Assembly (NCBI RefSeq): GCF_008122505.1
Contig: NZ_VSSB01000001.1
Coordinates: 2,774,891 to 2,838,890, forward strand
From: Agromyces mariniharenae
Lineage (GTDB): Bacteria; Actinomycetota; Actinomycetes; Actinomycetales; Microbacteriaceae
Reading direction: 5' to 3'
DNA length: 64,000 nucleotides
The notes beneath the pieces were generated by a model. It did no database searches, was not told where the DNA came from, and saw nothing but the letters and a program-made list of their open reading frames with translations. How positions within the stretch are numbered: the stretch's first letter is position 1; every line of letters starts with the position of its first letter. Both the position numbers and the translations under genes were made by a program. Below, one piece after another: positions 1-64,000 of the stretch.

Positions 1-1
1 C

Positions 2-34
2 GAGCGGATCCGCGTCGGCCGGGGCGGTGCCTGA
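2..34 (+). CDS. C-terminal tail of the gene upstream of E2 (partial)
   Basis: The reading frame entering the window ends at a TGA that overlaps the ATG of the next gene by one base (TGATG), so an upstream gene is translationally coupled to the E2 gene. Only ten residues (ERIRVGRGGA) are visible. In operons of this type the gene before E2 is normally the E1 beta subunit, but that identity is an inference from order alone. Confidence 0.4.
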   Translation, partial: ERIRVGRGGA

Positions 35-1431
35 TGGCCATCGTCGTGCGGATGCCGGCGGTCATGGCCGGCGCGACCGAGGCGTCGCTGCAGTCCTGGC
101 TCGTCGCGCCGGGCGACGACGTGGCGCTCGGCCAGCCCGTCGCCGAGATCGAGACCGAGAAGGCGGTCGTGGAGTACGGCGCCGAGGACGCCGGGACCGT
201 CGCCGCGCTGCTCGTCGGCCCGGGCGATGCGGTGGCGGTCGGGTCGCCGATCCTCGTGCTCGCCGAGGCAGGGGAGTCGGCCGACGATGCGCGGCGCGCG
301 GCGGACGCCGACTCGGTCGCGGCGACGGCCGGTGCTCGGGTGACGGATGCCGCGACGCCGACGCCCGCGCCCGCGGACCCCGAGTCGGGGTCGCCCGTGC
401 TCGACGACGCGCCGACGCCGCCCCCGGCCCAGACGGCGGATGCCGCGGCGAGGGCCGAGCCCCCAGAGGAGTCCACTGGGGAACCCGCCGGCCCGGCAGC
501 CGAAGCGCCGACAGGACGTCGGTTCATGAGCCCGCTGGTCCGCCGGCTCGCGCGCGAGCACCACCTCGACCTCGCACGCGTCGCGGGAAGCGGACCGGGC
601 GGCCGCATCGTGCGCCGTGACGTCGACGAGCTGTTGACCGCTGCGGCCGCGTCGGCCGACTCCGGCACGGCGCCCGAGCCGGCCGTGGCACCAGCAGCTC
701 CCGCGCCATCCGCCCGCCGGGCCCCCGCCGCGGTGCCTGCTGGTGCCGAGGCCGGCTTCACCGACGAGCCGCTCACCCCCATGCGCCGGGCAATCGCCCG
801 CCGCCTCACCGAGAGCGTCACGACCGTGCCGCACTTCGAGGTGCGCGCGGACTGCCGGATCGACGCGCTTGCGCGCCTGCGGGCCGACCTGCTCGAGCAG
901 ACCGGGGAGCGCATCTCGCTCAACGACTTCGTCGTGAAGGCCGTGGCCATGGCGCTGCGCGAGGTGCCCGAGGCGAACGCGATCTTCCTGGGCGACGCCA
1001 TCCGGCGCTTCGACGGCGTCGATGTCGCGATCGCCGTCGCACTCGACGACGGCCTCATCGCGCCCGTCGTGCGCGGCGTCGATCGGATGCCGCTCGCCGA
1101 CCTCGCCCGCGCGACCCGCGACCTCGCGGACCGTGCCCGATCGGGTCGCCTCCGTCCGGCCGAGCTCTCGGGCGGGGCGTTCTCGGTGTCCAACCTCGGC
1201 ATGTACGGCACGACGGAGTTCACGGCGATCATCGACCCGCCCCGCTCGGGCATCCTGGCGGTGGGCGCCGCGACGCCGCGCCCCGTGGTCGTCGACGGCG
1301 AGCTCGTCGCGGCGACCGTGATGACCGTGACCCTCTCGGCCGACCACCGCGTGCTCGACGGCGCCGTGGGCGCGCGCTGGCTCGCCGCCTTCACCGCACT
1401 GGTGGAGCACCCCCTCCGGCTCCTGGTCTGA
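34..1431 (+). CDS. 2-oxo acid dehydrogenase E2 (dihydrolipoamide acyltransferase)
   Basis: Core acyltransferase of a pyruvate or branched-chain 2-oxo acid dehydrogenase complex, moving the acyl group from lipoyl-lysine to CoA in the cytoplasm. Of 465 residues, the N-terminal lipoyl domain carries the lipoylation site in ETEKA (K43). An Ala/Pro-rich linker, a peripheral-subunit-binding domain (about 163-200, with GSGPGGRI) and the catalytic domain follow, the last with HRVLDG (H438, D442). The start overlaps the upstream stop, so it is the distal gene of an operon entering from the left. There is one lipoyl domain, as in branched-chain-type E2. Which substrate it serves cannot be told from this gene alone. 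Confidence 0.92.
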   Translation: MAIVVRMPAVMAGATEASLQSWLVAPGDDVALGQPVAEIETEKAVVEYGAEDAGTVAALLVGPGDAVAVGSPILVLAEAGESADDARRAADADSVAATAGARVTDAATPTPAPADPESGSPVLDDAPTPPPAQTADAAARAEPPEESTGEPAGPAAEAPTGRRFMSPLVRRLAREHHLDLARVAGSGPGGRIVRRDVDELLTAAAASADSGTAPEPAVAPAAPAPSARRAPAAVPAGAEAGFTDEPLTPMRRAIARRLTESVTTVPHFEVRADCRIDALARLRADLLEQTGERISLNDFVVKAVAMALREVPEANAIFLGDAIRRFDGVDVAIAVALDDGLIAPVVRGVDRMPLADLARATRDLADRARSGRLRPAELSGGAFSVSNLGMYGTTEFTAIIDPPRSGILAVGAATPRPVVVDGELVAATVMTVTLSADHRVLDGAVGARWLAAFTALVEHPLRLLV

Positions 1432-1476
1432 CGGCGCTGCGACGGCCCCGGCCCCACACCGGCCGAGGAACGGCGC

Positions 1477-2793
1477 CTAGACCTTCAGGCGCCAGTCCTC
1501 CTCGTCGTCGGGGTCGACGACGGCGATGGCGGACGTATCGGGCGCGACGACGTCGATGGCGGTCGTCGAGCCTGTGGGCGGCCCGATCACCGTCGCCTCG
1601 TCGCGACGGTGCCGCAGCACGGTGTTCACGTACGACGACACCGCCTCGGCGAGCGGGATGTCGTGCCCGGCCTGCTGCGCCATGAACCAGCGGTGCTCGA
1701 GCAGCTGGTGGAAGACCTCGGCGGGCTCGAGCTTGCCGCGCAGCTCCACCGGGATCGCACGCACGACGGGCTCGAACACGCGCATGAGCCACTCGTGCGC
1801 GACCATCTCCTCGTCGAGGTCGCCCTTGCCGTAGGCCGCGCGGTAGGAGTCGAGGTCGTTGAGCAGCCGACGGGCCTGGTTCTCGCCCGCGTCGAGACCG
1901 GTGAGGCGCAGCAGGCGCCGCTGGTGGTGCCCGGCGTCGACGACCTTCGGCTGGATGCGCACGGTCGTGCCCGTGTCGTCGGTGCGGATCGCGAGCTCCT
2001 CGATGTCGAACCCGAGGTCGTTGAGCCGGTTGACGCGCTCGTTGATGCGCCACCGCTCCGCCGTCGAGAACGACTCCGAGCCGGTGAGCTCCTTCCAGAG
2101 GCTGCGGTACGCCTCGACGATGCCGTTCGAGATGCGCACGGGGTCGAGCTCGTCGGCCACGCGGCCGCCCGCCTCGAGGTCGAGCAGCTCGCCGGCGATG
2201 TTCACCCGTGCGATCTCGAGGTCGTTCTCACGCTGGCCGTTCGAGAGGCCGCCCTCGTAGAGCTTGCCGGTCTCGGCGTCGACGAGGTACGCGGCGAATG
2301 CGCCGGCGTCACGCCGGAACAGCGTGTTCGAGAGCGACACGTCGCCCCAGAAGAACCCGACGATGTGCAGGCGCACGAGCAGCACGGCGAGCGCGTCGAC
2401 GAGGCGCGTCGCGGTGTCGGGGCGCAGCGTCTGCGAGAAGAGCGCGCGATAGGGGAGGGAGAAGCGCAGGTGCCGGGTGACCAGCACGGGCTTCAGCTCC
2501 TCGCCCTCGGCGTCGGAGCGGTTCGTGATCACCGCGACCGGGTCGACGCACGGGATCTCGAGCCGCTGCAGCATCCGCAGCATCTCGTACTCGCCCTTGG
2601 CCATCTCGGCCGTGGTCTCCTTGATCGCCACAACGTGCCCCGCCAGGTGGGCGAAGCGCACGAGGTGCCGGGAGATGCCCTTGGGCAGCGCGGCGATCGC
2701 GTCGTTCGGCCACGACTCCAGGGGCAGGTCCCACGGGAGGTCGAGCAGGGCGGGGTCGGCCATGGCCGACGTGATCGAAAGTGAACCGCTCAT
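1477..2793 (-). CDS. DUF4032 protein with lipopolysaccharide-kinase-like fold
   Basis: A 438-residue protein of the actinobacterial DUF4032 family, whose N-terminal half resembles small-molecule or lipopolysaccharide kinases. A catalytic-loop-like motif GDVSLSNTLF is followed by VDAETG in the place of the kinase DFG segment, and an invariant-lysine-like KETTAEMAKGEYEML lies upstream. The C-terminal half is the DUF4032 part proper. The start was set at ATG 2793 (MSGSLSI); ATG 2763 (MADP) is an alternative. It converges with the E2 gene and is separated from the upstream ABC gene by a strong terminator. The substrate is unknown. Confidence 0.8.
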   Translation of the reverse strand: MSGSLSITSAMADPALLDLPWDLPLESWPNDAIAALPKGISRHLVRFAHLAGHVVAIKETTAEMAKGEYEMLRMLQRLEIPCVDPVAVITNRSDAEGEELKPVLVTRHLRFSLPYRALFSQTLRPDTATRLVDALAVLLVRLHIVGFFWGDVSLSNTLFRRDAGAFAAYLVDAETGKLYEGGLSNGQRENDLEIARVNIAGELLDLEAGGRVADELDPVRISNGIVEAYRSLWKELTGSESFSTAERWRINERVNRLNDLGFDIEELAIRTDDTGTTVRIQPKVVDAGHHQRRLLRLTGLDAGENQARRLLNDLDSYRAAYGKGDLDEEMVAHEWLMRVFEPVVRAIPVELRGKLEPAEVFHQLLEHRWFMAQQAGHDIPLAEAVSSYVNTVLRHRRDEATVIGPPTGSTTAIDVVAPDTSAIAVVDPDDEEDWRLKV

Positions 2794-2855
2794 CGTTCGT
2801 TCAGCGTAGCCCGGTGGCACGGATGTCGAGGAACCGGGGGTGGCGCGGAGACGGC

Positions 2856-2887
2856 GATGCCGGCCGGGGCGAACCCCGGCCGGCATC
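2856..2887 (-). terminator. Rho-independent-type hairpin after the ABC ATPase gene
   Basis: A perfect 14-bp stem (2856-2869 with 2874-2887) closes a CGAA loop. It lies between the stop of the ABC gene and the start of the DUF4032 gene, both on the minus strand. There is no T-tract, as is common in high-GC actinobacteria. Confidence 0.8.
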
Positions 2888-2906
2888 ATCGGATGTCGCG
2901 TGGACG

Positions 2907-4007
<1,101 letters not shown>

Positions 4008-4305
4008 GGTTCTGCTTCTCCTTCACCGGCAGGTACGTGCCGGACGATCCGTAGTGAATGGATGAGTGCGTCGCCGTCGACGCCCGCTCAGTATCGCATA
4101 CGCTCAGGCGCGGTCCGAATCGGGGTCGGGCGGCCGGGCCCGAGCCGGCGCGCGACGGAGGGTCCCGACATGGGGTGGACTCCCATGCCGGACGCGGCCC
4201 GCACGCGGCATCCGCTTGGGTGATTCCCAGACACGCTTCCTACTATCGTGGGTGCGTTCGCATGCATTCGCGCGCGCCCACACAGCGACCGGAGTTGACC
4301 ACCTG

Positions 4306-5244
4306 ATGACCTACGGCGGATCCATCCAGCCACGCCAGACCCGAAACGAACGCAGGGAAGCGGCACGGGAGAAGGCCCGGATCCTCCGGGAACAGCAGAA
4401 GAAGCGCGAGCGTCGCAACCGGGCGCTCCTGATCACGGGCGTCACCGTCGTCGTCGCGCTGATCGCCGCGGTCATCATCGGCATCGTCGTCCAGAACACG
4501 AAGCCCGCGGGCCCCGGCCCGCAGAACATGGCCAGCGACGGCATCGTGCTGACCGCCGGCGAGGACGGCTCCATCGTGGCCGTCGAGACCCCCGCGCTCG
4601 ACGCCGGCGAGGCCCCCACGCCGACCGTTCCCGACGAGAGCGGCGAGGTCGCCAACATCGTCATGTACATCGACTACCTGTGCCCGTTCTGCGGTCAGTT
4701 CGAGGCGACGAACTCGGATTCGATCCGCACGATGGTCGAGTCGGGCGCGGCCACCCTCGAGGTGCACCCCATCGCGATCCTCACGAACAAGTCGGCCGGC
4801 ACGCAGTACTCCCTGCGTGCGGCGAACGCCGCCGCCTGCGTCGCGGACTCGTCGCCCGACTCGTTCTTCGACTTCAACGCGATCCTGTTCGAGAACCAGC
4901 CCGAGGAGGGCACGTCGGGCCTGACGAACGACGAGCTGAAGACGCTCGCCGACGAGGCCGGCGTCTCGAGCCTCTCGACGATCGAGCAGTGCATCGACGA
5001 CCAGCAGTTCAAGTCGTGGGTGCAGGACGCCACGAACCGCGCGCTCACCGAGCCGATCCCGAACACGGACCCCGAGCTGCCGTCGGTCACCGGCACGCCG
5101 ACGGTGCTCGTGAACGGCCAGCAGTACGGCGGCTCGCTCGAGGACCCGCAGGAGTTCCAGGCGTTCGTGCTCCAGGCCACGAGCGCGACGTTCAACGACT
5201 CCGGCGCGACGCCCACCCCGACGCCGACGCCCGCGCCGCAGTAG
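4306..5244 (+). CDS. Membrane-anchored DsbA-like thioredoxin-fold protein
   Basis: A 312-residue type II membrane protein: a highly charged cytoplasmic N-terminus (about 1-40, rich in R, K, E), one transmembrane helix (about 41-62), then an extracytoplasmic thioredoxin_4/DsbA-like domain with active-site CPFC (126-129) and the cis-Pro region TGTPTVLVNG. The C-terminus is a Thr/Pro repeat. It probably catalyses thiol-disulfide exchange in exported proteins. ATG 4306 was chosen because GGAG lies 11 nt upstream and the basic N-terminus begins there. A strong terminator follows. Confidence 0.9.
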   Translation: MTYGGSIQPRQTRNERREAAREKARILREQQKKRERRNRALLITGVTVVVALIAAVIIGIVVQNTKPAGPGPQNMASDGIVLTAGEDGSIVAVETPALDAGEAPTPTVPDESGEVANIVMYIDYLCPFCGQFEATNSDSIRTMVESGAATLEVHPIAILTNKSAGTQYSLRAANAAACVADSSPDSFFDFNAILFENQPEEGTSGLTNDELKTLADEAGVSSLSTIEQCIDDQQFKSWVQDATNRALTEPIPNTDPELPSVTGTPTVLVNGQQYGGSLEDPQEFQAFVLQATSATFNDSGATPTPTPTPAPQ

Positions 5245-5260
5245 GCGGTCACGACGCGCG

Positions 5261-5291
5261 ACGAAGGCCCGGCCACGTGCCGGGCCTTCGT
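5261..5291 (+). terminator. Hairpin terminator of the DsbA-like gene
   Basis: A perfect 12-bp stem (5261-5272 with 5280-5291) around a CCACGTG loop, 17 bp after the stop codon and before tRNA-Thr. Confidence 0.8.
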
Positions 5292-5325
5292 GCTGCCGAT
5301 AGGATGTCGTGAGGCATCGCCGCCC

Positions 5326-5398
5326 GCCGGCTTGGCGCAATTGGTAGCGCACCGCTCTTGTAAAGCGGTGGTTGCGGGTTCGAGTCCCGCAGCCGGCT
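5326..5398 (+). tRNA. tRNA-Thr (anticodon TGT)
   Basis: A 73-nt cloverleaf. The acceptor arm GCCGGCT pairs with AGCCGGC, the anticodon stem CCGCT/AGCGG holds loop CTTGTAA with anticodon TGT at 5359-5361, and the T arm contains GGGTTCGAGTCCC. CCA is not encoded. It reads codon ACA. The next coding start lies only 2 nt after the tRNA. Confidence 0.96.
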
Positions 5399-5399
5399 C

Positions 5400-6479
5400 T
5401 TGACCGAGAATCCCAGCACGGATGCCGCGGCCCCGGCCGCCCCGTCCGAGCACCAGCACCGCCATGCCCACGTGGAGCGCACCCGCCTCCCGATGTGGCT
5501 CGCGATCGTGTTCGCGCTCGCCTGCGGCGCGCTGACCGCGTTGCAGTCGCGCATCAACGGGCAGCTCGCACATGCGATCGACGACCCCTTCACCGCCGCG
5601 GCGATCTCGTTCGGCAGCGGGCTCGTCATCCTGCTGGTCGTGCTGGCCGCGTGGCGCCCGGGCCGCCTGGGCTTCGGCCGCGTCGCGCAGGCGCTGCGCG
5701 AACGACGGCTCGCGTGGTGGATGGTGCTCGGTGGGCTCGCCGGTGCGTGGTTCGTGATCACGCAGGGCCTCTCGGCCGGCGTCGTGGGCGTCGCGCTCTT
5801 CACGGTGGCGATCGTCGCCGGGCAGACCCTCGGCGGGATCGTGTTCGACCTCGTCGGCCTCGGACCGGGCGGGCGACGCCCGATCACGCCCACGCGCGTG
5901 ATCGGCGCCGTGCTCGCGCTGGCCGCGATCGGATGGACGGTGTCGGCGCAGCTCGTGCACGACGTGCCGATCCTCCTGATGCTCCTGCCGTTCGTCGCCG
6001 GCATCGGCGCGGCCTGGCAGCAGGCGGTCAACGGCCGGGTGCGCAGCGCCGCCGAGAGCGCCCTCACCGCCACGGTGTTCAACTTCGGCGTCGGCACCAC
6101 GGCGCTCGTGGTCGTGATGCTCGTGCACGCGGCATCCGCCGGCTGGCCCCAGGCGATGCCCACCGAGTGGTGGCTCTACGCGGGCGGTGCCATCGGCTGC
6201 GTCTTCATCGCCGGGCAGGCCGTGCTCGTGCGCATCGTCGGCGTGCTCGTGCTCGCGCTGTGCGGCGTCGCAGGACAGCTCGCGGCGGCCCTCTCGCTCG
6301 ACCTGCTGCTGCCCACGGCCGACCGGCCGGTCGACTTCGCCACCATCGGCGGCACGGTGCTCGCCCTCGTCGCGGTCGTCATCGCGAGCCTCGGCTGGAC
6401 GCGTCGCCGGCACGCGATCCCGCCGCCCCCGCGCACGGGTGCGATCCCGGTCGTCGGCAGCGACGAGTCGGGTCGCTAG
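5400..6479 (+). CDS. DMT-superfamily transporter (YdcZ/DUF606 type)
   Basis: About ten transmembrane helices arranged as two five-helix repeats. Each repeat starts with the family motif around LALQSRING/QQAVNGRVR (seen as ALTALQSRINGQL and AAWQQAVNGRV). This matches the YdcZ/DUF606 family of drug/metabolite transporters, whose substrates are mostly unknown. The frame opens at TTG 5400, two bases after tRNA-Thr, leaving no room for a ribosome site. GTG 5475 and ATG 5493 are internal alternatives, also without a good site, so the true start is uncertain. The stop shares the tetramer CTAG with the stop of the convergent nitroreductase gene. Confidence 0.85.
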   Translation: MTENPSTDAAAPAAPSEHQHRHAHVERTRLPMWLAIVFALACGALTALQSRINGQLAHAIDDPFTAAAISFGSGLVILLVVLAAWRPGRLGFGRVAQALRERRLAWWMVLGGLAGAWFVITQGLSAGVVGVALFTVAIVAGQTLGGIVFDLVGLGPGGRRPITPTRVIGAVLALAAIGWTVSAQLVHDVPILLMLLPFVAGIGAAWQQAVNGRVRSAAESALTATVFNFGVGTTALVVVMLVHAASAGWPQAMPTEWWLYAGGAIGCVFIAGQAVLVRIVGVLVLALCGVAGQLAAALSLDLLLPTADRPVDFATIGGTVLALVAVVIASLGWTRRRHAIPPPPRTGAIPVVGSDESGR

Positions 6480-7030
6480 TCGAGCACCGTGAGCCGGCTC
6501 GCCGCGATGGGGTCGCTCCGGCGGTCGGTGCGGCGGCCGTCGGGCAGGCCGCCGACGTAGAGCCAGCCGAGCAGGTGCTCGTTCGCGGCGAGGCCGTGCA
6601 CCTCGGCGACGAGCGGATGCCGCGTGAACGGGCCCGTGCGCCACATCACGCCCCAGCCCGCCTCGTCGAGCAGCAGGCTCAGCACGTGGGCGACGCCGGC
6701 CGCCGACGCCTCCTGCTCCCACACGGGGACCTTCTCGTGGTCGGGGATCGTGACCGCGACGACCGCGAGCAGCAGCGGCGCCCGCAGCGGCTTGCCCGCG
6801 AGCTTCGCGGCGGCATCGCCCTCCCCGCCCGCTGCGGCCGCGAGTGCGGCGCCGAGCCGCTCCCGGGCGGCGCCGCGCAGCGCGACCACGCGCCACGGCC
6901 GCAGCGACGCGTGGTCGGCGACGCGCGACGCGGCCTCGAGCAGCTCGAGCAGGGCCGCGTCGTCGGGTGCGGCATCCGTCACCTTCGAGGCGGAGCGCCG
7001 GGCGAGCGCCGCCTCGAGCGCGGAGCCCAC
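6476..7030 (-). CDS. Nitroreductase family protein
   Basis: A 184-residue FMN-dependent nitroreductase-fold protein. The N-terminal ARRSASKVTD and the ASLRPWRVVAL segment are the usual flavin-contact regions. The C-terminal part (DEAGWGVMWRTGPFTRHP, then LGWLYVGG) is typical of the YdjA/TdsD-like subgroup. The start is GTG 7030, with GGAG eight bases upstream inside the end of msrB. The gene begins 2 bp after the msrB stop, so the two form an oxidative-stress-flavoured operon. Confidence 0.87.
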   Translation of the reverse strand: MGSALEAALARRSASKVTDAAPDDAALLELLEAASRVADHASLRPWRVVALRGAARERLGAALAAAAGGEGDAAAKLAGKPLRAPLLLAVVAVTIPDHEKVPVWEQEASAAGVAHVLSLLLDEAGWGVMWRTGPFTRHPLVAEVHGLAANEHLLGWLYVGGLPDGRRTDRRSDPIAASRLTVLD

Positions 7031-7032
7031 GC

Positions 7033-7434
7033 CTAGGACTCCGGGGTGAAGTCGAGGGCGATCGAGTTCATGCAGTAGCGGTCGCCCGTGGGCGTGCCGA
7101 AGCCGTCGGGGAACACGTGGCCGAGGTGCGAGCCGCAGTTCGCGCAGCGCACCTCGGTGCGCACCATGCCGAGCGACGCGTCCTCGATGAGCTCGACGGC
7201 CTCGGGGCGGACCGACTCGTAGAAGCTCGGCCAGCCGCAGCCCGAGTCGAACTTGGTGCCGCTCTTGAAGAGCTCGGCGCCGCACGCCGCACAGGCGTAG
7301 ACGCCGGAGCGCTCCTCATCGAGGAGCTCGCCCGTCCACGGACGCTCGGTCGCCGCCTGGCGCAGCACCGCGTACTGCTCGCCGCCGAGCTCGGCGCGCC
7401 ACTCCTCGTCGCTCTTCTCCACGCGATACGCCAC
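7033..7434 (-). CDS. msrB: Peptide-methionine (R)-S-oxide reductase
   Basis: Reduces the R epimer of methionine sulfoxide in proteins. At 133 residues it is a complete MsrB: two zinc-binding CxxC pairs (C48/C51, C97/C100), the SGCGWPSF segment with C66, and catalytic C121 in RYCMNSIAL. GTG 7434 was chosen because a strong AAGGAG lies seven bases upstream. The upstream ATG at 7470 has no such site. It is followed directly by a nitroreductase. Confidence 0.95.
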   Translation of the reverse strand: MAYRVEKSDEEWRAELGGEQYAVLRQAATERPWTGELLDEERSGVYACAACGAELFKSGTKFDSGCGWPSFYESVRPEAVELIEDASLGMVRTEVRCANCGSHLGHVFPDGFGTPTGDRYCMNSIALDFTPES

Positions 7435-7632
7435 GGGCGCTCCTTCCGATCGGGTGCCGTGATGGCCGGCATCCATGGTCGCAGGTCTTCCTGCAAGCGG
7501 GTGCAACGCGCGACGGATGCCCCGTGTTCCGTGCGCCGCCGCCGCACACGCCGCGCCGCTCGGCGGACACCCGGCGACGGGTCCCTAGGATGTGCAGCAG
7601 GCGGCGACGGTCCGCCTGGGACGGGAGGACGC

Positions 7633-7929
7633 ATGAGCGCCGAGCGCGTGCCCGCCCCCGACGACGGGACCGGACTCGACGAGCGCGCGAGACGCGTGCT
7701 CGCGTTCGAGGGCCGGGCGTGGCAGCAGGCCGGGCTCAAGGCGGAGGCGATCCGCGAGGAGTTCGGGATCTCGGCCGCCCGTTACTATCGGATCCTCGGC
7801 GAGCTCATCGATTCGCCTGCGGCGCTCCGGCACGACCCCATGCTGATCAAGCGCCTGCAGCGGATGCGCGAGGCGCGCGCGGCGACGCGCGCGCGTCGCT
7901 CGCTCTCGATCGGCCGACCGCTCGACTGA
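7633..7929 (+). CDS. DUF3263 protein
   Basis: A 98-residue protein with an N-terminal helix-turn-helix-like stretch (EFEGRAWQQAG...IREEFGISAARYYRIL), the signature of DUF3263, which is found in actinobacteria just upstream of LytR_C proteins. A GGGAGG ribosome site lies 5 bases before the ATG. The C-terminus is basic. DNA binding is plausible from the fold but no function is established. It probably forms an operon with the next gene, 29 bp away. Confidence 0.85.
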   Translation: MSAERVPAPDDGTGLDERARRVLAFEGRAWQQAGLKAEAIREEFGISAARYYRILGELIDSPAALRHDPMLIKRLQRMREARAATRARRSLSIGRPLD

Positions 7930-7958
7930 GCGACGGCCCCGACCCCCGACTGGACCCC

Positions 7959-8504
7959 ATGGCGCAGAAGTTCCCTCGCGATCGATTCGACTCCATCCCG
8001 CACGGCATCGAGCGGGTCGGGGCCCATCGCGCGCCGGCACGTCGCGGTGCGCGCTGGGTGGCGTTCGGCTGGGCCGCGCTCGCGACCGTCGTGCTCGTCG
8101 CCGTGGGGATCGGCGCCGTGATCGTGTTCAACGACCGCCTGAACTTCGGCGACACGGGCGTGGCCACGCCGACGCCGACGCCCGTCGTGACGGCGGCGCC
8201 GACCGTCGCGCCCGACATCCCGGTGACCGTCCTGAACGGCACCACGACGTCCGGTCTCGCCGCGCGGGCCGCCGAGACGCTCACCGCGGCCGGCATCCCC
8301 GTCGGCACCACCGCGAACGCGAGCGAGCAGGACCTCACCGAGACGGTCGTCTACTATGCGACGCCCGACCTCGAGGGAGCCGCGCGAGGCGTCGCCGCCG
8401 CGATCCCCGAGGCCGACGTGCGCCTCGACGCGAAGTTCGCCGAGGTGGGCACTCCGCTCGTGCTCGTGGTGGGATCCGACTACGCAGCGGCCACCGGCGG
8501 TTGA
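7959..8504 (+). CDS. LytR C-terminal domain protein, single-pass membrane
   Basis: 181 residues: a charged cytoplasmic tail, one transmembrane helix (about 35-57), a Thr/Pro-rich spacer, and an extracytoplasmic LytR_C domain (about 90-175, opening with PVTVLNGTTTSGLAARAAETL). LytR_C usually follows an LCP ligase domain. Here it stands alone, which is common in Microbacteriaceae, so a role at the cell wall is likely but undefined. The ribosome site before ATG 7959 is weak and coupling with the DUF3263 gene is likely. Confidence 0.85.
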   Translation: MAQKFPRDRFDSIPHGIERVGAHRAPARRGARWVAFGWAALATVVLVAVGIGAVIVFNDRLNFGDTGVATPTPTPVVTAAPTVAPDIPVTVLNGTTTSGLAARAAETLTAAGIPVGTTANASEQDLTETVVYYATPDLEGAARGVAAAIPEADVRLDAKFAEVGTPLVLVVGSDYAAATGG

Positions 8505-8553
8505 TCGCGACCGAATCGTTGCCATTCTGCGACATTTCCTTGCGTCCGACCTC

Positions 8554-8581
8554 TTGTGCCGCGACGTCACGTCGTTAGTAT
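8554..8581 (+). promoter_or_regulatory. Probable sigma-70-type promoter of the cold-shock gene
   Basis: TTGTGC (8554-8559), 16-bp spacer, TAGTAT (8576-8581). This gives a leader of roughly 125 nt before the cold-shock start at 8712; long leaders are usual for csp genes. Assignment is by motif only. Confidence 0.5.
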
Positions 8582-8711
8582 CTGGAATTGGTCGCTCTAT
8601 CCCGTGTGAAACGCCCGGTGCCGAACGAGGTGCCTCGTCAGCACGAACGAGGGGGCCCGGTACAGGCGACAGGCACGTGCTGATCGACACACGGCAACAT
8701 GGGAGCAACGC

Positions 8712-8915
8712 ATGGCGAACGGAACCGTCAAGTGGTTCAACGCTGAAAAGGGATACGGGTTCATCACGGTCGACGGCGGGGGCCAGGACGTGTTCGTCCA
8801 CTACTCCGCGATCGACATGGCGGGCTACAAGGTCCTCGAAGAGGGCCAGCAGGTCGTCTTCGAGGTCGGCACGGGTGCCAAGGGGCCCCAGGCCGAGGCC
8901 GTCCGCCCCGCCTGA
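8712..8915 (+). CDS. Cold-shock protein (CspA family)
   Basis: A 67-residue single cold-shock domain that binds single-stranded RNA and DNA. Both RNP motifs are present: KGYGFI (14-19) and VFVHY (29-33). The sequence opens [14 protein letters not shown], the family hallmark. GGGAG lies eight bases before the ATG. It is monocistronic, framed by its own promoter and a strong terminator. A longer cold-shock homologue is at 24.4 kb. Confidence 0.96.
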
Positions 8916-8928
8916 TCCACGAGCTTGG

Positions 8929-8956
8929 ACGCGCCGCCGGTTCGCCGGCGGCGCGT
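8929..8956 (+). terminator. Terminator of the cold-shock gene
   Basis: A perfect 12-bp GC stem (8929-8940 with 8945-8956) capped by a TTCG tetraloop, 13 bp after the stop codon. Confidence 0.88.
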
Positions 8957-9075
8957 TCGTGCATCCGGGGGCGGATGCCGCGCGCATCCGTGTGCCCGGT
9001 TCTGGGGGTGCGCCGGGGCCATCGATCGGTGCGCCGAACCTCCCGGGGGTACCCCTCGATGGCTAGCATGGCGCC

Positions 9076-10131
9076 ATGGCACGGCGTGCCCGCCCGGTCC
9101 TGGGGCGGAGGGGTGTGCCGCTGGCCGCCGTCGCGGCATCGGCACTCCTCCTGTGCGCCTGCGACGCGGCATCCGTCGACCTCATCCCGACCGCGACGCC
9201 GACGCATGAGGCGCGGCCCGCGGCCGAGGCCGCGCCCGTCGGGATCGCGTTCGCCCCGCTGAGCGGCACGCCCGCGGACGCCGCCGCGCTGCGGCATCCG
9301 TCGCTCGCCGTGAAGATCGACAACCACTGGGACGCGCGCCCGCAGATCGCGTTGAACCGCACCGACCTCGTCTACGAGGAGCTCGTCGAGGGCGGGCTGA
9401 CCCGGTACGTCGCGGTCTGGCACTCCGACGTGCCCGACCAGGTGGGCCCGGTGCGCTCCGTGCGGCCGATGGACCCGCTCATCGCCAGTCCGCTCGGCGG
9501 CATCATCGCCTACTCGGGCGGACAGCAGTACTTCGTCGACCTCATGCACGCGACGCCGCTGCTCAACGTCGTCGCCGACGAGGACGACGGGACGCTGTTC
9601 GAGCGCGCGGACGACCGGCCCGGTCCGCACGACCTCGTCCTCGCGGCAGCCGACGTCGTCGCCGCGAACGCCGGGCTCGCGCCGCCGCCGGTGCAGTTCG
9701 CCTACGGCACGGCCGACCCGCTCGCCGCGCCGTCGCTCGCGGCGACGCCGACGTCCCGCATCGAGCTCGTGTTCTCGGAGTCGAGCAGCCCGTCGTGGGA
9801 GTGGGACCCGACGACGTACGCCTGGCTGCGGGCGCAGGACGGCACACCCGACCTCGAGGCGTCGGGGGAGCGCATCCGGGCGACGAACGTGGTGACCCTG
9901 CGCGTCGCGATCGAGTGGCCCTATGAAGAGGTGCCGCTCACGGCGCTCACCGGAACCGGGGAGGCGTGGGTGTCGGCCGGTGGGCGGACCGCGCACGGCA
10001 CGTGGACGAAGCCCGACGCCGGCGCGCCGATCACGCTCACGGCCGACGACGGCTCCACGCTCCGGCTCGCGCCCGGCAACACCTGGATCGAGCTCGTGCC
10101 GAACGAGGGGTCCGCGGCGTTCGCGCCCTGA
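9076..10131 (+). CDS. DUF3048 lipoprotein (YerB-like)
   Basis: 351 residues with a lipoprotein signal: basic MARRARPVLGRRG, a hydrophobic core, and a lipobox ending at C29 (LLLCAC). The mature part is the two-domain DUF3048/YerB fold, with landmarks SLAVKIDNHWDARPQ, VGPVRSVRPMD and YSGGQ. It is probably anchored outside the membrane, with unknown function. TAGCAT sits exactly 6 nt before the ATG and no Shine-Dalgarno is visible, so a leaderless mRNA is likely. Confidence 0.9.
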   Translation: MARRARPVLGRRGVPLAAVAASALLLCACDAASVDLIPTATPTHEARPAAEAAPVGIAFAPLSGTPADAAALRHPSLAVKIDNHWDARPQIALNRTDLVYEELVEGGLTRYVAVWHSDVPDQVGPVRSVRPMDPLIASPLGGIIAYSGGQQYFVDLMHATPLLNVVADEDDGTLFERADDRPGPHDLVLAAADVVAANAGLAPPPVQFAYGTADPLAAPSLAATPTSRIELVFSESSSPSWEWDPTTYAWLRAQDGTPDLEASGERIRATNVVTLRVAIEWPYEEVPLTALTGTGEAWVSAGGRTAHGTWTKPDAGAPITLTADDGSTLRLAPGNTWIELVPNEGSAAFAP

Positions 10132-10241
10132 TCCGCCCTTCACCGTCCTTCTCAGCGCCGATGCGACGACGGATGCCGCGACGCCGCGTCACGCGCACGG
10201 CGAACACGGCCCGAGACGCCGCCGCGCGGCATCCGGCTCGC

Positions 10242-10270
10242 TTGCACTCGTGACGGTCGAGTGCCAGAAT
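10242..10270 (+). promoter_or_regulatory. groEL promoter with an overlapping CIRCE-like element
   Basis: TTGCAC (10242-10247), 17-bp spacer, CAGAAT (10265-10270) forms a good promoter. The same stretch holds the inverted repeat GCACTC-N9-GAGTGC (10244-10264), a slightly divergent CIRCE site, so bound HrcA would cover the whole promoter. Confidence 0.75.
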
Positions 10271-10275
10271 CGTCT

Positions 10276-11965
<1,690 letters not shown>

Positions 11966-11996
11966 TCCGCACACCTCAGGGCCTCGTGCCCGAACG

Positions 11997-12028
11997 CGAT
12001 GGGCGTCTCCTCCGGGAGGCGCCCATCG
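11997..12028 (+). terminator. groEL terminator
   Basis: A 14-bp stem (11997-12010 with 12015-12028, one G-T wobble) and a TCCG loop, 31 bp after the groEL stop, followed by TCGTG. Confidence 0.85.
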
Positions 12029-12076
12029 TCGTGTCGGGGGCGAGTCGGGGGCTCCCTTCGTCGTGCTCGGGTCTGG

Positions 12077-12236
12077 GCACTCGGGTACTCGGATACTCGG
12101 GCACTCGGGTACACGAGCACTTCGAAACCTCGGAACTCGGGAGCCCCGGCACGTCGGAACTCCGGAACTCCGGACCTTCGTGACTTCGGACCTTCGCAAC
12201 TTCGGAACTTCGGAACGTCGGAACTCGGGAACCGAG
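12077..12236. repeat. Degenerate 8-bp tandem repeat, about 20 units
   Basis: Read from 12077 the sequence divides exactly into twenty contiguous octamers (gcactcgg, gtactcgg, atactcgg ... gaacttcg, gaacgtcg, gaactcgg, gaaccgag) with consensus GAACTTCG/GAACTCGG and no phase slip. It fills most of the non-coding gap between groEL and the WXG100 gene. Apart from this tract and the groEL terminator I see nothing functional in 11966-12321. Confidence 0.9.
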
Positions 12237-12321
12237 TGCACGGGTGGGACGGTCGCCGGCTGGCTGCGGGGCGAAGGCGCTCCGGTGCCCCGCCGCCTCG
12301 CCGAGGCGATGCCACCGGGCG

Positions 12322-12612
12322 CTACCGCAGGAACAGCCGCGCGTTCGCCTGCTCGGCCTCGGCGTACTGCGTCGCCGCGACGCCGAGGGCGTGGCTGAGC
12401 TGTGCCAGGCTCTGCTCCACATGCAGCTGCGTCGCGCGCCAGTCGGCGACCGCGCCCTGGAAGGCGGTGGCGGCCTGACCCGTCCACGACGACTGCAGGC
12501 CGGTGAGCTGCGCGACGAGCGACCCCACCTCCGACTGGATGCGGCCGATCGTGCCCTGCACCGACTGGGTGGCGGCGGACACCTGCGCGGCGTCGACGTG
12601 GTAGCTGGTCAT
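12322..12612 (-). CDS. WXG100 (ESAT-6-like) protein
   Basis: A 96-residue helical hairpin protein with the WXG turn as SSWTGQAA (about residues 43-50) between two amphipathic helices, the hallmark of substrates and partners of type VII (ESX-like) secretion. ATG 12612 was chosen because AAGGGA lies six bases upstream. It stands alone, with no EccC ATPase or second WXG100 gene nearby, and is the last gene before the 8-bp repeat tract. Confidence 0.9.
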   Translation of the reverse strand: MTSYHVDAAQVSAATQSVQGTIGRIQSEVGSLVAQLTGLQSSWTGQAATAFQGAVADWRATQLHVEQSLAQLSHALGVAATQYAEAEQANARLFLR

Positions 12613-12741
12613 GGTGATCCCTTCATCGATGGGTGGGACCCCACGGTAGGCCGACGGCCGCTGCCCGACCTCACGCCGGCGACATGCGGCACGCGGCATC
12701 CGCTCGACCACTCGTTGTCGAGGACGAGTGCGGACGTGAGC

Positions 12742-14601
12742 TCAGGCGCTCGTGACCGACTGGGGCGCGGCCGACGAGCCTGCGAGCGGAAGCGACACCC
12801 GGAAGGTCGCGCCGCCGCCCGGCGTCTCGACGACGTCGACGGAGCCGTTGTGCGCCGCGATGATCGACGACACGATCGCGAGCCCGAGGCCCGAGCCGCC
12901 CGTCTCGCGGGTGCGCGAGGTGTCGGCGCGCCAGAAGCGCTGGAAGATCTTCTCGCGGATCTGGGGCGGGATGCCCTCGCCGTGGTCGACGACCTCGATC
13001 ATGGCGCGCTCCGCCGTGTCGTCGACCGACACCCGGATCTCGATCGGGCTGTCGTCGGTCGTGAACCGGATCGCGTTCGCCATGAGGTTCGTGATGACCT
13101 GGCGGATCTTGTTCTCCTCGGCGAGCACCACCGCGCGTCGCACGGGCGCGGTGACCATGCCGGCGGTCGTCGTCGTGACGGACTGCTGCTGGTCGGCCTG
13201 CGGCTCGGCGGCGGGGTACGTCGTGATGCGCGCGTCGGCGCTCGAGACGCGCGCCCGCGACGACTGCCCGCGACGCGATCCGGATGCCCCGGCGCCCGCG
13301 CGCTGGCCCGACCCGCGCCTCCCGGCGCCCGACGCCGGCGAGTCGCCGCGGGGACGTCGTCCGCGCAGTCGCGCGAGCGTGGCGCCCGCGAAGGAGATCG
13401 CTCCGGTCGGCGGCCGCTCGGGCTCCAGCTCCACCTCGAGCTCGGGCGTCGCCCCGCCTGCGGCATCCGCACCGCCGAGCTCTTCGGGCGCGATGACGGT
13501 GACCGTGCGGCCCGGGTTCGCGGCCATGGCGTCGAGCGCGGCGTCGCGGGCGAGCGGCACGAGGTCGACCTCGGCGAGCTCGAGCGGCTTGGCCTCGTCG
13601 AGTCGGGCGAGGGCCAGCAGGTCCTCGACGAGGCCGCCCATGCGGATGGCCTCCTTCTCGATGCGGTCCATGGCCTGCGCGACCTCGTCGGGGCTCTGCA
13701 GCGCGCCCATGCGGTAGAGCTCGGCGTAGCCGCGCACCGACACGAGCGGCGTGCGCAGCTCGTGCGACGCGTCGCCGACGAACCGGCGCATCTGCTCGAT
13801 GGTGCGCGCGCGGTCGCGGAACGCCCGGTCGATGCGGTTGAGCATGGTGTTGAGGGAGCGGTTGAGGCGTCCGACCTCGGTGTTCGGGGTCGCGCCGCCG
13901 AGGCGCTGGCCGAAGTCGCCGTCGGCGATGGCCGCGGCCGTGCGCTCGACCTCGCGCAGCGGGGTGAAAGTCGACGTCACGAGCATGCGCGTGAGGAGGG
14001 CGCCGACGAGCACGACGCCGAGGCCGAAGCCGAGGAAGATCGTGAGGTACACGGCGAGCAGCCGCTCGGTGTCCTTCGACGAGATCGCGATGATGATCGG
14101 CGCGTAGTTGCCGTGCTTGTCGACCGTCATGACCGCGCTCACGGCCCGGAAGGTGGGCTGGCCGCTCGCGTCCTCGAGCGGGTACACGGTGTACTTGCCG
14201 CTCGTGCTGCGCTCGTTGGTGACGTTGACCTCGGCGACCGTGAGGCTCGACGGGATCTCGGGGTACGTCTCGCTGTCGCGCTGCTCCCAATTGTGGTCGA
14301 GGAGCTCGGCCGTCGCCGGGTCGTAGACCGCGACGAACACCTCGTCGGACGACGCGAACGAGAGGTCGCCGAGGTCGGCCCTCGCGCCGGGCGCGTTCTC
14401 GACCTCGAAGTACTTGTTCAGGTCGCCGGCGGCGATGGTGTCGAGCTTCGAGGCCATCTGGTCCTCGACGTACGAGCGCAGCATGGCCGCTGTGCCGATG
14501 CCCGAGACGAGCAGTCCGAGGGTCAGCATCAGCACCGTCACCCCGGTGATCTTGGTGCGCAGGGAGATGCGGTTCCACCGCTCGGAGATCGTCTGGTGCA
14601 T
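12742..14601 (-). CDS. Sensor histidine kinase with HAMP and a long insert in the ATPase region
   Basis: 619 residues: transmembrane helix 1 (about 18-40), an extracytoplasmic sensor (41-180), transmembrane helix 2 (about 181-205), HAMP (206-265), HisKA with phospho-acceptor H280 in DASHELRTP, then HATPase_c. The N box (RQVITNLMANAI, about 501), G1 (DHGEGIP) and G2 (GSGLGLAIV) are intact. About 110 residues (375-488) rich in Ala, Gly, Arg and Ser, and predicted disordered, separate the first ATPase strand from the N box. It follows its response regulator by 31 bp, so one operon is likely. The signal is unknown; the TcrY/PrrB-type class is the best general fit. Confidence 0.92.
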   Translation of the reverse strand: MHQTISERWNRISLRTKITGVTVLMLTLGLLVSGIGTAAMLRSYVEDQMASKLDTIAAGDLNKYFEVENAPGARADLGDLSFASSDEVFVAVYDPATAELLDHNWEQRDSETYPEIPSSLTVAEVNVTNERSTSGKYTVYPLEDASGQPTFRAVSAVMTVDKHGNYAPIIIAISSKDTERLLAVYLTIFLGFGLGVVLVGALLTRMLVTSTFTPLREVERTAAAIADGDFGQRLGGATPNTEVGRLNRSLNTMLNRIDRAFRDRARTIEQMRRFVGDASHELRTPLVSVRGYAELYRMGALQSPDEVAQAMDRIEKEAIRMGGLVEDLLALARLDEAKPLELAEVDLVPLARDAALDAMAANPGRTVTVIAPEELGGADAAGGATPELEVELEPERPPTGAISFAGATLARLRGRRPRGDSPASGAGRRGSGQRAGAGASGSRRGQSSRARVSSADARITTYPAAEPQADQQQSVTTTTAGMVTAPVRRAVVLAEENKIRQVITNLMANAIRFTTDDSPIEIRVSVDDTAERAMIEVVDHGEGIPPQIREKIFQRFWRADTSRTRETGGSGLGLAIVSSIIAAHNGSVDVVETPGGGATFRVSLPLAGSSAAPQSVTSA

Positions 14602-14632
14602 GGCGGGCCGAGTCTAGGCGGCGAAGCCTGAG

Positions 14633-15325
14633 TCAGGGCTTGGAGGACTTCAGCATGTAGCCGAATCCCCGCTTCGTCTGGATGAGCGGCTCACTGGAGT
14701 GCTGGTCGAGCTTGCGACGCAGGTAGGAGATGTAGCTCTCGACGATGCCGGCGTCGCCGTTGAAGTCGTACTCCCACACGTGGTCGAGGATCTGCGCCTT
14801 CGACAGCACGCGGTTGGGGTTCAGCATGAGGTAGCGCAGCAGCTTGAACTCGGTGGGGGAGAGCTCGACGGGCACGTCGCCGACGAGCACCTCGTGCGTG
14901 TCCTGGTCCATCGTGAGCTCGCCCGTGCGGATGACGGCGTCCTCCTCGGCGTGCATCGTGCGGCGCAGGATCGCCTTGATGCGCGCGACGATCTCGTCGA
15001 GGCTGAACGGCTTGGTGACGTAGTCGTCGCCGCCGACGGTGAGGCCCGTGATCTTGTCCTCGGTGTCGTCCTTCGCGGTGAGGAAGAGGATCGGCGCCGT
15101 ATACCCGGCCGACCGGAGGCGCTTGGTCACGCCGAAGCCGTTCATGTCGGGAAGCATGACGTCGAGGATGATGAGGTCGGGCTCCTCCTCGAGGACTGCG
15201 CTGATGGTCTGCGCGCCGTTGCCCACGGCGCGCACCGCGAACCCGGCGAACCGGAGGCTCGTCGTGAGGAGGTCGCGGATGTTGGGCTCGTCGTCGACGA
15301 TGAGAATGCGGGGTCCATCGCTCAT
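14633..15325 (-). CDS. OmpR/PhoB-family response regulator
   Basis: 230 residues: a receiver domain with phospho-acceptor D55 (LIILDVMLP), acidic pocket DD (11-12) and switch lysine in TKPF (about 104-107), then a winged-helix DNA-binding domain with the family ending RGFGYML. Phosphorylated by the kinase encoded 31 bp downstream. ATG 15325 is preferred over ATG 15334 because AAGAGA stands nine bases before it. The regulon cannot be read from the sequence. Resemblance to the TrcR/TcrX group is general only. Confidence 0.94.
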   Translation of the reverse strand: MSDGPRILIVDDEPNIRDLLTTSLRFAGFAVRAVGNGAQTISAVLEEEPDLIILDVMLPDMNGFGVTKRLRSAGYTAPILFLTAKDDTEDKITGLTVGGDDYVTKPFSLDEIVARIKAILRRTMHAEEDAVIRTGELTMDQDTHEVLVGDVPVELSPTEFKLLRYLMLNPNRVLSKAQILDHVWEYDFNGDAGIVESYISYLRRKLDQHSSEPLIQTKRGFGYMLKSSKP

Positions 15326-15366
15326 GGATCCCATTCTCTTGAAGTTCGCTGTGATCTGCCTGAGAG

Positions 15367-16047
15367 TCAGTTGGATGAATCGAATGCGCCGGCGATGCGC
15401 AGGCAGCATCCGCCGGCGCCCGGGTCGAGCAGCACTCGATCGGATGCCGCGCCGACCTCATCGGCCATTGCGCACACGAGCGCGTGGTTGAGGTCGCAGA
15501 CGACGCCCGGATGCTGCTGCGCCAGCTTGTGGAACGGGCACGTGCCGAGCACCGTGTCGTCGCCCTCGGCGCGGGGCTCGAAGCCCTCGCGCAGGAGCGC
15601 GACCTCGAGATCGGCGGCCCCGGAGGCAAGTCGATGCCCCGCACGGCTCGCGGCGTCGCGGAGCGCGGCCTTCGGCGAGGCGCCCGCGGCGGCGTGCTCG
15701 ATCGCCTCGGCCATGACGCTGCCCGCCACGGCGTAGAGGCGCCGCGGCACGCTCAGCGCGAACTCGGAATCGCCGCGGCGGTAGAGCTTCGCCGGTCGCC
15801 CGGCGCCGGGGCCCGAGCGGCCGTTCAGGCGCCGGAACTCCACGGCCAGCAGGCCGGCCGCGGCGAGGCGCTCGAGGTGGAAGGCGGCGGTGGACCGCGG
15901 GAGGTCGAGCTCGTGCGCGACGGCCTCGCGAGTGACACCCTCGTCGTGCTCGACCACTGCGGCGTAGACGCGCCGCCGCAGGGGGTCGGCGAGCAGGGCG
16001 GCGGCCGACCAGCGGCCGCCGGCCTCGGGTCCGCCGTCGGATGCCAT
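15367..16047 (-). CDS. Winged-helix regulator with a C-terminal cysteine cluster
   Basis: 226 residues: an N-terminal ArsR-type winged helix (about 15-95, with LPRSTAAFHLERLAAAGLL) and a C-terminal effector domain carrying C170 (TCPFH), C184 (VVCDLNH), C192 and C214-C215 (GAGGCC). Spacing of the first pair (13 residues between) recalls SufR-type Fe-S regulators, so a metal- or Fe-S-sensing repressor is inferred, not shown. It is divergent from the folE operon with about 118 bp between starts and could control it. It lies 41 bp upstream of the two-component genes on the same strand. Confidence 0.75.
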   Translation of the reverse strand: MASDGGPEAGGRWSAAALLADPLRRRVYAAVVEHDEGVTREAVAHELDLPRSTAAFHLERLAAAGLLAVEFRRLNGRSGPGAGRPAKLYRRGDSEFALSVPRRLYAVAGSVMAEAIEHAAAGASPKAALRDAASRAGHRLASGAADLEVALLREGFEPRAEGDDTVLGTCPFHKLAQQHPGVVCDLNHALVCAMADEVGAASDRVLLDPGAGGCCLRIAGAFDSSN

Positions 16048-16077
16048 GACGCGACTCTACTCTAAAAACAGGATCCG

Positions 16078-16106
16078 TTGACAGAAATCGGGGACCGACC
16101 TAGCGT
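16078..16106 (+). promoter_or_regulatory. Promoter of the folE operon
   Basis: TTGACA (16078-16083), a perfect -35 consensus, then a 17-bp spacer and TAGCGT (16101-16106). It lies in the divergent gap 31 bp from the regulator start, so one bound protein could block both directions. Confidence 0.65.
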
Positions 16107-16165
16107 CGATCGCACAGGGTGTCGAGGGCGCAACGGCCGAGGCGGACGCCCGGAGGAGGTGCGGG

Positions 16166-16804
16166 ATGAGCCCGGAGGGAACGCCGGCGATCGTGTCGCT
16201 GCACGCCGTGACCGACGACGAACGGGCGCGTCCCGCCATCGACCGCGACCGCGCGCGGGCCGCCGTCGCCGACCTGCTCATCGCCCTCGGGCAGGACCTC
16301 GACTCGCCGCACCTCGCGGAGACGCCGCGGCGCGCCGCCGACGCGCTCATCGAGCTCCTCACCCCCGAGCCGTTCCGCGCCACGACGTTCCCCAACGACG
16401 AGGGGTGCGACGACCTCGTGGTCGTCGCCGGCATCCCGTTCCACTCGCTCTGCGAGCACCACCTGCTGCCGTTCCGCGGCGTCGCCCACGTCGGGTACCT
16501 GCCCGGCGACCGGCTCGTCGGCCTCTCGAAGCTGGCGCGCATCGTCGAGCAGTCCTCGCGGTCGCTCCAGGTGCAGGAGCGGATGACGCGGCAGCTCGCG
16601 GAGTGGCTCGAGCGCGAGCTCGCACCGCGCGGCACCGGCGTCGTGCTCGAGGCCGAGCATCTCTGCATGTCGCTGCGAGGGCCACGTATCGTGGGCAGCG
16701 TGACCACGACCAGGAGCTTCACCGGGCTCCTCCGAGACGACGAACGCCTCCGCCGCGAGTTCGAGTCGCGGTGCGACGCGCAGGGAATGGAGCGCACGAG
16801 ATGA
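16166..16804 (+). CDS. folE: GTP cyclohydrolase I
   Basis: Converts GTP to 7,8-dihydroneopterin triphosphate, the first step of tetrahydrofolate and other pterin pathways. The zinc ligands are present: C96 and H99 in LCEHHLLPF and C167 in AEHLCMSLRGPR. The catalytic QERMTRQ segment is also intact. At 212 residues it is a standard FolE. GGAGGAGGT lies nine bases before ATG 16166. Its last codons overlap the start of the flavoprotein gene (ATGA). It heads a pterin-related operon instead of the usual ftsH-folE-folP-folB-folK cluster. Confidence 0.95.
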   Translation: MSPEGTPAIVSLHAVTDDERARPAIDRDRARAAVADLLIALGQDLDSPHLAETPRRAADALIELLTPEPFRATTFPNDEGCDDLVVVAGIPFHSLCEHHLLPFRGVAHVGYLPGDRLVGLSKLARIVEQSSRSLQVQERMTRQLAEWLERELAPRGTGVVLEAEHLCMSLRGPRIVGSVTTTRSFTGLLRDDERLRREFESRCDAQGMERTR

Positions 16805-18048
16805 GCAGCGAGCACGGCATCGTCATCGTCGGCGGCGGCCTGGCGGGCGCGCGGGCGGCCGAGGGAGCGCGTGCCGCGGGCTACGACGGGCCCGTACGCA
16901 TCGTCGCGGGCGAGGACGCCATGCCCTACATCCGACCCCCGCTCTCGAAGGAGTTCCTGAACGGCGCCGCCACCCGCGAGTCCGTCGACGTGCACCCCGC
17001 CGAGTGGTACGACGAGCACCGCGTCCAGGTGCTCCGCGGCATCCGTGCGACCGGGCTCGGCCTGCCGGAGCATCGCGTGCGGCTCGACGACGGACGCCAC
17101 CTCGACTACGACCGGCTGCTGCTCGCGACGGGCTCGGCGCCGCGGCACTGGCCGGGCGCCGGCGCCGACCTCGAGGGCGTGCACGTGCTGCGCACGATCG
17201 GCGACTCGATCGCGCTGCGCGACCTGCTCTCGCCGGGCGGTCGTCGCATCGTGCTCATCGGGGCGGGCTGGATCGGGCTCGAGGTCGCGGCCGCCGCGCG
17301 CGGATACGGCAACGAGGTCACGGTCGTGGCGCCCGAGGCGGTGCCGCTCGAGGCCGCGATCGGGCCCGCAGCGGGCGAGGTGTTCGCGCGACTGCACCGC
17401 GAGCACGGCGTCGACCTGCGCATGTCCACGAAGGTCGACGGGATCGTCGGCGCCGACGGACGCGTGACCGGGGTCGCGCTCGAGGGCGGCGAGGTCGTGC
17501 CCGCCGACGCGGTCGTCGTCGGCATCGGCGCCGTGCCGCTCACGGGGCTCGCCGAGGAGGCCGGCATCGAGGTCGACAACGGCGTCGTGACGGATGCCGC
17601 GTTCCGCACGAGTGCCGACGACGTCTACGCCGTGGGCGACGTCGCGAGCGTCTTCCAGCCGTTCCTCGGCGAGCACCTGCGCACCGAGCACTGGGCGACC
17701 GCCGAGAACCAGGGCCCCGCCGCCGGACGCTCCATGGCGGGCGAGGCGGTCGAGTACGACGAGCCGCCCTACTTCTACACCGACCAGTACGATCTCGGCA
17801 TGGAGTACTCGGGCTACGGGCCCCTCATGGCGGGCGTCGAGCCCGTGTTCCGGGGCGACGTGCCCGGGCGCGAGTTCATCGCCTTCTGGCTCGCCGACCA
17901 CCGGGTCGTGGCGGGCATGAACGTCAACGTGTGGGACGTGAACGAGCAGGTGCAGGAGTTCATCCGCTCGCGTGCCCGCGTCGACGTCGACCGGCTGGTC
18001 GACCCGGCGATCCCGCTCGAGGTCGTGCTCCGCGAGGCCACCGCATGA
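16801..18048 (+). CDS. FAD-dependent oxidoreductase, ferredoxin-reductase-like
   Basis: 415 residues: an FAD-binding Rossmann motif at the N-terminus (VIVGGGLAGARAAEG), an NAD(P)H-binding Rossmann motif (VLIGAGWIGLEVA, about 155), the FAD-contact DVYAVGDVAS (about 276) and a C-terminal Reductase_C-like domain. This is the organisation of NADH:ferredoxin or rubredoxin reductases that feed electrons to monooxygenases. No ferredoxin or oxygenase gene is nearby. It overlaps folE upstream and a nine-codon minigene downstream by 4-bp ATGA junctions, so it belongs to the pterin operon. Confidence 0.9.
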   Translation: MSSEHGIVIVGGGLAGARAAEGARAAGYDGPVRIVAGEDAMPYIRPPLSKEFLNGAATRESVDVHPAEWYDEHRVQVLRGIRATGLGLPEHRVRLDDGRHLDYDRLLLATGSAPRHWPGAGADLEGVHVLRTIGDSIALRDLLSPGGRRIVLIGAGWIGLEVAAAARGYGNEVTVVAPEAVPLEAAIGPAAGEVFARLHREHGVDLRMSTKVDGIVGADGRVTGVALEGGEVVPADAVVVGIGAVPLTGLAEEAGIEVDNGVVTDAAFRTSADDVYAVGDVASVFQPFLGEHLRTEHWATAENQGPAAGRSMAGEAVEYDEPPYFYTDQYDLGMEYSGYGPLMAGVEPVFRGDVPGREFIAFWLADHRVVAGMNVNVWDVNEQVQEFIRSRARVDVDRLVDPAIPLEVVLREATA

Positions 18049-18074
18049 GCCGTTCCTCCTGGGCCGCGGCGTGA
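18045..18074 (+). CDS. Nine-codon minigene linking two operon genes
   Basis: ATG at 18045 overlaps the flavoprotein stop (ATGA). The frame MSRSSWAAA ends in a TGA that overlaps the GTG start of the FolP2-like gene (GTGA). The octamer TGAGCCG(T/C) occurs at both junctions, 26 bp apart, so a small duplication may have created it. Whether it is translated as a coupling peptide is unknown. Confidence 0.35.
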   Translation: MSRSSWAAA

Positions 18075-18991
18075 GCCGCCCGCTCGGCTGGGTCGAGCCC
18101 GAGTACGCGCACCCGGTGCGCCGCATCGCCGGACGTGACGTCGACTTCCGGCGGACGATCGCGGTCATGGCCGTCGTGAACCGCACGCCCGACTCGTTCT
18201 ACGACCGCGGCGCGACGTTCGGGCTCGACGCGGCGGTCGCCGCGGGCCGCCGCGCCGTCGAGCAGGGCGCCGCGTGGATCGACATCGGCGGCGCGAGGTT
18301 CGGCCCCGGCCCGGCGATCCCCGTCGAGGAGGAGATCGACCGCGTGGTGCCCGTCGTCGAGGCGCTCGCCGGTGCGGGCGCGGCGCTCTCGGTCGACACG
18401 TTCCACGCCGAGGTCGCGGCGGCGGCGATCGCCGCCGGAGCGCACGTGATCAACGACACCACGGGCCTGCACGACCCGGCGCTCGCCGATGTCGTCGCGG
18501 CATCCGATGCGACGCTCGTGATCACGCACAGCCGGGCCGAGCCGCGGCAGTGGTTCCCGCGGCCCGAGTACGACGACGTGGTCGCCGAGGTCGCCGCGTT
18601 CCTCGAGGAGCGCACCGCGCTCGCCGTGGCGCACGGGGTGCCCGAGGAGCGCATCGTGCTCGATCCGGGCCACGACCTCAACAAGAACACCCGGCACAGC
18701 CTCGAGCTCACGCGCCGCTTCGGCGAACTCACCCGGCTCGGGTTCCCGCTCGTGGCGGCCGTCTCGAACAAGGACTTCGTCGGCGAGGCGCTTGGCCGCC
18801 CGCGCGAGGAGCGGCTGGCGGGCTCGCTCGCGGCGGCGGTGTTCTGCGCGACCCAGGGTGCGCGCATCCTGCGCATGCACAACGTGCCCGAGTCGGTCGA
18901 CGCGGCACGCATGGTCGAGGCGATCATGGGCTGGCGCGAGCCCGCGCACCTGAAGCACAACGTTGTCGACGGACCGAACGAGGAGTCATGA
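18071..18991 (+). CDS. FolP2-like protein of the dihydropteroate synthase family
   Basis: A 306-residue TIM-barrel pterin-binding protein. The family signature appears as AVVNRTPDSFYDRGATF, where canonical synthase has NVTPDSFSDGG; the R and the YDRG variant match mycobacterial FolP2 (Rv1207 type), reported not to act as the canonical dihydropteroate synthase. Pterin-site residues in SVDTF and IND, and the late LRMHNV motif, are retained. Start GTG 18071 is coupled to the minigene. Located between folE and a DHFR-fold reductase, it may condense or bind a pterin other than the normal folate precursor. That is inference. Confidence 0.82.
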   Translation: MSRPLGWVEPEYAHPVRRIAGRDVDFRRTIAVMAVVNRTPDSFYDRGATFGLDAAVAAGRRAVEQGAAWIDIGGARFGPGPAIPVEEEIDRVVPVVEALAGAGAALSVDTFHAEVAAAAIAAGAHVINDTTGLHDPALADVVAASDATLVITHSRAEPRQWFPRPEYDDVVAEVAAFLEERTALAVAHGVPEERIVLDPGHDLNKNTRHSLELTRRFGELTRLGFPLVAAVSNKDFVGEALGRPREERLAGSLAAAVFCATQGARILRMHNVPESVDAARMVEAIMGWREPAHLKHNVVDGPNEES

Positions 18992-19701
18992 GCGCACCGA
19001 CGCGGGAGCAGCTGCTCGAGGCCTACGCGATCGACGACCGGGCAACGCCCGCCGTGCGCATGAACTTCGTGATGAGCCTCGACGGGGCCGTCACGCTCGA
19101 GGGTCGCAGCGGCGGCCTGGGCGACGAGCACGACCGGCTCGCGATGCAGGTGCTGCGCACGCTCGCCGACGTGGTGCTGATCGGCGCCGGCACGGTGCGC
19201 GTCGAGGGCTACGGCGGGCTGCAGGTCGGCGAGGCGGATGCCGCGTGGCGGCGCGCGAACGGACTCGCCGCGCAGCCCAGGGTCGCCGTGGTGTCGTCGC
19301 GTCTCGACCTCTCGCCCGGGCATCCGTTCTTCGCGGACGCGGTCGAGCGTCCGATCGTGGTGACCCACGCCGCGGCGCCCGCGGATCGGCGCGAGGCGCT
19401 CGCCGAGGTCGCCGACGTGCTCGTCGGCGGCGCGGCATCCGTCGACGTGCGCGAGATGGTCGACGCGCTCGCCGAGGCCGGGCTGCCACAGGTGCTGTGC
19501 GAGGGCGGACCGCACCTGTTCGGCTCGCTCATCGAGGCCGACCGCGTCGACGAGCTGTGCCTGAGCCTCAGTCCGCTGCTCGTCGCGGGTGCGGCGGGGC
19601 GGATCGTGCGCGGCGCGCCAGAGGTCGAGCGGGCGATGCGGCTCGTGCACGCGATCCCGGCGGGGGACCTGCTGCTGCTGCGGTATTCGCGCCGGCGCTG
19701 A
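18988..19701 (+). CDS. RibD_C-type reductase resembling Rv2671
   Basis: A 237-residue DHFR-fold reductase of the RibD C-terminal family without the deaminase domain. Motifs are MNFVMSLDGAVTLEGRSGG (substrate and cofactor entry), LIGAGTVRVEGYGG, and LCEGGPHLFGSL (NADPH site). These match mycobacterial Rv2671, which is annotated as a riboflavin reductase but has been shown to reduce dihydrofolate. The ATG overlaps the upstream stop (ATGA) with GAGGAG just before it. As last gene of the folE operon it could supply a reduced pterin or folate, or act in flavin synthesis. Confidence 0.85.
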   Translation: MSAPTREQLLEAYAIDDRATPAVRMNFVMSLDGAVTLEGRSGGLGDEHDRLAMQVLRTLADVVLIGAGTVRVEGYGGLQVGEADAAWRRANGLAAQPRVAVVSSRLDLSPGHPFFADAVERPIVVTHAAAPADRREALAEVADVLVGGAASVDVREMVDALAEAGLPQVLCEGGPHLFGSLIEADRVDELCLSLSPLLVAGAAGRIVRGAPEVERAMRLVHAIPAGDLLLLRYSRRR

Positions 19702-19703
19702 GC

Positions 19704-20300
19704 TCAGCGCACCGGCCGGTACACGAGGTGCGTCACGAGCGACGTGCCGCGTGCCGACACCTGCTCGAACCGCTGCCGCGGGACGCCCTCGAAGAGGCGC
19801 TCGCCGGCGCCGAGGACGGCCGGCGAGACGTGCACGCGCAGCTCGTCGATGAGGCCGGCGGCGAGGAACTGGTTCACGGTCGACGCGCCGCCCGCGACCG
19901 CGACGTTGCGCTCGCCCGCCGCCGCGCGTGCCCGCTCGAGCGCCGCGTGGATGCCATCGGTCACGAAGTGGAACGTGGTGCCGCCCTCCATGGGGACCGG
20001 CTCGCGCTCCCGATGCCCGAGCACGAACACGGGTCCGTGGTACGGCGGCTCGTCGCCCCACCACCCCTTCCAGTCGAGGTCCCACTCGCCGCGGTCGGGT
20101 CCGAACATGTTGCGGCCCATGATGAACGCGCCCGCGTCGACGATGGCGTCGACCTCGGCCCGGTTCTCGTCGGCCGCGTCGAACATCCAGGCGTGCAGCC
20201 AGCCCTCGTCGATGTCGCCGAGCGGCTGCTCGAGGCTCTGGTCGATCCCGGCTGAGTAGCCGTCCATGGAGACGGAGATGTCGCACGTGACGATGGGCAT
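19704..20300 (-). CDS. Dihydrofolate-reductase-family protein
   Basis: A 198-residue DHFR-fold protein of the YyaP/RibD_C type: ISVSMDGYSAG at the N-terminus, FIMGRNMFGPD in the middle and VAGGASTVNQFLAAGLIDEL as the NADPH-site segment. A strong GAGGAGG lies six bases before ATG 20300. It converges with the Rv2671-like gene with only 2 bp between stops, so two distinct DHFR-fold reductases meet tail to tail. The substrate is unknown; members of this family are often orphan reductases. Confidence 0.87.
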   Translation of the reverse strand: MPIVTCDISVSMDGYSAGIDQSLEQPLGDIDEGWLHAWMFDAADENRAEVDAIVDAGAFIMGRNMFGPDRGEWDLDWKGWWGDEPPYHGPVFVLGHREREPVPMEGGTTFHFVTDGIHAALERARAAAGERNVAVAGGASTVNQFLAAGLIDELRVHVSPAVLGAGERLFEGVPRQRFEQVSARGTSLVTHLVYRPVR

Positions 20301-20370
20301 GGTGTTCCTCCTCGAACGAGTCCACGGTCGCAACTGGTGCGAGCCTACGAGGAACCGCCGACGCCGGCGA

Positions 20371-22011
20371 TCAGGCCGCGATGGCGTGCGCGTCGAGGAT
20401 CGTGTAGCTGTAGCCCTGCTCTGCGAGGAACCGCTGGCGGTTCTGCGCGAAGTCCTGGTCGACCGTGTCGCGGGCGACGAGCGTGTAGAAGTTCGCCGAG
20501 AGGCCCGACTCCTTGGGGCGGAGCAGGCGGCCGAGGCGCTGCGCCTCCTCCTGGCGCGAACCGAACGAGCCCGACACCTGGATGGCGACGGTCGCCTCAG
20601 GGAGGTCGACCGAGAAGTTCGCGACCTTCGACACGACCAGCACGGGCGTACGGCCGTCGCGGAACTCCTGGAACAGCCGCTCCCGCTCGTCGACCGGCGT
20701 CGCACCGGTGAGCTGGGGGGCGTCGAGCGCCTCGGCGAGCTCGTCGATCTGGTCGAGGTACTGGCCGATCACGAGGATCCGCTCGCCCTCGTGCCGCGCG
20801 ACGAGCTGTCGCACCACGTCGAGCTTCGCCGGCGCGGTGGCGGCGAGCCGGTAGCGCTCGTCGTCGGCGGATGCCGCGTACGCGAGCCGCTCGGACTGGG
20901 GCAGGTCGATGCGCACCTCGTAGCAGGCCGCGGGCGAGATGAAGCCCTGCGCCTCGATCTCCTTCCACGGGGCGTCGAACCGCTTGGGGCCGATGAGCGA
21001 GAACACGTCGCCCTCGCGGCCGTCCTCGCGCACGAGCGTCGCGGTCAGGCCGAGCCGGCGGCGGGCCTGGAGCTCGGCGGTCAGCTTGAACACGGGCGCG
21101 GGCAGCAGGTGCACCTCGTCGTAGACCACGAGGCCCCAGTCGAGCGCGTCGAGGAGCGCCAGGTGGGCGTACTCGCCCTTCCGCTTGGCGGTGAGGATCT
21201 GGTACGTCGCGATCGTGACGGGCTTCACCTCCTTCACCTGCCCCGAGTACTCGCCGATCTCCTCGGCGGTGAGGCTCGTGCGCTTGAGGAGCTCGTCGCG
21301 CCACTGCCGGGCGGAGACGGTGTTCGTGACGAGGATGAGGGTCGTGGTCTTGGCGGTCGCCATCGCACCCGCGCCCACGAGCGTCTTGCCCGCGCCGCAC
21401 GGCAGCACGACCACGCCCGAACCGCCGTCGAAGAAGTTGTCGACGGCCTTCTGCTGGTAGTCGCGCAGGTGCCAGTCGTGCTGGTCGAGGTCGATCTCGT
21501 GCGGCGTGCCCGGCGTGTAGCCGGCGAGGTCCTCGGCGGGCCAGCCGAGCTTCACGAGCTCCTGCTTGAGCTGGCCGCGCGCCCACGCCTCCACGAGGAA
21601 GCTCGAGTCGTCGAGGCGCTCGGTCAGGAGCGGCGCGATCCGCTTCGCGTTGGCCACCTCGGTGAGCACCGCGATGTCGTCGCTGTGCAGGCGCAGCGCG
21701 CCGTCGTCGGTGCGGTCGACGACGAGCCGGCCGTAGCGCGCGACGGTCTCGCGCATGTCGACGGACACCGTCTGCGGGACCGGGAACTTCGCGTACCGCT
21801 CGAGCGTGCCGAGCATGTCGTCGGCGTCGTGCCCCGCCGCCCGCGCGTTCCACAGGCCGAGCCGCGTGATGCGGTAGGTGTGCACGTGCTCGGGTGCGCG
21901 CTCGAGCTCGGCGAAGACCGCGAGGTCGTGCCGCGCGTCCTCGGCGAGGGGATGCGCGACCTCGAGGAGCACGGTCCGGTCGCTCTGCACGATGAGGGGG
22001 CCGTCTGACAT
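20371..22011 (-). CDS. XPB-type DNA repair helicase
   Basis: A 546-residue superfamily 2 helicase of the bacterial XPB family, which unwinds DNA 3 to 5 prime with ATP. Walker A is PCGAGKT (204-210), Walker B/motif II is DEVH (298-301), and motif VI is QRLGRLLRPKE. An N-terminal damage-recognition-like domain precedes the motor. ATG 22011 is used; the site upstream is weak, with TAGACT eight bases before the ATG. Its usual actinobacterial partner gene lies immediately upstream on the same strand. Confidence 0.94.
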   Translation of the reverse strand: MSDGPLIVQSDRTVLLEVAHPLAEDARHDLAVFAELERAPEHVHTYRITRLGLWNARAAGHDADDMLGTLERYAKFPVPQTVSVDMRETVARYGRLVVDRTDDGALRLHSDDIAVLTEVANAKRIAPLLTERLDDSSFLVEAWARGQLKQELVKLGWPAEDLAGYTPGTPHEIDLDQHDWHLRDYQQKAVDNFFDGGSGVVVLPCGAGKTLVGAGAMATAKTTTLILVTNTVSARQWRDELLKRTSLTAEEIGEYSGQVKEVKPVTIATYQILTAKRKGEYAHLALLDALDWGLVVYDEVHLLPAPVFKLTAELQARRRLGLTATLVREDGREGDVFSLIGPKRFDAPWKEIEAQGFISPAACYEVRIDLPQSERLAYAASADDERYRLAATAPAKLDVVRQLVARHEGERILVIGQYLDQIDELAEALDAPQLTGATPVDERERLFQEFRDGRTPVLVVSKVANFSVDLPEATVAIQVSGSFGSRQEEAQRLGRLLRPKESGLSANFYTLVARDTVDQDFAQNRQRFLAEQGYSYTILDAHAIAA

Positions 22012-22111
22012 AACCGTCGAGTCTACGCCTGCTTCGTGACGTGACGGCCGACGTCGCGGGTCGAGGAGCGCCGGGCGGAGCCGGACGCGTCTCGAAACCC
22101 GTGCACGCGGC

Positions 22112-23977
22112 TCAGACGTTCGTGGGCGCCGGCGACACCGCGGCGATGGCCGACAGCGGCAGCGTTCGCTCGATGTCGGCCTTGCGATCGCGGGCACGCA
22201 GGCGGCCGTTCGCGACGCTCGCGGGCGCCAGCAGGTAGTCGGCGGTCTGGCCGCCGGGCATGCGCACGGTGACCGTGAGCGTCTCCTTGGCGCGGGCCGC
22301 CGCCTCGAGCTGGCGTGCGAGCCACGCCTGCTCGGTCGCGCCCTCGTCGCCGGTGGCGAGCACGCGGTCGAGCATCGCGGCGATCGGGTCGGTCTTCGGC
22401 GGCGGAGCGGGCGCGGGCGCGAGTCGGTGGCGCTTCAGACGGATGATGTCGCCGTTCGCGTCCTCGGCGGCCACGGGGTACTTCGCGTCGGAGAGCGCCC
22501 AGAACACCACGTCGGGCGTGAACCGCGAGAGCAGGCGGTGCGGGCCCGTCTGCCGGAGCCCGAGCGAGGTGAGCGACTGGTCGACCGCGAGCGTGCGCAC
22601 GAGCTGCTCGTCGTCGGAGCGGATGGACGCGCGCGCCGGGGCATCCGCCTCGTCGGCCGCGGCGACCCGCACCGAGCCGAACCGCGTCGACGCCTCGGCC
22701 ACGAGGTACTCGAGCGGCTGCGGGATGCCCGTCAGCGACAGCCCGCCGAGGAACTCGAGGATCGACTCGGCCGACTCGCCGGCGGCCAGGCCGCGGTTCA
22801 CGGATGCCGCGTTGATGCGATAGGTCGATGCGAGGTCGCGCCCCTCGACGTCCGCGAACCCGCGCAGCCTGCCGTCGAGCGCGGGCTCGAGCGGACCGGG
22901 GGAGACGACCGTGAGGTCGTGCTGCAGGTACACCTTGTCGACCTGCGCCGGGAAGTGCGCGGCGAGCGTCCGCGCGGCGCGGTCGATGTCGCCGGCGAGC
23001 ACGAGGCGGCCCGGCTCGATGGGCTCGCCCGCCACCGCGAGCCCCAGCGCCTCGGCCTCGGCGACGAGCCGGTCGAGCCCGTCCTCGATCCAGCGGCCGC
23101 CCGCCGGGTAGAACCAGTGCACGTCGTCGCGCAGGTCGGTGGCCGTGAGGTTCTCGCTGCGCCGGGCGACGAGTTCGCGCAGCGGCGCCGGCACGCGGTC
23201 GCGCCAGCACTCGGCGAGGCGCCGCCAGCGCCGGGCTGCGCTCTGCTGCGTCCACTCCGCGCCGAGGTCGGACTCGAGCCAGAAGGCGCCGTCGCGCACC
23301 ACGAGGCCGGCCTCGTCGGCGCGGTGGAACAGCCGTGGGAGCGACTCGAGCGCGACGCCGCTCACCTCGGCGAGTCGCTTCGAGTCGGGCAGCGCGAGGC
23401 CGCCCTTCGCGAGCTCGCGGGCGGGCTGGTTGCCGAGCTCCGCGAGCAGCTCCGCGGTCGCCGCGACGGTCGCGTACGCGGTCTCGGCCGCGCGTCGCTC
23501 GAGCAGGCTGCGGTCGACGTCGTCGACGCCGACGAGCACGGGCGGAGCGGGGGCGGCGAGCTCGTCGGCCGGCGGGATGTCGCGCGGCGTGTGCACCCCG
23601 ATGCGGCCCGTGATCGCGGTGGGCACGTGCACATGGTCGTCGGAGTCCACCACCATCAGGAGCGCGGCGAGCTCATCGACGAGGGCGGGCGCGGCATCCG
23701 CCAGCTCGTCGGTGGCCCCGAGCTCCTGCAGCCTGCCGTGGACGGCCTCGAGCGTGGTGTCGCCGTGCTCGTCGGCCACGTCGGATGCCGCGGCGAGCAC
23801 GGCGAGGTGGCGGCGGTCGAGCCGGCTCAGCGCGTGGTCGACGGAGTCGGGTGCGAGCAGCACCTCGGCGAGGTCGAAGAGGTCGCGCACGCCGGAGGCG
23901 TCGAACTCGCGCGCCTGCAGTGCCGACGCGAGTCCGGGTCGCGGCAGCCCCCTGAGTCGTGCGGCGAGCTCGAGCAT
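22112..23977 (-). CDS. Helicase-associated domain protein (XPB partner)
   Basis: 621 residues, largely helical, ending in the Helicase_C_3-type domain (about 370-480, with DVEGRDLASTYRINAASVNRGL). In actinobacteria this family is almost always encoded next to XPB, as here, 100 bp upstream on the same strand. No Walker motifs are seen, so it is likely an accessory subunit. The N-terminal 350 residues contain repeated winged-helix-like segments. Confidence 0.85.
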   Translation of the reverse strand: MLELAARLRGLPRPGLASALQAREFDASGVRDLFDLAEVLLAPDSVDHALSRLDRRHLAVLAAASDVADEHGDTTLEAVHGRLQELGATDELADAAPALVDELAALLMVVDSDDHVHVPTAITGRIGVHTPRDIPPADELAAPAPPVLVGVDDVDRSLLERRAAETAYATVAATAELLAELGNQPARELAKGGLALPDSKRLAEVSGVALESLPRLFHRADEAGLVVRDGAFWLESDLGAEWTQQSAARRWRRLAECWRDRVPAPLRELVARRSENLTATDLRDDVHWFYPAGGRWIEDGLDRLVAEAEALGLAVAGEPIEPGRLVLAGDIDRAARTLAAHFPAQVDKVYLQHDLTVVSPGPLEPALDGRLRGFADVEGRDLASTYRINAASVNRGLAAGESAESILEFLGGLSLTGIPQPLEYLVAEASTRFGSVRVAAADEADAPARASIRSDDEQLVRTLAVDQSLTSLGLRQTGPHRLLSRFTPDVVFWALSDAKYPVAAEDANGDIIRLKRHRLAPAPAPPPKTDPIAAMLDRVLATGDEGATEQAWLARQLEAAARAKETLTVTVRMPGGQTADYLLAPASVANGRLRARDRKADIERTLPLSAIAAVSPAPTNV

Positions 23978-23987
23978 CGGCCGCCGG

Positions 23988-24263
23988 TCAGCTCGATCCG
24001 GCCCGGCCGGCGCGGGCTCGACGGACGCCGTTGACGATGAGGAGCGCGATGAGGAGGAGGAACGCGATGGGCAGCCCGAACAACGGGAGCGTGAGCACGA
24101 TGGGCCAGACGCCCTGGCTGAAGCCGTCGTTCGCCCCGGCTCCGACGGCCGTGCCGATCATGACCGCGATGAACGCGAGGATCGAGAGCCCCACGATCGC
24201 GACGAACATGTACGCGAGGATGCGCTCGGCGCGGTGCTGGGTCACGGGACCGGAATCGCTCAC
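23988..24263 (-). CDS. Small two-helix membrane protein
   Basis: 91 residues with two transmembrane helices (about 17-40 and 51-77) and a basic Arg-rich C-terminus. The start is GTG 24263 (MSDSGPVTQHRAERILAY) with a weak GGGA. It begins 10 bp downstream of nothing coding and is followed 10 bp later by the XPB partner on the opposite end of the same strand. The family resembles uncharacterised Micrococcales membrane proteins; function unknown. Confidence 0.7.
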   Translation of the reverse strand: MSDSGPVTQHRAERILAYMFVAIVGLSILAFIAVMIGTAVGAGANDGFSQGVWPIVLTLPLFGLPIAFLLLIALLIVNGVRRARAGRAGSS

Positions 24264-24371
24264 TTTCCCAGAATAGGGCAGGCGGCCGTCCTCGGGGTCG
24301 AGGACTCCTAGACTGGATGGAGCACGGCGACGCGGTCCAGCGCGCCCTCCGACGCGAGCGAGGTTCACACG

Positions 24372-24752
24372 ATGCCCACCGGCAAGGTCAAGTTCTACGA
24401 CGAGGAGAAGGGGTTCGGCTTCATCAGCTCCGATGACGGCCAGGAGGTCTTCCTCCACGCGTCCGCCCTCCCCGCCGGCGCGACCGTGCGCAGCGGCACC
24501 CGCCTCGAGTTCGGCGTCGCCGAGGGCAAGCGCGGCGCGCAGGCCCTCTCGGTGCGCGTGCTCGACGCGCCGGTGAGCCTCACCAAGATCAACCGCAAGC
24601 CAGCCGACGACATGGCGATCATCGTCGAGGACGTCGTGAAGGTGCTCGACGGCATCGGCGCCGACCTGCGCCGCGGCCGCTACCCCGACAAGTCCAAGGC
24701 GCGCACGGTCGCAGCGGTGCTGCGCAAGGTGGCAGACGATCTGGATGCCTGA
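24372..24752 (+). CDS. Cold-shock protein with C-terminal extension
   Basis: 126 residues: a cold-shock domain (1-65) with RNP1 KGFGFI and RNP2 VFLHA, then about 60 residues containing DDMAIIVEDVVKVLDGIGADL that form a helical extension typical of the longer actinobacterial Csp. Binds single-stranded nucleic acid. ATG 24372 has GCGAGCGAGG upstream. The last eight bases overlap the DUF3027 gene, so the two are co-translated. Confidence 0.92.
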   Translation: MPTGKVKFYDEEKGFGFISSDDGQEVFLHASALPAGATVRSGTRLEFGVAEGKRGAQALSVRVLDAPVSLTKINRKPADDMAIIVEDVVKVLDGIGADLRRGRYPDKSKARTVAAVLRKVADDLDA

Positions 24753-25542
24753 GCCGACCGAGCAGACCGAGGCGCCGGCCGAGGCGGTCGAGGCATCCGA
24801 GGCGACGGATGCCGCGGACGCGGCCGAGTCGACGGATGCCGCGGGCGCGGCCGAGTCGGATGCCGCGGCACGGGCCGTGCCGGCCCCGGTGTTCGAGCCC
24901 GACGCGGTGCTCCTCGACGCGGTCGACCTCGCTCGGCGCGCGCTCCTCGAGGTGACCGCGCCCGAGACGGTCGGATCGGTCGTCGGCCACCTCGTCGAGG
25001 ACGAGCACGTGCTCACGCTGCTCTTCGCCGCCGACCTCGCCGGCTACCCCGGCTGGCGCTGGAGCGTCACGATCGCCCGGGTGGACGACGCCGAGCCGAC
25101 CGTGCTCGAGACCGAGCTCATGCCCGGCGACGCCGCACTGCTCGCGCCCGAGTGGATCCCGTGGTCGGAGCGCCTCGCCGAGTACCGCGCGGCCCAGGAG
25201 GCGGCCGCCGCAGCCGCTGCTGAGGCAGCGGGCGAGGACGACGGGGAGCCCGAGGGCGAGTCCGACGAGGACGAGGACGAGGACGGGGTCGACGAGTCCG
25301 ACCTCGACGACGAGTCCGATGACGACGACGAGGACGACGACGACGACGAGGACGACGAGGACGACCTCGACGACGACGAGGACGAGGACGACGAGTCCGA
25401 CCTCGACGACGACGTCGAGCTCGACGCCGCGTTCGGACACGACGACGGGCACGACGAGTTCGACGGGATCGACATCGACGCGCTCGACGACTCGGCCGAC
25501 GCGGACGAGTCCGAGGATCAGCCGGCCGACCCGGCCTCCTGA
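24745..25542 (+). CDS. DUF3027 protein with a poly-acidic tail
   Basis: 265 residues. An Ala/Glu-rich N-terminus precedes the DUF3027 core (about 50-155, with PETVGSVVGHLVEDEHVLTLLF and PGWRWSVTIARV). The C-terminal 90 residues are almost only Asp and Glu. The start overlaps the cold-shock gene by 8 bp, an arrangement common in actinobacteria. The function is unknown, but such acidic tails often contact basic proteins or mimic nucleic acid. The end overlaps the convergent DUF2530 gene by 25 bp. Confidence 0.85.
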   Translation: MPEPTEQTEAPAEAVEASEATDAADAAESTDAAGAAESDAAARAVPAPVFEPDAVLLDAVDLARRALLEVTAPETVGSVVGHLVEDEHVLTLLFAADLAGYPGWRWSVTIARVDDAEPTVLETELMPGDAALLAPEWIPWSERLAEYRAAQEAAAAAAAEAAGEDDGEPEGESDEDEDEDGVDESDLDDESDDDDEDDDDDEDDEDDLDDDEDEDDESDLDDDVELDAAFGHDDGHDEFDGIDIDALDDSADADESEDQPADPAS

Positions 25543-25784
25543 CGCGCGGCGCGTCGGCGGATCAGCTGCACCACGACGAGCCCGATCACGCCGAGGGCGA
25601 GCCCGGTGACGGCCGCCCACAGCAGCCAGCCGAGCCCGGCGGCCTCGAGCTGGGCTCGGAAGACGAGCGACGCGACGAGCGCGACGAGCCACGCGACGGT
25701 GCCGACGAGCACCGCCTTGCGGGCGTCGGCCCGTGCCGGCGCCGGATCGGGACGTCGCTCCGACTCGCTCAGCCAGAGGCGCAC
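25518..25784 (-). CDS. DUF2530 small membrane protein
   Basis: 88 residues with two transmembrane helices (about 23-45 and 50-76) and a basic cytoplasmic end, matching DUF2530. The start at GTG 25784 lies 6 bp after the serC stop, so it is probably co-transcribed with serC. Its last 25 bp overlap the end of the convergent DUF3027 gene. Function unknown. Confidence 0.72.
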   Translation of the reverse strand: MRLWLSESERRPDPAPARADARKAVLVGTVAWLVALVASLVFRAQLEAAGLGWLLWAAVTGLALGVIGLVVVQLIRRRAARQEAGSAG

Positions 25785-25789
25785 GGGGC

Positions 25790-26914
<1,125 letters not shown>

Positions 26915-26973
26915 CTAGCGAGGGGGTGGTGGCCGCTAGGCTTGATGACGGGCTGCGACAGGGAGGGCTTCCG

Positions 26974-27666
26974 GTGACCGATCTCATCGACACGACGGAG
27001 ATGTACCTCCGCACGATCCTCGACCTCGAGGAGGAGAACATCGTGCCGCTGCGCGCCCGGATCTCCGAGCGCCTCGGCCACTCCGGCCCCACCGTGTCGC
27101 AGACGGTCGCGCGCATGGAGCGCGACGGCCTCGTGGTCGTCTCGGGCGACCGCCACCTCGAGCTCACGCCCGCCGGCCGCAGCAAGGCCGTGCACGTCAT
27201 GCGCAAGCATCGCCTCGCCGAGCGGCTCCTCGCCGACGTCATCGGCCTCGACTGGGAATACGTCCACGACGAGGCATGCCGCTGGGAGCACGTGATGAGC
27301 GAGCAGGTCGAGCGCCGGCTCATCGAGCTGCTCGGCCAGCCGCGCGAGTCGCCGTACGGCAACCCCATCCCGGGGCTGGAGGAGCTCGGCGTCCCCGCGG
27401 CCGATCCGTTCATGTCGGGCGTCGTCCGCGTGCTCGACGCGGTGACGGCGAGCGACGAGCCCGTGCGGGGCGTCGTCCGCCGCCTCGGGGAGCCCGTGCA
27501 GTTCGACCCCGAGCTGCTCTCGCAGCTCAAGCAGGCGGGCATCGTGCCCGGCGCGAAGGCGGTCTTCAGCTCCGCCGGCCCCTACGTCCTGGTCGAGGTC
27601 GACGGCGTCGACGGCGGGCTCGAACTGCCGTCCGAAGTCGCCGGCCACATCTTCGTCGCCGAATAA
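26974..27666 (+). CDS. ideR: Iron-dependent regulator of the DtxR/IdeR family
   Basis: A 230-residue Fe(II)-activated repressor of iron uptake genes. All signature metal ligands are present: M10, the CRWEHVMSEQVE helix (C102, E105, H106 in DtxR numbering) and the winged helix RLGHSGPTVSQTVARMERDGL. An SH3-like C-terminal domain is retained. GTG 26974 was chosen because GGGAGGG lies 7 bases before it and the length then equals that of IdeR. It is divergent from serC across 68 bp. Confidence 0.94.
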   Translation: MTDLIDTTEMYLRTILDLEEENIVPLRARISERLGHSGPTVSQTVARMERDGLVVVSGDRHLELTPAGRSKAVHVMRKHRLAERLLADVIGLDWEYVHDEACRWEHVMSEQVERRLIELLGQPRESPYGNPIPGLEELGVPAADPFMSGVVRVLDAVTASDEPVRGVVRRLGEPVQFDPELLSQLKQAGIVPGAKAVFSSAGPYVLVEVDGVDGGLELPSEVAGHIFVAE

Positions 27667-27671
27667 ATCCC

Positions 27672-27694
27672 TGATCACGGCCACACCGTGATCG
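27672..27694 (+). terminator. Hairpin after ideR
   Basis: GATCACGG (27673-27680) pairs with CCGTGATC (27686-27693) around a CCACA loop, a few bases after the stop codon. It is short but perfectly paired. Confidence 0.55.
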
Positions 27695-27698
27695 GAAT

Positions 27699-27727
27699 GT
27701 GACATTCGGGCCTGCCTCGCGTATTGT
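27699..27727 (+). promoter_or_regulatory. Promoter of the NlpC/P60 gene
   Basis: GTGACA (27699-27704), 17-bp spacer, TATTGT (27722-27727). It implies a leader of about 145 nt. The promoter of the paralogous CHAP gene is nearly the same (GTGACT-17-TATGGT). Confidence 0.6.
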
Positions 27728-27735
27728 CGTTCGGG

Positions 27736-27870
27736 TCCGCCGGCACGAAGCCGGTCGGCGGAACAGGATCGAGATCGCCCCCAGGCACCCACCGCTCGAT
27801 TCAGAACCCGTGACGCGCCGCGTGCGCACGAGGTGGGACGACCGCAACCCGGGTCGTGGGGCGGCGGAGG
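27736..27870 (+). promoter_or_regulatory. Structured leader with two alternative partners for one heptamer
   Basis: TCCGCCG (27736-27742) can pair either with CGGCGGA at 27756-27762 or with the identical CGGCGGA at 27862-27868, which contains the start of the GGAGG ribosome site (27866-27870). The two pairings exclude each other. The ligand or trigger, if any, is unknown. Confidence 0.4.
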
Positions 27871-27877
27871 ACACGTT

Positions 27878-28717
27878 TTGGCTCGAATCTCCCGGCGAGG
27901 CGCCACCCGTACCGGCGCTCGCAGGGCCCTCGTGACGGCGCATGCCGCACCCAAGGCCCCAGCCCCCAGATCCACCGACCTCGCCGCGAAGGCCTCCTCC
28001 GCGGCACCGCTCCCCTCGACCGCCCGTCGCCTTCGCCGCGGCGGGGTCGCGAACATCGTAGTCATGACCGTCGCCGCCGGCATCGTCGGCACGCTGGCGA
28101 TCCCGGCCTACGCGTTCGCGCCGGGCTCCCAGGGGCCGCAGTTCGGCACCACCGCCGAGACGTCGCTCACGAAGGCGCAGGCCCAGTCCGTCGAGGTGAC
28201 CGATGACGTCGTCGCCGCGCAGGCCTCCAAGGACACCTTCTCCGTCACCACCGGCGAGGAGATCCGCGCTGCCGAAGAGGCCGAGGCCGCCCGACTGGCC
28301 GCCGAGGCGGAGATGGCCTCCTACGCCGCCGCCTATTCCGGCCTCTCCGCCGACGAGCTCGCCGCGAACCCGGTCTACGGCTCCGCCGACCCGTCGAGCG
28401 TCTACGCCGTCGCCCAGCAGTACCTCGGCGTGCCGTACGTCTACGGCGGCGCAACGCCGGCCGGCTTCGACTGCTCGGGCCTCGTCAAGTACGTCTACGC
28501 GCAGTTCGGCATCAACCTCCCCCACTCGTCCTCCGCGCAGGGTGCGGCCGGCACGCAGATCCCCGAGTCGCAGGCGGTTCCCGGCGACCTCGTGGTGATG
28601 TCCGGGCACATCGGCTTCTACGCGGGCAACGGCCAGATCCTGCACGCGCCCTACGAGGGAACCGTCGTGCGCATCCAGCCGATCTGGACGAGCGACTACT
28701 GGATCGTGCGCATCTGA
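27878..28717 (+). CDS. Secreted NlpC/P60 peptidoglycan hydrolase
   Basis: 279 residues: a long basic N-terminus, a signal-like helix (RRGGVANIVVMTVAAGIVG... ending AYA), a linker with SLTKAQAQSVEV and KDTFSVTTGEEI, and a C-terminal NlpC/P60 domain. Catalytic C199 lies in FDCSGLVKYV, with histidines in SGHIGFYAG and ILHAPY. It cleaves cell-wall stem peptides outside the cell. TTG 27878 was chosen because GGAGG ends 7 bases before it. The linker motifs recur in the CHAP protein at 29.7 kb, so the two are paralogous outside the catalytic domain. Confidence 0.92.
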   Translation: MARISRRGATRTGARRALVTAHAAPKAPAPRSTDLAAKASSAAPLPSTARRLRRGGVANIVVMTVAAGIVGTLAIPAYAFAPGSQGPQFGTTAETSLTKAQAQSVEVTDDVVAAQASKDTFSVTTGEEIRAAEEAEAARLAAEAEMASYAAAYSGLSADELAANPVYGSADPSSVYAVAQQYLGVPYVYGGATPAGFDCSGLVKYVYAQFGINLPHSSSAQGAAGTQIPESQAVPGDLVVMSGHIGFYAGNGQILHAPYEGTVVRIQPIWTSDYWIVRI

Positions 28718-28745
28718 GATGTGAACACCTCGTGACACGAAGCGG

Positions 28746-28779
28746 GAATGGCGCGCCGGAGGGTTCCGGTGCGCCATTC
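28746..28779 (+). terminator. Terminator of the NlpC/P60 gene
   Basis: A 14-bp stem (28746-28759 with 28766-28779, one wobble) around AGGGTT, followed by GTGCTTT. It lies 28 bp after the stop. Confidence 0.85.
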
Positions 28780-28925
28780 GTGCTTTAGCCTTGAACCCTG
28801 ACGATCCGAGAACCGGGCAGGGGAAGCCGATGGTCGCGACGCGCAGCATCCATTCCACGGATGCGCGCGCGCAGTTCCGCCAACGGCACAGCAGTCAGCC
28901 GAGCACGATCCGGGCGAACACGCCG

Positions 28926-28954
28926 ACGGGCACTGTCGTAACGACGGTGCCCGT
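28926..28954. terminator. Hairpin in the gap before the HNH gene
   Basis: ACGGGCAC (28926-28933) pairs with GTGCCCGT (28947-28954), with an inner GTCG/CGAC stem and a TAA loop. It resembles a terminator, but no gene ends just before it. The rest of 28718-29076 shows no credible coding region. Confidence 0.5.
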
Positions 28955-29076
28955 TCTTCGTCTCCGGGCTGTTCCGCGACGCCTGATCGCCGCTCCTCCG
29001 GTGCGCCATGACGCGCGCTCGTCGTCGATCCGTTCACGCGGCTGGAAGCCATCCAGCACCGATCGAAAGGCACCCC

Positions 29077-29574
29077 ATGCGCACACTCGTGCTCAACGCG
29101 GGCTATGAGCCCCTCGCCGTCGTCTCGTTCAAGCGCGCCCTGCTCCTGGTCATGAACCAGAAGGCCACCGTGCTCCTCCACGAGGAGGGCAATCCGGTGT
29201 ACGCGACGAGCGGTTCGTGGGAGCGTCCCAGCGTCATCCTGCTCACTCGCTACGTGCGAACACCCCGGGTGCACGCCGTGCCGGTGAGCCGACGCGGGGT
29301 GCTGCGGCGCGACGAGCACCGGTGCGCGTACTGCGGTCGGTCGGCGGCGACGATCGACCACGTGCTGCCGCGTTCGCGCGGCGGCCGGGACACGTGGGAG
29401 AACCTCGTCGCCTGCTGCCTCCGCTGCAACAACACCAAGGGCGACCACACGCCGGCCGAGATGGGCTGGCAGCTGCGCTTCACCCCGGGGATGCCGCAGG
29501 GTCGCAGCTGGGTGGTGCGCGGGTTCGAGCGGCCGCTTCCGCAGTGGGACGAGTACCTCGCGATCGCGGCCTGA
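29077..29574 (+). CDS. HNH endonuclease-family protein
   Basis: 165 residues with a C-terminal HNH zinc-finger nuclease fold: CAYCG (about 87-91), IDHVLPRSRGG (catalytic His), ENLVACCLRCN, and the second CxxC. The N-terminal TLVLNAGYEPLAVVSFKRAL is typical of a widespread actinobacterial and cyanobacterial HNH family. GAAAGG lies 6 bases before ATG 29077. Such stand-alone HNH proteins are usually not part of mobile elements, and the substrate is unknown. Confidence 0.92.
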   Translation: MRTLVLNAGYEPLAVVSFKRALLLVMNQKATVLLHEEGNPVYATSGSWERPSVILLTRYVRTPRVHAVPVSRRGVLRRDEHRCAYCGRSAATIDHVLPRSRGGRDTWENLVACCLRCNNTKGDHTPAEMGWQLRFTPGMPQGRSWVVRGFERPLPQWDEYLAIAA

Positions 29575-29581
29575 ACGGTAA

Positions 29582-29610
29582 GTGACTTCGCTGCGCTCGT
29601 GCCCTATGGT
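29582..29610 (+). promoter_or_regulatory. Promoter of the CHAP gene
   Basis: GTGACT (29582-29587), 17-bp spacer, TATGGT (29605-29610). It implies a leader of about 90 nt, starting next to the first hairpin arm. Confidence 0.6.
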
Positions 29611-29618
29611 GGTACGAG

Positions 29619-29699
29619 TCCGGAGACCCGACCTCCGGAACGCCCGATGAAGCCACCCCGTTCCGGGCTGCACTGCGGCCTCCGACGGGATCCGGAGGT
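29619..29699 (+). promoter_or_regulatory. Candidate ribosome-site-sequestering leader switch
   Basis: CTCCGGA (29633-29639) can pair with TCCGGAG at 29619-29625 (hairpin, loop ACCCGAC) or, extended to ACCTCCGGA (29631-29639), with TCCGGAGGT at 29691-29699. The second copy contains the GGAGGT ribosome site for the TTG start at 29707, so the long-range pairing would block translation and the 5-prime hairpin would release it. All arms are perfect complements. The trigger is unknown. Confidence 0.5.
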
Positions 29700-29706
29700 C
29701 CCTCTG

Positions 29707-30627
29707 TTGCACGGTGACGAGAACGACGCCCCCGAGCTCACCCGCTCCGAGCGCCGAGCGGCCGACCGCGGCCGCGCTCGTCGCACCGCGCCGAAGCAGG
29801 GCCGACGTGCTCGAGCGGCACGAGCGGATGCCGCGGCCGCGGCACCCGCGACCCGTGTCGTCGTGGCATCCGCGAGTCGGGCTCGCGACGTCGTCGCCGC
29901 ATCCCGTCCGGCCCGCCGCAACGGGCCCGCGCGCGTGTTCGCGACCGTGCTCGTGATTCCCGCGATCGTGGGCACCGTGGCGCTGCCCGCCTACGCGATG
30001 ATCCCCGGCGGCGGGTTCGAGGCATCCGGTGCGTTCAGCCTGACCCGCGCACAGGCGCAGAACGTCGACGTGTCGGCGCTCGCGAGCGGCAAGCCCGTCT
30101 CGAGCGACGCCTACTCGATCACCACCAAGGCCGAGATCGACGCCGCCGCCGCCGAGGCCGAGCGCGCGACGTACGGCGCGCAGCTCAACCGCTCGGGGGC
30201 GTACTACACGCCGGCCCAGCAGGCCGAGGGCGACGACTATCCCTGGTGGAACGAGACCCCCGACGACTACGGCGGGGGTCTCTCGCCGCTCCGGTACTAC
30301 TACCGGGAGTGCGTCGACTTCGTGGCGTGGCGCCTCAACCGCGACGCCGGCGTCACGAGCGCGCCGTGGAAGTGGGATTGGGGCAACCTCGCGTCGGGCA
30401 GCGCGTACGCCTGGGCCGACGAGTGGGTCCGGCGCGGCTGGGCCACGAGCAGCGACCCGATCGTGGGCTCGGTCGCCTGGTTCCCGTACAACCACGTGGC
30501 CTACGTGCAGTCGGTGAACGGCGACGGCACGGTCACGATCGAGGAGTACAACCAGAACAGCGACCACTCCTACCACGTGCGCACCATCCCCAACGGGTCG
30601 GCGATCTACCTCTACCCGCCGGTCTGA
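29707..30627 (+). CDS. Secreted CHAP-domain peptidoglycan amidase-like protein
   Basis: 306 residues: a basic Arg/Ala-rich N-terminus, a hydrophobic signal segment (ARVFATVLVIPAIVG... ending AYA), a linker with SLTRAQAQNVDV and YSITTKAEID, and a C-terminal CHAP domain. Catalytic C202 is in YYRECVDFVAWRLN and the histidine in NHVAYVQ. It hydrolyses peptidoglycan cross-bridges or amide bonds outside the cell. TTG 29707 was chosen because GGAGGT ends 7 bases before it. The shared linker with the NlpC/P60 gene 1 kb away marks a duplicated scaffold with swapped catalytic domains. Confidence 0.9.
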   Translation: MHGDENDAPELTRSERRAADRGRARRTAPKQGRRARAARADAAAAAPATRVVVASASRARDVVAASRPARRNGPARVFATVLVIPAIVGTVALPAYAMIPGGGFEASGAFSLTRAQAQNVDVSALASGKPVSSDAYSITTKAEIDAAAAEAERATYGAQLNRSGAYYTPAQQAEGDDYPWWNETPDDYGGGLSPLRYYYRECVDFVAWRLNRDAGVTSAPWKWDWGNLASGSAYAWADEWVRRGWATSSDPIVGSVAWFPYNHVAYVQSVNGDGTVTIEEYNQNSDHSYHVRTIPNGSAIYLYPPV

Positions 30628-30684
30628 CCCCGACCTTGTCGACGCCGTGGCGAAAACGGCACGCAACGTTGGACGACTCGGACA

Positions 30685-30714
30685 GTGACCTCAGGTGCGC
30701 GCCTCCCGTAACGT
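30685..30714 (+). promoter_or_regulatory. Putative promoter of the 35-codon peptide gene
   Basis: GTGACC (30685-30690), 18-bp spacer, TAACGT (30709-30714). The -35 box resembles those of the two wall-hydrolase genes. Confidence 0.4.
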
Positions 30715-30739
30715 GGGACCTCATTCCACGGAGGAGCAG

Positions 30740-30847
30740 GTGACGGCGATGACGCAGCCCTTGGACGAGGCACGACTCGAGGAGATCGGGTTCGTCGACG
30801 AGCTCGCGCCCACGACCTCCGCGATCGTCGTCCTGGGCTACAACTGA
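30740..30847 (+). CDS. 35-residue peptide of unknown function
   Basis: A short frame from GTG 30740 (or ATG 30749) to TGA 30845-30847, with GGAGGAGCAG directly before the start and a possible promoter of its own. The N-terminal part is acidic and helical (LDEARLEEIGFVDELAP). The last 12 residues are uncharged and hydrophobic, ending AIVVLGYN. That leader-plus-core layout resembles a RiPP precursor or signalling peptide, but no maturation or export gene is recognised in the window. Coding status is inferred from the ribosome site, promoter and composition. Confidence 0.55.
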   Translation: MTAMTQPLDEARLEEIGFVDELAPTTSAIVVLGYN

Positions 30848-30888
30848 CGCTCACCGTCCTCGGCTGACGCGCCGCCGCGGCGCCGGCC

Positions 30889-31929
30889 TCAGGGAACGCG
30901 TGCGAGGCACGCGGGCGCCGGCGTGCCGATGGTCCCGACGATCTCCGTGGGCACGCCATCCTCCAGGCGGACCACCGCGATCGAGTCCGACTGCTGGTCG
31001 GCCACGAGCGCGTGCCCCTCGTCGTGCGTGACGTGCAGGTCGCGCGGGTGGCGCCCGCCGGTCGGCACGGATGCCGCGTGCTCCAGCGTGCGCGCCACGG
31101 GGTCGAAGCGCAGGGCGACCAGGGCGTCCGCGTCCCGGTCGCCGACGAGCACCGTGCCCGCCCGCGTGAGCCGGATCGCGGAGAGGCCGAGTCCGCGCGC
31201 CGCGACGTGCTCGTCGACGGGGAACGCCGCGAGCTCGCGGCCGGCGATGAGGTCGATCACGCTCGCGGTGCGGTCGAGCTCGTTCGCGACGATCGCCACG
31301 TCGCCGGTGATCACGAGGTGGCGCGGCCCCGCGCCCGCGTGGATCGCGATGTCGTCGGTCTCGACGTGCGGCAGCTCGGCGGGCAGCCCGCCGAGCGCGA
31401 GCACCCGGATCCGGTCGGAGCCCAGGTCGGGCACGAGGAGCCGTCCGCGCGCGCCGTCCACGACGGCCTGGTGCGGATGCGGCGACGCCTGCCGCTCCGC
31501 GTTCGGCCCCGAGCCCGCGAAGGGGATCGAGAACACGGCCGACGCCGCGACATCCGGTGCCGACGGGTGCGCCGTGAGCCGCCCGCCCGAGTAGTTCGCG
31601 GCGAACGCCCACGCGCCCGACTCGTCGAACGCGACGTGGCACGGGTCCGCGGCATCCGTCGACCCCGGCGGGCCGAAGCGGAGCACGGCGTCGCCCTCGA
31701 GCGTCCACGTCGACACGGCGCCGTCGGCGACCTCGTGCACGATCGCGAGCACGCCCGTCGCGGCCGACACGGCGAGGAACATGGGGTTCGTCCCGACGTC
31801 GACCGGCTCGCCGAGCCTCGCCGAGCCGTCGGCGGCGACGTCGAGCGGGCGGATGCCGCGCGCCGCCGAGCCGAGCGCGCCGATCGTCGACGCGCCCACC
31901 CAGAACCTCGTGGTCTCCGATGCCGGCAT
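30889..31929 (-). CDS. Lactonase-family beta-propeller protein
   Basis: A 346-residue seven-bladed propeller of the 6-phosphogluconolactonase/YbhE type. Markers are NPMFLAVS, CHVAFDESGAWAFAANYSGG, PHPHQAVVDGARGRLLVPDLGSDRIRV and GAGPRHLVI, which lie on successive blades and include the metal-site residues. It probably hydrolyses a sugar lactone in the cytoplasm. GGGAGGAG lies 5 bases before ATG 31929. It stands alone, convergent with the peptide gene. Confidence 0.88.
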   Translation of the reverse strand: MPASETTRFWVGASTIGALGSAARGIRPLDVAADGSARLGEPVDVGTNPMFLAVSAATGVLAIVHEVADGAVSTWTLEGDAVLRFGPPGSTDAADPCHVAFDESGAWAFAANYSGGRLTAHPSAPDVAASAVFSIPFAGSGPNAERQASPHPHQAVVDGARGRLLVPDLGSDRIRVLALGGLPAELPHVETDDIAIHAGAGPRHLVITGDVAIVANELDRTASVIDLIAGRELAAFPVDEHVAARGLGLSAIRLTRAGTVLVGDRDADALVALRFDPVARTLEHAASVPTGGRHPRDLHVTHDEGHALVADQQSDSIAVVRLEDGVPTEIVGTIGTPAPACLARVP

Positions 31930-32016
31930 GGTCGCTCCTCCCGCGGCCGTGCCGCATCCGCGGGCGCGCTCGCGCCGCTGAACACGCTACCCCGAGCCGG
32001 TAGACTCGTGCGGTCA

Positions 32017-32088
32017 GCCTCTGTAGCTCAATGGAAGAGCAGCTCCGTCCTAAGGAGAGGGTTGGGGGTTCGAGTCCCTCCAGGGGCA
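32017..32088 (+). tRNA. tRNA-Arg (anticodon CCT)
   Basis: A 72-nt cloverleaf: acceptor GCCTCTG pairs with CAGGGGC (one G-T), the anticodon CCT is at 32049-32051 in loop GTCCTAA, and the T arm has GGGTTCGAGTCCC. It reads AGG. The first base pair of the anticodon stem (G-A) is a mismatch. Confidence 0.93.
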
Positions 32089-32170
32089 CCGTGCGAGCGC
32101 GGCCGCGTCGATGATCGCCGGAATCCAGGCGGGATCATGGACCGTCGAAGCATCCGGACATTCGGCTCTC

Positions 32171-32198
32171 ACCGATGGTTATCCACATAACCATCGGT
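32171..32198 (+). promoter_or_regulatory. 12-bp palindromic operator upstream of fic
   Basis: ACCGATGGTTAT (32171-32182) and its exact complement (32187-32198) flank CCAC. It ends 11 bp before the fic ATG, so a bound protein would block expression. It is A+T-richer than its surroundings and includes TTATCCACA (32179-32187), identical to the consensus DnaA box. Confidence 0.7.
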
Positions 32199-32209
32199 AA
32201 GAATGAGGC

Positions 32210-33433
32210 ATGACGACGGATCGGACACGGGGCGGGCCGGCGCGGCCGTGGCCGCCGATCACGTACGAGCGCGTGGAGTGGGACCGCTCGGAGACGACGG
32301 CCGGAATCTCCCGGCGAGCGGCCCTTCGCGCCAGGGGGCGGTACGACGCCGCCGTGCCGCCCACGATCGCCGCGCTGCGGGTGCCGCCGATCGCGGCAGA
32401 CGTCGCGACCGCCGCCGAGGACGCGATCATCGAGCTCGGCCGATTCGACGGGGAGGTCGGTGCCGTCACCGCGCCGTTCTCGGCCATCCTGCTCCGCAGC
32501 GAGAGCGCGGCGAGCTCCGAGATCGAACAGCTCACCGCCTCCGCGAAGAGCATCGCGCTGGCCGAGCTCGGACGGAAGGCGGGGCAGAACTCGCGCGCGA
32601 TCGTCGGCAACGTCCGGGCCATGGAGGCCGCGATCGACATGGCCGAGGACCTGGATGCCTCGAGCATCATCCGCATGCAGGCCGAGATCCTGCGAGACGA
32701 CCGGCCCGAGCACACCGGCGGCTGGCGCGAGCAGCCGGTGTGGATCGGCGGCGGCTACACGAACAGCCCGCACTCCGCCTCGTTCGTGCCGCCGCGCCAC
32801 GACCGGGTTCCCGCGCTGATGGACGACCTGGTCGCGTTCGCGCGTCGCACCGACCTGCCGGCCCTGCCGCAGGTCGCGATCGCGCACGCCCAGTTCGAGA
32901 CGATCCATCCCTTCCCCGACGGCAACGGCCGCACCGGGCGGGCGCTCATCCAGGCGATGCTCCACCGGCTCGGCGTGACCCGGAACGTCACCGTGCCGGT
33001 GTCGGCCGGCCTCCTGCGGGACACACGCGGGTACTTCGACGCGCTTACCGCCTATCGCGACGGCGACGTGGAGCCGATCGTGCGCGAGCTCGCCGAGGCG
33101 TCGAGCGAGGCGATCCGCAACGGTCGCCGACTCGTGGCCGACCTCACCGACGTGCGATCGAGGTGGGAGTCGGCGACGACCGCGCGCGCCGGGAGCGCCG
33201 GGCGTCGACTCCTCGACGTCCTGCAGCGGCAGCCCGTCATCGACGCCAGGCTCGCCGGCGAGGAGCTGCACGTCAGCGCGCGCAATGCGCAGAACGGCAT
33301 CGATCGACTCGTCGACGACGGCATCCTGCACCAGATCGGGAACGCCGAGCGCGGGCGCGCCTACGAGGCGCGCGAGGTGCTCGTCGCGCTCGATGCGTTC
33401 GCCGCGCGCGCGAAGCGGACGCCGCGGCGGTAG
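32210..33433 (+). CDS. Fic-domain AMPylase with winged-helix C-terminus
   Basis: A 407-residue Fic protein that transfers AMP (or a related group) from a nucleotide to target proteins. The catalytic loop is complete: HPFPDGNGRTGR (from H233). The inhibitory-helix motif (S/T)xxxE(G/N) appears as SSEIEQ, with Q in place of G/N. The C-terminal 100 residues form a winged helix (LLDVLQRQPVIDARLAGEELHVSAR...), as in Fic proteins that regulate their own promoter. A perfect palindrome lies just upstream. No antitoxin gene is adjacent, so self-inhibition by the N-terminal helix is expected. Confidence 0.92.
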   Translation: MTTDRTRGGPARPWPPITYERVEWDRSETTAGISRRAALRARGRYDAAVPPTIAALRVPPIAADVATAAEDAIIELGRFDGEVGAVTAPFSAILLRSESAASSEIEQLTASAKSIALAELGRKAGQNSRAIVGNVRAMEAAIDMAEDLDASSIIRMQAEILRDDRPEHTGGWREQPVWIGGGYTNSPHSASFVPPRHDRVPALMDDLVAFARRTDLPALPQVAIAHAQFETIHPFPDGNGRTGRALIQAMLHRLGVTRNVTVPVSAGLLRDTRGYFDALTAYRDGDVEPIVRELAEASSEAIRNGRRLVADLTDVRSRWESATTARAGSAGRRLLDVLQRQPVIDARLAGEELHVSARNAQNGIDRLVDDGILHQIGNAERGRAYEAREVLVALDAFAARAKRTPRR

Positions 33434-33458
33434 CGCAGCCGCCGTCGCGCCTCGCGAC

Positions 33459-34220
33459 CTACGCCTGGCCGATGCTGAGCCACGCGTCGGGGCCGCCGCG
33501 TCGCTCGGAACCCGTGACGTCGGGGGAGCCGCCGCCGCGCATCGCCTCGAGCTGCCGCTCGACCTCCGCCTGCGCGGCGATGACCGAGAGCTGCCGCTCG
33601 ATGTCGGCGTCGGGCGCGGTCGTCAGGTCCTTGAGGGCCCCGCTGGCGAGCAGCTCGTCGGTGGCCTGCGCGCGCGCCTGCATCTGGGCGACACGGTCGC
33701 GCGCTCGGTCGAGGCTCGTGCCGACGTCGTGGATGCTGGCGCCGAGGCCGGCGACCGCCTCGTTCGCGCGCACCTGCGCCTCGGACGCCGTGTAGGTGGC
33801 CTTGATGGTCTCCTTCTCGATGCGGAAGGCGGCGATCTGCTCGGAGAGCCGGCGCTCGCGGTCCTGCAGCTGCGCCGTCTGCTGCTGCAGCGCGGAGTAC
33901 TGGTCCTGCAGCTTGGCGACCTGCCCCTCGAGCAGGGAGCGACGCTCGAGGGCGGCGCGCGCCAGGTCCTCGCGCCCCTGCACGACGGCCTCGCGCGCCT
34001 GGGCGCCGAGGCGTGCGTAGCGCTCGCCCATCTCCTGCCCCTGCAGCTCGATGCGCTTCTTCGCGGTCGCGACCTCGGCGACGGCCTGGCGCACCTGCTG
34101 CAGGAGCTTCACCTGCTGCTCGTAGTTGTCGTCGAGGGTCTCGCGAGGATCCTCCATGCGGTCCATGGCCTTGGAGGTCTTGCTCCGGAAGATGGTTCGC
34201 ATCCGTGCGGTGTTGCTCAT
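33459..34220 (-). CDS. PspA/IM30-family protein
   Basis: 253 residues, almost entirely coiled coil (about 20-215, heptads rich in Q, A, E, R), typical of PspA/IM30/Vipp1 proteins that coat the membrane under envelope stress. The N-terminus has the expected FRSKTSKAMDRMEDPRETLDD segment. AAGGAG lies nine bases before ATG 34220. The start overlaps the stop of the upstream membrane gene (ATGA), so the two are coupled. A Gly/Ser-rich tail follows the coil. Confidence 0.92.
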   Translation of the reverse strand: MSNTARMRTIFRSKTSKAMDRMEDPRETLDDNYEQQVKLLQQVRQAVAEVATAKKRIELQGQEMGERYARLGAQAREAVVQGREDLARAALERRSLLEGQVAKLQDQYSALQQQTAQLQDRERRLSEQIAAFRIEKETIKATYTASEAQVRANEAVAGLGASIHDVGTSLDRARDRVAQMQARAQATDELLASGALKDLTTAPDADIERQLSVIAAQAEVERQLEAMRGGGSPDVTGSERRGGPDAWLSIGQA

Positions 34221-34837
34221 GATGGGGTCTCCTTCTCTCTGACGGTGGAGGCGATGGGTCGATGGAGGTCGGGCCGAGTGAGCGCGTGCAGCTCCTCGAT
34301 GCCGGCGTACAGGGCCGCGACCTCGCGGTCCATGTCGGCGCGCAGGGTGGTCAGGGCGTCGTCGCTCGGCCCGGTGAGCCCGGATGCCACGGCGGCACGC
34401 AGGTGGCGCACGAGCACGGCGACCTGGTCGACCCGTCGCCGGGCGGCGGGAACCTCGTCGGCGAGCACCCCCGGGTCGGTCTCGCTCTCGAGCAGCCGCA
34501 GCTGCGCGTCGAGGGCGACGCCCTCCTGCCGGATGCGCGCGAAGAGCCGGGGGAGGTCGCCGCGAGGCCCCGCGCCGTTCGCCGCGAGGTCGACGGCCGC
34601 CTGGCCGCTGGCGAGGAGCTCGCCGAGTCGCACGCGGAGCGCGAGGATCGTGCGCTGCGGTCCGCGGCTGAACTGCGCGCGGGTCTTGAGGGTGGCCCCG
34701 CTGACGGTCCGGCTTCGGCGGATGCGCCGGAACACCGCCCGGATGACGAGGACGACCGCGACGATCGAGACGACGCCGGTCAGGATGACGATCGCGAGCG
34801 CGGCGAGCACCCACTCGAGGCCGGTCACGCCGGCCAC
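34217..34837 (-). CDS. Membrane protein co-translated with PspA
   Basis: 206 residues: one N-terminal transmembrane helix (about 10-33), a basic stretch (FRRIRRSRTV) and a long helical cytoplasmic domain (about 60-205) with possible coiled coil. GTG 34837 was chosen because AGGAG lies nine bases upstream. GTG 34828 is an alternative. The stop overlaps the PspA start by 4 bp. The layout suggests a membrane anchor or partner for PspA. I do not recognise a named family. Confidence 0.78.
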   Translation of the reverse strand: MAGVTGLEWVLAALAIVILTGVVSIVAVVLVIRAVFRRIRRSRTVSGATLKTRAQFSRGPQRTILALRVRLGELLASGQAAVDLAANGAGPRGDLPRLFARIRQEGVALDAQLRLLESETDPGVLADEVPAARRRVDQVAVLVRHLRAAVASGLTGPSDDALTTLRADMDREVAALYAGIEELHALTRPDLHRPIASTVREKETPS

Positions 34838-34930
34838 CCCCGCCCGCTCCTCGCCGTGAGCCGTGCGACCTGATTCAGCTCCATGGGTCCGCCTTCGTGA
34901 GCACCTGTGCTTGGGTGACCGCGAGCATGG

Positions 34931-34967
34931 ACGCGATATAACGCGACGCCATGACGCGATATAACGC
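34931..34967. repeat. Two 14-bp direct repeats upstream of the PspA operon
   Basis: ACGCGATATAACGC occurs at 34931-34944 and again at 34954-34967, 23 bp apart (about two helical turns). Each copy is nearly palindromic (GCG-AT-rich-CGC). They look like tandem operators for the minus-strand operon starting at 34837. Nothing else is recognisable in 34838-35104. Confidence 0.65.
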
Positions 34968-35104
34968 AAACCTACGCCGAAGGCGCCCGGGGTGCGAGCG
35001 TTCGGAGCGAATTCCCATGCCACCGGCCCTCGAACGGGTGACGCGAGGGGCGTACGAGTGCGCTCGTGCGCGCCGTCGCCCGGCGCGCCGTCGTGGAGGC
35101 GCCG

Positions 35105-35581
35105 TCAGGCGTAGAAGCCGTCGCGCAGGTTGATGCCGTGCTCGACCCAGGCCTTCATGGCGGCCAGCATGCCGGTCCACCCCTCGCAGTTGCCGAACGC
35201 GTGCTTCGCGCCGTCGGGCGTGGCGCGCCACGCCGCCTCGGTGATCGTCACCAGGGTGCGTACGCCGTCGTCGATCGGCTCGAACTCGAACGTCGTCGTC
35301 GTCGTGCCGCGCTCGCCGGCGGTCGACTCGCCCTCCCATTCGATGACGATGCGTCGTGGCGGGTCGGACTCGACCACCGTGACGGGGAACGCGCCCGGGA
35401 AGTCGTGGAAGTCCCAGCTGACGTCGGCTCCCGCCTCGAGCCGGCCGCGGGCGCCGCCGGTCGTGAAGTACCGCGACAGCTGCTCGGGGTCGGCGACGGC
35501 CTCGTAGACCTCGTCGACCGGCCGGGCGATGCGACCGGAGACGGTGAAGCCGAGCGTGTCGAGTCGCTGCTGCTCATTCAT
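35105..35581 (-). CDS. SRPBCC (AHSA1-type) domain protein
   Basis: A 158-residue START-like fold binding hydrophobic ligands, of the activator-of-Hsp90 homologue class: VSGRIARPVDEVYEAVADPEQLSRYF at the N-terminus and TVVESDPPRRIVIEWEGE in the middle. Such proteins are commonly paired with an ArsR regulator, as here. The ATG lies inside a perfect palindrome shared with that regulator. No ribosome site fits between them, so a leaderless mRNA is likely. Confidence 0.9.
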   Translation of the reverse strand: MNEQQRLDTLGFTVSGRIARPVDEVYEAVADPEQLSRYFTTGGARGRLEAGADVSWDFHDFPGAFPVTVVESDPPRRIVIEWEGESTAGERGTTTTTFEFEPIDDGVRTLVTITEAAWRATPDGAKHAFGNCEGWTGMLAAMKAWVEHGINLRDGFYA

Positions 35582-35600
35582 GTTGTATTTTTACAACATG
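35579..35600. promoter_or_regulatory. Palindrome containing the start codons of two divergent genes
   Basis: CATGTTGTA (35579-35587) and TACAACATG (35592-35600) flank TTTT. The outer CAT/ATG triplets are the start codons of the SRPBCC gene and the ArsR gene. TATTTT lies 6 nt before the ArsR ATG, a -10 box for a leaderless mRNA. A dimer bound here would silence both genes. Confidence 0.8.
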
Positions 35601-35942
35601 TCACCCGATGTCGGCAAGGGGCCCGACGACCTCGTGTTCAAGGCGCTCGCCTCGCACACGCGACGGCGGATCCTCGACGAGCTCAAGGCCGCGCCCCTCA
35701 CGACCGGAGAGCTCTGCGACCGGTTCCCCGAGCTCGACCGCACGACCGTGCTCCAGCACCTGCGCGTCCTCGAGCGCGCCGAGCTCGTCGTCGGGCGTCG
35801 CCAGGGCCGGGAGCGCCACCTCGCGCTCGCGCCGCTGCCCATCAAGCGCATCCACGATCGCTGGATCAGCGAGTACGCCAGGGCCGCGGTCGAGCTGCTC
35901 GACCGCCTCGACGAGGGCTCGGCGCCGGCGTCGCGCGGCTGA
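35598..35942 (+). CDS. ArsR-family regulator
   Basis: A 114-residue winged-helix repressor (DDLVFKALASHTRRRILDEL, then LDRTTVLQHLRVLERAELV as recognition helix). No metal-binding cysteine pair (ELCVCDL type) is present; the single Cys is C43-like in GELCDRF. It belongs to the ArsR/SRPBCC pair class that senses organic ligands or redox state. It starts in the palindrome shared with the SRPBCC gene and probably controls both. Confidence 0.9.
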   Translation: MSPDVGKGPDDLVFKALASHTRRRILDELKAAPLTTGELCDRFPELDRTTVLQHLRVLERAELVVGRRQGRERHLALAPLPIKRIHDRWISEYARAAVELLDRLDEGSAPASRG

Positions 35943-35975
35943 GCTGCCGGTGGGCCGGGTCCGGCGCTCAGGCGG

Positions 35976-36293
35976 TCAGGCCGGCTCCGTCGCCTCGACC
36001 GCGTGCGGGATCGGCGGCTCGGGCACGACGAGGAGCCCGCCCGACGAGTTCGCCACGAGGGCGAGCTCCTCGAGCCAGGCGCGGTTGAGATGCGGCCGCC
36101 GATTGCCGTGGAACACGAACGCGAGCGGAGTCGCCGGGCTGAGCCAGACCGTCATCGTCCGCCGGTCGTCGTGCCAGGTGAACGGGAAGCTCTCGAGGCG
36201 CCGCAGCTTGTTCACGATGATGACCTGCAGGTGGGCGAGCGTTCGGTCGTCGAACTCCGCCGCGTGGTCGTCGTCGTACACCAGCGAGCCCAT
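35976..36293 (-). CDS. Small conserved protein (DUF7882-like)
   Basis: 105 residues: MGSLVYDDDHAAEFDDRTLAHLQVIIV, a central FPFTWHDD and SPATPLAFVFHGNR, and a Pro-rich end. This small family is frequent in Microbacteriaceae and often occurs near ATP-dependent ligase genes; one lies 1.5 kb away. ACGGAG stands 5 bases before ATG 36293. Function unknown. The family name is from memory and moderately sure. Confidence 0.65.
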   Translation of the reverse strand: MGSLVYDDDHAAEFDDRTLAHLQVIIVNKLRRLESFPFTWHDDRRTMTVWLSPATPLAFVFHGNRRPHLNRAWLEELALVANSSGGLLVVPEPPIPHAVEATEPA

Positions 36294-36412
36294 GGGCACT
36301 CCGTTCCGCGCGCCGGCGAGGGTGGGGCGCGGGTGGTGCGCTGCGAGCCGGGCCGGATCATCCTCTCCGTCGCGACGGAATCGCGGGAGGGTCTTGACTT
36401 CGGGCCCCGCGA

Positions 36413-37102
36413 TCAGGAGCGTTCCGGGCTGTTCGCCGCCTCCGCGACGATCCTGGCGACCTTCCGCTCCGAGAGCCGGCCGGCGACGGGGCCGATGATG
36501 AGCAGCAGCGCCCAGGTCCAGCGCGCGGCATCCGCACCCCACGCGTAGGCGATGGGGATCGACAGGAGGAACACGGCCGGCGTGGTCAGGGTGTTGAGGA
36601 ACCGGATGTGATCGGCGCGTCGTGGGAGGGGATCCGCCAGCATTCCGTCGTGGCGGGCCACGTAGAACACGACCGACTGCGCGAGCACCGCGCAGGAGAT
36701 GTTCACGGCGTAGAGCGCGATGGCGAGCGGCTCGCCCGAGGTCTCGATGTCCGCGATGCCCTGGGTCGTGAAGGGGATGAGCACGACGAACGCGATGGCC
36801 ACGAGGTTCGCGACGATCGTCGCCGAGCTGAACCCGCGGAACCCGGCGACGAGCCGGTGGTTGACCCGCCAGAAGACGGCGATGACGACGAAGCTGATCC
36901 CGAAGCCGAGGAGCTGCCACTCGAGCCCGCTCGACATCAGCTTCTCGAAGCTCGTCCAATCGGATGCCTCGGGCGGGTCGATGTTGACCACGAGCAGGGT
37001 GACCGCGAACGCGTACACGGCATCGAAGAACGCGATCGCTCGCGAGAACTCGACGCTGTCGCGCCCGTACTCCTCGGCGGATGCCCCCGCGTCCGTGCCC
37101 AC
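36413..37102 (-). CDS. TMEM175-family potassium-channel-like protein
   Basis: 229 residues, six predicted transmembrane helices. The TM1 signature RxxxFSDxVxAxAxT appears as RAIAFFDAVYAFAVT, matching the DUF1211/TMEM175 family of lysosomal and bacterial K+ channels (with F in place of S). The second motif VNHRLVAGF follows. The start is placed at GTG 37102 (GTDAGASAEEYG); no good ribosome site is visible, so the N-terminus is uncertain. Confidence 0.82.
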   Translation of the reverse strand: MGTDAGASAEEYGRDSVEFSRAIAFFDAVYAFAVTLLVVNIDPPEASDWTSFEKLMSSGLEWQLLGFGISFVVIAVFWRVNHRLVAGFRGFSSATIVANLVAIAFVVLIPFTTQGIADIETSGEPLAIALYAVNISCAVLAQSVVFYVARHDGMLADPLPRRADHIRFLNTLTTPAVFLLSIPIAYAWGADAARWTWALLLIIGPVAGRLSERKVARIVAEAANSPERS

Positions 37103-37161
37103 GACAGGAGTGTGCCGTGCCGCGGCGGCCGCGGGGCATCCGACGCGCCGTTGCGCGCCCG

Positions 37162-37434
37162 TCAGCTCCAGTCGACGGCGTGGACCCAGCCGGCGATGTA
37201 GGCCCGCTCGTTCGAGCCGAGGCGGAGGTCGCCGCGCGGGAGCGGCTCGCCCTCGAGCTCGCAGAGCTCGAAGATGCGGCGGACGACGTACACGCGCAGC
37301 GGCGCGTGGAGGTTCTCGAGCACCTCGCGCTGCAGCGGGCGCTCGAGCATGGGCCACCAGATGCCGATGGGCGGGAGCCCGTGCCGCGGTTTCGGCCGGT
37401 CGTCGTGTGCCGGCTGGTCGACGATGGCGCTCAT
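37162..37434 (-). CDS. 90-residue protein of unknown function
   Basis: A soluble protein with RPLQREVLENLHAPLRVYVVRRIFELCELEGE and LGSNERAYIAGWVHAVDW as distinctive segments. ATG 37434 overlaps the stop of the upstream 54-residue protein (ATGA), so the pair is co-translated. I do not recognise a named family. It resembles small Microbacteriaceae proteins found next to ligase genes. Confidence 0.65.
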   Translation of the reverse strand: MSAIVDQPAHDDRPKPRHGLPPIGIWWPMLERPLQREVLENLHAPLRVYVVRRIFELCELEGEPLPRGDLRLGSNERAYIAGWVHAVDWS

Positions 37435-37595
37435 TGCGCCGGCTCCTCCGACACGTGGCCGGTGTCGGGGTCGCGCACGACGACGTGCTCGTCGACGTCG
37501 GCGTCCTCCTCGGCCTGCTGGTGCCGCTCGGCGGCGTCGACCGCGTCGTCGAGCTCGTCGGCCGCGCTCGGGTCGGTAGGGTTCGGGTCGCTCAT
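37431..37595 (-). CDS. 54-residue acidic protein
   Basis: A very acidic small protein (Asp/Glu/Ala-rich, from SDPNPTDPSAADELDD to VVVRDPDTGHVSEEPAQ), probably disordered. AGGAGT lies six bases before ATG 37595, and the stop overlaps the next start. ATG 37631 upstream is in frame but has no ribosome site. Function unknown. Confidence 0.6.
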   Translation of the reverse strand: MSDPNPTDPSAADELDDAVDAAERHQQAEEDADVDEHVVVRDPDTGHVSEEPAQ

Positions 37596-37780
37596 CGTGG
37601 ACTCCTCGCTCGCACGGCCGACCGCCCCCATCGGGATCGACCGCTTCCGACGGTACGTCGGCGGGGGTCGCCCCGGGCAGGGGATTGACCCCGTTCGGGG
37701 GCGGTGCTACCCGAGGCCGCCTCGCGTTCGCCGGTCGTCCCGCGGGTGCGGAACGGCGCCGCCCGCACCATGATGGACGG

Positions 37781-38848
37781 ATGGACCTCCCGGTGATGCC
37801 GCCCGTCGCTCCGATGCTCTCGAAGTCCGTGAAGGAGATCCCCGACGTCGGGCACGTGGAGCCGAAGTGGGACGGATTCCGCACGATCGTGTTCAAGGAC
37901 GGCGACGAGATCGAGCTCGGCAGCCGCAACGAGCGCCCGATGACGCGCTACTTCCCCGAGCTCGTGGAGGCGCTGCGCGAGAACCTGCCCGACCGGTGCG
38001 TGGTCGACGGCGAGATCATCCTCGCGATCGACGGCCGGCTCGACTTCGATGCGCTCCAGCAGCGCATCCACCCCGCCGACAGCCGCGTACGGATGCTCGC
38101 CGAGCGCACGCCCGCGTCCTTCGTGGGCTTCGACCTGCTCGCGATCGGCGACGAGGACCTCATGGGCCGGCCCTTCGTGGAGCGGCGCACGCGGCTCGAG
38201 GAGGCACTCGCCGCGGCATCCGACCCGGTCTTCATCACGCCGGCCACCGCCGACCTCGCCGAGGCGCGCGACTGGTTCACCCGGTTCGAGGGCGCCGGGC
38301 TCGACGGCGTCGTGGCGAAGCCGCTCGACGGCACGTACCAGCCCGACAAGCGCACGATGTTCAAGGTCAAGCACGAGCGCACGGCCGACTGCGTCGTCGC
38401 CGGGTTCCGCTGGCACAAGTCGGGCGGCATCATCGGCTCGCTGCTGCTCGGCCTCTACGGCGACGACGGGCGACTCCACCACGTCGGCGTCGCCGCGTCG
38501 TTCCCCATGGCGAAGCGCACGGCGCTCGTCGCCGAGCTCGAGCCCTTTCTCGTCGACGACCTGTCCCAGCATCCGTGGGGCGAGTGGGCCGACCAGGAGG
38601 CGCACGCGGGCACCCGCATGCCGGGAGCCGTCAGCCGCTGGAACGCTGGGAAGAACCTCTCGTTCGTGCCGCTGCGGCCCGAGCTCGTGGTCGAGGTCGC
38701 CTACGAGAAGATGGAGGGCGACCGGTTCCGGCACACGGCGCAGTTCCGGCGCTGGCGCACCGATCGCACGCCCGAGAGCTGCACCTACGAGCAGCTCGAA
38801 TCTCCCGACGACCTCGAGCTCTCCGAGATCCTGCCGCTGCAGGGCTGA
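37781..38848 (+). CDS. ATP-dependent DNA ligase (LigC type)
   Basis: 355 residues with the nucleotidyltransferase core of ATP-dependent DNA ligases. The adenylated lysine is K29 in EPKWDGFR (motif I), motif III/IIIa is VDGEIILAI and FVGFDLLAI, motif IV is DGVVAKPLDGTY, motif V is MFKVKHERTADCVV. An OB-fold C-terminal domain follows. Without a DBD or nuclease/primase domain this is the LigC class, used in repair. ATG 37781 has only a weak site; ATG 37796 is an alternative. Confidence 0.93.
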   Translation: MDLPVMPPVAPMLSKSVKEIPDVGHVEPKWDGFRTIVFKDGDEIELGSRNERPMTRYFPELVEALRENLPDRCVVDGEIILAIDGRLDFDALQQRIHPADSRVRMLAERTPASFVGFDLLAIGDEDLMGRPFVERRTRLEEALAAASDPVFITPATADLAEARDWFTRFEGAGLDGVVAKPLDGTYQPDKRTMFKVKHERTADCVVAGFRWHKSGGIIGSLLLGLYGDDGRLHHVGVAASFPMAKRTALVAELEPFLVDDLSQHPWGEWADQEAHAGTRMPGAVSRWNAGKNLSFVPLRPELVVEVAYEKMEGDRFRHTAQFRRWRTDRTPESCTYEQLESPDDLELSEILPLQG

Positions 38849-38851
38849 CGC

Positions 38852-39355
38852 TCAGATCACGGCACGCAAGCCCGCGGACAGCGCGGTGTGGTGCTCGAAC
38901 ACGAGGTTCGTCTCGGTGAGCGCGACGGCCGGGTTGGCCGAGAGGTTCTTCAGCACGAACTGTCGCACGTGCTCGCTGTCGCGGACGCGCACGTGGATGA
39001 GGAAGTCCTCGGTGCCGCCGAGGAAGAACAGCTGGGCGACCTCGGGCTCGCGACGCAGCTCGTCGGAGATCTGCTCCATGAGGTGGCGGGCGCCGGGCCG
39101 GATGCGCACGCTCACGAGCGCCTGCAGGGTGAAGCCGAGCGCCACGGGGTTGATCTCGGCGGTGTAGCGCACGATGACCCCGCGCTCGCGCAGCGAGCGG
39201 ACGCGCGCGAGGCAGGTCGAGGGCGAGACGCCCACCTCCCGGGCGAGCTCCACGTTGGGGATGCGGGCGTTCTCGTGCAGGATCGCGACGATCTGCCGGT
39301 CGATGTCGTCGAGCTCGACACGACCCGGTGCGCTGATCTGCGGTGCATCGGTCAC
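38852..39355 (-). CDS. Lrp/AsnC-family regulator
   Basis: A 167-residue feast/famine regulator: N-terminal HTH (LDDIDRQIVAILHENARIPNVELAREVGVSPSTCLARV) and a C-terminal RAM ligand-binding domain (about 85-160). Adjacent divergent transcription to alanine dehydrogenase strongly suggests it is the alanine-responsive activator of ald, as AldR is in mycobacteria. GTG 39355 is used, with GGAAGGA upstream. The intergenic repeats are likely its sites. Confidence 0.9.
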   Translation of the reverse strand: MTDAPQISAPGRVELDDIDRQIVAILHENARIPNVELAREVGVSPSTCLARVRSLRERGVIVRYTAEINPVALGFTLQALVSVRIRPGARHLMEQISDELRREPEVAQLFFLGGTEDFLIHVRVRDSEHVRQFVLKNLSANPAVALTETNLVFEHHTALSAGLRAVI

Positions 39356-39393
39356 GGCGCGGCGTCCTTCCGAACAATTGGATGAATCAGAGG

Positions 39394-39439
39394 CATTCTA
39401 CCGAACGAAATGCGGCTGGGCTTCCCATTCTGCGAACGA
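39394..39439. promoter_or_regulatory. Probable Lrp/AldR binding sites upstream of ald
   Basis: Two related segments, CATTCTACCGAACGA (39394-39408) and CATTCTGCGAACGA (39426-39439), lie about 32 bp apart, three helical turns. A third weaker match is near 39369. The position between divergent regulator and ald is typical of Lrp-type autoregulation. Confidence 0.5.
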
Positions 39440-39486
39440 CGCGTCACCATGGAGGCAATCCCACCCCACAGCATTCGGAGATCACC

Positions 39487-40587
39487 ATGCACGTCGGCGT
39501 GCCCGCAGAGGTCAAGAACAACGAATTCCGCGTCGCCATGACGCCCGCGGGGGTGCACGCTCTCGTCGGGCGCGGCCACCGCGTCGACATCCAGGCCGGT
39601 GCCGGGCTCGGCGCCGGGTACACCGACGAGGAGTACCGCGAGGCCGGTGCCACCATCGTCGGCACCGCCGCCGAGGCGTGGTCGGCCGAGCTGGTGCTCA
39701 AGGTGAAGGAGCCGATCGAGCAGGAGTACGGCTTCCTCCGCGAGGACCTCACCCTCTTCACGTACCTCCACCTCGCCGCGGACCTCCCGCTCACGCGGGC
39801 CATCCTCGACTCGGGCGTCACGGCCATCGCCTACGAGACCGTGCAGCTGCCCGACCGGTCGCTGCCGCTGCTGACCCCCATGAGCGAGGTCGCCGGCCGG
39901 CTCGCGCCGCAGGTCGGCGCCGCCTCGCTGCACGCGTCGAAGGGCGGCCGCGGTGTGCTCCTCGCCGGCGTGCCCGGCACCGCGCCCGCGAAGGTCGTCG
40001 TCATCGGCGGCGGCGTCGCCGGCGAGCAGGCCGCCGCGACCGCGATGGGCATGGGCGCCGACGTCACGGTGTTCGACATCTCGCTGCCGAAGCTGCGCGA
40101 GCTCGACGCCCGCTACGAGCACCGCATCAAGACGCTCGCCTCGTCGCCCTACGAGATCGCCCGCCAGCTCAAGGACGCCGACCTCGTCGTCGGCGCCGTG
40201 CTCGTGCCCGGTGCGGCCGCGCCGAAGGTCGTCACCGACGCGATGGTCGCCCAGATGAAGCCGGGCGCCGTGCTCGTCGACATCGCCATCGACCAGGGCG
40301 GATGCTTCGAGGGCTCGCACGCGACGACGCACGCCGACCCGACCTACCGTGTGCACGACGCCATCTTCTACTGCGTCGCCAACATGCCCGGCGCGGTCCC
40401 GGCCACCTCGACGCCCGCGCTCACGAACGCGACGCTGCCGTACGCGATGCGCATCGCCGACCTCGGCTGGCAGGCCGCGCTCGCCGAGGACGCCGCCCTC
40501 GCGAAGGGCCTCAACGCCACCCGCGGCCGCCTCACGAACGAGGGCGTCGCGAAGGCGCACGGCCTGGAGCTGCACGCCGCGCTCTGA
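39487..40587 (+). CDS. ald: Alanine dehydrogenase
   Basis: 366 residues; NAD-dependent interconversion of L-alanine and pyruvate plus ammonia. Complete family pattern: the N-terminal substrate-binding MHVGVPAEVKNNEFRVAMTP, the VLKVKEP active-site lysine region, the Rossmann motif GGGVAGEQAA, and DIAIDQGGCFEGSH. CGGAGATCACC precedes ATG 39487. Regulation by the divergent Lrp-type protein is likely. A strong terminator follows. Confidence 0.96.
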   Translation: MHVGVPAEVKNNEFRVAMTPAGVHALVGRGHRVDIQAGAGLGAGYTDEEYREAGATIVGTAAEAWSAELVLKVKEPIEQEYGFLREDLTLFTYLHLAADLPLTRAILDSGVTAIAYETVQLPDRSLPLLTPMSEVAGRLAPQVGAASLHASKGGRGVLLAGVPGTAPAKVVVIGGGVAGEQAAATAMGMGADVTVFDISLPKLRELDARYEHRIKTLASSPYEIARQLKDADLVVGAVLVPGAAAPKVVTDAMVAQMKPGAVLVDIAIDQGGCFEGSHATTHADPTYRVHDAIFYCVANMPGAVPATSTPALTNATLPYAMRIADLGWQAALAEDAALAKGLNATRGRLTNEGVAKAHGLELHAAL

Positions 40588-40605
40588 CGCCGACCCGCAC
40601 CATCA

Positions 40606-40641
40606 CGAAGCGCCGGCCCCGACCTCGGGGCCGGCGCTTCG
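40606..40641. terminator. Bidirectional terminator between ald and the persulfide operon
   Basis: A perfect 15-bp stem (40606-40620 with 40627-40641) around GACCTC. It separates two convergent transcription units. Confidence 0.88.
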
Positions 40642-40665
40642 CCGTCGTCACGCCGACTCCGCGCG

Positions 40666-40983
40666 TCAGGAGAGCGAGAGGAAGAGCTTCTCGAGCTCGT
40701 CGAAGGTGAGCGGCTCGGATGCCTCGGCGTCGCCGCGGCGCGAGTCGCCGGCCCGTTCGGGGGTCGCGGCATCCGTCGCGCAGTCGCGCATCGCGGAGGA
40801 GATGACCGCGAAGCCCGCGCGGTCGAGCGCGCTCGAGACCGCGGCGAGCTGGGTCACGACCGTGCGGCAGTCGCCGCCGGCCTCGACGGCGTCGATCACG
40901 GCGTTGAGCTGGCCGCGGGCGCGCTTCAGGCGGTTCAGGATGCGTCGCTGGGCGTCCTGCTGCTGGGTGCCGACGGTGCTCAT
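40666..40983 (-). CDS. CsoR/CstR-family repressor, probably persulfide-sensing
   Basis: 105 residues, all-helical CsoR fold. Two cysteines, C39 and C68, are 29 apart, the same spacing as CstR C31/C60 and CsoR C36/C65. The copper-ligand histidine four residues before the second Cys is Ala (A64), so Cu(I) sensing is unlikely and the dithiol persulfide chemistry of CstR is favoured. It is co-translated with the rhodanese gene (ATGA overlap) and ends an operon whose other products handle sulfane sulfur. The C-terminal extension is acidic. Confidence 0.82.
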   Translation of the reverse strand: MSTVGTQQQDAQRRILNRLKRARGQLNAVIDAVEAGGDCRTVVTQLAAVSSALDRAGFAVISSAMRDCATDAATPERAGDSRRGDAEASEPLTFDELEKLFLSLS

Positions 40984-41297
40984 GCGATCGTGCCTGCCCT
41001 TCCGGTGATGACGGGGAGTCCGGCGCGGTGCCATTGCGTGATGCCGCCGTCGATGTTCACGGCGTCGACGCCCTGCGCGGCGAGGAACTGCGTGGCCTGC
41101 GCGCTGCGGCCGCCGAGGGCGCACATGAGGTAGACGGTGCGGTCGCGCGGCACCTCGTCGAGGCGCTCGACGAGCGATCCGAGGGGGATGTGCACGGCGC
41201 CGTCGACCCGTGCGCGGGCGACTTCGTCGGGTTCGCGCACGTCGATGATGAAGGCGTCGCCGAGGGCGTGCGCCGCGGTGGGGGAGATGGTCTGCAT
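40980..41297 (-). CDS. Single-domain rhodanese
   Basis: A 105-residue sulfurtransferase domain with the active-site cysteine in YLMCALGGRSAQA, preceded by the conserved DVREPDEVARARVDGAVHIPL. It moves sulfane sulfur between thiols. GGAGGA lies eight bases before ATG 41297. The start is 37 bp after the CoA-disulfide reductase stop and its own stop overlaps the repressor start, which fits one persulfide-handling operon. Confidence 0.92.
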   Translation of the reverse strand: MQTISPTAAHALGDAFIIDVREPDEVARARVDGAVHIPLGSLVERLDEVPRDRTVYLMCALGGRSAQATQFLAAQGVDAVNIDGGITQWHRAGLPVITGRAGTIA

Positions 41298-41334
41298 GTC
41301 GGGTCCTCCGGGTGTCAGGGTCGGGTGATTCGGG

Positions 41335-43053
41335 TCAGGCGGCGCGCAGCTCGGCGGTCGCGGCATCCATGGCGTGCTCGTGCGCACGGGCGCGCATGCC
41401 GTCGCGCCAGGTGAGGTAGCCGCCGTCGAGGTTGACGACGTCGTGGCCGAGGGCCGCGAGCAGTCGCGCCCCGGTGTGCGCACCCTGGCCGACGCGGCAG
41501 TGGACCACGATCGGGCGTCCGGCGAACTCGGGCGCGCGGTCGCGGAGCTGCTCGACGGGGATCCAGGTCGCGCCGGGGATCGTGCCCTCGGCGAGCTGGC
41601 CTGCCGCGCGCACGTCGAGCAGGACGGCGCCGCCGGCGAGCGCGTCGTCGAGCTCGTGCCACTGGATCGTCGCGTCCTCGCCCTCGGCGAGGTTGCGGGC
41701 GATGTAGCCGAGCATGTTCACGGGATCCTTCGCGGATCCGTACTGCGGCGCGTAGGCCAGCTCGAGGTCGGCGAGCGCGGATGCCGCGAGGTCCGCCGCC
41801 ATCGCGGTGGCGATGACGTCGATTCGGCGCGCGACGCCCTCGGTGCCCACGGCCTGCGCGCCGAGGATGCGGTCGGTGCGCGCGTCGACCACGAGCTTCA
41901 GCGACATCGGTCGCGCGCCGGGGAAGTAGCCCGCGTGCGAGAGCGGGTGCGAGTGGATGACCCGGACCTCGACGCCTCGAGCACGCGCGACCTCCTCCGA
42001 CCACCCCGTCGACGCGGCGGTGAGGCCCAGGACGTCGATGACGGCGGTGCCGAGGGCGGGTGCGGCGGTGGACGGGCGACCCGCGATCGCGTCGGCGACC
42101 GCGCGTCCATGGCGGTTCGCCAGGCCCGCGAGCGCGACGAGCCGCGCGGATCCGTCGGCGCGGTCGCGCTTCTCGGCGGCGTCGCCGACCGCGTAGATCG
42201 CGGGATCGCTCGTGCGGTGCGTCGCGTCCACGACGATGCCACCGGTCGCGCCGATCTCGAGGCCCGCAGCACGGGCGAGTCCCGACTCGGGCACCACGCC
42301 CATCGCGGCGATGACGAGGTCGGCCGGCAGGGCGGTGCCGTCGTCGAGCACCACGCGATGCGCCTCCACGGCCGTGACGGCGCTCCCGAACCGGAGGGCG
42401 ACGCCGCGCTCGAGCACGTGGTCGGCCAGGGGAGCGGCCATCTCGGGATCGAGACCGCCGATGAGGCGCGACGAGCGCTGCACGATCGTCGTCGCCAGGC
42501 CGCGACGGTGCAGGTTGTCGGCCACCTCGACGCCGATGTACCCGCCGCCGATGACGACGGCCCGGGCGCCGGCGGGCAGGCGATCGAGCGACGCCATGAT
42601 GGCGTCGAGGTCGTCGAGCGTGCGGAGGGCGTGGATCGGGGCATCCGGCGCGACGTGGTCGGGGAGGCGCGGGGCGGCGCCCGGCGAGAGCACCAGCTCG
42701 TCGTACCCGAGCTCGTACTCCACCCCGTCGGCGGGCCGCACCGTCACGCGTCGCGCCGCGCGATCGATGGCGACGACCTCGCTGCGCACGCGCGCGTCGA
42801 TGCGGAATCGGGCGGCGAGGCGCGCGGGGTCCTGCAGTTCGAGGGACGCCCGGTCGGCGATGACGCCGGACACGTGGTAGGGGAGTCCGCAGTTGGCGAA
42901 CGACACCGCGCCGCTGCGCTCGAGCACGATGATCTCGCGGTCCTCGTCGAGCCGGCGCAGGCGCGTGGCCGCGGACATGCCGCCGGCGACCCCGCCCACG
43001 ATGACGGTGACGGGTGCGGAGGCGACGGGGTGCGGGGTGGAGCGCTGGTGCAT
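41335..43053 (-). CDS. CoA-disulfide reductase fused to a rhodanese domain
   Basis: 572 residues: an FAD/NAD(P)H-dependent flavoprotein (1-455) and a C-terminal rhodanese domain (about 465-560, active Cys in VVHCRVGQG). The flavoprotein has GGVAGGMSAATRLRRL, the single redox C55 in SFANCGLPYH and the second Rossmann VIGGGYIGVE, as in CoADR-RHD enzymes that reduce CoA persulfides or polysulfide. The ATG sits inside an ATACCC/GGGTAT operator, and TACCCT lies 6 nt before it, so a leaderless mRNA controlled by the CstR-like repressor is likely. Confidence 0.92.
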   Translation of the reverse strand: MHQRSTPHPVASAPVTVIVGGVAGGMSAATRLRRLDEDREIIVLERSGAVSFANCGLPYHVSGVIADRASLELQDPARLAARFRIDARVRSEVVAIDRAARRVTVRPADGVEYELGYDELVLSPGAAPRLPDHVAPDAPIHALRTLDDLDAIMASLDRLPAGARAVVIGGGYIGVEVADNLHRRGLATTIVQRSSRLIGGLDPEMAAPLADHVLERGVALRFGSAVTAVEAHRVVLDDGTALPADLVIAAMGVVPESGLARAAGLEIGATGGIVVDATHRTSDPAIYAVGDAAEKRDRADGSARLVALAGLANRHGRAVADAIAGRPSTAAPALGTAVIDVLGLTAASTGWSEEVARARGVEVRVIHSHPLSHAGYFPGARPMSLKLVVDARTDRILGAQAVGTEGVARRIDVIATAMAADLAASALADLELAYAPQYGSAKDPVNMLGYIARNLAEGEDATIQWHELDDALAGGAVLLDVRAAGQLAEGTIPGATWIPVEQLRDRAPEFAGRPIVVHCRVGQGAHTGARLLAALGHDVVNLDGGYLTWRDGMRARAHEHAMDAATAELRAA

Positions 43054-43085
43054 ACCCCGAGGGTATCCCAATACCCCCTGGGTAT
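43052..43085 (-). promoter_or_regulatory. Two tandem CsoR/CstR-type operators
   Basis: ATACCCCGAGGGTAT (43052-43066) and ATACCCCCTGGGTAT (43071-43085), each an ATACCC/GGGTAT inverted repeat as bound by CsoR-family repressors. The first covers the start codon and -10 box of the reductase gene. The gene on the other side starts at 43150, so it may be affected too. Confidence 0.85.
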
Positions 43086-43149
43086 CCAAAACGAGCGCGA
43101 CCCCGGCGATGCTCCCGGGAATCCGCACGAACGCACGTATGGTGTCGGT

Positions 43150-46100
43150 GTGTGGCGGCTCGATCGGAACCATGACGAGGAGGACTTCCTCGGTCCCGAG
43201 GCGGATGCCGCAGCCGACGAAGCGACTCCGGAACCCATGCGACAGGACATCACCAGCCCCGACGGCGTGAGCCTCGGCGACCCCGAGCTCGTCGCCGGGA
43301 ACGTCGCCGAACCCTCGTGGCGACGCTGGCACGGCGAGCTCGCCGAGGTCGGCGGACGCTCGCCGCTGGTGCGCTTCGTCGACACCCCGCGCACGCGCAT
43401 CGAGCTCTCCACGACGCATCCGGGCGGCCTGCCGCAGTTCATCACGGGCAAGTCGACGCTGCTGTCGAGCCTGATCCGCGACGAGCTCGCCCTGCGCAAC
43501 GCGAGGCTCGCGGCCGCCGAGATCACGCAGAAGGGCATCGAGCTGCGGTCGGTGCGCGGCATCGAATCGGTGCACCTCGCGATCGGGCTGGCCTCGTGGC
43601 GCAACGGCGGCGAGGAGTTCCTCGGACCCGTGCTGCTGCGCCCGCTCGCGATCCGCCGCTACGGCCGCGACTTCGAGCTGAAGCTGAAGGGCCAGCCGTT
43701 CCTCAACCCGGCGCTCGCGCGCGAGCTGCGCGAGCAGTTCCGGATCACGCTCGACGCGGACGCGTTCGTGGCGCTCGCCATCACGAACGGCGTGTTCAAG
43801 CCGCAGCCCGTGATCGACCGGCTGCGCGGCCTCACCTCGCACCTGCCCTGGTTCCACGTCGCGCCGCGGCTCGTCGTCTCGTCGTTCGCCGAGGTCGGGC
43901 CGGCCATGGCCGCGGATGTCGCTCGGCTCCACCACCCGATCATCGACGCGGTCGCGGGCAACAAAGCGGCGCGTGCCGCGATCGCGCAGCAGGGCGAGCG
44001 CGTGCGGCCCGTGCCGCAGGACGAGCGACCGCCGTCGACCGACACGCTGCTGCTCGACGCCGACTCCGAGCAGGAGCAGGTCGTCGCCGAGATCGAGGCC
44101 GGCACGTCGCTCGTCGTGAAGACGCTGCCGGGCACCGGAGGCACCCAGACCATCGTGAACGCCATCGGCGCGCTCGTCGCGAAGGACAAGCGCGTCCTCG
44201 TCGTGGGCGCGCGGCGCGCGAGCCTCGACGGCATCGTGCACCGGCTCGGCCAGGTCGGCCTCGGCGGCGCGGCGGTGACGACGGCGAGCCTTCGCCGAGA
44301 CCTCATCCAGTCCATCTCGCGCAACGAGAAGGTCGAGCGGCCCCGGGTCGCCGATGTCGACGACGCGCTCGTGCGCCTGCGCAAGGTGCTGCTCGACTAC
44401 CGTTCGGCGCTCACCCGGCGCGACCCCGAGCTGAAGGCGTCGGTGCTCGACGCCCTCGGCGAGCTCGCACGTCTCGCGGTGCTCGACCGTCCGCCGTCGA
44501 CGACCGCGCGCCTCGACCACGCCGCGCTCGTCGGACTCGCCACGGGCCGGGAGCAGGTGGCGCGCGACCTCGCGCGCGCGGCCGAGCTCGGCGAGTTCCG
44601 CTACGGACCGGGGGACTCGCCCTGGTACGGCGCCTCGTTCACCTCGTCGGAGGAGGCGGCGCACGCGCACGAGCTCGCGAAGCGCCTCAGCACCACCGAG
44701 CTGCCGCGCCTCCTCGAGCGCGGCCGCGCGCTCATCGCGCAGACCCGGCTCCGCGCGTTCGAGTCGGTCGCGGAGCTCGGCGTGTTCCTGCGGCTGCTCC
44801 TCGACGTGCGCGACACGCTCGACCGGTTCCAGCCCTCGGTGTTCGACCGGCCGCTCGGCGAGCTCATCGCGGCGACGTCCGCGCGGCGCGACTCGCCGGG
44901 CATGTCGGGCGCGAACCGCCGCCGGCTGCGCCGCCTCGCGCAGGAGTACGTGCGCCCCGGGGTGCACGTGGGCGACCTCAACGGGGCGCTCCGCGGCATC
45001 CAGCAGCAGCGCACGCTCTGGCAGCGGTACTCGGAGGCCGGGGCCATCCCCGCGGTGCCCGTCGGGATCGACGACGTGCACGTGGCCTACCGCACCGTCG
45101 CGAGCGACCTCGCCGCACTCGACGCGCCGCTCGGCGTCGTGGGCACGCCGCGGCAGCTCGCCGCGCGCCCGGTGCGGGAGCTGGAGGCGAACCTCGCCGG
45201 ACTCGCCGCCGAGTCGGAGGTGCTCACCAACCTGCAGGAGCGCACGGCCGTGCTCTCGCGGCTGCGCGACCTGGGCCTCGACCCGCTGCTCGTCGACCTC
45301 GCGAAGCGACACGTGCGGGAGCGGGCCGTCGCAGCCGAGCTCGAGCTCGCCTGGTGGCAGTCCGTGCTCGAGCTCGTGCTCGCAGGCGACAAGGCGCTGC
45401 TCGGCGCGAACACGACCGTGCTCGATCGGCTCGAGGGCGACTTCCGCCTCGTCGACGAGGCGCACGCGTCGGCTGCAGGCCCGCAGCTCGCGTGGCACCT
45501 GGCCGAGAACTGGAAGGTCGCGCTCGTCGACCATCCCGACGAGGCCCACCAGCTGAAGCGGATGCTGCGCGGCGACCGCGTGCGCTCCGCCGCGCTGCAC
45601 GACGAGACGCCGCACCTGTTCCGCACGCTCGCGCCGGTCTGGCTCACGTCGCCCTATGAGGTGCCCGAGATCGACGACGACATCGCGTTCGACACCGTGG
45701 TGCTCGTCGACGCCGGGTCGACGACCATCGCCGAGAACCTCGGCGCCATCCGCCGCGCCCGGCAGGTCGTCGCGTTCGGCGATCCGGTGACGCAGACCCC
45801 TACGCTCTTCGAGACCGGCCTCGACGACGGCGACGGCGACGGCGGCGCGACCGAGCACGGCGTCGACGCGCTGCACGCCGATTCGGCGCTCGCACGGCTC
45901 GGCGAACTGCTGCCGACCCTCACGCTCACGCGAAGCTACCGCGCCGGCGGCGAGGACCTCGCCGAGCTCGTCAACCGCCGCTTCTACGCGGGCCGGATCG
46001 AGTCGCTGCCGTGGGCGGGCAGCTACCTCGGGCACGGCAGCCTCGGCCTGCACTACGTGCGCGGCAACGGGCTGCCCGACGCCGTGACCGGCACCGTCGA

Positions 46101-46908
46101 GAGCATCGACCCCGAGGTCGCGAAGGTCGTCGAGCTCGTCATGGAGCACGCCGTCAAGCGCCCGCGCGAGTCGCTCATGGTCATCACCGCGAGCGCGAAG
46201 CACGCGGCGCGCGTGCACCAGGCGGTGCTCGCCGCGTTCGCGAAGCGGACCGACCTCTCGGACTTCATCCTCAAGGACCGCGCGGAGCCGTTCACGGTGC
46301 TGACGCTCGAGCAGGCCGTGGCGCAGAGTCGTGACCGCGTGATCTTCTCGGTCGGCTACGGCCGCACGCCGCACGGGCGCCTGCTGTCGAACTTCGGCTC
46401 GCTCGGCGAGCCCGGCGGCGACCGGCTGCTGGCGGTCGGCATGACCCGCGCGCGCCGATCGATGGACCTCGTCTCGGCGTTCCGCCCCGAGGACATCGAC
46501 GCCGAGCGGCAGTCGCACGGCGTGCTCGCGCTCGCCGAGATCCTGGGCCAGGCCGAGGAGCGCGCCGCCGGGAACGACGACGAGGACGCCGGCGAGTCGA
46601 TGCTCGGCGACCTCGCCCGCAGGCTGTCGCGTCGCGGCATCCGGGTCAGCGTCGGCCATCGCGGCCGGCTCGCCCTCGCCGCCGCGCACGCCGGCAAGGC
46701 CGTCGTCGTCGAGACCGACGAGGCGTTCACGGGACTCAGCCTGCGCGAGTCGCTGCGCCTGCGCCCCGACGTGCTGCGCCGGCTCGGCTGGCACTACCTG
46801 CGGGTGCACAGCTTCGAGCTGTTCGGCAATCCCGAGGCGGTCGCGACGCGCGTCGCCACCCTGCTCGGCAAGCCCGAGGCACGACCCACGGATGCCGCGG
46901 CCGGCTGA
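43150..46908 (+). CDS. Very large SF1-helicase-like protein with degenerate ATPase motifs
   Basis: 1252 residues laid out like UvrD/Upf1-type superfamily 1 proteins: an N-terminal domain of about 300 residues, two RecA-like segments and an SF1 C-terminal end (VGMTRARRSMDLVS). The Walker A site is LPGTGGTQT, where GxGKT would be expected, so the phosphate-binding lysine is absent. Motif II reads VVLVDAGST where DExx is expected. A middle arginine-motif-like LTRSYRAGGEDL remains. It may be an ATPase-dead structural protein or one using altered chemistry. GTG 43150 lies exactly 6 nt after TATGGT. Confidence 0.8.
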   Translation: MWRLDRNHDEEDFLGPEADAAADEATPEPMRQDITSPDGVSLGDPELVAGNVAEPSWRRWHGELAEVGGRSPLVRFVDTPRTRIELSTTHPGGLPQFITGKSTLLSSLIRDELALRNARLAAAEITQKGIELRSVRGIESVHLAIGLASWRNGGEEFLGPVLLRPLAIRRYGRDFELKLKGQPFLNPALARELREQFRITLDADAFVALAITNGVFKPQPVIDRLRGLTSHLPWFHVAPRLVVSSFAEVGPAMAADVARLHHPIIDAVAGNKAARAAIAQQGERVRPVPQDERPPSTDTLLLDADSEQEQVVAEIEAGTSLVVKTLPGTGGTQTIVNAIGALVAKDKRVLVVGARRASLDGIVHRLGQVGLGGAAVTTASLRRDLIQSISRNEKVERPRVADVDDALVRLRKVLLDYRSALTRRDPELKASVLDALGELARLAVLDRPPSTTARLDHAALVGLATGREQVARDLARAAELGEFRYGPGDSPWYGASFTSSEEAAHAHELAKRLSTTELPRLLERGRALIAQTRLRAFESVAELGVFLRLLLDVRDTLDRFQPSVFDRPLGELIAATSARRDSPGMSGANRRRLRRLAQEYVRPGVHVGDLNGALRGIQQQRTLWQRYSEAGAIPAVPVGIDDVHVAYRTVASDLAALDAPLGVVGTPRQLAARPVRELEANLAGLAAESEVLTNLQERTAVLSRLRDLGLDPLLVDLAKRHVRERAVAAELELAWWQSVLELVLAGDKALLGANTTVLDRLEGDFRLVDEAHASAAGPQLAWHLAENWKVALVDHPDEAHQLKRMLRGDRVRSAALHDETPHLFRTLAPVWLTSPYEVPEIDDDIAFDTVVLVDAGSTTIAENLGAIRRARQVVAFGDPVTQTPTLFETGLDDGDGDGGATEHGVDALHADSALARLGELLPTLTLTRSYRAGGEDLAELVNRRFYAGRIESLPWAGSYLGHGSLGLHYVRGNGLPDAVTGTVESIDPEVAKVVELVMEHAVKRPRESLMVITASAKHAARVHQAVLAAFAKRTDLSDFILKDRAEPFTVLTLEQAVAQSRDRVIFSVGYGRTPHGRLLSNFGSLGEPGGDRLLAVGMTRARRSMDLVSAFRPEDIDAERQSHGVLALAEILGQAEERAAGNDDEDAGESMLGDLARRLSRRGIRVSVGHRGRLALAAAHAGKAVVVETDEAFTGLSLRESLRLRPDVLRRLGWHYLRVHSFELFGNPEAVATRVATLLGKPEARPTDAAAG

Positions 46909-47120
46909 TGGCCGAGGAGGAGCGCCAGCGCGTCGAACGCGCCGGCGGACGCGCGCGACGCGCACGGCTGACGCCCGCGCCGGGCACCGATCCGACGCCC
47001 GAGGCGCCCGTGCCCGGCACCGGTGAGGACGGCGAGGAGCGGCCGGTGCAGGGGAAGCCCGATGGCAAGGCCGATCCCGACGACGATCGCATCACCCGGG
47101 AGCGACCGCCGCACTGGTGA
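46908..47120 (+). CDS. 70-residue charged protein
   Basis: A hydrophilic small protein rich in E, R, P, D, ending ITRERPPHW, probably disordered. The ATG overlaps the stop of the helicase-like gene (TGATG), which supports translation, but no ribosome site or family is recognised. Confidence 0.55.
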   Translation: MAEEERQRVERAGGRARRARLTPAPGTDPTPEAPVPGTGEDGEERPVQGKPDGKADPDDDRITRERPPHW

Positions 47121-47132
47121 CGTGCGGCCGGG

Positions 47133-47570
47133 TCAGTCGCGCCGGCCGGCGCCCTCGCGCTCGCGCTCCGCGGCGAGCAGGTCGCGGATCTCCGACAGCA
47201 GCGTGAGCTCGGTCTCGGGCTCGGCCGGGTCGGGCTCGCCCGACCTGCGCTTCTCCTCGGCCCGGTCCTTGAGCGTGTTCATGGGCAGGACGAACACGAA
47301 GTAGACGACCGTCGCGACGATGACGAACGCGATGATGGCGCCGAGCACCGCGCCGAAGCGCACCTCGGCGACGCCGCCCGACAGCGTCGGGATCTCGATG
47401 ACGAGTGCGGTGTCGAGGCTGTCGGCCTGGAAGATGACGCCGATCAACGGGTTGATCAGGTTGTCCACGATCGAGTTCACGACGGCCGTGAACGCGGCGC
47501 CGATGACGACCGCGACGGCCAGTTCGATCACGTTCCCGCGAAGGATGAATTCCTTGAAGCCCTTGAGCAC
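47133..47570 (-). CDS. mscL: Large-conductance mechanosensitive channel
   Basis: A 145-residue MscL: N-terminal FKEFILRGNVIELAVAVVIGAAFTAVVNSIV (TM1 pore helix with the conserved RGN), periplasmic loop, TM2 (about 65-90) and a charged cytoplasmic helix. It opens under membrane tension to release solutes. AGGAGGG lies 3 bases before GTG 47570. Its place beside FmdB, 5-formyl-THF ligase and galU is a conserved actinobacterial order. Confidence 0.95.
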   Translation of the reverse strand: MLKGFKEFILRGNVIELAVAVVIGAAFTAVVNSIVDNLINPLIGVIFQADSLDTALVIEIPTLSGGVAEVRFGAVLGAIIAFVIVATVVYFVFVLPMNTLKDRAEEKRRSGEPDPAEPETELTLLSEIRDLLAAEREREGAGRRD

Positions 47571-47604
47571 GGTCCCTCCTGGACGTTCGGTCTCCGACGG
47601 CACG

Positions 47605-47949
47605 TCAGGCCACGCTAGCGGAGGATCCCGACGAGGTCGAACCCGAGGAGGAGCCGCCGCCCGACGAGGAGGAGCCCGACGTGCTCGAGGACGAGCTCGA
47701 CGAGGAACCGCCCGACGCGGCATCCGAGCCGCCCGACCCACCGGAGCCGCCCGGGCCTCCCGTGCCGCCCTCGCCGCGCGAGTCGGTGCGGTAGAAGCCC
47801 GAGCCGTTGAACGTCACGCCGATGGTGTTGAAGAGCTTGCGGAGGCGGCCGCCGCAGACGTCGCAGACGGTGAGCGCGTCGTCGGTGAACGCCTGGTGGA
47901 TGTCGAAGGCGTTGCCGCACTCGGTGCAGCGGTAGGAGTACGTGGGCAT
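47605..47949 (-). CDS. FmdB-family zinc ribbon protein
   Basis: 114 residues: a zinc ribbon with CTECG (C8, C11) and CDVCG (C29, C32), followed by FNTIGVTFNGSGFYRTD, the FmdB family signature, and a long Ser/Gly tail. These putative regulatory proteins are widespread and their role is unclear. The Ser/Gly tail is longer than usual. The gene lies between mscL and the cyclo-ligase gene on the same strand. Confidence 0.93.
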   Translation of the reverse strand: MPTYSYRCTECGNAFDIHQAFTDDALTVCDVCGGRLRKLFNTIGVTFNGSGFYRTDSRGEGGTGGPGGSGGSGGSDAASGGSSSSSSSSTSGSSSSGGGSSSGSTSSGSSASVA

Positions 47950-47983
47950 GTGGGTCTGACTCTTCCGGATCGTGGCGCGCCGC

Positions 47984-48562
47984 TCAGAACGCGATGATGC
48001 GCGTGGGCGTCACGACCCCGTTCACGGCCTGGTCGTGCACCTCTCGCGGCACCTCGTCGACGAACTCGCTGTCGAAGACGACGGCGTACACCGGAGGACA
48101 TTTTTCCATCGATCCGAGGGTCTTGTCGAAAAAGCCCCGGCCCCAGCCCAGCCGCATGCCCGTGCGGTCGACCGCCGCGGCGGGCACGAGGATGAGGTCG
48201 ACGTCGTTGATGGCCATCGGCCCGAGCAGCTCGCCGTCGGGCAGCGGCACGCCGTGCAGCCCGATCGACTCGGTCTCGTCCTCGCCGACGGTCCAGTCGA
48301 GCAGGCCGTCCTCACGGGTCACGGGGAACAGCACGCGGATGCCGCGGGCCTCCGCCCAGTTCACGAACGGCCGCGTATTCGGTTCGGTCGGCATCGACAG
48401 GTAGCACGACAACGACTCGGCCTCGGTGGTGCCGACGAGCTCCTCGAGGCGTGCGGTGAACCCCTCGGTCGCGAGCTCCCGCTCGTGCGCCGGCATGTTC
48501 TGCCTGCGCTCTCGGAGCTCGGCGCGCAGCACGCGCTTCTGGACGTCCGGATGCTCGGGCAT
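47984..48562 (-). CDS. 5-formyltetrahydrofolate cyclo-ligase
   Basis: A 192-residue 5-FCL (MTHFS) converting 5-formyl-THF to 5,10-methenyl-THF with ATP. Motifs are CYLSMPTEPNTRPFV (substrate pocket), LILVPAAAVDRTGMRLGWGRGFFDKTL (the GxGxGFYD ATP-site signature) and a C-terminal VNGVVTPTRII. AGGA lies nine bases before ATG 48562. ATG 48571 (MCG) is less likely. This is the window's second folate-related locus, unlinked to the pterin operon. Confidence 0.95.
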   Translation of the reverse strand: MPEHPDVQKRVLRAELRERRQNMPAHERELATEGFTARLEELVGTTEAESLSCYLSMPTEPNTRPFVNWAEARGIRVLFPVTREDGLLDWTVGEDETESIGLHGVPLPDGELLGPMAINDVDLILVPAAAVDRTGMRLGWGRGFFDKTLGSMEKCPPVYAVVFDSEFVDEVPREVHDQAVNGVVTPTRIIAF

Positions 48563-48637
48563 GCCACACATCCTAGGGCGGCGCAACGTGACGCCCCGTC
48601 CCTGCGGCCCGTCGCGACATCCGGATACGCTGTCCGC

Positions 48638-49537
48638 ATGACTCAACGGATCACGAAGGCCGTCATCCCTGCGGCGGGCCTCGGGACGAGGTTCCTCCCG
48701 GCGACCAAGGCGATGCCGAAGGAGATGCTCCCGGTCGTCGACAAGCCAGCGATCCAGTACGTCGTGGAGGAGGCCGTCGCCGCTGGGCTCGACGACGTCC
48801 TCATGATCATCGGGCGCAACAAGAACGCGCTCGCCAACCACTTCGACCGCGTTGCGGAGCTCGAGTACACGCTCGAGACGAAGGGCGACGACTCCAAGCT
48901 CTCGAAGGTGCAGGAGTCGAGCGACCTGGCCGACGTGCACTTCGTGCGCCAGGGCGACCCCAAGGGCCTCGGCCACGCGGTGCTGCGTGCCCGCAAGCAC
49001 GTCGGCGACGAGTCGTTCGCCGTGCTGCTCGGCGACGACCTCATCGACGCCCGCGACCCGCTGCTCACGCGCATGCTCGCCGAGCACGGCAAGCGGGATG
49101 CCACGATCGTCGCGCTGCTCGAGGTCGACCCGGCCTCCATCCACCTGTACGGCGCCGCCGAGGTCGAGGCGACCGACGACCCCGACGTCGTGCGCGTCAC
49201 GGGCCTCGTCGAGAAGCCCGCCGCCGACGTCGCGCCGTCGAACCTCGCGGTCATCGGCCGCTACGTGCTGAAGCCCGAGGTGTTCGACATCCTCGAGCGC
49301 ACGCCCCCCGGCAAGGGCGGCGAGATCCAGCTCACCGACGCGCTCATGGAGATGGCAGGCGACCTCGACGGTGCGGGCGGCGTCTACGGCGTGGTGTTCC
49401 GCGGTCGCCGCTACGACACCGGCGACAAGCTCGACTACATCAAGGCGGTCATCCAGCTCGCCGCCGATCGCGACGACCTCGGCCCCGAGCTGAAGCCCTG
49501 GCTCGCCGAGTACGTCGCCGGCTTCGAACGGAGCTGA
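48638..49537 (+). CDS. galU: UTP-glucose-1-phosphate uridylyltransferase
   Basis: 299 residues; makes UDP-glucose for cell-envelope glycans. Family motifs: AVIPAAGLGTRFLPATKAMPKEMLPVVDKPAIQY at the N-terminus, VRQGDPKGLGHAVLRA, and GLVEKPAADVAPSNLAVIGRYVL. TACGCT lies exactly 6 nt before ATG 48638, and there is no Shine-Dalgarno, so a leaderless transcript is likely. The gene is divergent from the cyclo-ligase gene and 2 bp upstream of the acetyltransferase gene. Confidence 0.96.
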   Translation: MTQRITKAVIPAAGLGTRFLPATKAMPKEMLPVVDKPAIQYVVEEAVAAGLDDVLMIIGRNKNALANHFDRVAELEYTLETKGDDSKLSKVQESSDLADVHFVRQGDPKGLGHAVLRARKHVGDESFAVLLGDDLIDARDPLLTRMLAEHGKRDATIVALLEVDPASIHLYGAAEVEATDDPDVVRVTGLVEKPAADVAPSNLAVIGRYVLKPEVFDILERTPPGKGGEIQLTDALMEMAGDLDGAGGVYGVVFRGRRYDTGDKLDYIKAVIQLAADRDDLGPELKPWLAEYVAGFERS

Positions 49538-49539
49538 CG

Positions 49540-50202
49540 ATGGCGACGGCCGCGATCCCCACGCTGCGTGACGGGGACGTCACTCTGCGGCCGATCCGCG
49601 CGCGCGACGCCAAGGTGCTCGAGCGCGTGCTGCTCGACAACCGCTCGTGGCTGCGCCAGTGGGAGGCGACCTACCCCGGCGGCGGCACGGTGATCGACAC
49701 GCGCGCGAGCATCCGCAACCTGCTCGCCCACGCCCGCACCGGGCACGCGCTGCCGTTCGTCATCGAGGTCGACGGCGAGCTCGTCGGCCAGCTCAACGTG
49801 TCGTCGATCACCTTCGGCTCGCTGTCGTCGGCGACGATCGGCTACTGGGTGTCGCAGGCCCACGCCGGCCGCGGCATCACGCCGACCGCCGTCGCCCTCG
49901 CGACCGACTACTGCTTCTCCACGCTGCGCCTGCACCGCATGGAGATCTGCATCCGTCCCGAGAACGCCCCGTCGCTGCGCGTCGTCGAGAAGCTCGGCTT
50001 CCGCTACGAGGGCCTGCGGCGGCGGTTCATCCACATCAACGGCGACTGGCGCGACCACTTCTCGTTCGCGCTCGTGGCCGAGGAGGTGCCGCGCGGCGTG
50101 CTGCGCCGCTGGCACGAGGGACGCGTGCCCGAGGACGCCGCCCGCATCAGCGCGGAGGACCGTGCGGCCGCCGCGTACCCGCTGCACGTCGCCGATCGCT
50201 GA
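49540..50202 (+). CDS. GNAT acetyltransferase (RimJ-like)
   Basis: 220 residues with the GNAT fold: VTLRPIRARDAKVLERVLLDN at the N-terminus, the acetyl-CoA-binding loop HAGRGITPTAVALATDY (Q/RxxGxG/A type), and a C-terminal NAPSLRVVEKLGFRYEGLRRR. It acetylates an amino group, by analogy an N-terminal or ribosomal protein. It starts 2 bp after galU and is probably translated with it. Confidence 0.92.
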   Translation: MATAAIPTLRDGDVTLRPIRARDAKVLERVLLDNRSWLRQWEATYPGGGTVIDTRASIRNLLAHARTGHALPFVIEVDGELVGQLNVSSITFGSLSSATIGYWVSQAHAGRGITPTAVALATDYCFSTLRLHRMEICIRPENAPSLRVVEKLGFRYEGLRRRFIHINGDWRDHFSFALVAEEVPRGVLRRWHEGRVPEDAARISAEDRAAAAYPLHVADR

Positions 50203-50254
50203 ACACGCGCGCGTCCAGCAGGCCCATCCGCCCGCGTTGTCCTAGCGTGGTCGC

Positions 50255-51298
50255 ATGGACGTGATCGGCGGGGGCGTGCTGGTGGCAGCGGCCGCCGCGC
50301 TCTGGATCGCGTACCTCCTGCCGAGCTGGCTGCGCCGTCGGCAGTACCTCGCGACCGAGCGCAATGCGGTTCGGCTGCAGCAGACGCTGCGCATCCTCGC
50401 GGAGACCGCCGAGACGCCCGAGGCCGTGCGCGTCGAGGCCACCGCGCGCGAGGTCGCGACGCAGCAGCGCATCCTGCACGAGCACGAGGTCACCGCCCGG
50501 CTCGCCGCCGAGGCGGCCGAGCACCTCGCGATCGCCGAGCGGCGCGCCGCCGAGGAGGCGGCCGAGGCCGCACGCGAGCTGGCCGCGTCGGCCGCGCCCG
50601 TCACCGAGCCGATCCCGACGGTCGCGTCGGTGCCGTCGTCGGCGCCGTCGGTCACCGCGACGGATGCCGCGGATCGCCGCCGCTCCCTGCGCCGCCGCCG
50701 TGGGCTGAGTTCGCTGCTCCTGCTCGCCGGACTGCTCACCGTCGTCGGCGGACTCGTCGCGGCGGCGTTCGGCGCGTCCCTGCTCATCGTGGCCGGCGGC
50801 GCGCTCGCCGTGGCGCTCGCGTTCACGTTCCTCGTCGGGCTCGCTCGCGTGCACATCGCCGTGCCCGTCGCCGCCCCGATCGCCGTGCCCGAGGCCGAGC
50901 CGTTCGAGCCGATCGACCTCGCCGAGGAGGAGGCGGAGGACCACGGGTGGACCCCGCAGCCGCTGCCCAAGCCGCTGCACCTCTCGCGCGGCACGATCGC
51001 GGCGGCCGCGATGGCGTCGATCGAGGCGGCCGAGCAGCTGCGCCGCTCCTCCGTGGAGGCGGAGCTCGCGCGCCGCGCCGAGGAGCTCGAGCCGGCGGTG
51101 CCGTCGATCGAACGTCCCGCCCGCCCGAGCGAGGTGCCCGCGGCATCCGCTGCCCCTGTCGGCGCTCGTCGCGGGGCGCCGCGCGCGCCCGAGGCCGAGC
51201 CGGTGAGCCCGTATGCCCGCATGGGCATCGTCGAGGAGGCGCCGCCCGGGTTCGGCGACCTCGACGCCGTGCTGCGCCGTCGGCGTCAGGCGGGCTGA
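50255..51298 (+). CDS. Membrane protein with long coiled segments
   Basis: 347 residues: an N-terminal transmembrane helix (about 3-25), an Ala/Glu/Arg-rich coiled stretch (30-115), two adjacent transmembrane helices (about 148-195) and a disordered Ala/Pro/Glu-rich C-terminus. TAGCGT lies exactly 6 nt before ATG 50255, suggesting a leaderless mRNA. This large membrane protein is often found after the galU-acetyltransferase pair in Microbacteriaceae. Function unknown. Confidence 0.82.
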   Translation: MDVIGGGVLVAAAAALWIAYLLPSWLRRRQYLATERNAVRLQQTLRILAETAETPEAVRVEATAREVATQQRILHEHEVTARLAAEAAEHLAIAERRAAEEAAEAARELAASAAPVTEPIPTVASVPSSAPSVTATDAADRRRSLRRRRGLSSLLLLAGLLTVVGGLVAAAFGASLLIVAGGALAVALAFTFLVGLARVHIAVPVAAPIAVPEAEPFEPIDLAEEEAEDHGWTPQPLPKPLHLSRGTIAAAAMASIEAAEQLRRSSVEAELARRAEELEPAVPSIERPARPSEVPAASAAPVGARRGAPRAPEAEPVSPYARMGIVEEAPPGFGDLDAVLRRRRQAG

Positions 51299-51389
51299 GC
51301 GTCGGACCGGCGGCCGGGCGACCCGTCCGGCCCGAGCCGGCGGGTGGTCATTCCCGTGCGTCGAGTGGTGATAGAGTCGTTCACGGCTC

Positions 51390-51462
51390 GGGCCCATGGC
51401 GCAGTTGGTAGCGCGTCTCGTTCGCAATGAGAAGGTCGGGGGTTCGAATCCCCCTGGGTCCA
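51390..51462 (+). tRNA. tRNA-Ala (anticodon CGC)
   Basis: A 73-nt cloverleaf: acceptor GGGCCCA pairs with TGGGTCC, including the G3-U70 pair that identifies alanine tRNA. Anticodon CGC at 51423-51425 lies in loop TTCGCAA. It reads GCG. A UUCG-capped terminator follows within 6 bp. Confidence 0.96.
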
Positions 51463-51467
51463 CCGAC

Positions 51468-51499
51468 GCGAGGTCGGCTTCTTCGGAAGCCGACCTCGC
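51468..51499 (+). terminator. tRNA-Ala terminator
   Basis: A perfect 14-bp stem (51468-51481 with 51486-51499) capped by TTCG with a C-G closing pair, the most stable tetraloop type. It also ends the minus-strand lsr2 region at a distance. Confidence 0.88.
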
Positions 51500-51510
51500 A
51501 CTGTTTCGGG

Positions 51511-51840
51511 CTAGTGCTTCGCGGCGAGGTACTGCTCGTGCACGCCGGCCGGGATGCGGCCGCGGGCGGGCACGTCGACGCCGTTGTCGGCGGCCCACGC
51601 GCGGATCTCCTTCGGCGTCGCGCCGCCCGAGCCGGCGGACGAGGAGCGTCCGCCGCGGCGGGACGCGCTCGTGCGGCGGCCGGCCTTGACGTACGGCTCG
51701 AACGTCGCGCGCAGGGCGGCGGCGTTGTCGGCCGACAAGTCGATCTCGTACGCGGCGCCGTCGACCGCGAAGGCGATCGTCTCAGCGGCGTCGGTGCCGT
51801 CGAGGTCGTCCACGAGCGTCACGATGGTCTTCTTCGACAC
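51511..51840 (-). CDS. lsr2: Nucleoid-associated protein Lsr2
   Basis: 109 residues with the Lsr2 layout: N-terminal dimerisation domain opening MSKKTIVTLVDDLDGTDAAETIAF, a linker, and a C-terminal DNA-binding domain with the AT-hook-like RGR (in VPARGRIPAGVHEQY). It silences A+T-rich, often foreign, DNA. AAAGGA precedes GTG 51840 by eight bases. The gene lies between tRNA-Ala and a membrane glycosyltransferase, as in many Micrococcales. Confidence 0.95.
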   Translation of the reverse strand: MSKKTIVTLVDDLDGTDAAETIAFAVDGAAYEIDLSADNAAALRATFEPYVKAGRRTSASRRGGRSSSAGSGGATPKEIRAWAADNGVDVPARGRIPAGVHEQYLAAKH

Positions 51841-51895
51841 GACGGAAGTCCTTTCGTCGGGGAACGGCGCAGGGGCGCCGGTGCTGGTCCCGAGC

Positions 51896-53437
51896 CTAGT
51901 CCCGCGTTCCCGCTGCGTCCCGCTCATACACGGCGACGCGGGACGACTCGATCGGATGCACCGCGGTGAGGACGAAGCCGTGCTCGCGCAGCACGGCGAC
52001 GTCGGGGTCCGCGCCGCGACGGCTCCGCAGCACGACGAGGACGCGATCGACGCCCTCGAGGCGATGGTCGACCGCCGAGAGGGGCGCCGTGACGTCCCAC
52101 AGCCCGTCGGTCTCGTCATGGGAGCGGACGAGGGCCAGGTCCACGAGACCGTGGAAGCCCTCGGGATACGTGTACATCGCGAGGCGGGGCCGGCGGGACG
52201 GTCGCACGCTCTCGTCGAACACGATCCCGTCGCCGACGACCGAGTGCTCCGCGACGACGGCGGAGACCGTCTGCCAATCGGTGCCGAAGTTCTTCGCGTA
52301 GGGGAGGCGCTGGTCGACGATCGCCGGGAGCGCGAGCGCCGCGATCAGGGCGGCGGCGATGACGTGCGACCGCCGCCACGGCAGCACGGAGACGCCGACG
52401 GAGATCGCGATGGCCGCAGCGGGCGCCGTCAGCACGAGATAGCGCGCGGTGTACACCGGCGTCGCGAACGCGGTGACGAGCAGCAGCGCAGCGGCGGGGA
52501 TCACCGCCCATGCCGCGCTCAGCACGAGCAGGCGCGTGCGTCCGCGCCACGACGGGTCGTGCCGGTGGACGGCGGCGGCGGCGACGCCGATCGCGATGAG
52601 GGCCCAGCCGGCGAACGCCAGCATCGGCAGCATGAACCACGGCGCGACCAGCACCGTCTCGAGGGTCACGGCGGGCTGGCGGCCACGGAAGGCGACCTGC
52701 CGTCGTTGCAGCACGGCGATCACGCAGATCGGCACCGCCAGCACCACGGCGCAGGACCATGCGAGGAGGAAGGAGCGGATCCGCGGCGTTCGGATCTCGC
52801 GCTTGCGGCGGTCGAGCGTCCAGGCGACGACGGCGACGACGTGCACCGGCACGAGGAGGATGACGTACAGGAAGAGGTACGTGCCGACGGCGAGGCCGAC
52901 GGCGTAGCCCCACCACCACGCGCCCCGAGCCCGCCCGTCGACGAGGCGCAGCATCAGCAGGGTCAGCCAGACCGCGAGGGCGACCGCGAACGGCGTCGGC
53001 CGGGCTTCGACGGCGACCTGGGCGACCCGCGGCAGCACGGTGAACACGGCGGCCGCGACCACCGCGATCCAGCATCCCGCCGACGTGCGCACGAGCAGGT
53101 AGAGGCCCGCGGCAGCCGTCCCGATGGCGAGCCCCGAGGGAAGTCGAAGGGCGAACGGCGAGATGCCGACGAGGTCGATCCAGAAGTGCAGGAGGGCGTA
53201 GTAGAGCCCGTGGACGGCATCCACCGTGCCGAGCATCGCGAAGAGCGACGGCCAGTCCCGCTGCGCCGACATGATGCTCGCGGCCTCGTCGCCCCACAGT
53301 GAGGGGATCCACGAGCCGGCGAGCGCGACCGCGGCGGAGGCGCTGCCGACGACGGCGGCGACGCGGGCGTCACTCCACGTGGCCGCGGAACGTGCCGACT
53401 CCGCCGACGGAGTCGCGAAGGTCAACACCTCGGCCAT
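51896..53437 (-). CDS. GT-C-type membrane glycosyltransferase (GT39-like)
   Basis: 513 residues with about 9-11 transmembrane helices. The first extracytoplasmic loop holds SLWGDEAASIMSAQRDW, the acidic GT-C motif, and a C-terminal soluble domain follows (from about 395). This is the layout of polyprenyl-phosphate-sugar transferases such as protein mannosyltransferases and ArnT. GAGGGG lies eight bases before ATG 53437. The acceptor is unknown. The gene is divergent from the MFS transporter gene. Confidence 0.85.
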   Translation of the reverse strand: MAEVLTFATPSAESARSAATWSDARVAAVVGSASAAVALAGSWIPSLWGDEAASIMSAQRDWPSLFAMLGTVDAVHGLYYALLHFWIDLVGISPFALRLPSGLAIGTAAAGLYLLVRTSAGCWIAVVAAAVFTVLPRVAQVAVEARPTPFAVALAVWLTLLMLRLVDGRARGAWWWGYAVGLAVGTYLFLYVILLVPVHVVAVVAWTLDRRKREIRTPRIRSFLLAWSCAVVLAVPICVIAVLQRRQVAFRGRQPAVTLETVLVAPWFMLPMLAFAGWALIAIGVAAAAVHRHDPSWRGRTRLLVLSAAWAVIPAAALLLVTAFATPVYTARYLVLTAPAAAIAISVGVSVLPWRRSHVIAAALIAALALPAIVDQRLPYAKNFGTDWQTVSAVVAEHSVVGDGIVFDESVRPSRRPRLAMYTYPEGFHGLVDLALVRSHDETDGLWDVTAPLSAVDHRLEGVDRVLVVLRSRRGADPDVAVLREHGFVLTAVHPIESSRVAVYERDAAGTRD

Positions 53438-53534
53438 CGCCATCGCCCCTCGTTCGAGCGTACGCCGAGCAGTCGTCGTCCGGAACGGACCGGGCCTTCC
53501 GAGCGGCTCGGCACCCGGGCATAGGCTGGTCGGG

Positions 53535-55052
53535 ATGTCGCAACCGCCAACGCCCGCGCCGCAGCCGCCCACGCTGTCGATCCCGCTGTCCGATGCCAAG
53601 CGCTGGCGCGCCTACTGGGTGTGCGTGGCGGTCGCGGGACTCACGATCCTCGACCTCTCGAAGGTCAACGTCGCGCTGCCGTCGATCGAGTCGGCGTTCG
53701 ACGCGAGCTCGACCGAGCTGCAGCTCATCGTCTCGGGCTACGTGCTGACGTTCGGCCTCACGCTCGTGCCCGCAGGTCGCATCGGCGACCAGCGATCGCG
53801 GCGCACGCTCTTCGTCATCGGCCTGACCCTCTTCACGCTCACGAGCCTCGCCTGCGCCCTCGCGCCGAACGGCATCGTGCTCCTCGTCGCGCGGCTCCTG
53901 CAGGGCGTCGCGGCCGGCATCCAGATGCCCCAGGTGCTCGGGATCATCCAGCAGCTCTTCCGGGGCCCCGAGCGCGGCAAGGCGTTCGGCCTGTTCGGCG
54001 CAACCATCGGCATCGCGACCGCGTTCGGCCCGACGCTGGGCGGCCTCGCCATCGCGATCGGCGGCCCCGAAGACGGTTGGCGCGGCATCTTCTGGATGAA
54101 CGTGCCGCTCTCGCTCATCGCGATCGCGCTCGCGCTGTGGCTCCTTCCCGAGACACGGCTCCCGTCGACGCGGAAGCTGCAGCTCGACCCGGTCGGCCTC
54201 CTGCTGTTCGGCATCACCGTGGTGGCGCTCATGTGGCCGTTCCTCTTCACCACGGGCTCGCCGACCGACAACCCCGCGCGGTGGTGGCTGCTCGTCGTGT
54301 TCGTGTTCGCCGCCTCCGCGTTCGTCGCGTGGGAGCGCCACTACGCGGCGACCGGCAAGCATCCGCTCGTGCCGCTCTCGCTGTTCGGCGTGAGCTCCTA
54401 TCGCAACGGCACGGTGCTCGCGTCGGCGTACTTCGCCGCCGCGCCGTCGATGTTCCTGCTCACCACGCTCTACCTGCAGCACGGTCTCGGCCTCGCACCC
54501 GTCTTCGCCGGGATGGTGAGCATCGGCTTCGCACTCATGAGCGCCATCTCGTCCTGGATCGGCGGCAACCTCGTGAACCGGCTGGGCAGGCCGCTCGTCG
54601 TCTGGGGCCTCGCGACCGTGCTCCTCGGCATCGGCTTGCTCGTGCTCGCGGCGCTGTACACCCCGGCCGACCTCACGCCCTGGGCCATGGCCGGTGCGAT
54701 GGTCATCGCCGGCTTCGGCGGCGGCCTCGTGATCTCGCCGAACCAGACGCTCGCGCTCGCCGACATCCCGGTGAAGCAGGGCGGCCTGGCCGGCTCGGTG
54801 GGCCAGCTCGGGCAGCGCATCGGCACCGCGGTCGGCACGGCCGTCGCGCTGTCGCTCTTCTACGCCACGATCTACCGCGAGACGGGCACGGCCGACACGC
54901 AGGACCTCGCGGTGTACCACGACGCGTACGGCTTCGGCATGACCGCCGTCGCGCTCTTCGTCGCGATCGCGTTCGGTGTGGGCCTGCTCGACCTCGGCGC
55001 GCGTCGCCGGCAGCAGCGCTCGCTGTCGCGCGCGACGGAGGAGCTCGAGTAG
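53535..55052 (+). CDS. MFS transporter, DHA2 (EmrB/QacA) family
   Basis: 505 residues, 14 predicted transmembrane helices. Motifs: VNVALPSIESAF after TM1 (motif D1), GRIGDQRSRRTLFVIG (motif A), LLQGVAAGIQMPQVLGI (motif B) and GIATAFGPTLGGL (motif C), so it is a drug:H+ antiporter class protein. TAGGCT lies 7 nt before the ATG. Substrates are unknown; single-gene multidrug exporters of this class are common in soil actinobacteria. Confidence 0.92.
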   Translation: MSQPPTPAPQPPTLSIPLSDAKRWRAYWVCVAVAGLTILDLSKVNVALPSIESAFDASSTELQLIVSGYVLTFGLTLVPAGRIGDQRSRRTLFVIGLTLFTLTSLACALAPNGIVLLVARLLQGVAAGIQMPQVLGIIQQLFRGPERGKAFGLFGATIGIATAFGPTLGGLAIAIGGPEDGWRGIFWMNVPLSLIAIALALWLLPETRLPSTRKLQLDPVGLLLFGITVVALMWPFLFTTGSPTDNPARWWLLVVFVFAASAFVAWERHYAATGKHPLVPLSLFGVSSYRNGTVLASAYFAAAPSMFLLTTLYLQHGLGLAPVFAGMVSIGFALMSAISSWIGGNLVNRLGRPLVVWGLATVLLGIGLLVLAALYTPADLTPWAMAGAMVIAGFGGGLVISPNQTLALADIPVKQGGLAGSVGQLGQRIGTAVGTAVALSLFYATIYRETGTADTQDLAVYHDAYGFGMTAVALFVAIAFGVGLLDLGARRRQQRSLSRATEELE

Positions 55053-55106
55053 CCACGCGCCGCCGGTGAGCCCCGGGCTCGCCGGGTCGCTCCGCCGGCG
55101 CACTCG

Positions 55107-55802
55107 TCAGCGGATCGCCAGGATCCGCGCCCGCTCCTCCTTGGGATAGTGCTCGATGGCCGCGCGCAGCGCGACGCGCGGCATCGTCGCGGCGTGCCCC
55201 TCGACGAACGCCGTGAGCCGGTCGCGGTCGACGTCGCCCGCGGAGCGCAGCACCCAGCCGAGCGCCTTCTGCACGAGCGGCTCGGGGTCGTCGACGAGCG
55301 TCTCGGCGAGCCCGAACGCATCGTCGACCTCGCCGCGCTTGAGGAACGCGAACGTCGCCACGAGCGCGGTGCGGCGCTCGGGCCAGAATCCGGATGCCGC
55401 GAGCCGGGCGAGCGGCGCCCGGTCGCGATCGAGCAGGTGGCCGCCGACCACCTGCTGCGCGGCGAGGTCGACGAGGTCCCACTGGTCGATGCGGTCGTGC
55501 CGTCGGAGGTACAGCTCGTAGAGCTCGGCCCGCCGTTCGGAAGACGTGCGGCGGTGCGCCGCGGACTTGCCCATGATGCTGCACGCGAGCGCCCGCACCT
55601 CGTGCGTCGGCTGCTCGAGCAGCGCCTCGAGCTCCGCGACGGGCAGGTCGAGCGCGGTCTTCGCGAGGTCGAACACGGCGCCCATCCGCACCCCGATGAA
55701 CGGCGCGTCGGGGTCGGGCGCGAAGTACCGCGTGTACTTCTCGCGCTCCTCGGCGGTCGCCATGCCCTCGAGCGTCGCGGTGAGTGTCGCGGCATCGGTC
55801 AT
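55107..55802 (-). CDS. DNA alkylation repair protein (AlkD-like)
   Basis: 231 residues of HEAT-like helical repeats, with KYTRYFAPDPDAPFIGVRMGAVFDLAK at the start and landmark motifs RRTALVATFAFLKRGEVDDAF and KALGWVLRSAGDVD. The catalytic-type Trp/Asp region QWDLVDLAA is present. AlkD removes positively charged alkylated bases without flipping. It lies between two MFS genes, on the same strand as the second. Confidence 0.88.
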   Translation of the reverse strand: MTDAATLTATLEGMATAEEREKYTRYFAPDPDAPFIGVRMGAVFDLAKTALDLPVAELEALLEQPTHEVRALACSIMGKSAAHRRTSSERRAELYELYLRRHDRIDQWDLVDLAAQQVVGGHLLDRDRAPLARLAASGFWPERRTALVATFAFLKRGEVDDAFGLAETLVDDPEPLVQKALGWVLRSAGDVDRDRLTAFVEGHAATMPRVALRAAIEHYPKEERARILAIR

Positions 55803-55845
55803 CGTGCCCCCCCGATCGGCCGCGCCCCGCCGGCGGCCCCGGGAC

Positions 55846-57294
55846 TCAGCGTACGACGGCGGCGCCCTCGGCGGCGGGCGCGTCGGAGAACGCGAGCTTG
55901 GGCACGAAGGCGAGCAGCACGGCGGCGACGGCCGCGGTCACGCCGCACACGAGCCACACGGTGACGTAGCCGGCGAACGAGCCGGCGGTCGATGTCGCCG
56001 CCTCGCCGGCCGCGCCGAGCAGCGCGATGCCGAACACGCACGACGCGATCGCGCCGCCCACGGTCTTCACCGAGTTGGTGAGTCCCGTGGCGACGCCGGT
56101 CTGGTGCGCGGGCGCCGCCGCGGCCGCCGCGGCGGGCAGGGCGGCCACGAGCGCACCCGACCCGATGCCGGCGATGATCATGTTCGCTAGCACCTGGGCG
56201 TACCCGTCGTGGAACGGCAGGAACAGGAGGTAGCCGAGGGCGACGAGCGAGCTCGCGCCGATGAGCGCGATGCGCGGGGTGATCCAGCGGGTCACGAGGG
56301 GGAACAGCATGGCGCCGACGACGAGGGAGAGCACGTAGGCGCCGACGAGGAGGGAGGTCTGGAAGCTCGTGGCGCCGAGCCCGTAGCCGACCTCCGCGGC
56401 ATCCGTGCGCGCGAACGTGGAGAGCGGCGCCTGCGCGCCGAGCACGCTGACCCCGAAGAGGCCCGCGGTGAGGAACACCGGCCAGAGCGACGGCGAGCGG
56501 AACATGCGCACGTCGATGAGCGGGTCGGGGTGGCGCAGCTCCCAGCGCGCGAACGGCACGACGAGCAGCACGCCGAGCGCCACGAGCGCCCAGCTGAGCA
56601 GGTCGGCGGGGCCGTTCAGGCGCATGAAGCTGAGGCCGCCCGTGAGCGCCAGGAGTGCGAGCGAGATGAGGACGAGGCCGACGGTGTCGAGCGTGCCGCC
56701 CGCGAGGTCGGGCGACTCCTTCACGCCGAACCACACGACGAAGAAGCACGCCACGACCGCGATCGCGGGCACCAGCAGGAGCACCGTCATCGGCAGCACG
56801 TCGGCCAGCGCGCCCGCCGAGAGGGCGCCGGCGATGGCTCCGAGCTCGAGTGCCGCGACGAGGAGGCCGGCCGCCTTGCGGGTCATCGCGGCCGGGCGCT
56901 CGGCCGAGCGGCTGCGCGACCAGATGAGCGCGACTTCGAGCGGCAGCCAGACCACGTAGAAGCCCTGCAGCGCCCACGCGACGAGGAACACCCAGAACTG
57001 GTCGGTGAACGCCAGCGCCGTCGAGGCCACCGCCGTGATCGCCGTCGACCACATGAGCATGCGCTTGTGGCCGACCATGTCGCCGAGCTTGGCGAACGCG
57101 GGCACGACGAGCGCCGACAGCATGAGCTGCGTGCCCTCGAGCCAGTTCACGTCGGCGTCGTGGATGCCGAGGTGCCGCGCGATGTCGGTGAGCAGCGGCG
57201 TGTAGTAGCCCTGCAGGATGCCGCTCGTGAACTCGACGAACGCCAGGAAGCCGACGATGGCGGCCACCGGTCCGAGTCTGGCAGCGCGCGTCAT
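55846..57294 (-). CDS. MFS transporter, 14-helix type
   Basis: 482 residues, about 14 transmembrane helices. Motifs: GDMVGHKRMLMWST (motif A-like), YYTPLLTDIARHLGI and a C-terminal VATGLTNSVKTVGGAIASCVFG (motif C-like). AAGGAG lies five bases before ATG 57294. It is a different branch from the DHA2 protein upstream, with TM1 reading AIVGFLAFVEFTSGILQGYY. Substrate unknown. Confidence 0.88.
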   Translation of the reverse strand: MTRAARLGPVAAIVGFLAFVEFTSGILQGYYTPLLTDIARHLGIHDADVNWLEGTQLMLSALVVPAFAKLGDMVGHKRMLMWSTAITAVASTALAFTDQFWVFLVAWALQGFYVVWLPLEVALIWSRSRSAERPAAMTRKAAGLLVAALELGAIAGALSAGALADVLPMTVLLLVPAIAVVACFFVVWFGVKESPDLAGGTLDTVGLVLISLALLALTGGLSFMRLNGPADLLSWALVALGVLLVVPFARWELRHPDPLIDVRMFRSPSLWPVFLTAGLFGVSVLGAQAPLSTFARTDAAEVGYGLGATSFQTSLLVGAYVLSLVVGAMLFPLVTRWITPRIALIGASSLVALGYLLFLPFHDGYAQVLANMIIAGIGSGALVAALPAAAAAAAPAHQTGVATGLTNSVKTVGGAIASCVFGIALLGAAGEAATSTAGSFAGYVTVWLVCGVTAAVAAVLLAFVPKLAFSDAPAAEGAAVVR

Positions 57295-57325
57295 CGGGGC
57301 TCCTTCGGGTGGGGGTGGATTCACC

Positions 57326-58729
57326 CTAGTGCAGCGGATGCCCCGCCTCCGCCACGCGCGGATGCCCCGGCACCGCGGCCGCGGAACCGACCGCGTTCAC
57401 CGACTCGAGCAGCGCCCGGTGGAACCGCTCGCCACGCTCGAGGCTGTCGATCGTCACGTGCTCGTCGACCCCGTGGATCGCCGCCCGCTGGCCCGCCGTC
57501 ATCGCGATCGGGGCGAAACGGAACACGGCCGGCGAGAACCGGTGGAACCACCGCGAGTCGGTCGCCGCCATCATGAGGTACGGCGCGGTGATGGCGCCGG
57601 GATACGACGCGTCGACGGCGGCGGCGATCGCGGCGAACTGCGCGGTGTCGGTCGGGGACTCGGGCGACGGGTCGCTGCCCTCGACCACCTGGACGTCGAC
57701 GGCCGGGTCGCCGACCACGCGCCGCACGCGGGCCGCCGTGGTGCCGACCGTCTCGCCCACCGCGATCCGCAGGTTGAGCGTGGCCGCCGCGCGTGCCGGG
57801 AGCACGTTGGGCGCCGACCCGCCCTCGAGCATGGTCGCGGCGATGGTCGTCCGCACGAGCGCCGCGGGCTCGCCGTCGAGGCGTGCGAACAGCCGCGCGG
57901 TCAGCCACGGCGTCGCGGCGAGCACGCGCAGCGCGAGGCGGACCGGACCGCGGGTGTGCGGCGCGAACGTCGACAGCATCGTGCGCAGCGACCGCGGCGT
58001 GCGCTTCGGGAACGGGTTCGGCGACAGGCGGTGCACCGCGCGCGCGATGCGGGCGGTGGCCGTGGTCGCGGGCGGCGTCGACGCGTGGCCGCCCTCGCCG
58101 AGCGCCGAGAGCCGCACCGTCACGATGCCCTTCTCGCCCACGCCGACCATGGCGGCCGGCACGTGCACGAACGGCAGCGGCGCGTCGACGACGGCGCCGC
58201 CCTCGTCGAGCACGAGCCACGGGATGATGCCGCGATCCTGGAACAGGTCGGCGGCGGCCCGGGCGGCGGCGCCGTGGCTCTCCTCGTTGCCGCCGAACGA
58301 GAGGTACACGTCGCGCTCGGGCACGAATCCGTCGGCGAGCATGTTCTCGACGGCCTCGAGGATCACGAGCAGCGGGCCCTTGTCGTCGAGGGTGCCCCGG
58401 CCCCAGACGGAGCCGTCGTGGATGCGCCCCTCGAAGGGCGGGAACGTCCAGCCGTCGTCGTCGACGGCCGGGACGACGTCGAAGTGGGCCATCAGCACGA
58501 CGGGGTCGTCGTCGCCCGAGCCGCGCCAGCGGTAGAGCAGCCCGACGTCGGTGACCTGCTCGAACGCGAGGCGCTCGTGCACGAGCGGGTAGAGCTCGGC
58601 GACGAGGTCGCGGAACCGGTCGAAGTCGGCGAGGCCGCGCTCGTCGAGCTCGGCCGACACCGTCGGCAGCTGCACCATGCGCGAGAGGCGCTCGGCGGCG
58701 CCGGGCCGCACGGTCACGGGGTCGGGCAT
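57326..58729 (-). CDS. M20/M28-family zinc peptidase
   Basis: 467 residues with the di-zinc M20 site: H in LMAHFDVVP, D in GRGTLDDKGPL, E in GGNEESHG, D in VLDEGG and H in a C-terminal RWFHRFSP. A dimerisation lid occupies the middle (about 200-320). It resembles carboxypeptidase-S-like dipeptidases. TATGGT lies exactly 6 nt before ATG 58729, with GGAGCA in between, so both leaderless and led translation are possible. Confidence 0.92.
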   Translation of the reverse strand: MPDPVTVRPGAAERLSRMVQLPTVSAELDERGLADFDRFRDLVAELYPLVHERLAFEQVTDVGLLYRWRGSGDDDPVVLMAHFDVVPAVDDDGWTFPPFEGRIHDGSVWGRGTLDDKGPLLVILEAVENMLADGFVPERDVYLSFGGNEESHGAAARAAADLFQDRGIIPWLVLDEGGAVVDAPLPFVHVPAAMVGVGEKGIVTVRLSALGEGGHASTPPATTATARIARAVHRLSPNPFPKRTPRSLRTMLSTFAPHTRGPVRLALRVLAATPWLTARLFARLDGEPAALVRTTIAATMLEGGSAPNVLPARAAATLNLRIAVGETVGTTAARVRRVVGDPAVDVQVVEGSDPSPESPTDTAQFAAIAAAVDASYPGAITAPYLMMAATDSRWFHRFSPAVFRFAPIAMTAGQRAAIHGVDEHVTIDSLERGERFHRALLESVNAVGSAAAVPGHPRVAEAGHPLH

Positions 58730-58772
58730 TGCTCCACCATATTCGAGCGGATGCCGCGGCGGCGGGCGGTGC

Positions 58773-59426
58773 TCAGGCCGCGAGGTGCGCGGCGGGCGCG
58801 AGCAGCGCCGAGAGCTCGGTCGACGAGAGCTCGCGACCGAACGCCGGATGCCCCGGTTCGAGCGCCCGGCCGGCGGCGAGCGGACCGCCGTCGACGGCGT
58901 CGAAGCCGATGTCGTCGATGATGCGCGCGAGCACGGCACGCGCCTCGGGGTCGTCGCCGACCACGGCGATGGCACGGCGCAGGGGCGACCCCGCGTCCAT
59001 GCTGTCGTCCTCCATCTCGTGGTAGCCGAGGTGGTTCAGCGACTTCACGACGCGCGCCAGCGGGTTCCTGGCCGCGTTGATCTCGCTCGTCGAGCGCTCG
59101 TCGGCGTCGACCGAGTCGATGTGGCCGTCGACCGGCGGCCAGTAGTTCATGGCGTCGACGACGACCTTGTCGCCGAAGTCCTCCCACGGCACCGTGCCGG
59201 CCTTGCCGAACGGCACGGCGACGATGATGACGTCGGCCTCGGCCACGAGCTCGGCGGGCGGGAGCACGCGGGCGCCGGGAGCGACCACCGAGACGAGCAG
59301 GTCGAGCGCGGTCTGCCGCGGCGAGCCCGTGATGCGGACCTCGTACCCGGATGCCACGAGGAGTCGGGCGAGCGCGGTGCCCACCTTCCCCGCACCGAAG
59401 ATGCCGATGACCGGCCGGTCCGTCAC
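58773..59426 (-). CDS. NADPH-dependent F420 reductase-like protein
   Basis: 217 residues of the F420H2:NADP+ oxidoreductase (Fno) family: the Rossmann motif IGIFGAGKVGTALARLL, ITGSPRQTA for NADP, and VVDAMNYWPPVDGHID, KSLNHLGYHEME later. Actinobacteria use F420, and the LLM flavoprotein next door could be its partner. Start GTG 59426 has GGAGG seven bases upstream; GTG 59432 is too close to it. Confidence 0.88.
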   Translation of the reverse strand: MTDRPVIGIFGAGKVGTALARLLVASGYEVRITGSPRQTALDLLVSVVAPGARVLPPAELVAEADVIIVAVPFGKAGTVPWEDFGDKVVVDAMNYWPPVDGHIDSVDADERSTSEINAARNPLARVVKSLNHLGYHEMEDDSMDAGSPLRRAIAVVGDDPEARAVLARIIDDIGFDAVDGGPLAAGRALEPGHPAFGRELSSTELSALLAPAAHLAA

Positions 59427-59598
59427 GTCCACGCCTCCATTCTCGCCGACGCGCTGGATCCGTACGCCGACACCCACCGGCAACGCCCCGGCGTCGCCGC
59501 GCATTCCCACGCCGCCGCGCATTCCGGCGCGGGCGCCGGGGGAATAGTCTCGGGCTCACGGGGGTTCCGGTGGGATGCGTACGCATGGAGACGCGGAG

Positions 59599-60732
59599 AT
59601 GAGGCAGGACATGGCCGAGCGCTACGAATTCGGACTCGACACCTTCGGCGACGTGACGGTCGCGGCCGACGGGTCGACGCTCACGCACGCGCAGGTGCTG
59701 CGCAACGTCGTCGACGAGGCGGTGCTGGCCGACCGGCTGGGTCTCGACTTCTTCGGCGTGGGCGAGCACCACCGGCACGAGTTCGCCGTCTCGGCGCCGG
59801 AGGTCGTGCTCGGCACCATCGCCGGCCGCACCGAGCGCATCCACCTCGGCTCGGCCGTCACCGTGCTGAGCTCCGACGACCCCGTGCGGGTGTTCCAGCG
59901 CTTCGCCACGCTCGACGGCCTCTCGGGCGGCCGCGCGGAGGTCATCCTCGGACGCGGCTCGTTCATCGAGTCGTTCCCGCTCTTCGGCTTCGAGCTCAAC
60001 CAGTACCAGGAGCTGTTCGAGGAGAAGCTCAACCTCTTCTCCGAGCTGATCACGCAGGAACCGGTCACGTGGACGGGCGAGCTGCGCGCACCGCTCACCG
60101 ACCAGCTCGTCTACCCGCCCGTCGAGCACGGGCACCTGAAGACGTGGGTCGGCGTCGGCGGCAGTCCCGAGTCGGTCGTCCGCGCCGCACACTACGGCCT
60201 GCCGCTCGTGCTGGCGATCATCGGCGGCAGCCCCGCCCGCTTCGCGCCCCTCGCCGACCTCTACCGCCGCGCCCTCGACCAGTTCGGCCACCAGCCGCAG
60301 CCCGTCGCCGTGCACTCGCCCGGCTTCATCGCGGACACCGACCAGGAGGCGCTCGACACGCTCTGGCCGCACTACAAGGTCATCATCGACCGGATCGGCA
60401 AGGAGCGCGGCTGGGGCCCCGTGACCCGGGAGCACTTCGAGGGCGAGGCGGGACCGAACGGCGCGCTCTACGCCGGATCGCCCGAGACCGTCGCGCAGAA
60501 GATCGCCGCGGCGATGCGCGCGATCGGCGCCGTCCGCTTCGACCTCAAGTACTCGAACGGCACGCTGCCGCACGAGGCGATGATGGGCAGCATCGAGCGG
60601 TACGGCACCGAGGTCGTGCCCCGCGTGCGCGAGCTCCTCGCGGCTTCCGATGCGGCCGACGCCGAGCTCGACGCGCTCGCCGCGGCGGACCGGGCGGATG
60701 CCGCGGCCGCCGCCGAGCAGCCCGCGGAGTAG
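59599..60732 (+). CDS. LLM-class flavin/F420-dependent oxidoreductase
   Basis: A 377-residue luciferase-like TIM barrel. Motifs RYEFGLDTFGDVT, LGLDFFGVGEHHRHEFAVSAPEVVLG, HLGSAVTVLSSDDPVRVF and a C-terminal Ala/Glu-rich tail identify the family. ATG 59599 was chosen because GGAG lies eight bases upstream; ATG 59611 (MAERYEFG) is close behind and also possible. It is divergent from the F420-reductase-like gene, so they may share F420 chemistry. Confidence 0.9.
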   Translation: MRQDMAERYEFGLDTFGDVTVAADGSTLTHAQVLRNVVDEAVLADRLGLDFFGVGEHHRHEFAVSAPEVVLGTIAGRTERIHLGSAVTVLSSDDPVRVFQRFATLDGLSGGRAEVILGRGSFIESFPLFGFELNQYQELFEEKLNLFSELITQEPVTWTGELRAPLTDQLVYPPVEHGHLKTWVGVGGSPESVVRAAHYGLPLVLAIIGGSPARFAPLADLYRRALDQFGHQPQPVAVHSPGFIADTDQEALDTLWPHYKVIIDRIGKERGWGPVTREHFEGEAGPNGALYAGSPETVAQKIAAAMRAIGAVRFDLKYSNGTLPHEAMMGSIERYGTEVVPRVRELLAASDAADAELDALAAADRADAAAAAEQPAE

Positions 60733-60748
60733 TCGGCCCGGGAGTCCG

Positions 60749-61939
60749 TCAGGCGGTTCCGGGCGCCGGCTTGGCCGCTCGGCGCCGCACTGCCGCGCGG
60801 AACCACGCGGCGTCGGGGACGCGTGCGAGGAACGTGCCCGCGATGATCGTGATGAGCACGTAGGCCGTGGCGAGCGGGGCGATGCCCGGCGCGACGCCGG
60901 CCGTCACCGCGATGCCCGCGATGACGATGGAGAACTCGCCGCGCGGCGCGAGCGCGAAGCCCGCGCGCCACTGGCCGAGCGTGCCGACCCCGGCTCTCCG
61001 CGCGGCGTACGCGCCCGAGATGAGCTTCGTGACGATCGTCACGATCGCGAGCCCCAGGGCGGGCAGGATCATCGGCACGAGCTTCGACGAGTCGGAGGTC
61101 AGGCCGAAGAACACGAAGAACGTCGCGGCGAACAGGTCGCGCAACGGCGTGAGCACGGCGCTCGCGTTGGCCGCGACCCGCCCCGACAGCGCGATGCCCA
61201 CGAGGAACGCGCCGACGGCGGCCGACACGCCGACCTGGGCGGCGAGGCCCGCGACGAGCATCGTGAGGCCGAGGACGCCGAGCAGCAGCGGCTCGTACTG
61301 GTCGGCGGGGAACAGCCGCGACACGAAGTGCCCGTGCCGCAGGGCCACGTAGAGGATGAGGGTCACGACGGCCACGGCGATCGCGACCGAGATCGCCCCT
61401 TGCAGCACGCTCACGCCGATGACGATGGCCGAGAGCACCGGCAGGTAGAACGCCATCGCGAGGTCCTCGATGACGAGGACGGCGAGGATCGCCGGCGTCT
61501 CGCGGTTCGACAGGCGACCGAGGTCGCGCAGGAGCTTCGCGATGACGCCCGACGATGACACCCAGGTCACGCCGGCCAACGCGACGGCGGCCACCGGACC
61601 CCAGCCGAGCAGGAGCGCCATCGCTGCGCCGGGGAGCGCGTTCGACAGTGCGTCGACGATGCCGGGCACGCGGGCCGACTTCAGGCTGCCGAAGAGCTCG
61701 GTCGCCGTGTACTCGAGCCCGAGCAGCGCGAGCAGCAGGATGATGCCGATCTCGGAACCGGTCTGCAGGAACTCCTCGCTCGCGTCGAGCGGCACGAAGC
61801 CGCCCTCGCCGAAGGCGAGGCCGAGCAGGAGGTAGAACGGGATCGGCGAGATCCCGATGAGGAGCGCGAGACGCCCCAACAGGCTCATGCCGAGAAGCAG
61901 CGCGCCGACTTCGATGAGGAGCAGCGTGGTCTCGTGCAT
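60749..61939 (-). CDS. Cation/proton antiporter, CPA2 (Kef/KhtU-like)
   Basis: 396 residues, about 12 transmembrane helices, ending in a basic cytoplasmic tail. The ion-site region VIEDLAMAFYLPVLS and the N-terminal PFYLLLGLAFGEG are typical of CPA2 (KhtU/KefB) antiporters. It sits 10 bp after its putative regulatory subunit, so the pair is KhtTU-like and would exchange K+ (or Na+) for H+. Convergent with the LLM gene. Confidence 0.92.
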   Translation of the reverse strand: MHETTLLLIEVGALLLGMSLLGRLALLIGISPIPFYLLLGLAFGEGGFVPLDASEEFLQTGSEIGIILLLALLGLEYTATELFGSLKSARVPGIVDALSNALPGAAMALLLGWGPVAAVALAGVTWVSSSGVIAKLLRDLGRLSNRETPAILAVLVIEDLAMAFYLPVLSAIVIGVSVLQGAISVAIAVAVVTLILYVALRHGHFVSRLFPADQYEPLLLGVLGLTMLVAGLAAQVGVSAAVGAFLVGIALSGRVAANASAVLTPLRDLFAATFFVFFGLTSDSSKLVPMILPALGLAIVTIVTKLISGAYAARRAGVGTLGQWRAGFALAPRGEFSIVIAGIAVTAGVAPGIAPLATAYVLITIIAGTFLARVPDAAWFRAAVRRRAAKPAPGTA

Positions 61940-61949
61940 GCGGCCCGCC

Positions 61950-62444
61950 TCAGTCTGGGCCGTTGGAGAGCAGCCGGGCTACTCCGTCGAGTCCTTCACG
62001 AGTGCCGACGGCCACGATGACGTCGCCCGCGCGCAGCGGCTCAGCCGGCGTCGGGGAGGGGATGATCGCCCCGTCGCGGACGATCGCGACGATGGACGCA
62101 TGCGTGCGCGTGCGCGCCTTCGTGTCGCCCAGCGTGCGGTTGAGGTACGGCGAGTCCGTCGGCAGCGCGATCTGCTCGGTGTACAGGCCGGCGGTCTCAT
62201 CGCTGAGGCTCGTGAGGCGACTGAGCATGACGGATGCGCCGAGCACGTCGGCGAGGGCCGCGGCCTCGTCGTCGTTCAGCGGAATGGAGTCGCGGCAGGC
62301 GTCGGGGTCGTCTTCGTCGAAGACGCCGAGGTCGCGCTCACCGTCCCGGTGCGACACCACGCTGATCTTTCGACCCCCTTCGGTGACGAGGTCGTGGCGG
62401 AAGCCGATCCCGGGGAGATCGACCTTCTCGATGCGAATACCCAC
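61950..62444 (-). CDS. Regulatory subunit with RCK_C domain (KhtT-like)
   Basis: 164 residues: an N-terminal KhtT-type domain (about 1-65, with VDLPGIGFRHDLVTEGGRKISVVSHR) and a C-terminal RCK_C domain (about 85-160, ending LRAGDVIVAVGTREGLDGVARLL). KhtT gates KhtU and its RCK_C domain binds c-di-AMP in Bacillus subtilis; here that is inference. Start GTG 62444 has TACCAT seven bases upstream and no clear Shine-Dalgarno. Confidence 0.88.
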   Translation of the reverse strand: MGIRIEKVDLPGIGFRHDLVTEGGRKISVVSHRDGERDLGVFDEDDPDACRDSIPLNDDEAAALADVLGASVMLSRLTSLSDETAGLYTEQIALPTDSPYLNRTLGDTKARTRTHASIVAIVRDGAIIPSPTPAEPLRAGDVIVAVGTREGLDGVARLLSNGPD

Positions 62445-62490
62445 GAGGCATATGGTAACCCCGCTGGAGGGTGCCTCCGGCACCCCCGAT

Positions 62491-63369
62491 TCAGTGTCGC
62501 GGTCGGACGGCGTTCGTCATCTCGAGCACGGGCGTGCCGCCGTCGTCGACCACGGCGAACGAGGTCATCACCGATCCGAGCTCGGTCGCGGAGGCGACGT
62601 GCGTGCCGCCGCAGGGGATGCGCGCCGTGCCCTCGGGCAGTTCGCACACCCAAGTGCGCCGGTCGGTGAGCCCGTCGCCGGCCGCCTCGACGCGCACGAC
62701 GGCGCCCGCCGCGATCCAGCGCTCGAGCTGCTCGGCGACGGCGCTGCGCACGTCGTCGAGCTCGCCGGCGAGCGACGCCGTGTCGAATCCCGCCCGCCGC
62801 AGCGACTTGTTGAGCCGGTAGCGGTCGAGCGAGCCGTCGGGCAGGATGCGCGACGACGCGATGGCGGCGCCGTCGAAGTCGGGGCTGCCGAGCGAGTCCT
62901 CGCGCGCGGGCTTCGACCACCGGTCGGCCAGCACGCGGTTGAGCGCGAGCGAGGCGAGGTGGCAGGCGGTGTGGCCGGTCGAGAGTGCGCGTCGCGTCGC
63001 GGCATCCGCCTCGACCTCGACCTCGTCGCCCTCGGCGATCGCCGCGTCGCCGTCGACGAGGTGCGCGACGAGGAACGCCCACCCCTCGGTGCCCTTGCGG
63101 ACCGGGATGTCGTCGCCGAGGTGGAGGTCGGTGCCGTCGGTGGCGGCGACGACGGCGTCGCGCACCGGGAGGTCGACGCCGTTCGCGCGGATCACGCCGG
63201 CGTCGGCGGGCTGGTCGGGCCACGCGGCATCCACCGGGTGGAAGCTCGTCGCCTCGGTGACGACCGCGAGGCGGCCCTCGTGCGCGGGGGCGACGTGCAG
63301 CACGCGACTCCTCGCGGTGAGCGCCCCGCCGGGGTAGGTGACGCGCGTGTCGCGCTGGGGCAGGGTCAC
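62491..63369 (-). CDS. Alanyl-tRNA editing hydrolase (AlaX-like)
   Basis: 292 residues with the AlaX/ThrRS editing domain. The zinc site is HTACH (usual form HTAMH) and a second motif CGGTHVAS. The N-terminal half has the AlaX-type barrel (from TYPGGALTARSRVLHVAP). It deacylates Ser- or Gly-mischarged tRNA-Ala in trans. GTG 63369 starts 3 bp after the stop of the small membrane protein gene, so the two are co-transcribed. Confidence 0.9.
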   Translation of the reverse strand: MTLPQRDTRVTYPGGALTARSRVLHVAPAHEGRLAVVTEATSFHPVDAAWPDQPADAGVIRANGVDLPVRDAVVAATDGTDLHLGDDIPVRKGTEGWAFLVAHLVDGDAAIAEGDEVEVEADAATRRALSTGHTACHLASLALNRVLADRWSKPAREDSLGSPDFDGAAIASSRILPDGSLDRYRLNKSLRRAGFDTASLAGELDDVRSAVAEQLERWIAAGAVVRVEAAGDGLTDRRTWVCELPEGTARIPCGGTHVASATELGSVMTSFAVVDDGGTPVLEMTNAVRPRH

Positions 63370-63372
63370 CCG

Positions 63373-63549
63373 TCAGACGCCGTCGCCGCGGCCGAGGATG
63401 TTGACCGGGATGGCGACCGCGATGGCGACGCTGAGGATGCCGCCGAAGAACACGACGGCCTCGAAGCCCGGCAGCCCCGGGGCGTAGCCCATGAGCAGCA
63501 TGCCGAAGACGAAGAAGGCCATGGCGATGATGAAGGCGACGACGTTCAC
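63373..63549 (-). CDS. 58-residue membrane protein
   Basis: Two short transmembrane helices (about 5-23 and 29-53), opening MNVVAFIIAMAFFVFGM and ending ILGRGDGV. AGGAGG stands four bases before GTG 63549. The frame lies in a position where no longer gene fits, and its stop is 3 bp before the AlaX start. Small hydrophobic proteins of this size often modulate a larger partner. None is identified. Confidence 0.75.
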   Translation of the reverse strand: MNVVAFIIAMAFFVFGMLLMGYAPGLPGFEAVVFFGGILSVAIAVAIPVNILGRGDGV

Positions 63550-63624
63550 GGGACCTCCTGGAGCGGCTGGTGCGGCTGCGGCGCCGCGATGCCCAGCCTA
63601 GTGGGCGGCGGCGCGACGCGCCCG

Positions 63625-63652
63625 GCGGATGCCGCGACGGCGCGGCATCCGC
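63625..63652 (-). terminator. Hairpin made of two inverted GCGGATGCCGCG copies
   Basis: GCGGATGCCGCG (63625-63636) and its exact complement (63641-63652) around ACGG, 5 bp after the acyl-CoA dehydrogenase stop codon. Both arms contain the octamer CGGATGCC that is repeated throughout the window. It probably works as a terminator. Confidence 0.75.
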
Positions 63653-63656
63653 TCGA

Positions 63657-64000
63657 TCACGCGTCCAGCGGGCCGAGCCACGCGTTCGCGACGGTGCCGT
63701 GCGCCGACTCGTCGTCGGACGGGTGGAAGATGCCCGCGAGCACGTCGCGGTAGAGACGGCCGAGCTCCGAGCCGGCGAAGTAGGAGGAGCCGCCCGCAAC
63801 GCGGACGGCCTGGTCGACGACGTGCTTCGCCGTCTCGGTGGAGCGCACCTTCACGCCCACGAGCTTCGCGAACCACATCGGGCCGTGGTCGACGAGCGCG
63901 TCGAGGTCACGCGCCACGGCGAGCAGCTGGGGCTCGACGGCCTCCTGCGCGATCGCGGCGTCGGCGATGCGCCAGCGGATGTCGGGATCCTGCGAGAGCG
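63657..64000 (-). CDS. Acyl-CoA dehydrogenase-family protein, C-terminal part
   Basis: The last 114 codons of a gene that begins beyond the right edge. The frame is open to the boundary (LSQDPDIRWRIADAA...). The C-terminal helical domain of acyl-CoA dehydrogenases is recognisable: VDQAVRVAGGSSYFAGSELGRLYRDVLAGIFHPSDDES. Flavoprotein dehydrogenase or DszC-like monooxygenase is possible, since both share this fold. The catalytic base lies outside the window. Confidence 0.8.
   Translation of the reverse strand, partial: LSQDPDIRWRIADAAIAQEAVEPQLLAVARDLDALVDHGPMWFAKLVGVKVRSTETAKHVVDQAVRVAGGSSYFAGSELGRLYRDVLAGIFHPSDDESAHGTVANAWLGPLDA

Follow-up and report, generated by a model that had tools for sequence, protein, structure and literature searches.

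A second pterin locus in Agromyces mariniharenae joins a FolP2–RibD_C reductase pair to a regulator–FolE–flavoprotein cassette

Within the window, that is, the whole stretch of 64,000 nucleotides of Agromyces mariniharenae DNA that was analysed, we found a Cys-rich ArsR-type regulator gene (REG) and, divergent from it, folE, a flavoprotein reductase gene (FDR), folP2 and a gene for a RibD_C-fold reductase of the Rv2671 type (RibDC). Gene families were assigned by Pfam and NCBIfam profiles; with the open reading frames these verified the coordinates, strands and families in the table, and the genes proved to be those named in an earlier, sequence-only reading. The stop-to-start overlaps described there (ATGA at 16801, 18045 and 18988, GTGA at 18071) were likewise borne out by the ORF ends and the sequence. 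The ATG at 18045 begins an ORF of nine codons that ends at 18074, with the GTG start of FolP2 (18071) at its stop, and this ORF probably serves translational coupling only. A second RibD_C gene does converge on RibDC, 2 bp separating the two stops, as had been noted; since it is found at only 2 of the 61 FolP2 loci of the family Microbacteriaceae, we judged it to lie outside the system and rejected it as a component.

Features of the pterin locus, with window positions and the basis of each assignment
Feature	Position	Strand	Basis or remark
Cys-rich ArsR-type winged-helix regulator (REG)	15367..16047	-	divergent from folE; HTH_20
Predicted REG operator TCTAAAA-N10-TTGAC	16061..16082	+	overlaps folE -35 box
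Predicted folE promoter: TTGACA 16078-16083, 17-bp spacer, TAGCGT 16101-16106	16078..16106	+	
folE, GTP cyclohydrolase I, REG-linked clade	16166..16804	+	PF01227, NF006826, tree
FDR, FAD/NAD(P) reductase, putidaredoxin-reductase/BphA4 type	16801..18048	+	PF07992, PF14759
9-codon ORF linking FDR to FolP2	18045..18074	+	read from sequence
folP2, altered dihydropteroate-synthase paralogue	18071..18991	+	PF00809, TIGR01496, PDB 2vp8, residues
RibDC, RibD_C-fold reductase, Rv2671 type	18988..19701	+	PF01872, PDB 4xrb
Second RibD_C protein, converging	19704..20300	-	PF01872

The same five-gene order, for which a search in other Microbacteriaceae had been proposed with the first reading, exists at 10 of the 61 FolP2 loci, the window included (one of the ten has an additional DoxX-like gene), and is a minority form. 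This order is not the conserved unit but arose by fusion in particular lineages, and the locus joins two modules, one made of FolP2 and the RibD_C reductase and the other a regulator-FolE-flavoprotein cassette. The 61 family loci are the window plus 60 others; one more FolP2 genome (G099) is outside this set and its gene adjacency was taken from coordinates. Another comparison set holds 80 loci, the best of 591, and has at least four genomes in common with the 61 (L189=L043, L190=L047, L195=L063, L246=L082).

The two genes of the first module are gained and lost together. Among 120 Microbacteriaceae genomes, FolP2 and RibDC were both present and adjacent in 61, FolP2 stood alone in one, the reductase alone in none, and 58 had neither. 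Both switch jointly within eight genera, one of these switches (g42) depending on a genome that is 77% complete. As related genomes are not independent, Fisher p values for the co-occurrence overstate its significance, and the within-genus switches are the safer evidence. Across 197 Actinomycetia genomes, at the thresholds used, 139 had both, 17 FolP2 only, 16 RibDC only and 25 neither. RibDC adjoins FolP2 at 60 of 61 loci in the family, as against 5 of 20 in the class. FolP2 without RibDC was seen in G062, L216 and L229.

The operon FolE scored 187.4 bits with PF01227 (cut-off 27) and passed NF006826, but stayed under the TIGR00063 equivalog cut-off (161 vs 181.6). Residues C96, H98, H99, H165 and C167, presumably the zinc and catalytic Cys/His, are kept in 11 of 11 sequences. 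In the tree it falls in a REG-linked clade, split from housekeeping-type FolE by a branch of 1.8 with support 100/100. In Curtobacterium and its relatives a housekeeping-type folE, separate from the cassette lineage, stands before folP2. The gene has thus been placed in front of folP2-RibDC from two separate FolE lineages. It occurs at 19 of the 61 FolP2-RibDC loci, most of them being without it. In seven genomes the sole folE is the one before folP2; folate clusters were read in five of these, and folE was absent from all five. FolE2 (PF02649) was found in none of the 12 genomes searched. One genome (G009) has folE in two pieces, which were left so. The joint gain and loss of FolP2 and RibDC, together with the folE drawn from two lineages, supports the earlier proposal that a pterin branch of its own starts here from GTP.

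FolP2 matches PF00809 and TIGR01496, and its closest PDB structure is 2vp8, DHPS 2 of M. tuberculosis (Rv1207), with which it shares the motifs NRTPDSFYD, GPG and SNKD and which is likewise a second folP alongside a normal one. This best match and the presence of R38, D202 and the SNK residues place it in the FolP2 clade. Here, however, folP2 sits in an operon with the reductase, FDR and FolE, whereas the folP2 of other actinobacterial families lies mostly apart from these genes. We aligned 73 FolP2 sequences, comprising 53 of the 61 from the family (called by the gene finder and scoring over 300 bits) plus another 20 from the class, with 15 FolP1 sequences, all from Microbacteriaceae. Residues N37, N128, D198, K234, R268 and H270 are present in 73/73 and D109 in 72/73, all common to FolP1; we take them to be pterin-pocket or pyrophosphate-binding residues, R268 and H270 being those that bind pyrophosphate. 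The loop-2 Thr and Arg, by contrast, are each found in 0/73 FolP2, against 15/15 FolP1 for the Thr-Arg of the E-S-T-R motif, while R38 and D202 are in 73/73 FolP2 and 0/15 FolP1. N233 (of SNK) is kept in 67/73. FolP2 thus retains the pterin and pyrophosphate residues of dihydropteroate synthase (DHPS) but not its loop-2 Thr-Arg, and shows invariant positions that FolP1 does not share. In one genome (G006) FolP2 is split across two frames and was left so.

The same genome holds a complete ftsH-folE-folP-folB-folK cluster near 2.489 Mb (G000:C1), about 300 kb away from the operon FolP2 near 2.793 Mb, which makes the operon a second pterin locus. The absence of folB and folK, noted at first sight, is true of the operon and not of the genome, as both are in this cluster. 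It had also been allowed that the operon might be an ordinary duplicate of a canonical folate cluster. On such a reading a spare folE and folP would be retained for dosage, and the neighbours would have been assembled by chance. The cluster exists, and NCBIfam does call FolP2 a DHPS with a score above cut-off, but the deep separation of the FolE clades, the residues invariant in FolP2 only, the loss of the DHPS loop and the 61/1/0/58 pattern of co-inheritance make duplication very improbable. The two loci are alike in having FolE beside a FolP-family protein; the operon differs in having neither folB nor folK, in its FolE clade, in FolP2 replacing FolP1, and in the added reductase and dedicated regulator.

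RibDC has PF01872 as its only Pfam match (the FolA domain, PF00186, was not matched), and its closest solved protein is Rv2671 (PDB 4xrb, E 1.2e-41). Against the NCBIfam PRK14059 pyrimidine reductase it gave E 1.9e-53, yet it stays below the curated cut-offs of the pyrimidine-reductase models (181.7 bits vs 226, 176.3 vs 184); it also differs from Rv2671 in being joined to folP2. Residues N26 (61/62), D49 (62/62) and E172 (62/62) are equivalents, matched via an inferred shift of 12, of the antifolate-contact residues N44, D67 and E193 of Rv2671 (PMC10530724); as these residues lie partly in motifs general to RibD_C proteins, they are not specific evidence of a pterin substrate. That RibDC is instead a riboflavin-pathway reductase, the pair connecting riboflavin and folate synthesis, would agree with the family name and fold, but all 30 genomes tested, whether they carry the pair or not, encode a full bifunctional RibD at another place, and we regard this reading as extremely unlikely.

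Rv2671-type reductases are known chiefly as stand-in dihydrofolate reductases. The pair could accordingly form a back-up folate route for antifolate exposure or folate shortage, with FolP2 as a dihydropteroate synthase that is weak or insensitive to drugs and RibDC as dihydrofolate reductase. The report of Rv2671 as a dihydrofolate reductase speaks for it, as does the increased sulfamethoxazole susceptibility reported after deletion of a mycobacterial folP2 (PMC7809127). A FolA match is moreover absent from 19 of 62 FolP2 genomes; 39 genomes without the pair, however, also have no PF00186 match, so that this absence is not readable as a need for RibDC. PF00186 is in fact commoner with the pair (43/62 genomes with FolP2 vs 19/58 without), which leaves a general role of RibDC as FolA stand-in unsupported. 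The loss of the loop-2 Thr-Arg in every FolP2, the complete folate cluster in this genome and the reported inability of M. leprae folP2 to rescue a folP mutant of E. coli by complementation (PMC1971073) also argue against a back-up route, which we consider unlikely.

Both domains of FDR, Pyr_redox_2 (PF07992) and Reductase_C (PF14759), are above cut-off, and its best PDB matches are 3lxd and 1q1r; by domains it fits a ferredoxin reductase of the BphA4/putidaredoxin type. No ferredoxin is included in the genes named on either side of the operon. From its position, FDR might be the electron donor of the branch. At 26 of the 61 loci FDR precedes FolP2, 15 of these being without FolE. A third conserved pathway gene was not borne out as a constant companion of the pair, the neighbours in the loci read varying by lineage. 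Ten neighbour proteins were scanned, eight from beside or near FolP2 in the family and two copies of one gene from other families. For the eight, the matches were to GNAT acetyltransferases, a glycine-transporter family, LuxS, RraA-like or AlkA-like proteins, or to nothing. Some other families have a protein between FolP2 and RibDC (L099-L101); two copies of it were tested, and LigB was matched weakly by one (E 0.046) and by the other not at all. The position of FDR, the predicted reductase nature of RibDC and the lack of any constant acceptor gene among these neighbours would suit a repair or recycling unit, in which FolP2 is a non-catalytic pterin or folate binder (carrier, sensor or salvage), RibDC reduces oxidised pterins or folates and the flavoprotein is a further reductase. 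A mere binder, though, would not need R268 and H270, kept in all 73 sequences, and the recruitment of folE points to de novo pterin supply; such a unit seems to us rather improbable.

The cassette, in which the Cys-rich regulator is divergent from FolE and the flavoprotein reductase, is found class-wide. Of the five REG cysteines first pointed out, C170, C184, C214 and C215 are invariant in 44 aligned relatives, the window included, and C192 is kept in only 4 of 18; the 44 were drawn from a list filtered by a CPF motif, a filter that removed 0 of 29 class loci, with L119, L151 and L153 left out. The model of REG has a pLDDT of 90.8 and an ArsR-like N-terminal half, the VIA-align rows covering mostly residues 3-104. 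The ArsR-like winged helix is present, with an NCBIfam metalloregulator score of 25.5 bits against a cut-off of 55. Cys-containing regulators of the SufR and ArsR types share the winged helix and C-terminal Cys motif, but the spacing here, C170-x13-C184-x29-C214-C215, is not the C-x12-C-x13-C-x14-C of SufR.

The operator pattern matches once in the window, against no match in 100 shuffles, and that site, at the folE promoter, is also the one match in the 4.08-Mb genome. Among relatives' intergenic regions, likewise chosen by the CPF motif, the operator occurs in 18/26 and 5/24, and TTGAC-N17-19-TANNNT in 25/26 of the family or named regions and 10/24 of those from the class. An exact match is absent in 6 of 17 regulator-bearing genomes, and 2 of the 7 genomes counted as regulator-free in the scan (G057, G078) have weak regulator matches. 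Two of 13 operator matches (G064, G089) are distant from any regulator gene and were taken as chance or unknown. The folE promoter was read directly off the sequence; a generic promoter scan found none there, the -10 box being too weak for that scan. From this one dedicated operator-like site REG is predicted to control the folE promoter, perhaps as a repressor that senses a metal or an Fe-S cluster, the latter put forward in the first reading alongside redox control.

We favour, tentatively and at somewhat short of an even chance, a folate-like side branch: FolP2 would make a dihydropterin conjugate with something other than p-aminobenzoate, and RibDC would reduce it. For it speak the co-inheritance of the pair, the folE link from two FolE lineages, the kept and the changed residues of FolP2, the antifolate-contact residues of RibDC, the full RibD encoded at another place and the operator. 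FolE would convert GTP to 7,8-dihydroneopterin triphosphate, from which FolB and FolK, housekeeping enzymes with genes at another locus, would supply 6-hydroxymethyl-dihydropterin pyrophosphate. FolP2 would bind this compound as dihydropteroate synthase does and transfer the pterin to the putative alternative acceptor, and RibDC with NADPH would bring the dihydropterin product to its tetrahydro form, in parallel to the FolP-FolA pair. As the pair is fused in this lineage with the cassette, a single Cys-rich regulator, acting at the folE -35 box, may govern pterin supply and branch together. Against the side branch count the rarity of linkage between FolP2 and RibDC in loci from outside Microbacteriaceae, the genomes with one of the two only, the many FolP2-RibDC loci without folE, the partly general nature of the three RibDC residues and the regulator-bearing genomes that lack an exact operator match.

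Many soil actinobacteria carry, beside normal folate genes, a small second pterin gene set with a FolP look-alike and a folate-type reductase. What FolP2 does has been a question ever since its reported failure to replace dihydropteroate synthase, and its pairing with RibDC is a concrete, testable lead. Joint inheritance and the folE linkage from two FolE lineages turn the FolP2 and Rv2671-type questions into one pathway hypothesis, which harmless soil bacteria would allow to be tested. It is possible, though less likely than not, that a tetrahydropterin cofactor other than folate is made in Actinobacteria: FolP2 would attach 6-hydroxymethyl-dihydropterin to an acceptor that is not pABA, the Rv2671-type reductase would complete the molecule, and certain lineages would have placed the pathway under a Cys-rich regulator of its own (Fe-S or metal). 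Two actinobacterial proteins that are widespread and so far unexplained would then be consecutive enzymes of one pathway, and a second pterin cofactor would bear on antifolate action in these bacteria. In open-licence papers we found nothing on a combined folP2 and ribD operon, and nothing to the point on GTP cyclohydrolase with DoxX and a regulator; there is literature on folP2, Rv2671-type and other single genes. No FolP2-RibD_C fusion protein was seen among the best 120 of 2853 matches. In Helicobacter pylori a bifunctional DHPS/flavin-dependent dihydropteroate reductase, mentioned in PMC1971073, also couples a FolP-type synthase to the following reductive step, but as one fused protein making true folate, whereas here there are two proteins, a different reductase fold and an altered FolP.

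The pterin operon in the window is a second pterin locus of this genome, because a complete folate cluster, ftsH-folE-folP-folB-folK (genes recognised by NCBIfam), sits about 300 kb away in the same 4.08-Mb genome, where the window spans 2774891-2838890 of contig C1. The sequence-only reading was right that folB and folK are missing from the operon, but both are present in the genome, in that cluster. Its five-gene order held when coordinates and strands were verified (see table; gene calls come from a simple codon model made for this analysis), and the four forward-strand genes have overlapping or almost overlapping ends. The flanks are common to many relatives: one side has a histidine kinase and a response regulator, the other an XPB helicase, and of the 61 FolP2 loci (window included) in our family sample of 120 Microbacteriaceae genomes, 38 have a response regulator upstream and 34 have XPB downstream. 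Across this sample a FolP match was found in all but two genomes, and canonical FolA (PF00186) was not found in 58.

Features of the operon and of neighbouring parts of the window
Feature	Position	Strand	Family searches	Remarks
REG, Cys-rich ArsR-type regulator	15367-16047	-	Pfam, NCBIfam, PDB sequence	divergent from folE
FolE	16166-16804	+	Pfam, NCBIfam, PDB sequence	
FDR, putidaredoxin-reductase-like flavoprotein	16801-18048	+	Pfam, NCBIfam, PDB sequence	
FolP2, altered dihydropteroate synthase (DHPS) paralogue	18071-18991	+	Pfam, NCBIfam, PDB sequence	
RibDC, RibD_C reductase	18988-19701	+	Pfam, NCBIfam, PDB sequence	
Second RibD_C gene	19704-20300	-		converges on RibDC, 2 bp away
Predicted operator	16061-16082			single match in the genome
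Short imperfect 8-bp tandem repeats	12066-12225			between WXG100-like gene region and groEL-like gene
msiK RNA element	4013-4070	-		Rfam RF01747, 63 bits

The window fuses two modules, FolP2-RibDC (henceforth the pair) and REG-FolE-FDR; the latter recurs apart from FolP2, and the window is therefore their junction. FolP2 of the window's clade was found in 62 of the 120 family genomes and a strong RibDC match in 61; both genes occur in 61, FolP2 only in one (G062), RibDC only in none and neither in 58, the genome samples being phylogenetically structured. The two genes are gained or lost jointly, since in seven genera (g15, g17, g22, g36, g38, g49 and g50) one sampled species has both and one has neither; g42 shows the same split, but one of its genomes is 77% complete. 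RibDC directly follows FolP2 in 60 of the 61 family loci and comes after it in 66 loci of a named set of 80 (the best 80 of 591, also covering Micrococcaceae and other families), which shares at least four genomes with the family sample. Among 197 Actinomycetia genomes, at the thresholds used, 139 carry both, 17 FolP2 alone, 16 RibDC alone and 25 neither, and RibDC lies close behind FolP2 in 5/20 class loci fetched. Several other class loci place FolP2 near DapE-, LOG- and TagI-like genes (named from reading the sequences), in agreement with the clustering of high-GC Gram-positive folP2 with cell-wall genes described in PMC1971073, where another pathway is suggested. Loci L094, L099, L100 and L101, from other families, have a small protein between FolP2 and RibDC (of two copies scanned, one matched LigB weakly), and in one relative a LuxS gene overlaps the RibDC end (L079:8530-8997).

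FolP2 could be a relic of DHPS or an active enzyme with another acceptor, and its residues were compared in 73 FolP2 and 15 FolP1 sequences, the latter being FolP of the ordinary folate cluster. Seven positions that we take to form the DHPS pterin pocket and pyrophosphate site are shared: N37, N128, D198, K234, R268 and H270 are present in every sequence of both kinds, and D109 in 15/15 FolP1 and 72/73 FolP2. The loop-2 E-S-T-R, found in 15/15 FolP1, has neither its Thr nor its Arg in FolP2 (0/73 each), and SRK is changed to SNK in 67/73. R38 and D202 occur in all FolP2 and no FolP1, while R215 and E239, also invariant in the 73 FolP2, appear in 1/15 and 4/15 FolP1, respectively. With the shared DHPS residues kept, the loop-2 Thr and Arg lost and FolP2-specific residues invariant, the pattern fits better with an active enzyme using another acceptor than with a relic. 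A defect in dihydropteroate synthesis has been predicted for M. tuberculosis FolP2, yet deleting folP2 raises sulfamethoxazole susceptibility (PMC7809127); an E. coli folP mutant was not rescued by M. leprae folP2 (PMC1971073).

The closest solved protein to RibDC in a PDB sequence search is Rv2671 (4xrb), termed a dihydrofolate reductase in papers citing the original work. A simulation study names Asn32, Asp55 and Glu181 as antifolate contacts (PMC10530724); by an inferred constant shift of 12 these become N44, D67 and E193 of the chain, equivalent to N26, D49 and E172 in the window, which are kept in 61, 62 and 62 of 62 RibDC sequences. Their conservation is consistent with an Rv2671-type reductase rather than diagnostic of one, because some lie in motifs general to RibD_C proteins. 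A separate bifunctional RibD is present in 30/30 genomes tested. A general role of RibDC as a simple FolA replacement was not supported, since FolA, found in 62 of the 120 genomes, accompanies the pair (43/62 with it versus 19/58 without).

REG, counted at >130 bits, occupies 17 places in the family sample, 16 of them with a FolE gene nearby. The two genes are divergent and adjacent or nearly so in 13, separated by a DoxX-like gene in two (G064, G069) and at opposite ends of one operon in G016; the sole place without FolE is a second REG copy in G006. In four genomes (G001, G028, G085 and G103) the REG-FolE unit is separate from FolP2. Of 29 class REG loci (L129-L157; about 1.5 kb each side) 10 had FolE nearby and 16 had a DoxX-like membrane gene. 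The class-wide unit, in which a DoxX-like gene, folE and the flavoprotein reductase lie divergently to the Cys-rich ArsR-type regulator, recurs whole or in part in 20 wider class stretches (L158-L177; 3.3-14 kb), with FolP2 not found among up to ten genes around REG. FDR lies upstream of FolP2 in 26 of the 61 family loci, 15 of them without FolE. Its tree intermixes FolE-bearing and FolE-less loci, with at least seven changes, so FolE and REG are gained and lost while FDR-FolP2-RibDC persists.

In the high-confidence REG model (pLDDT 90.8), the N-terminal half is predicted to fold as an ArsR-like winged helix. The named REG homologues closest to it in identity are Agromyces proteins. Of five cysteines highlighted when redox or Fe-S control was proposed, C170, C184, C214 and C215 proved invariant in 44 aligned sequences, but C192 is kept in only 4/18. 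In the intergenic regions between REG and its neighbour, TCTAAAA-N8-12-TTGAC occurs in 18/26 family or named and 5/24 class cases (none in 200 shuffles), and TTGAC-N17-19-TANNNT in 25/26 and 10/24 (at most 2/50 in shuffles). Over 24 genomes the predicted operator pattern has 13 occurrences, compared with three for a reversed control; 11 lie at a REG gene, and 10 of those 11 lie at the start of FolE or DoxX-FolE as well, the remaining one being at the second G006 copy. The pattern did not occur in any of seven genomes selected for their lack of a strong REG. Exact matches are missing in 6/17 REG-bearing genomes, so the pattern is incomplete. The overlap of the predicted operator with the -35 box suggests that REG represses folE.

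A tree of 58 FolE proteins separates a housekeeping from a REG-linked clade, which includes the window FolE, by a branch of 1.8 with 100/100 support; a smaller tree gave the same split, but with row L036 beside the housekeeping side. Ten of 35 FolEs upstream of folP2 fall inside the housekeeping clade (Curtobacterium, Glaciihabitans and relatives). In seven genomes (G004, G031, G087, G096, G105, G110 and G118) the only FolE is the one before folP2, and folate clusters from five of these read ftsH-folP-folB-folK, folE missing in 5/5; clusters were complete in 10/10 read from genomes with a REG-type FolE at the folP2 locus. Members of the REG-linked clade most likely function as GTP cyclohydrolase I, because this clade supplies the sole FolE of G096 and G118 and the zinc-independent enzyme (PF02649) was not found in 12/12 genomes tested. 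Nothing points more strongly to the pair acting downstream of GTP cyclohydrolase than the arrival of two folE lineages in front of these same two genes; the 42 of 61 family loci with no folE beside the pair count against this.

In the proposed pathway, FolE would convert GTP to dihydroneopterin triphosphate, FolB and FolK would supply the steps common with folate synthesis, FolP2 would move hydroxymethyl-dihydropterin onto an acceptor and RibDC would reduce the product. From these sequence comparisons we consider it quite probable that the pair functions in a pterin pathway; that it makes a non-folate conjugate is a tentative proposal, to which we give somewhat less than an even chance. The motif H-x-C-M-x-x-R-G is present in 29/29 FolEs closest to the window FolE and in 0/20 closest to the canonical folate-cluster FolE, which mostly carry H-x-C-V.
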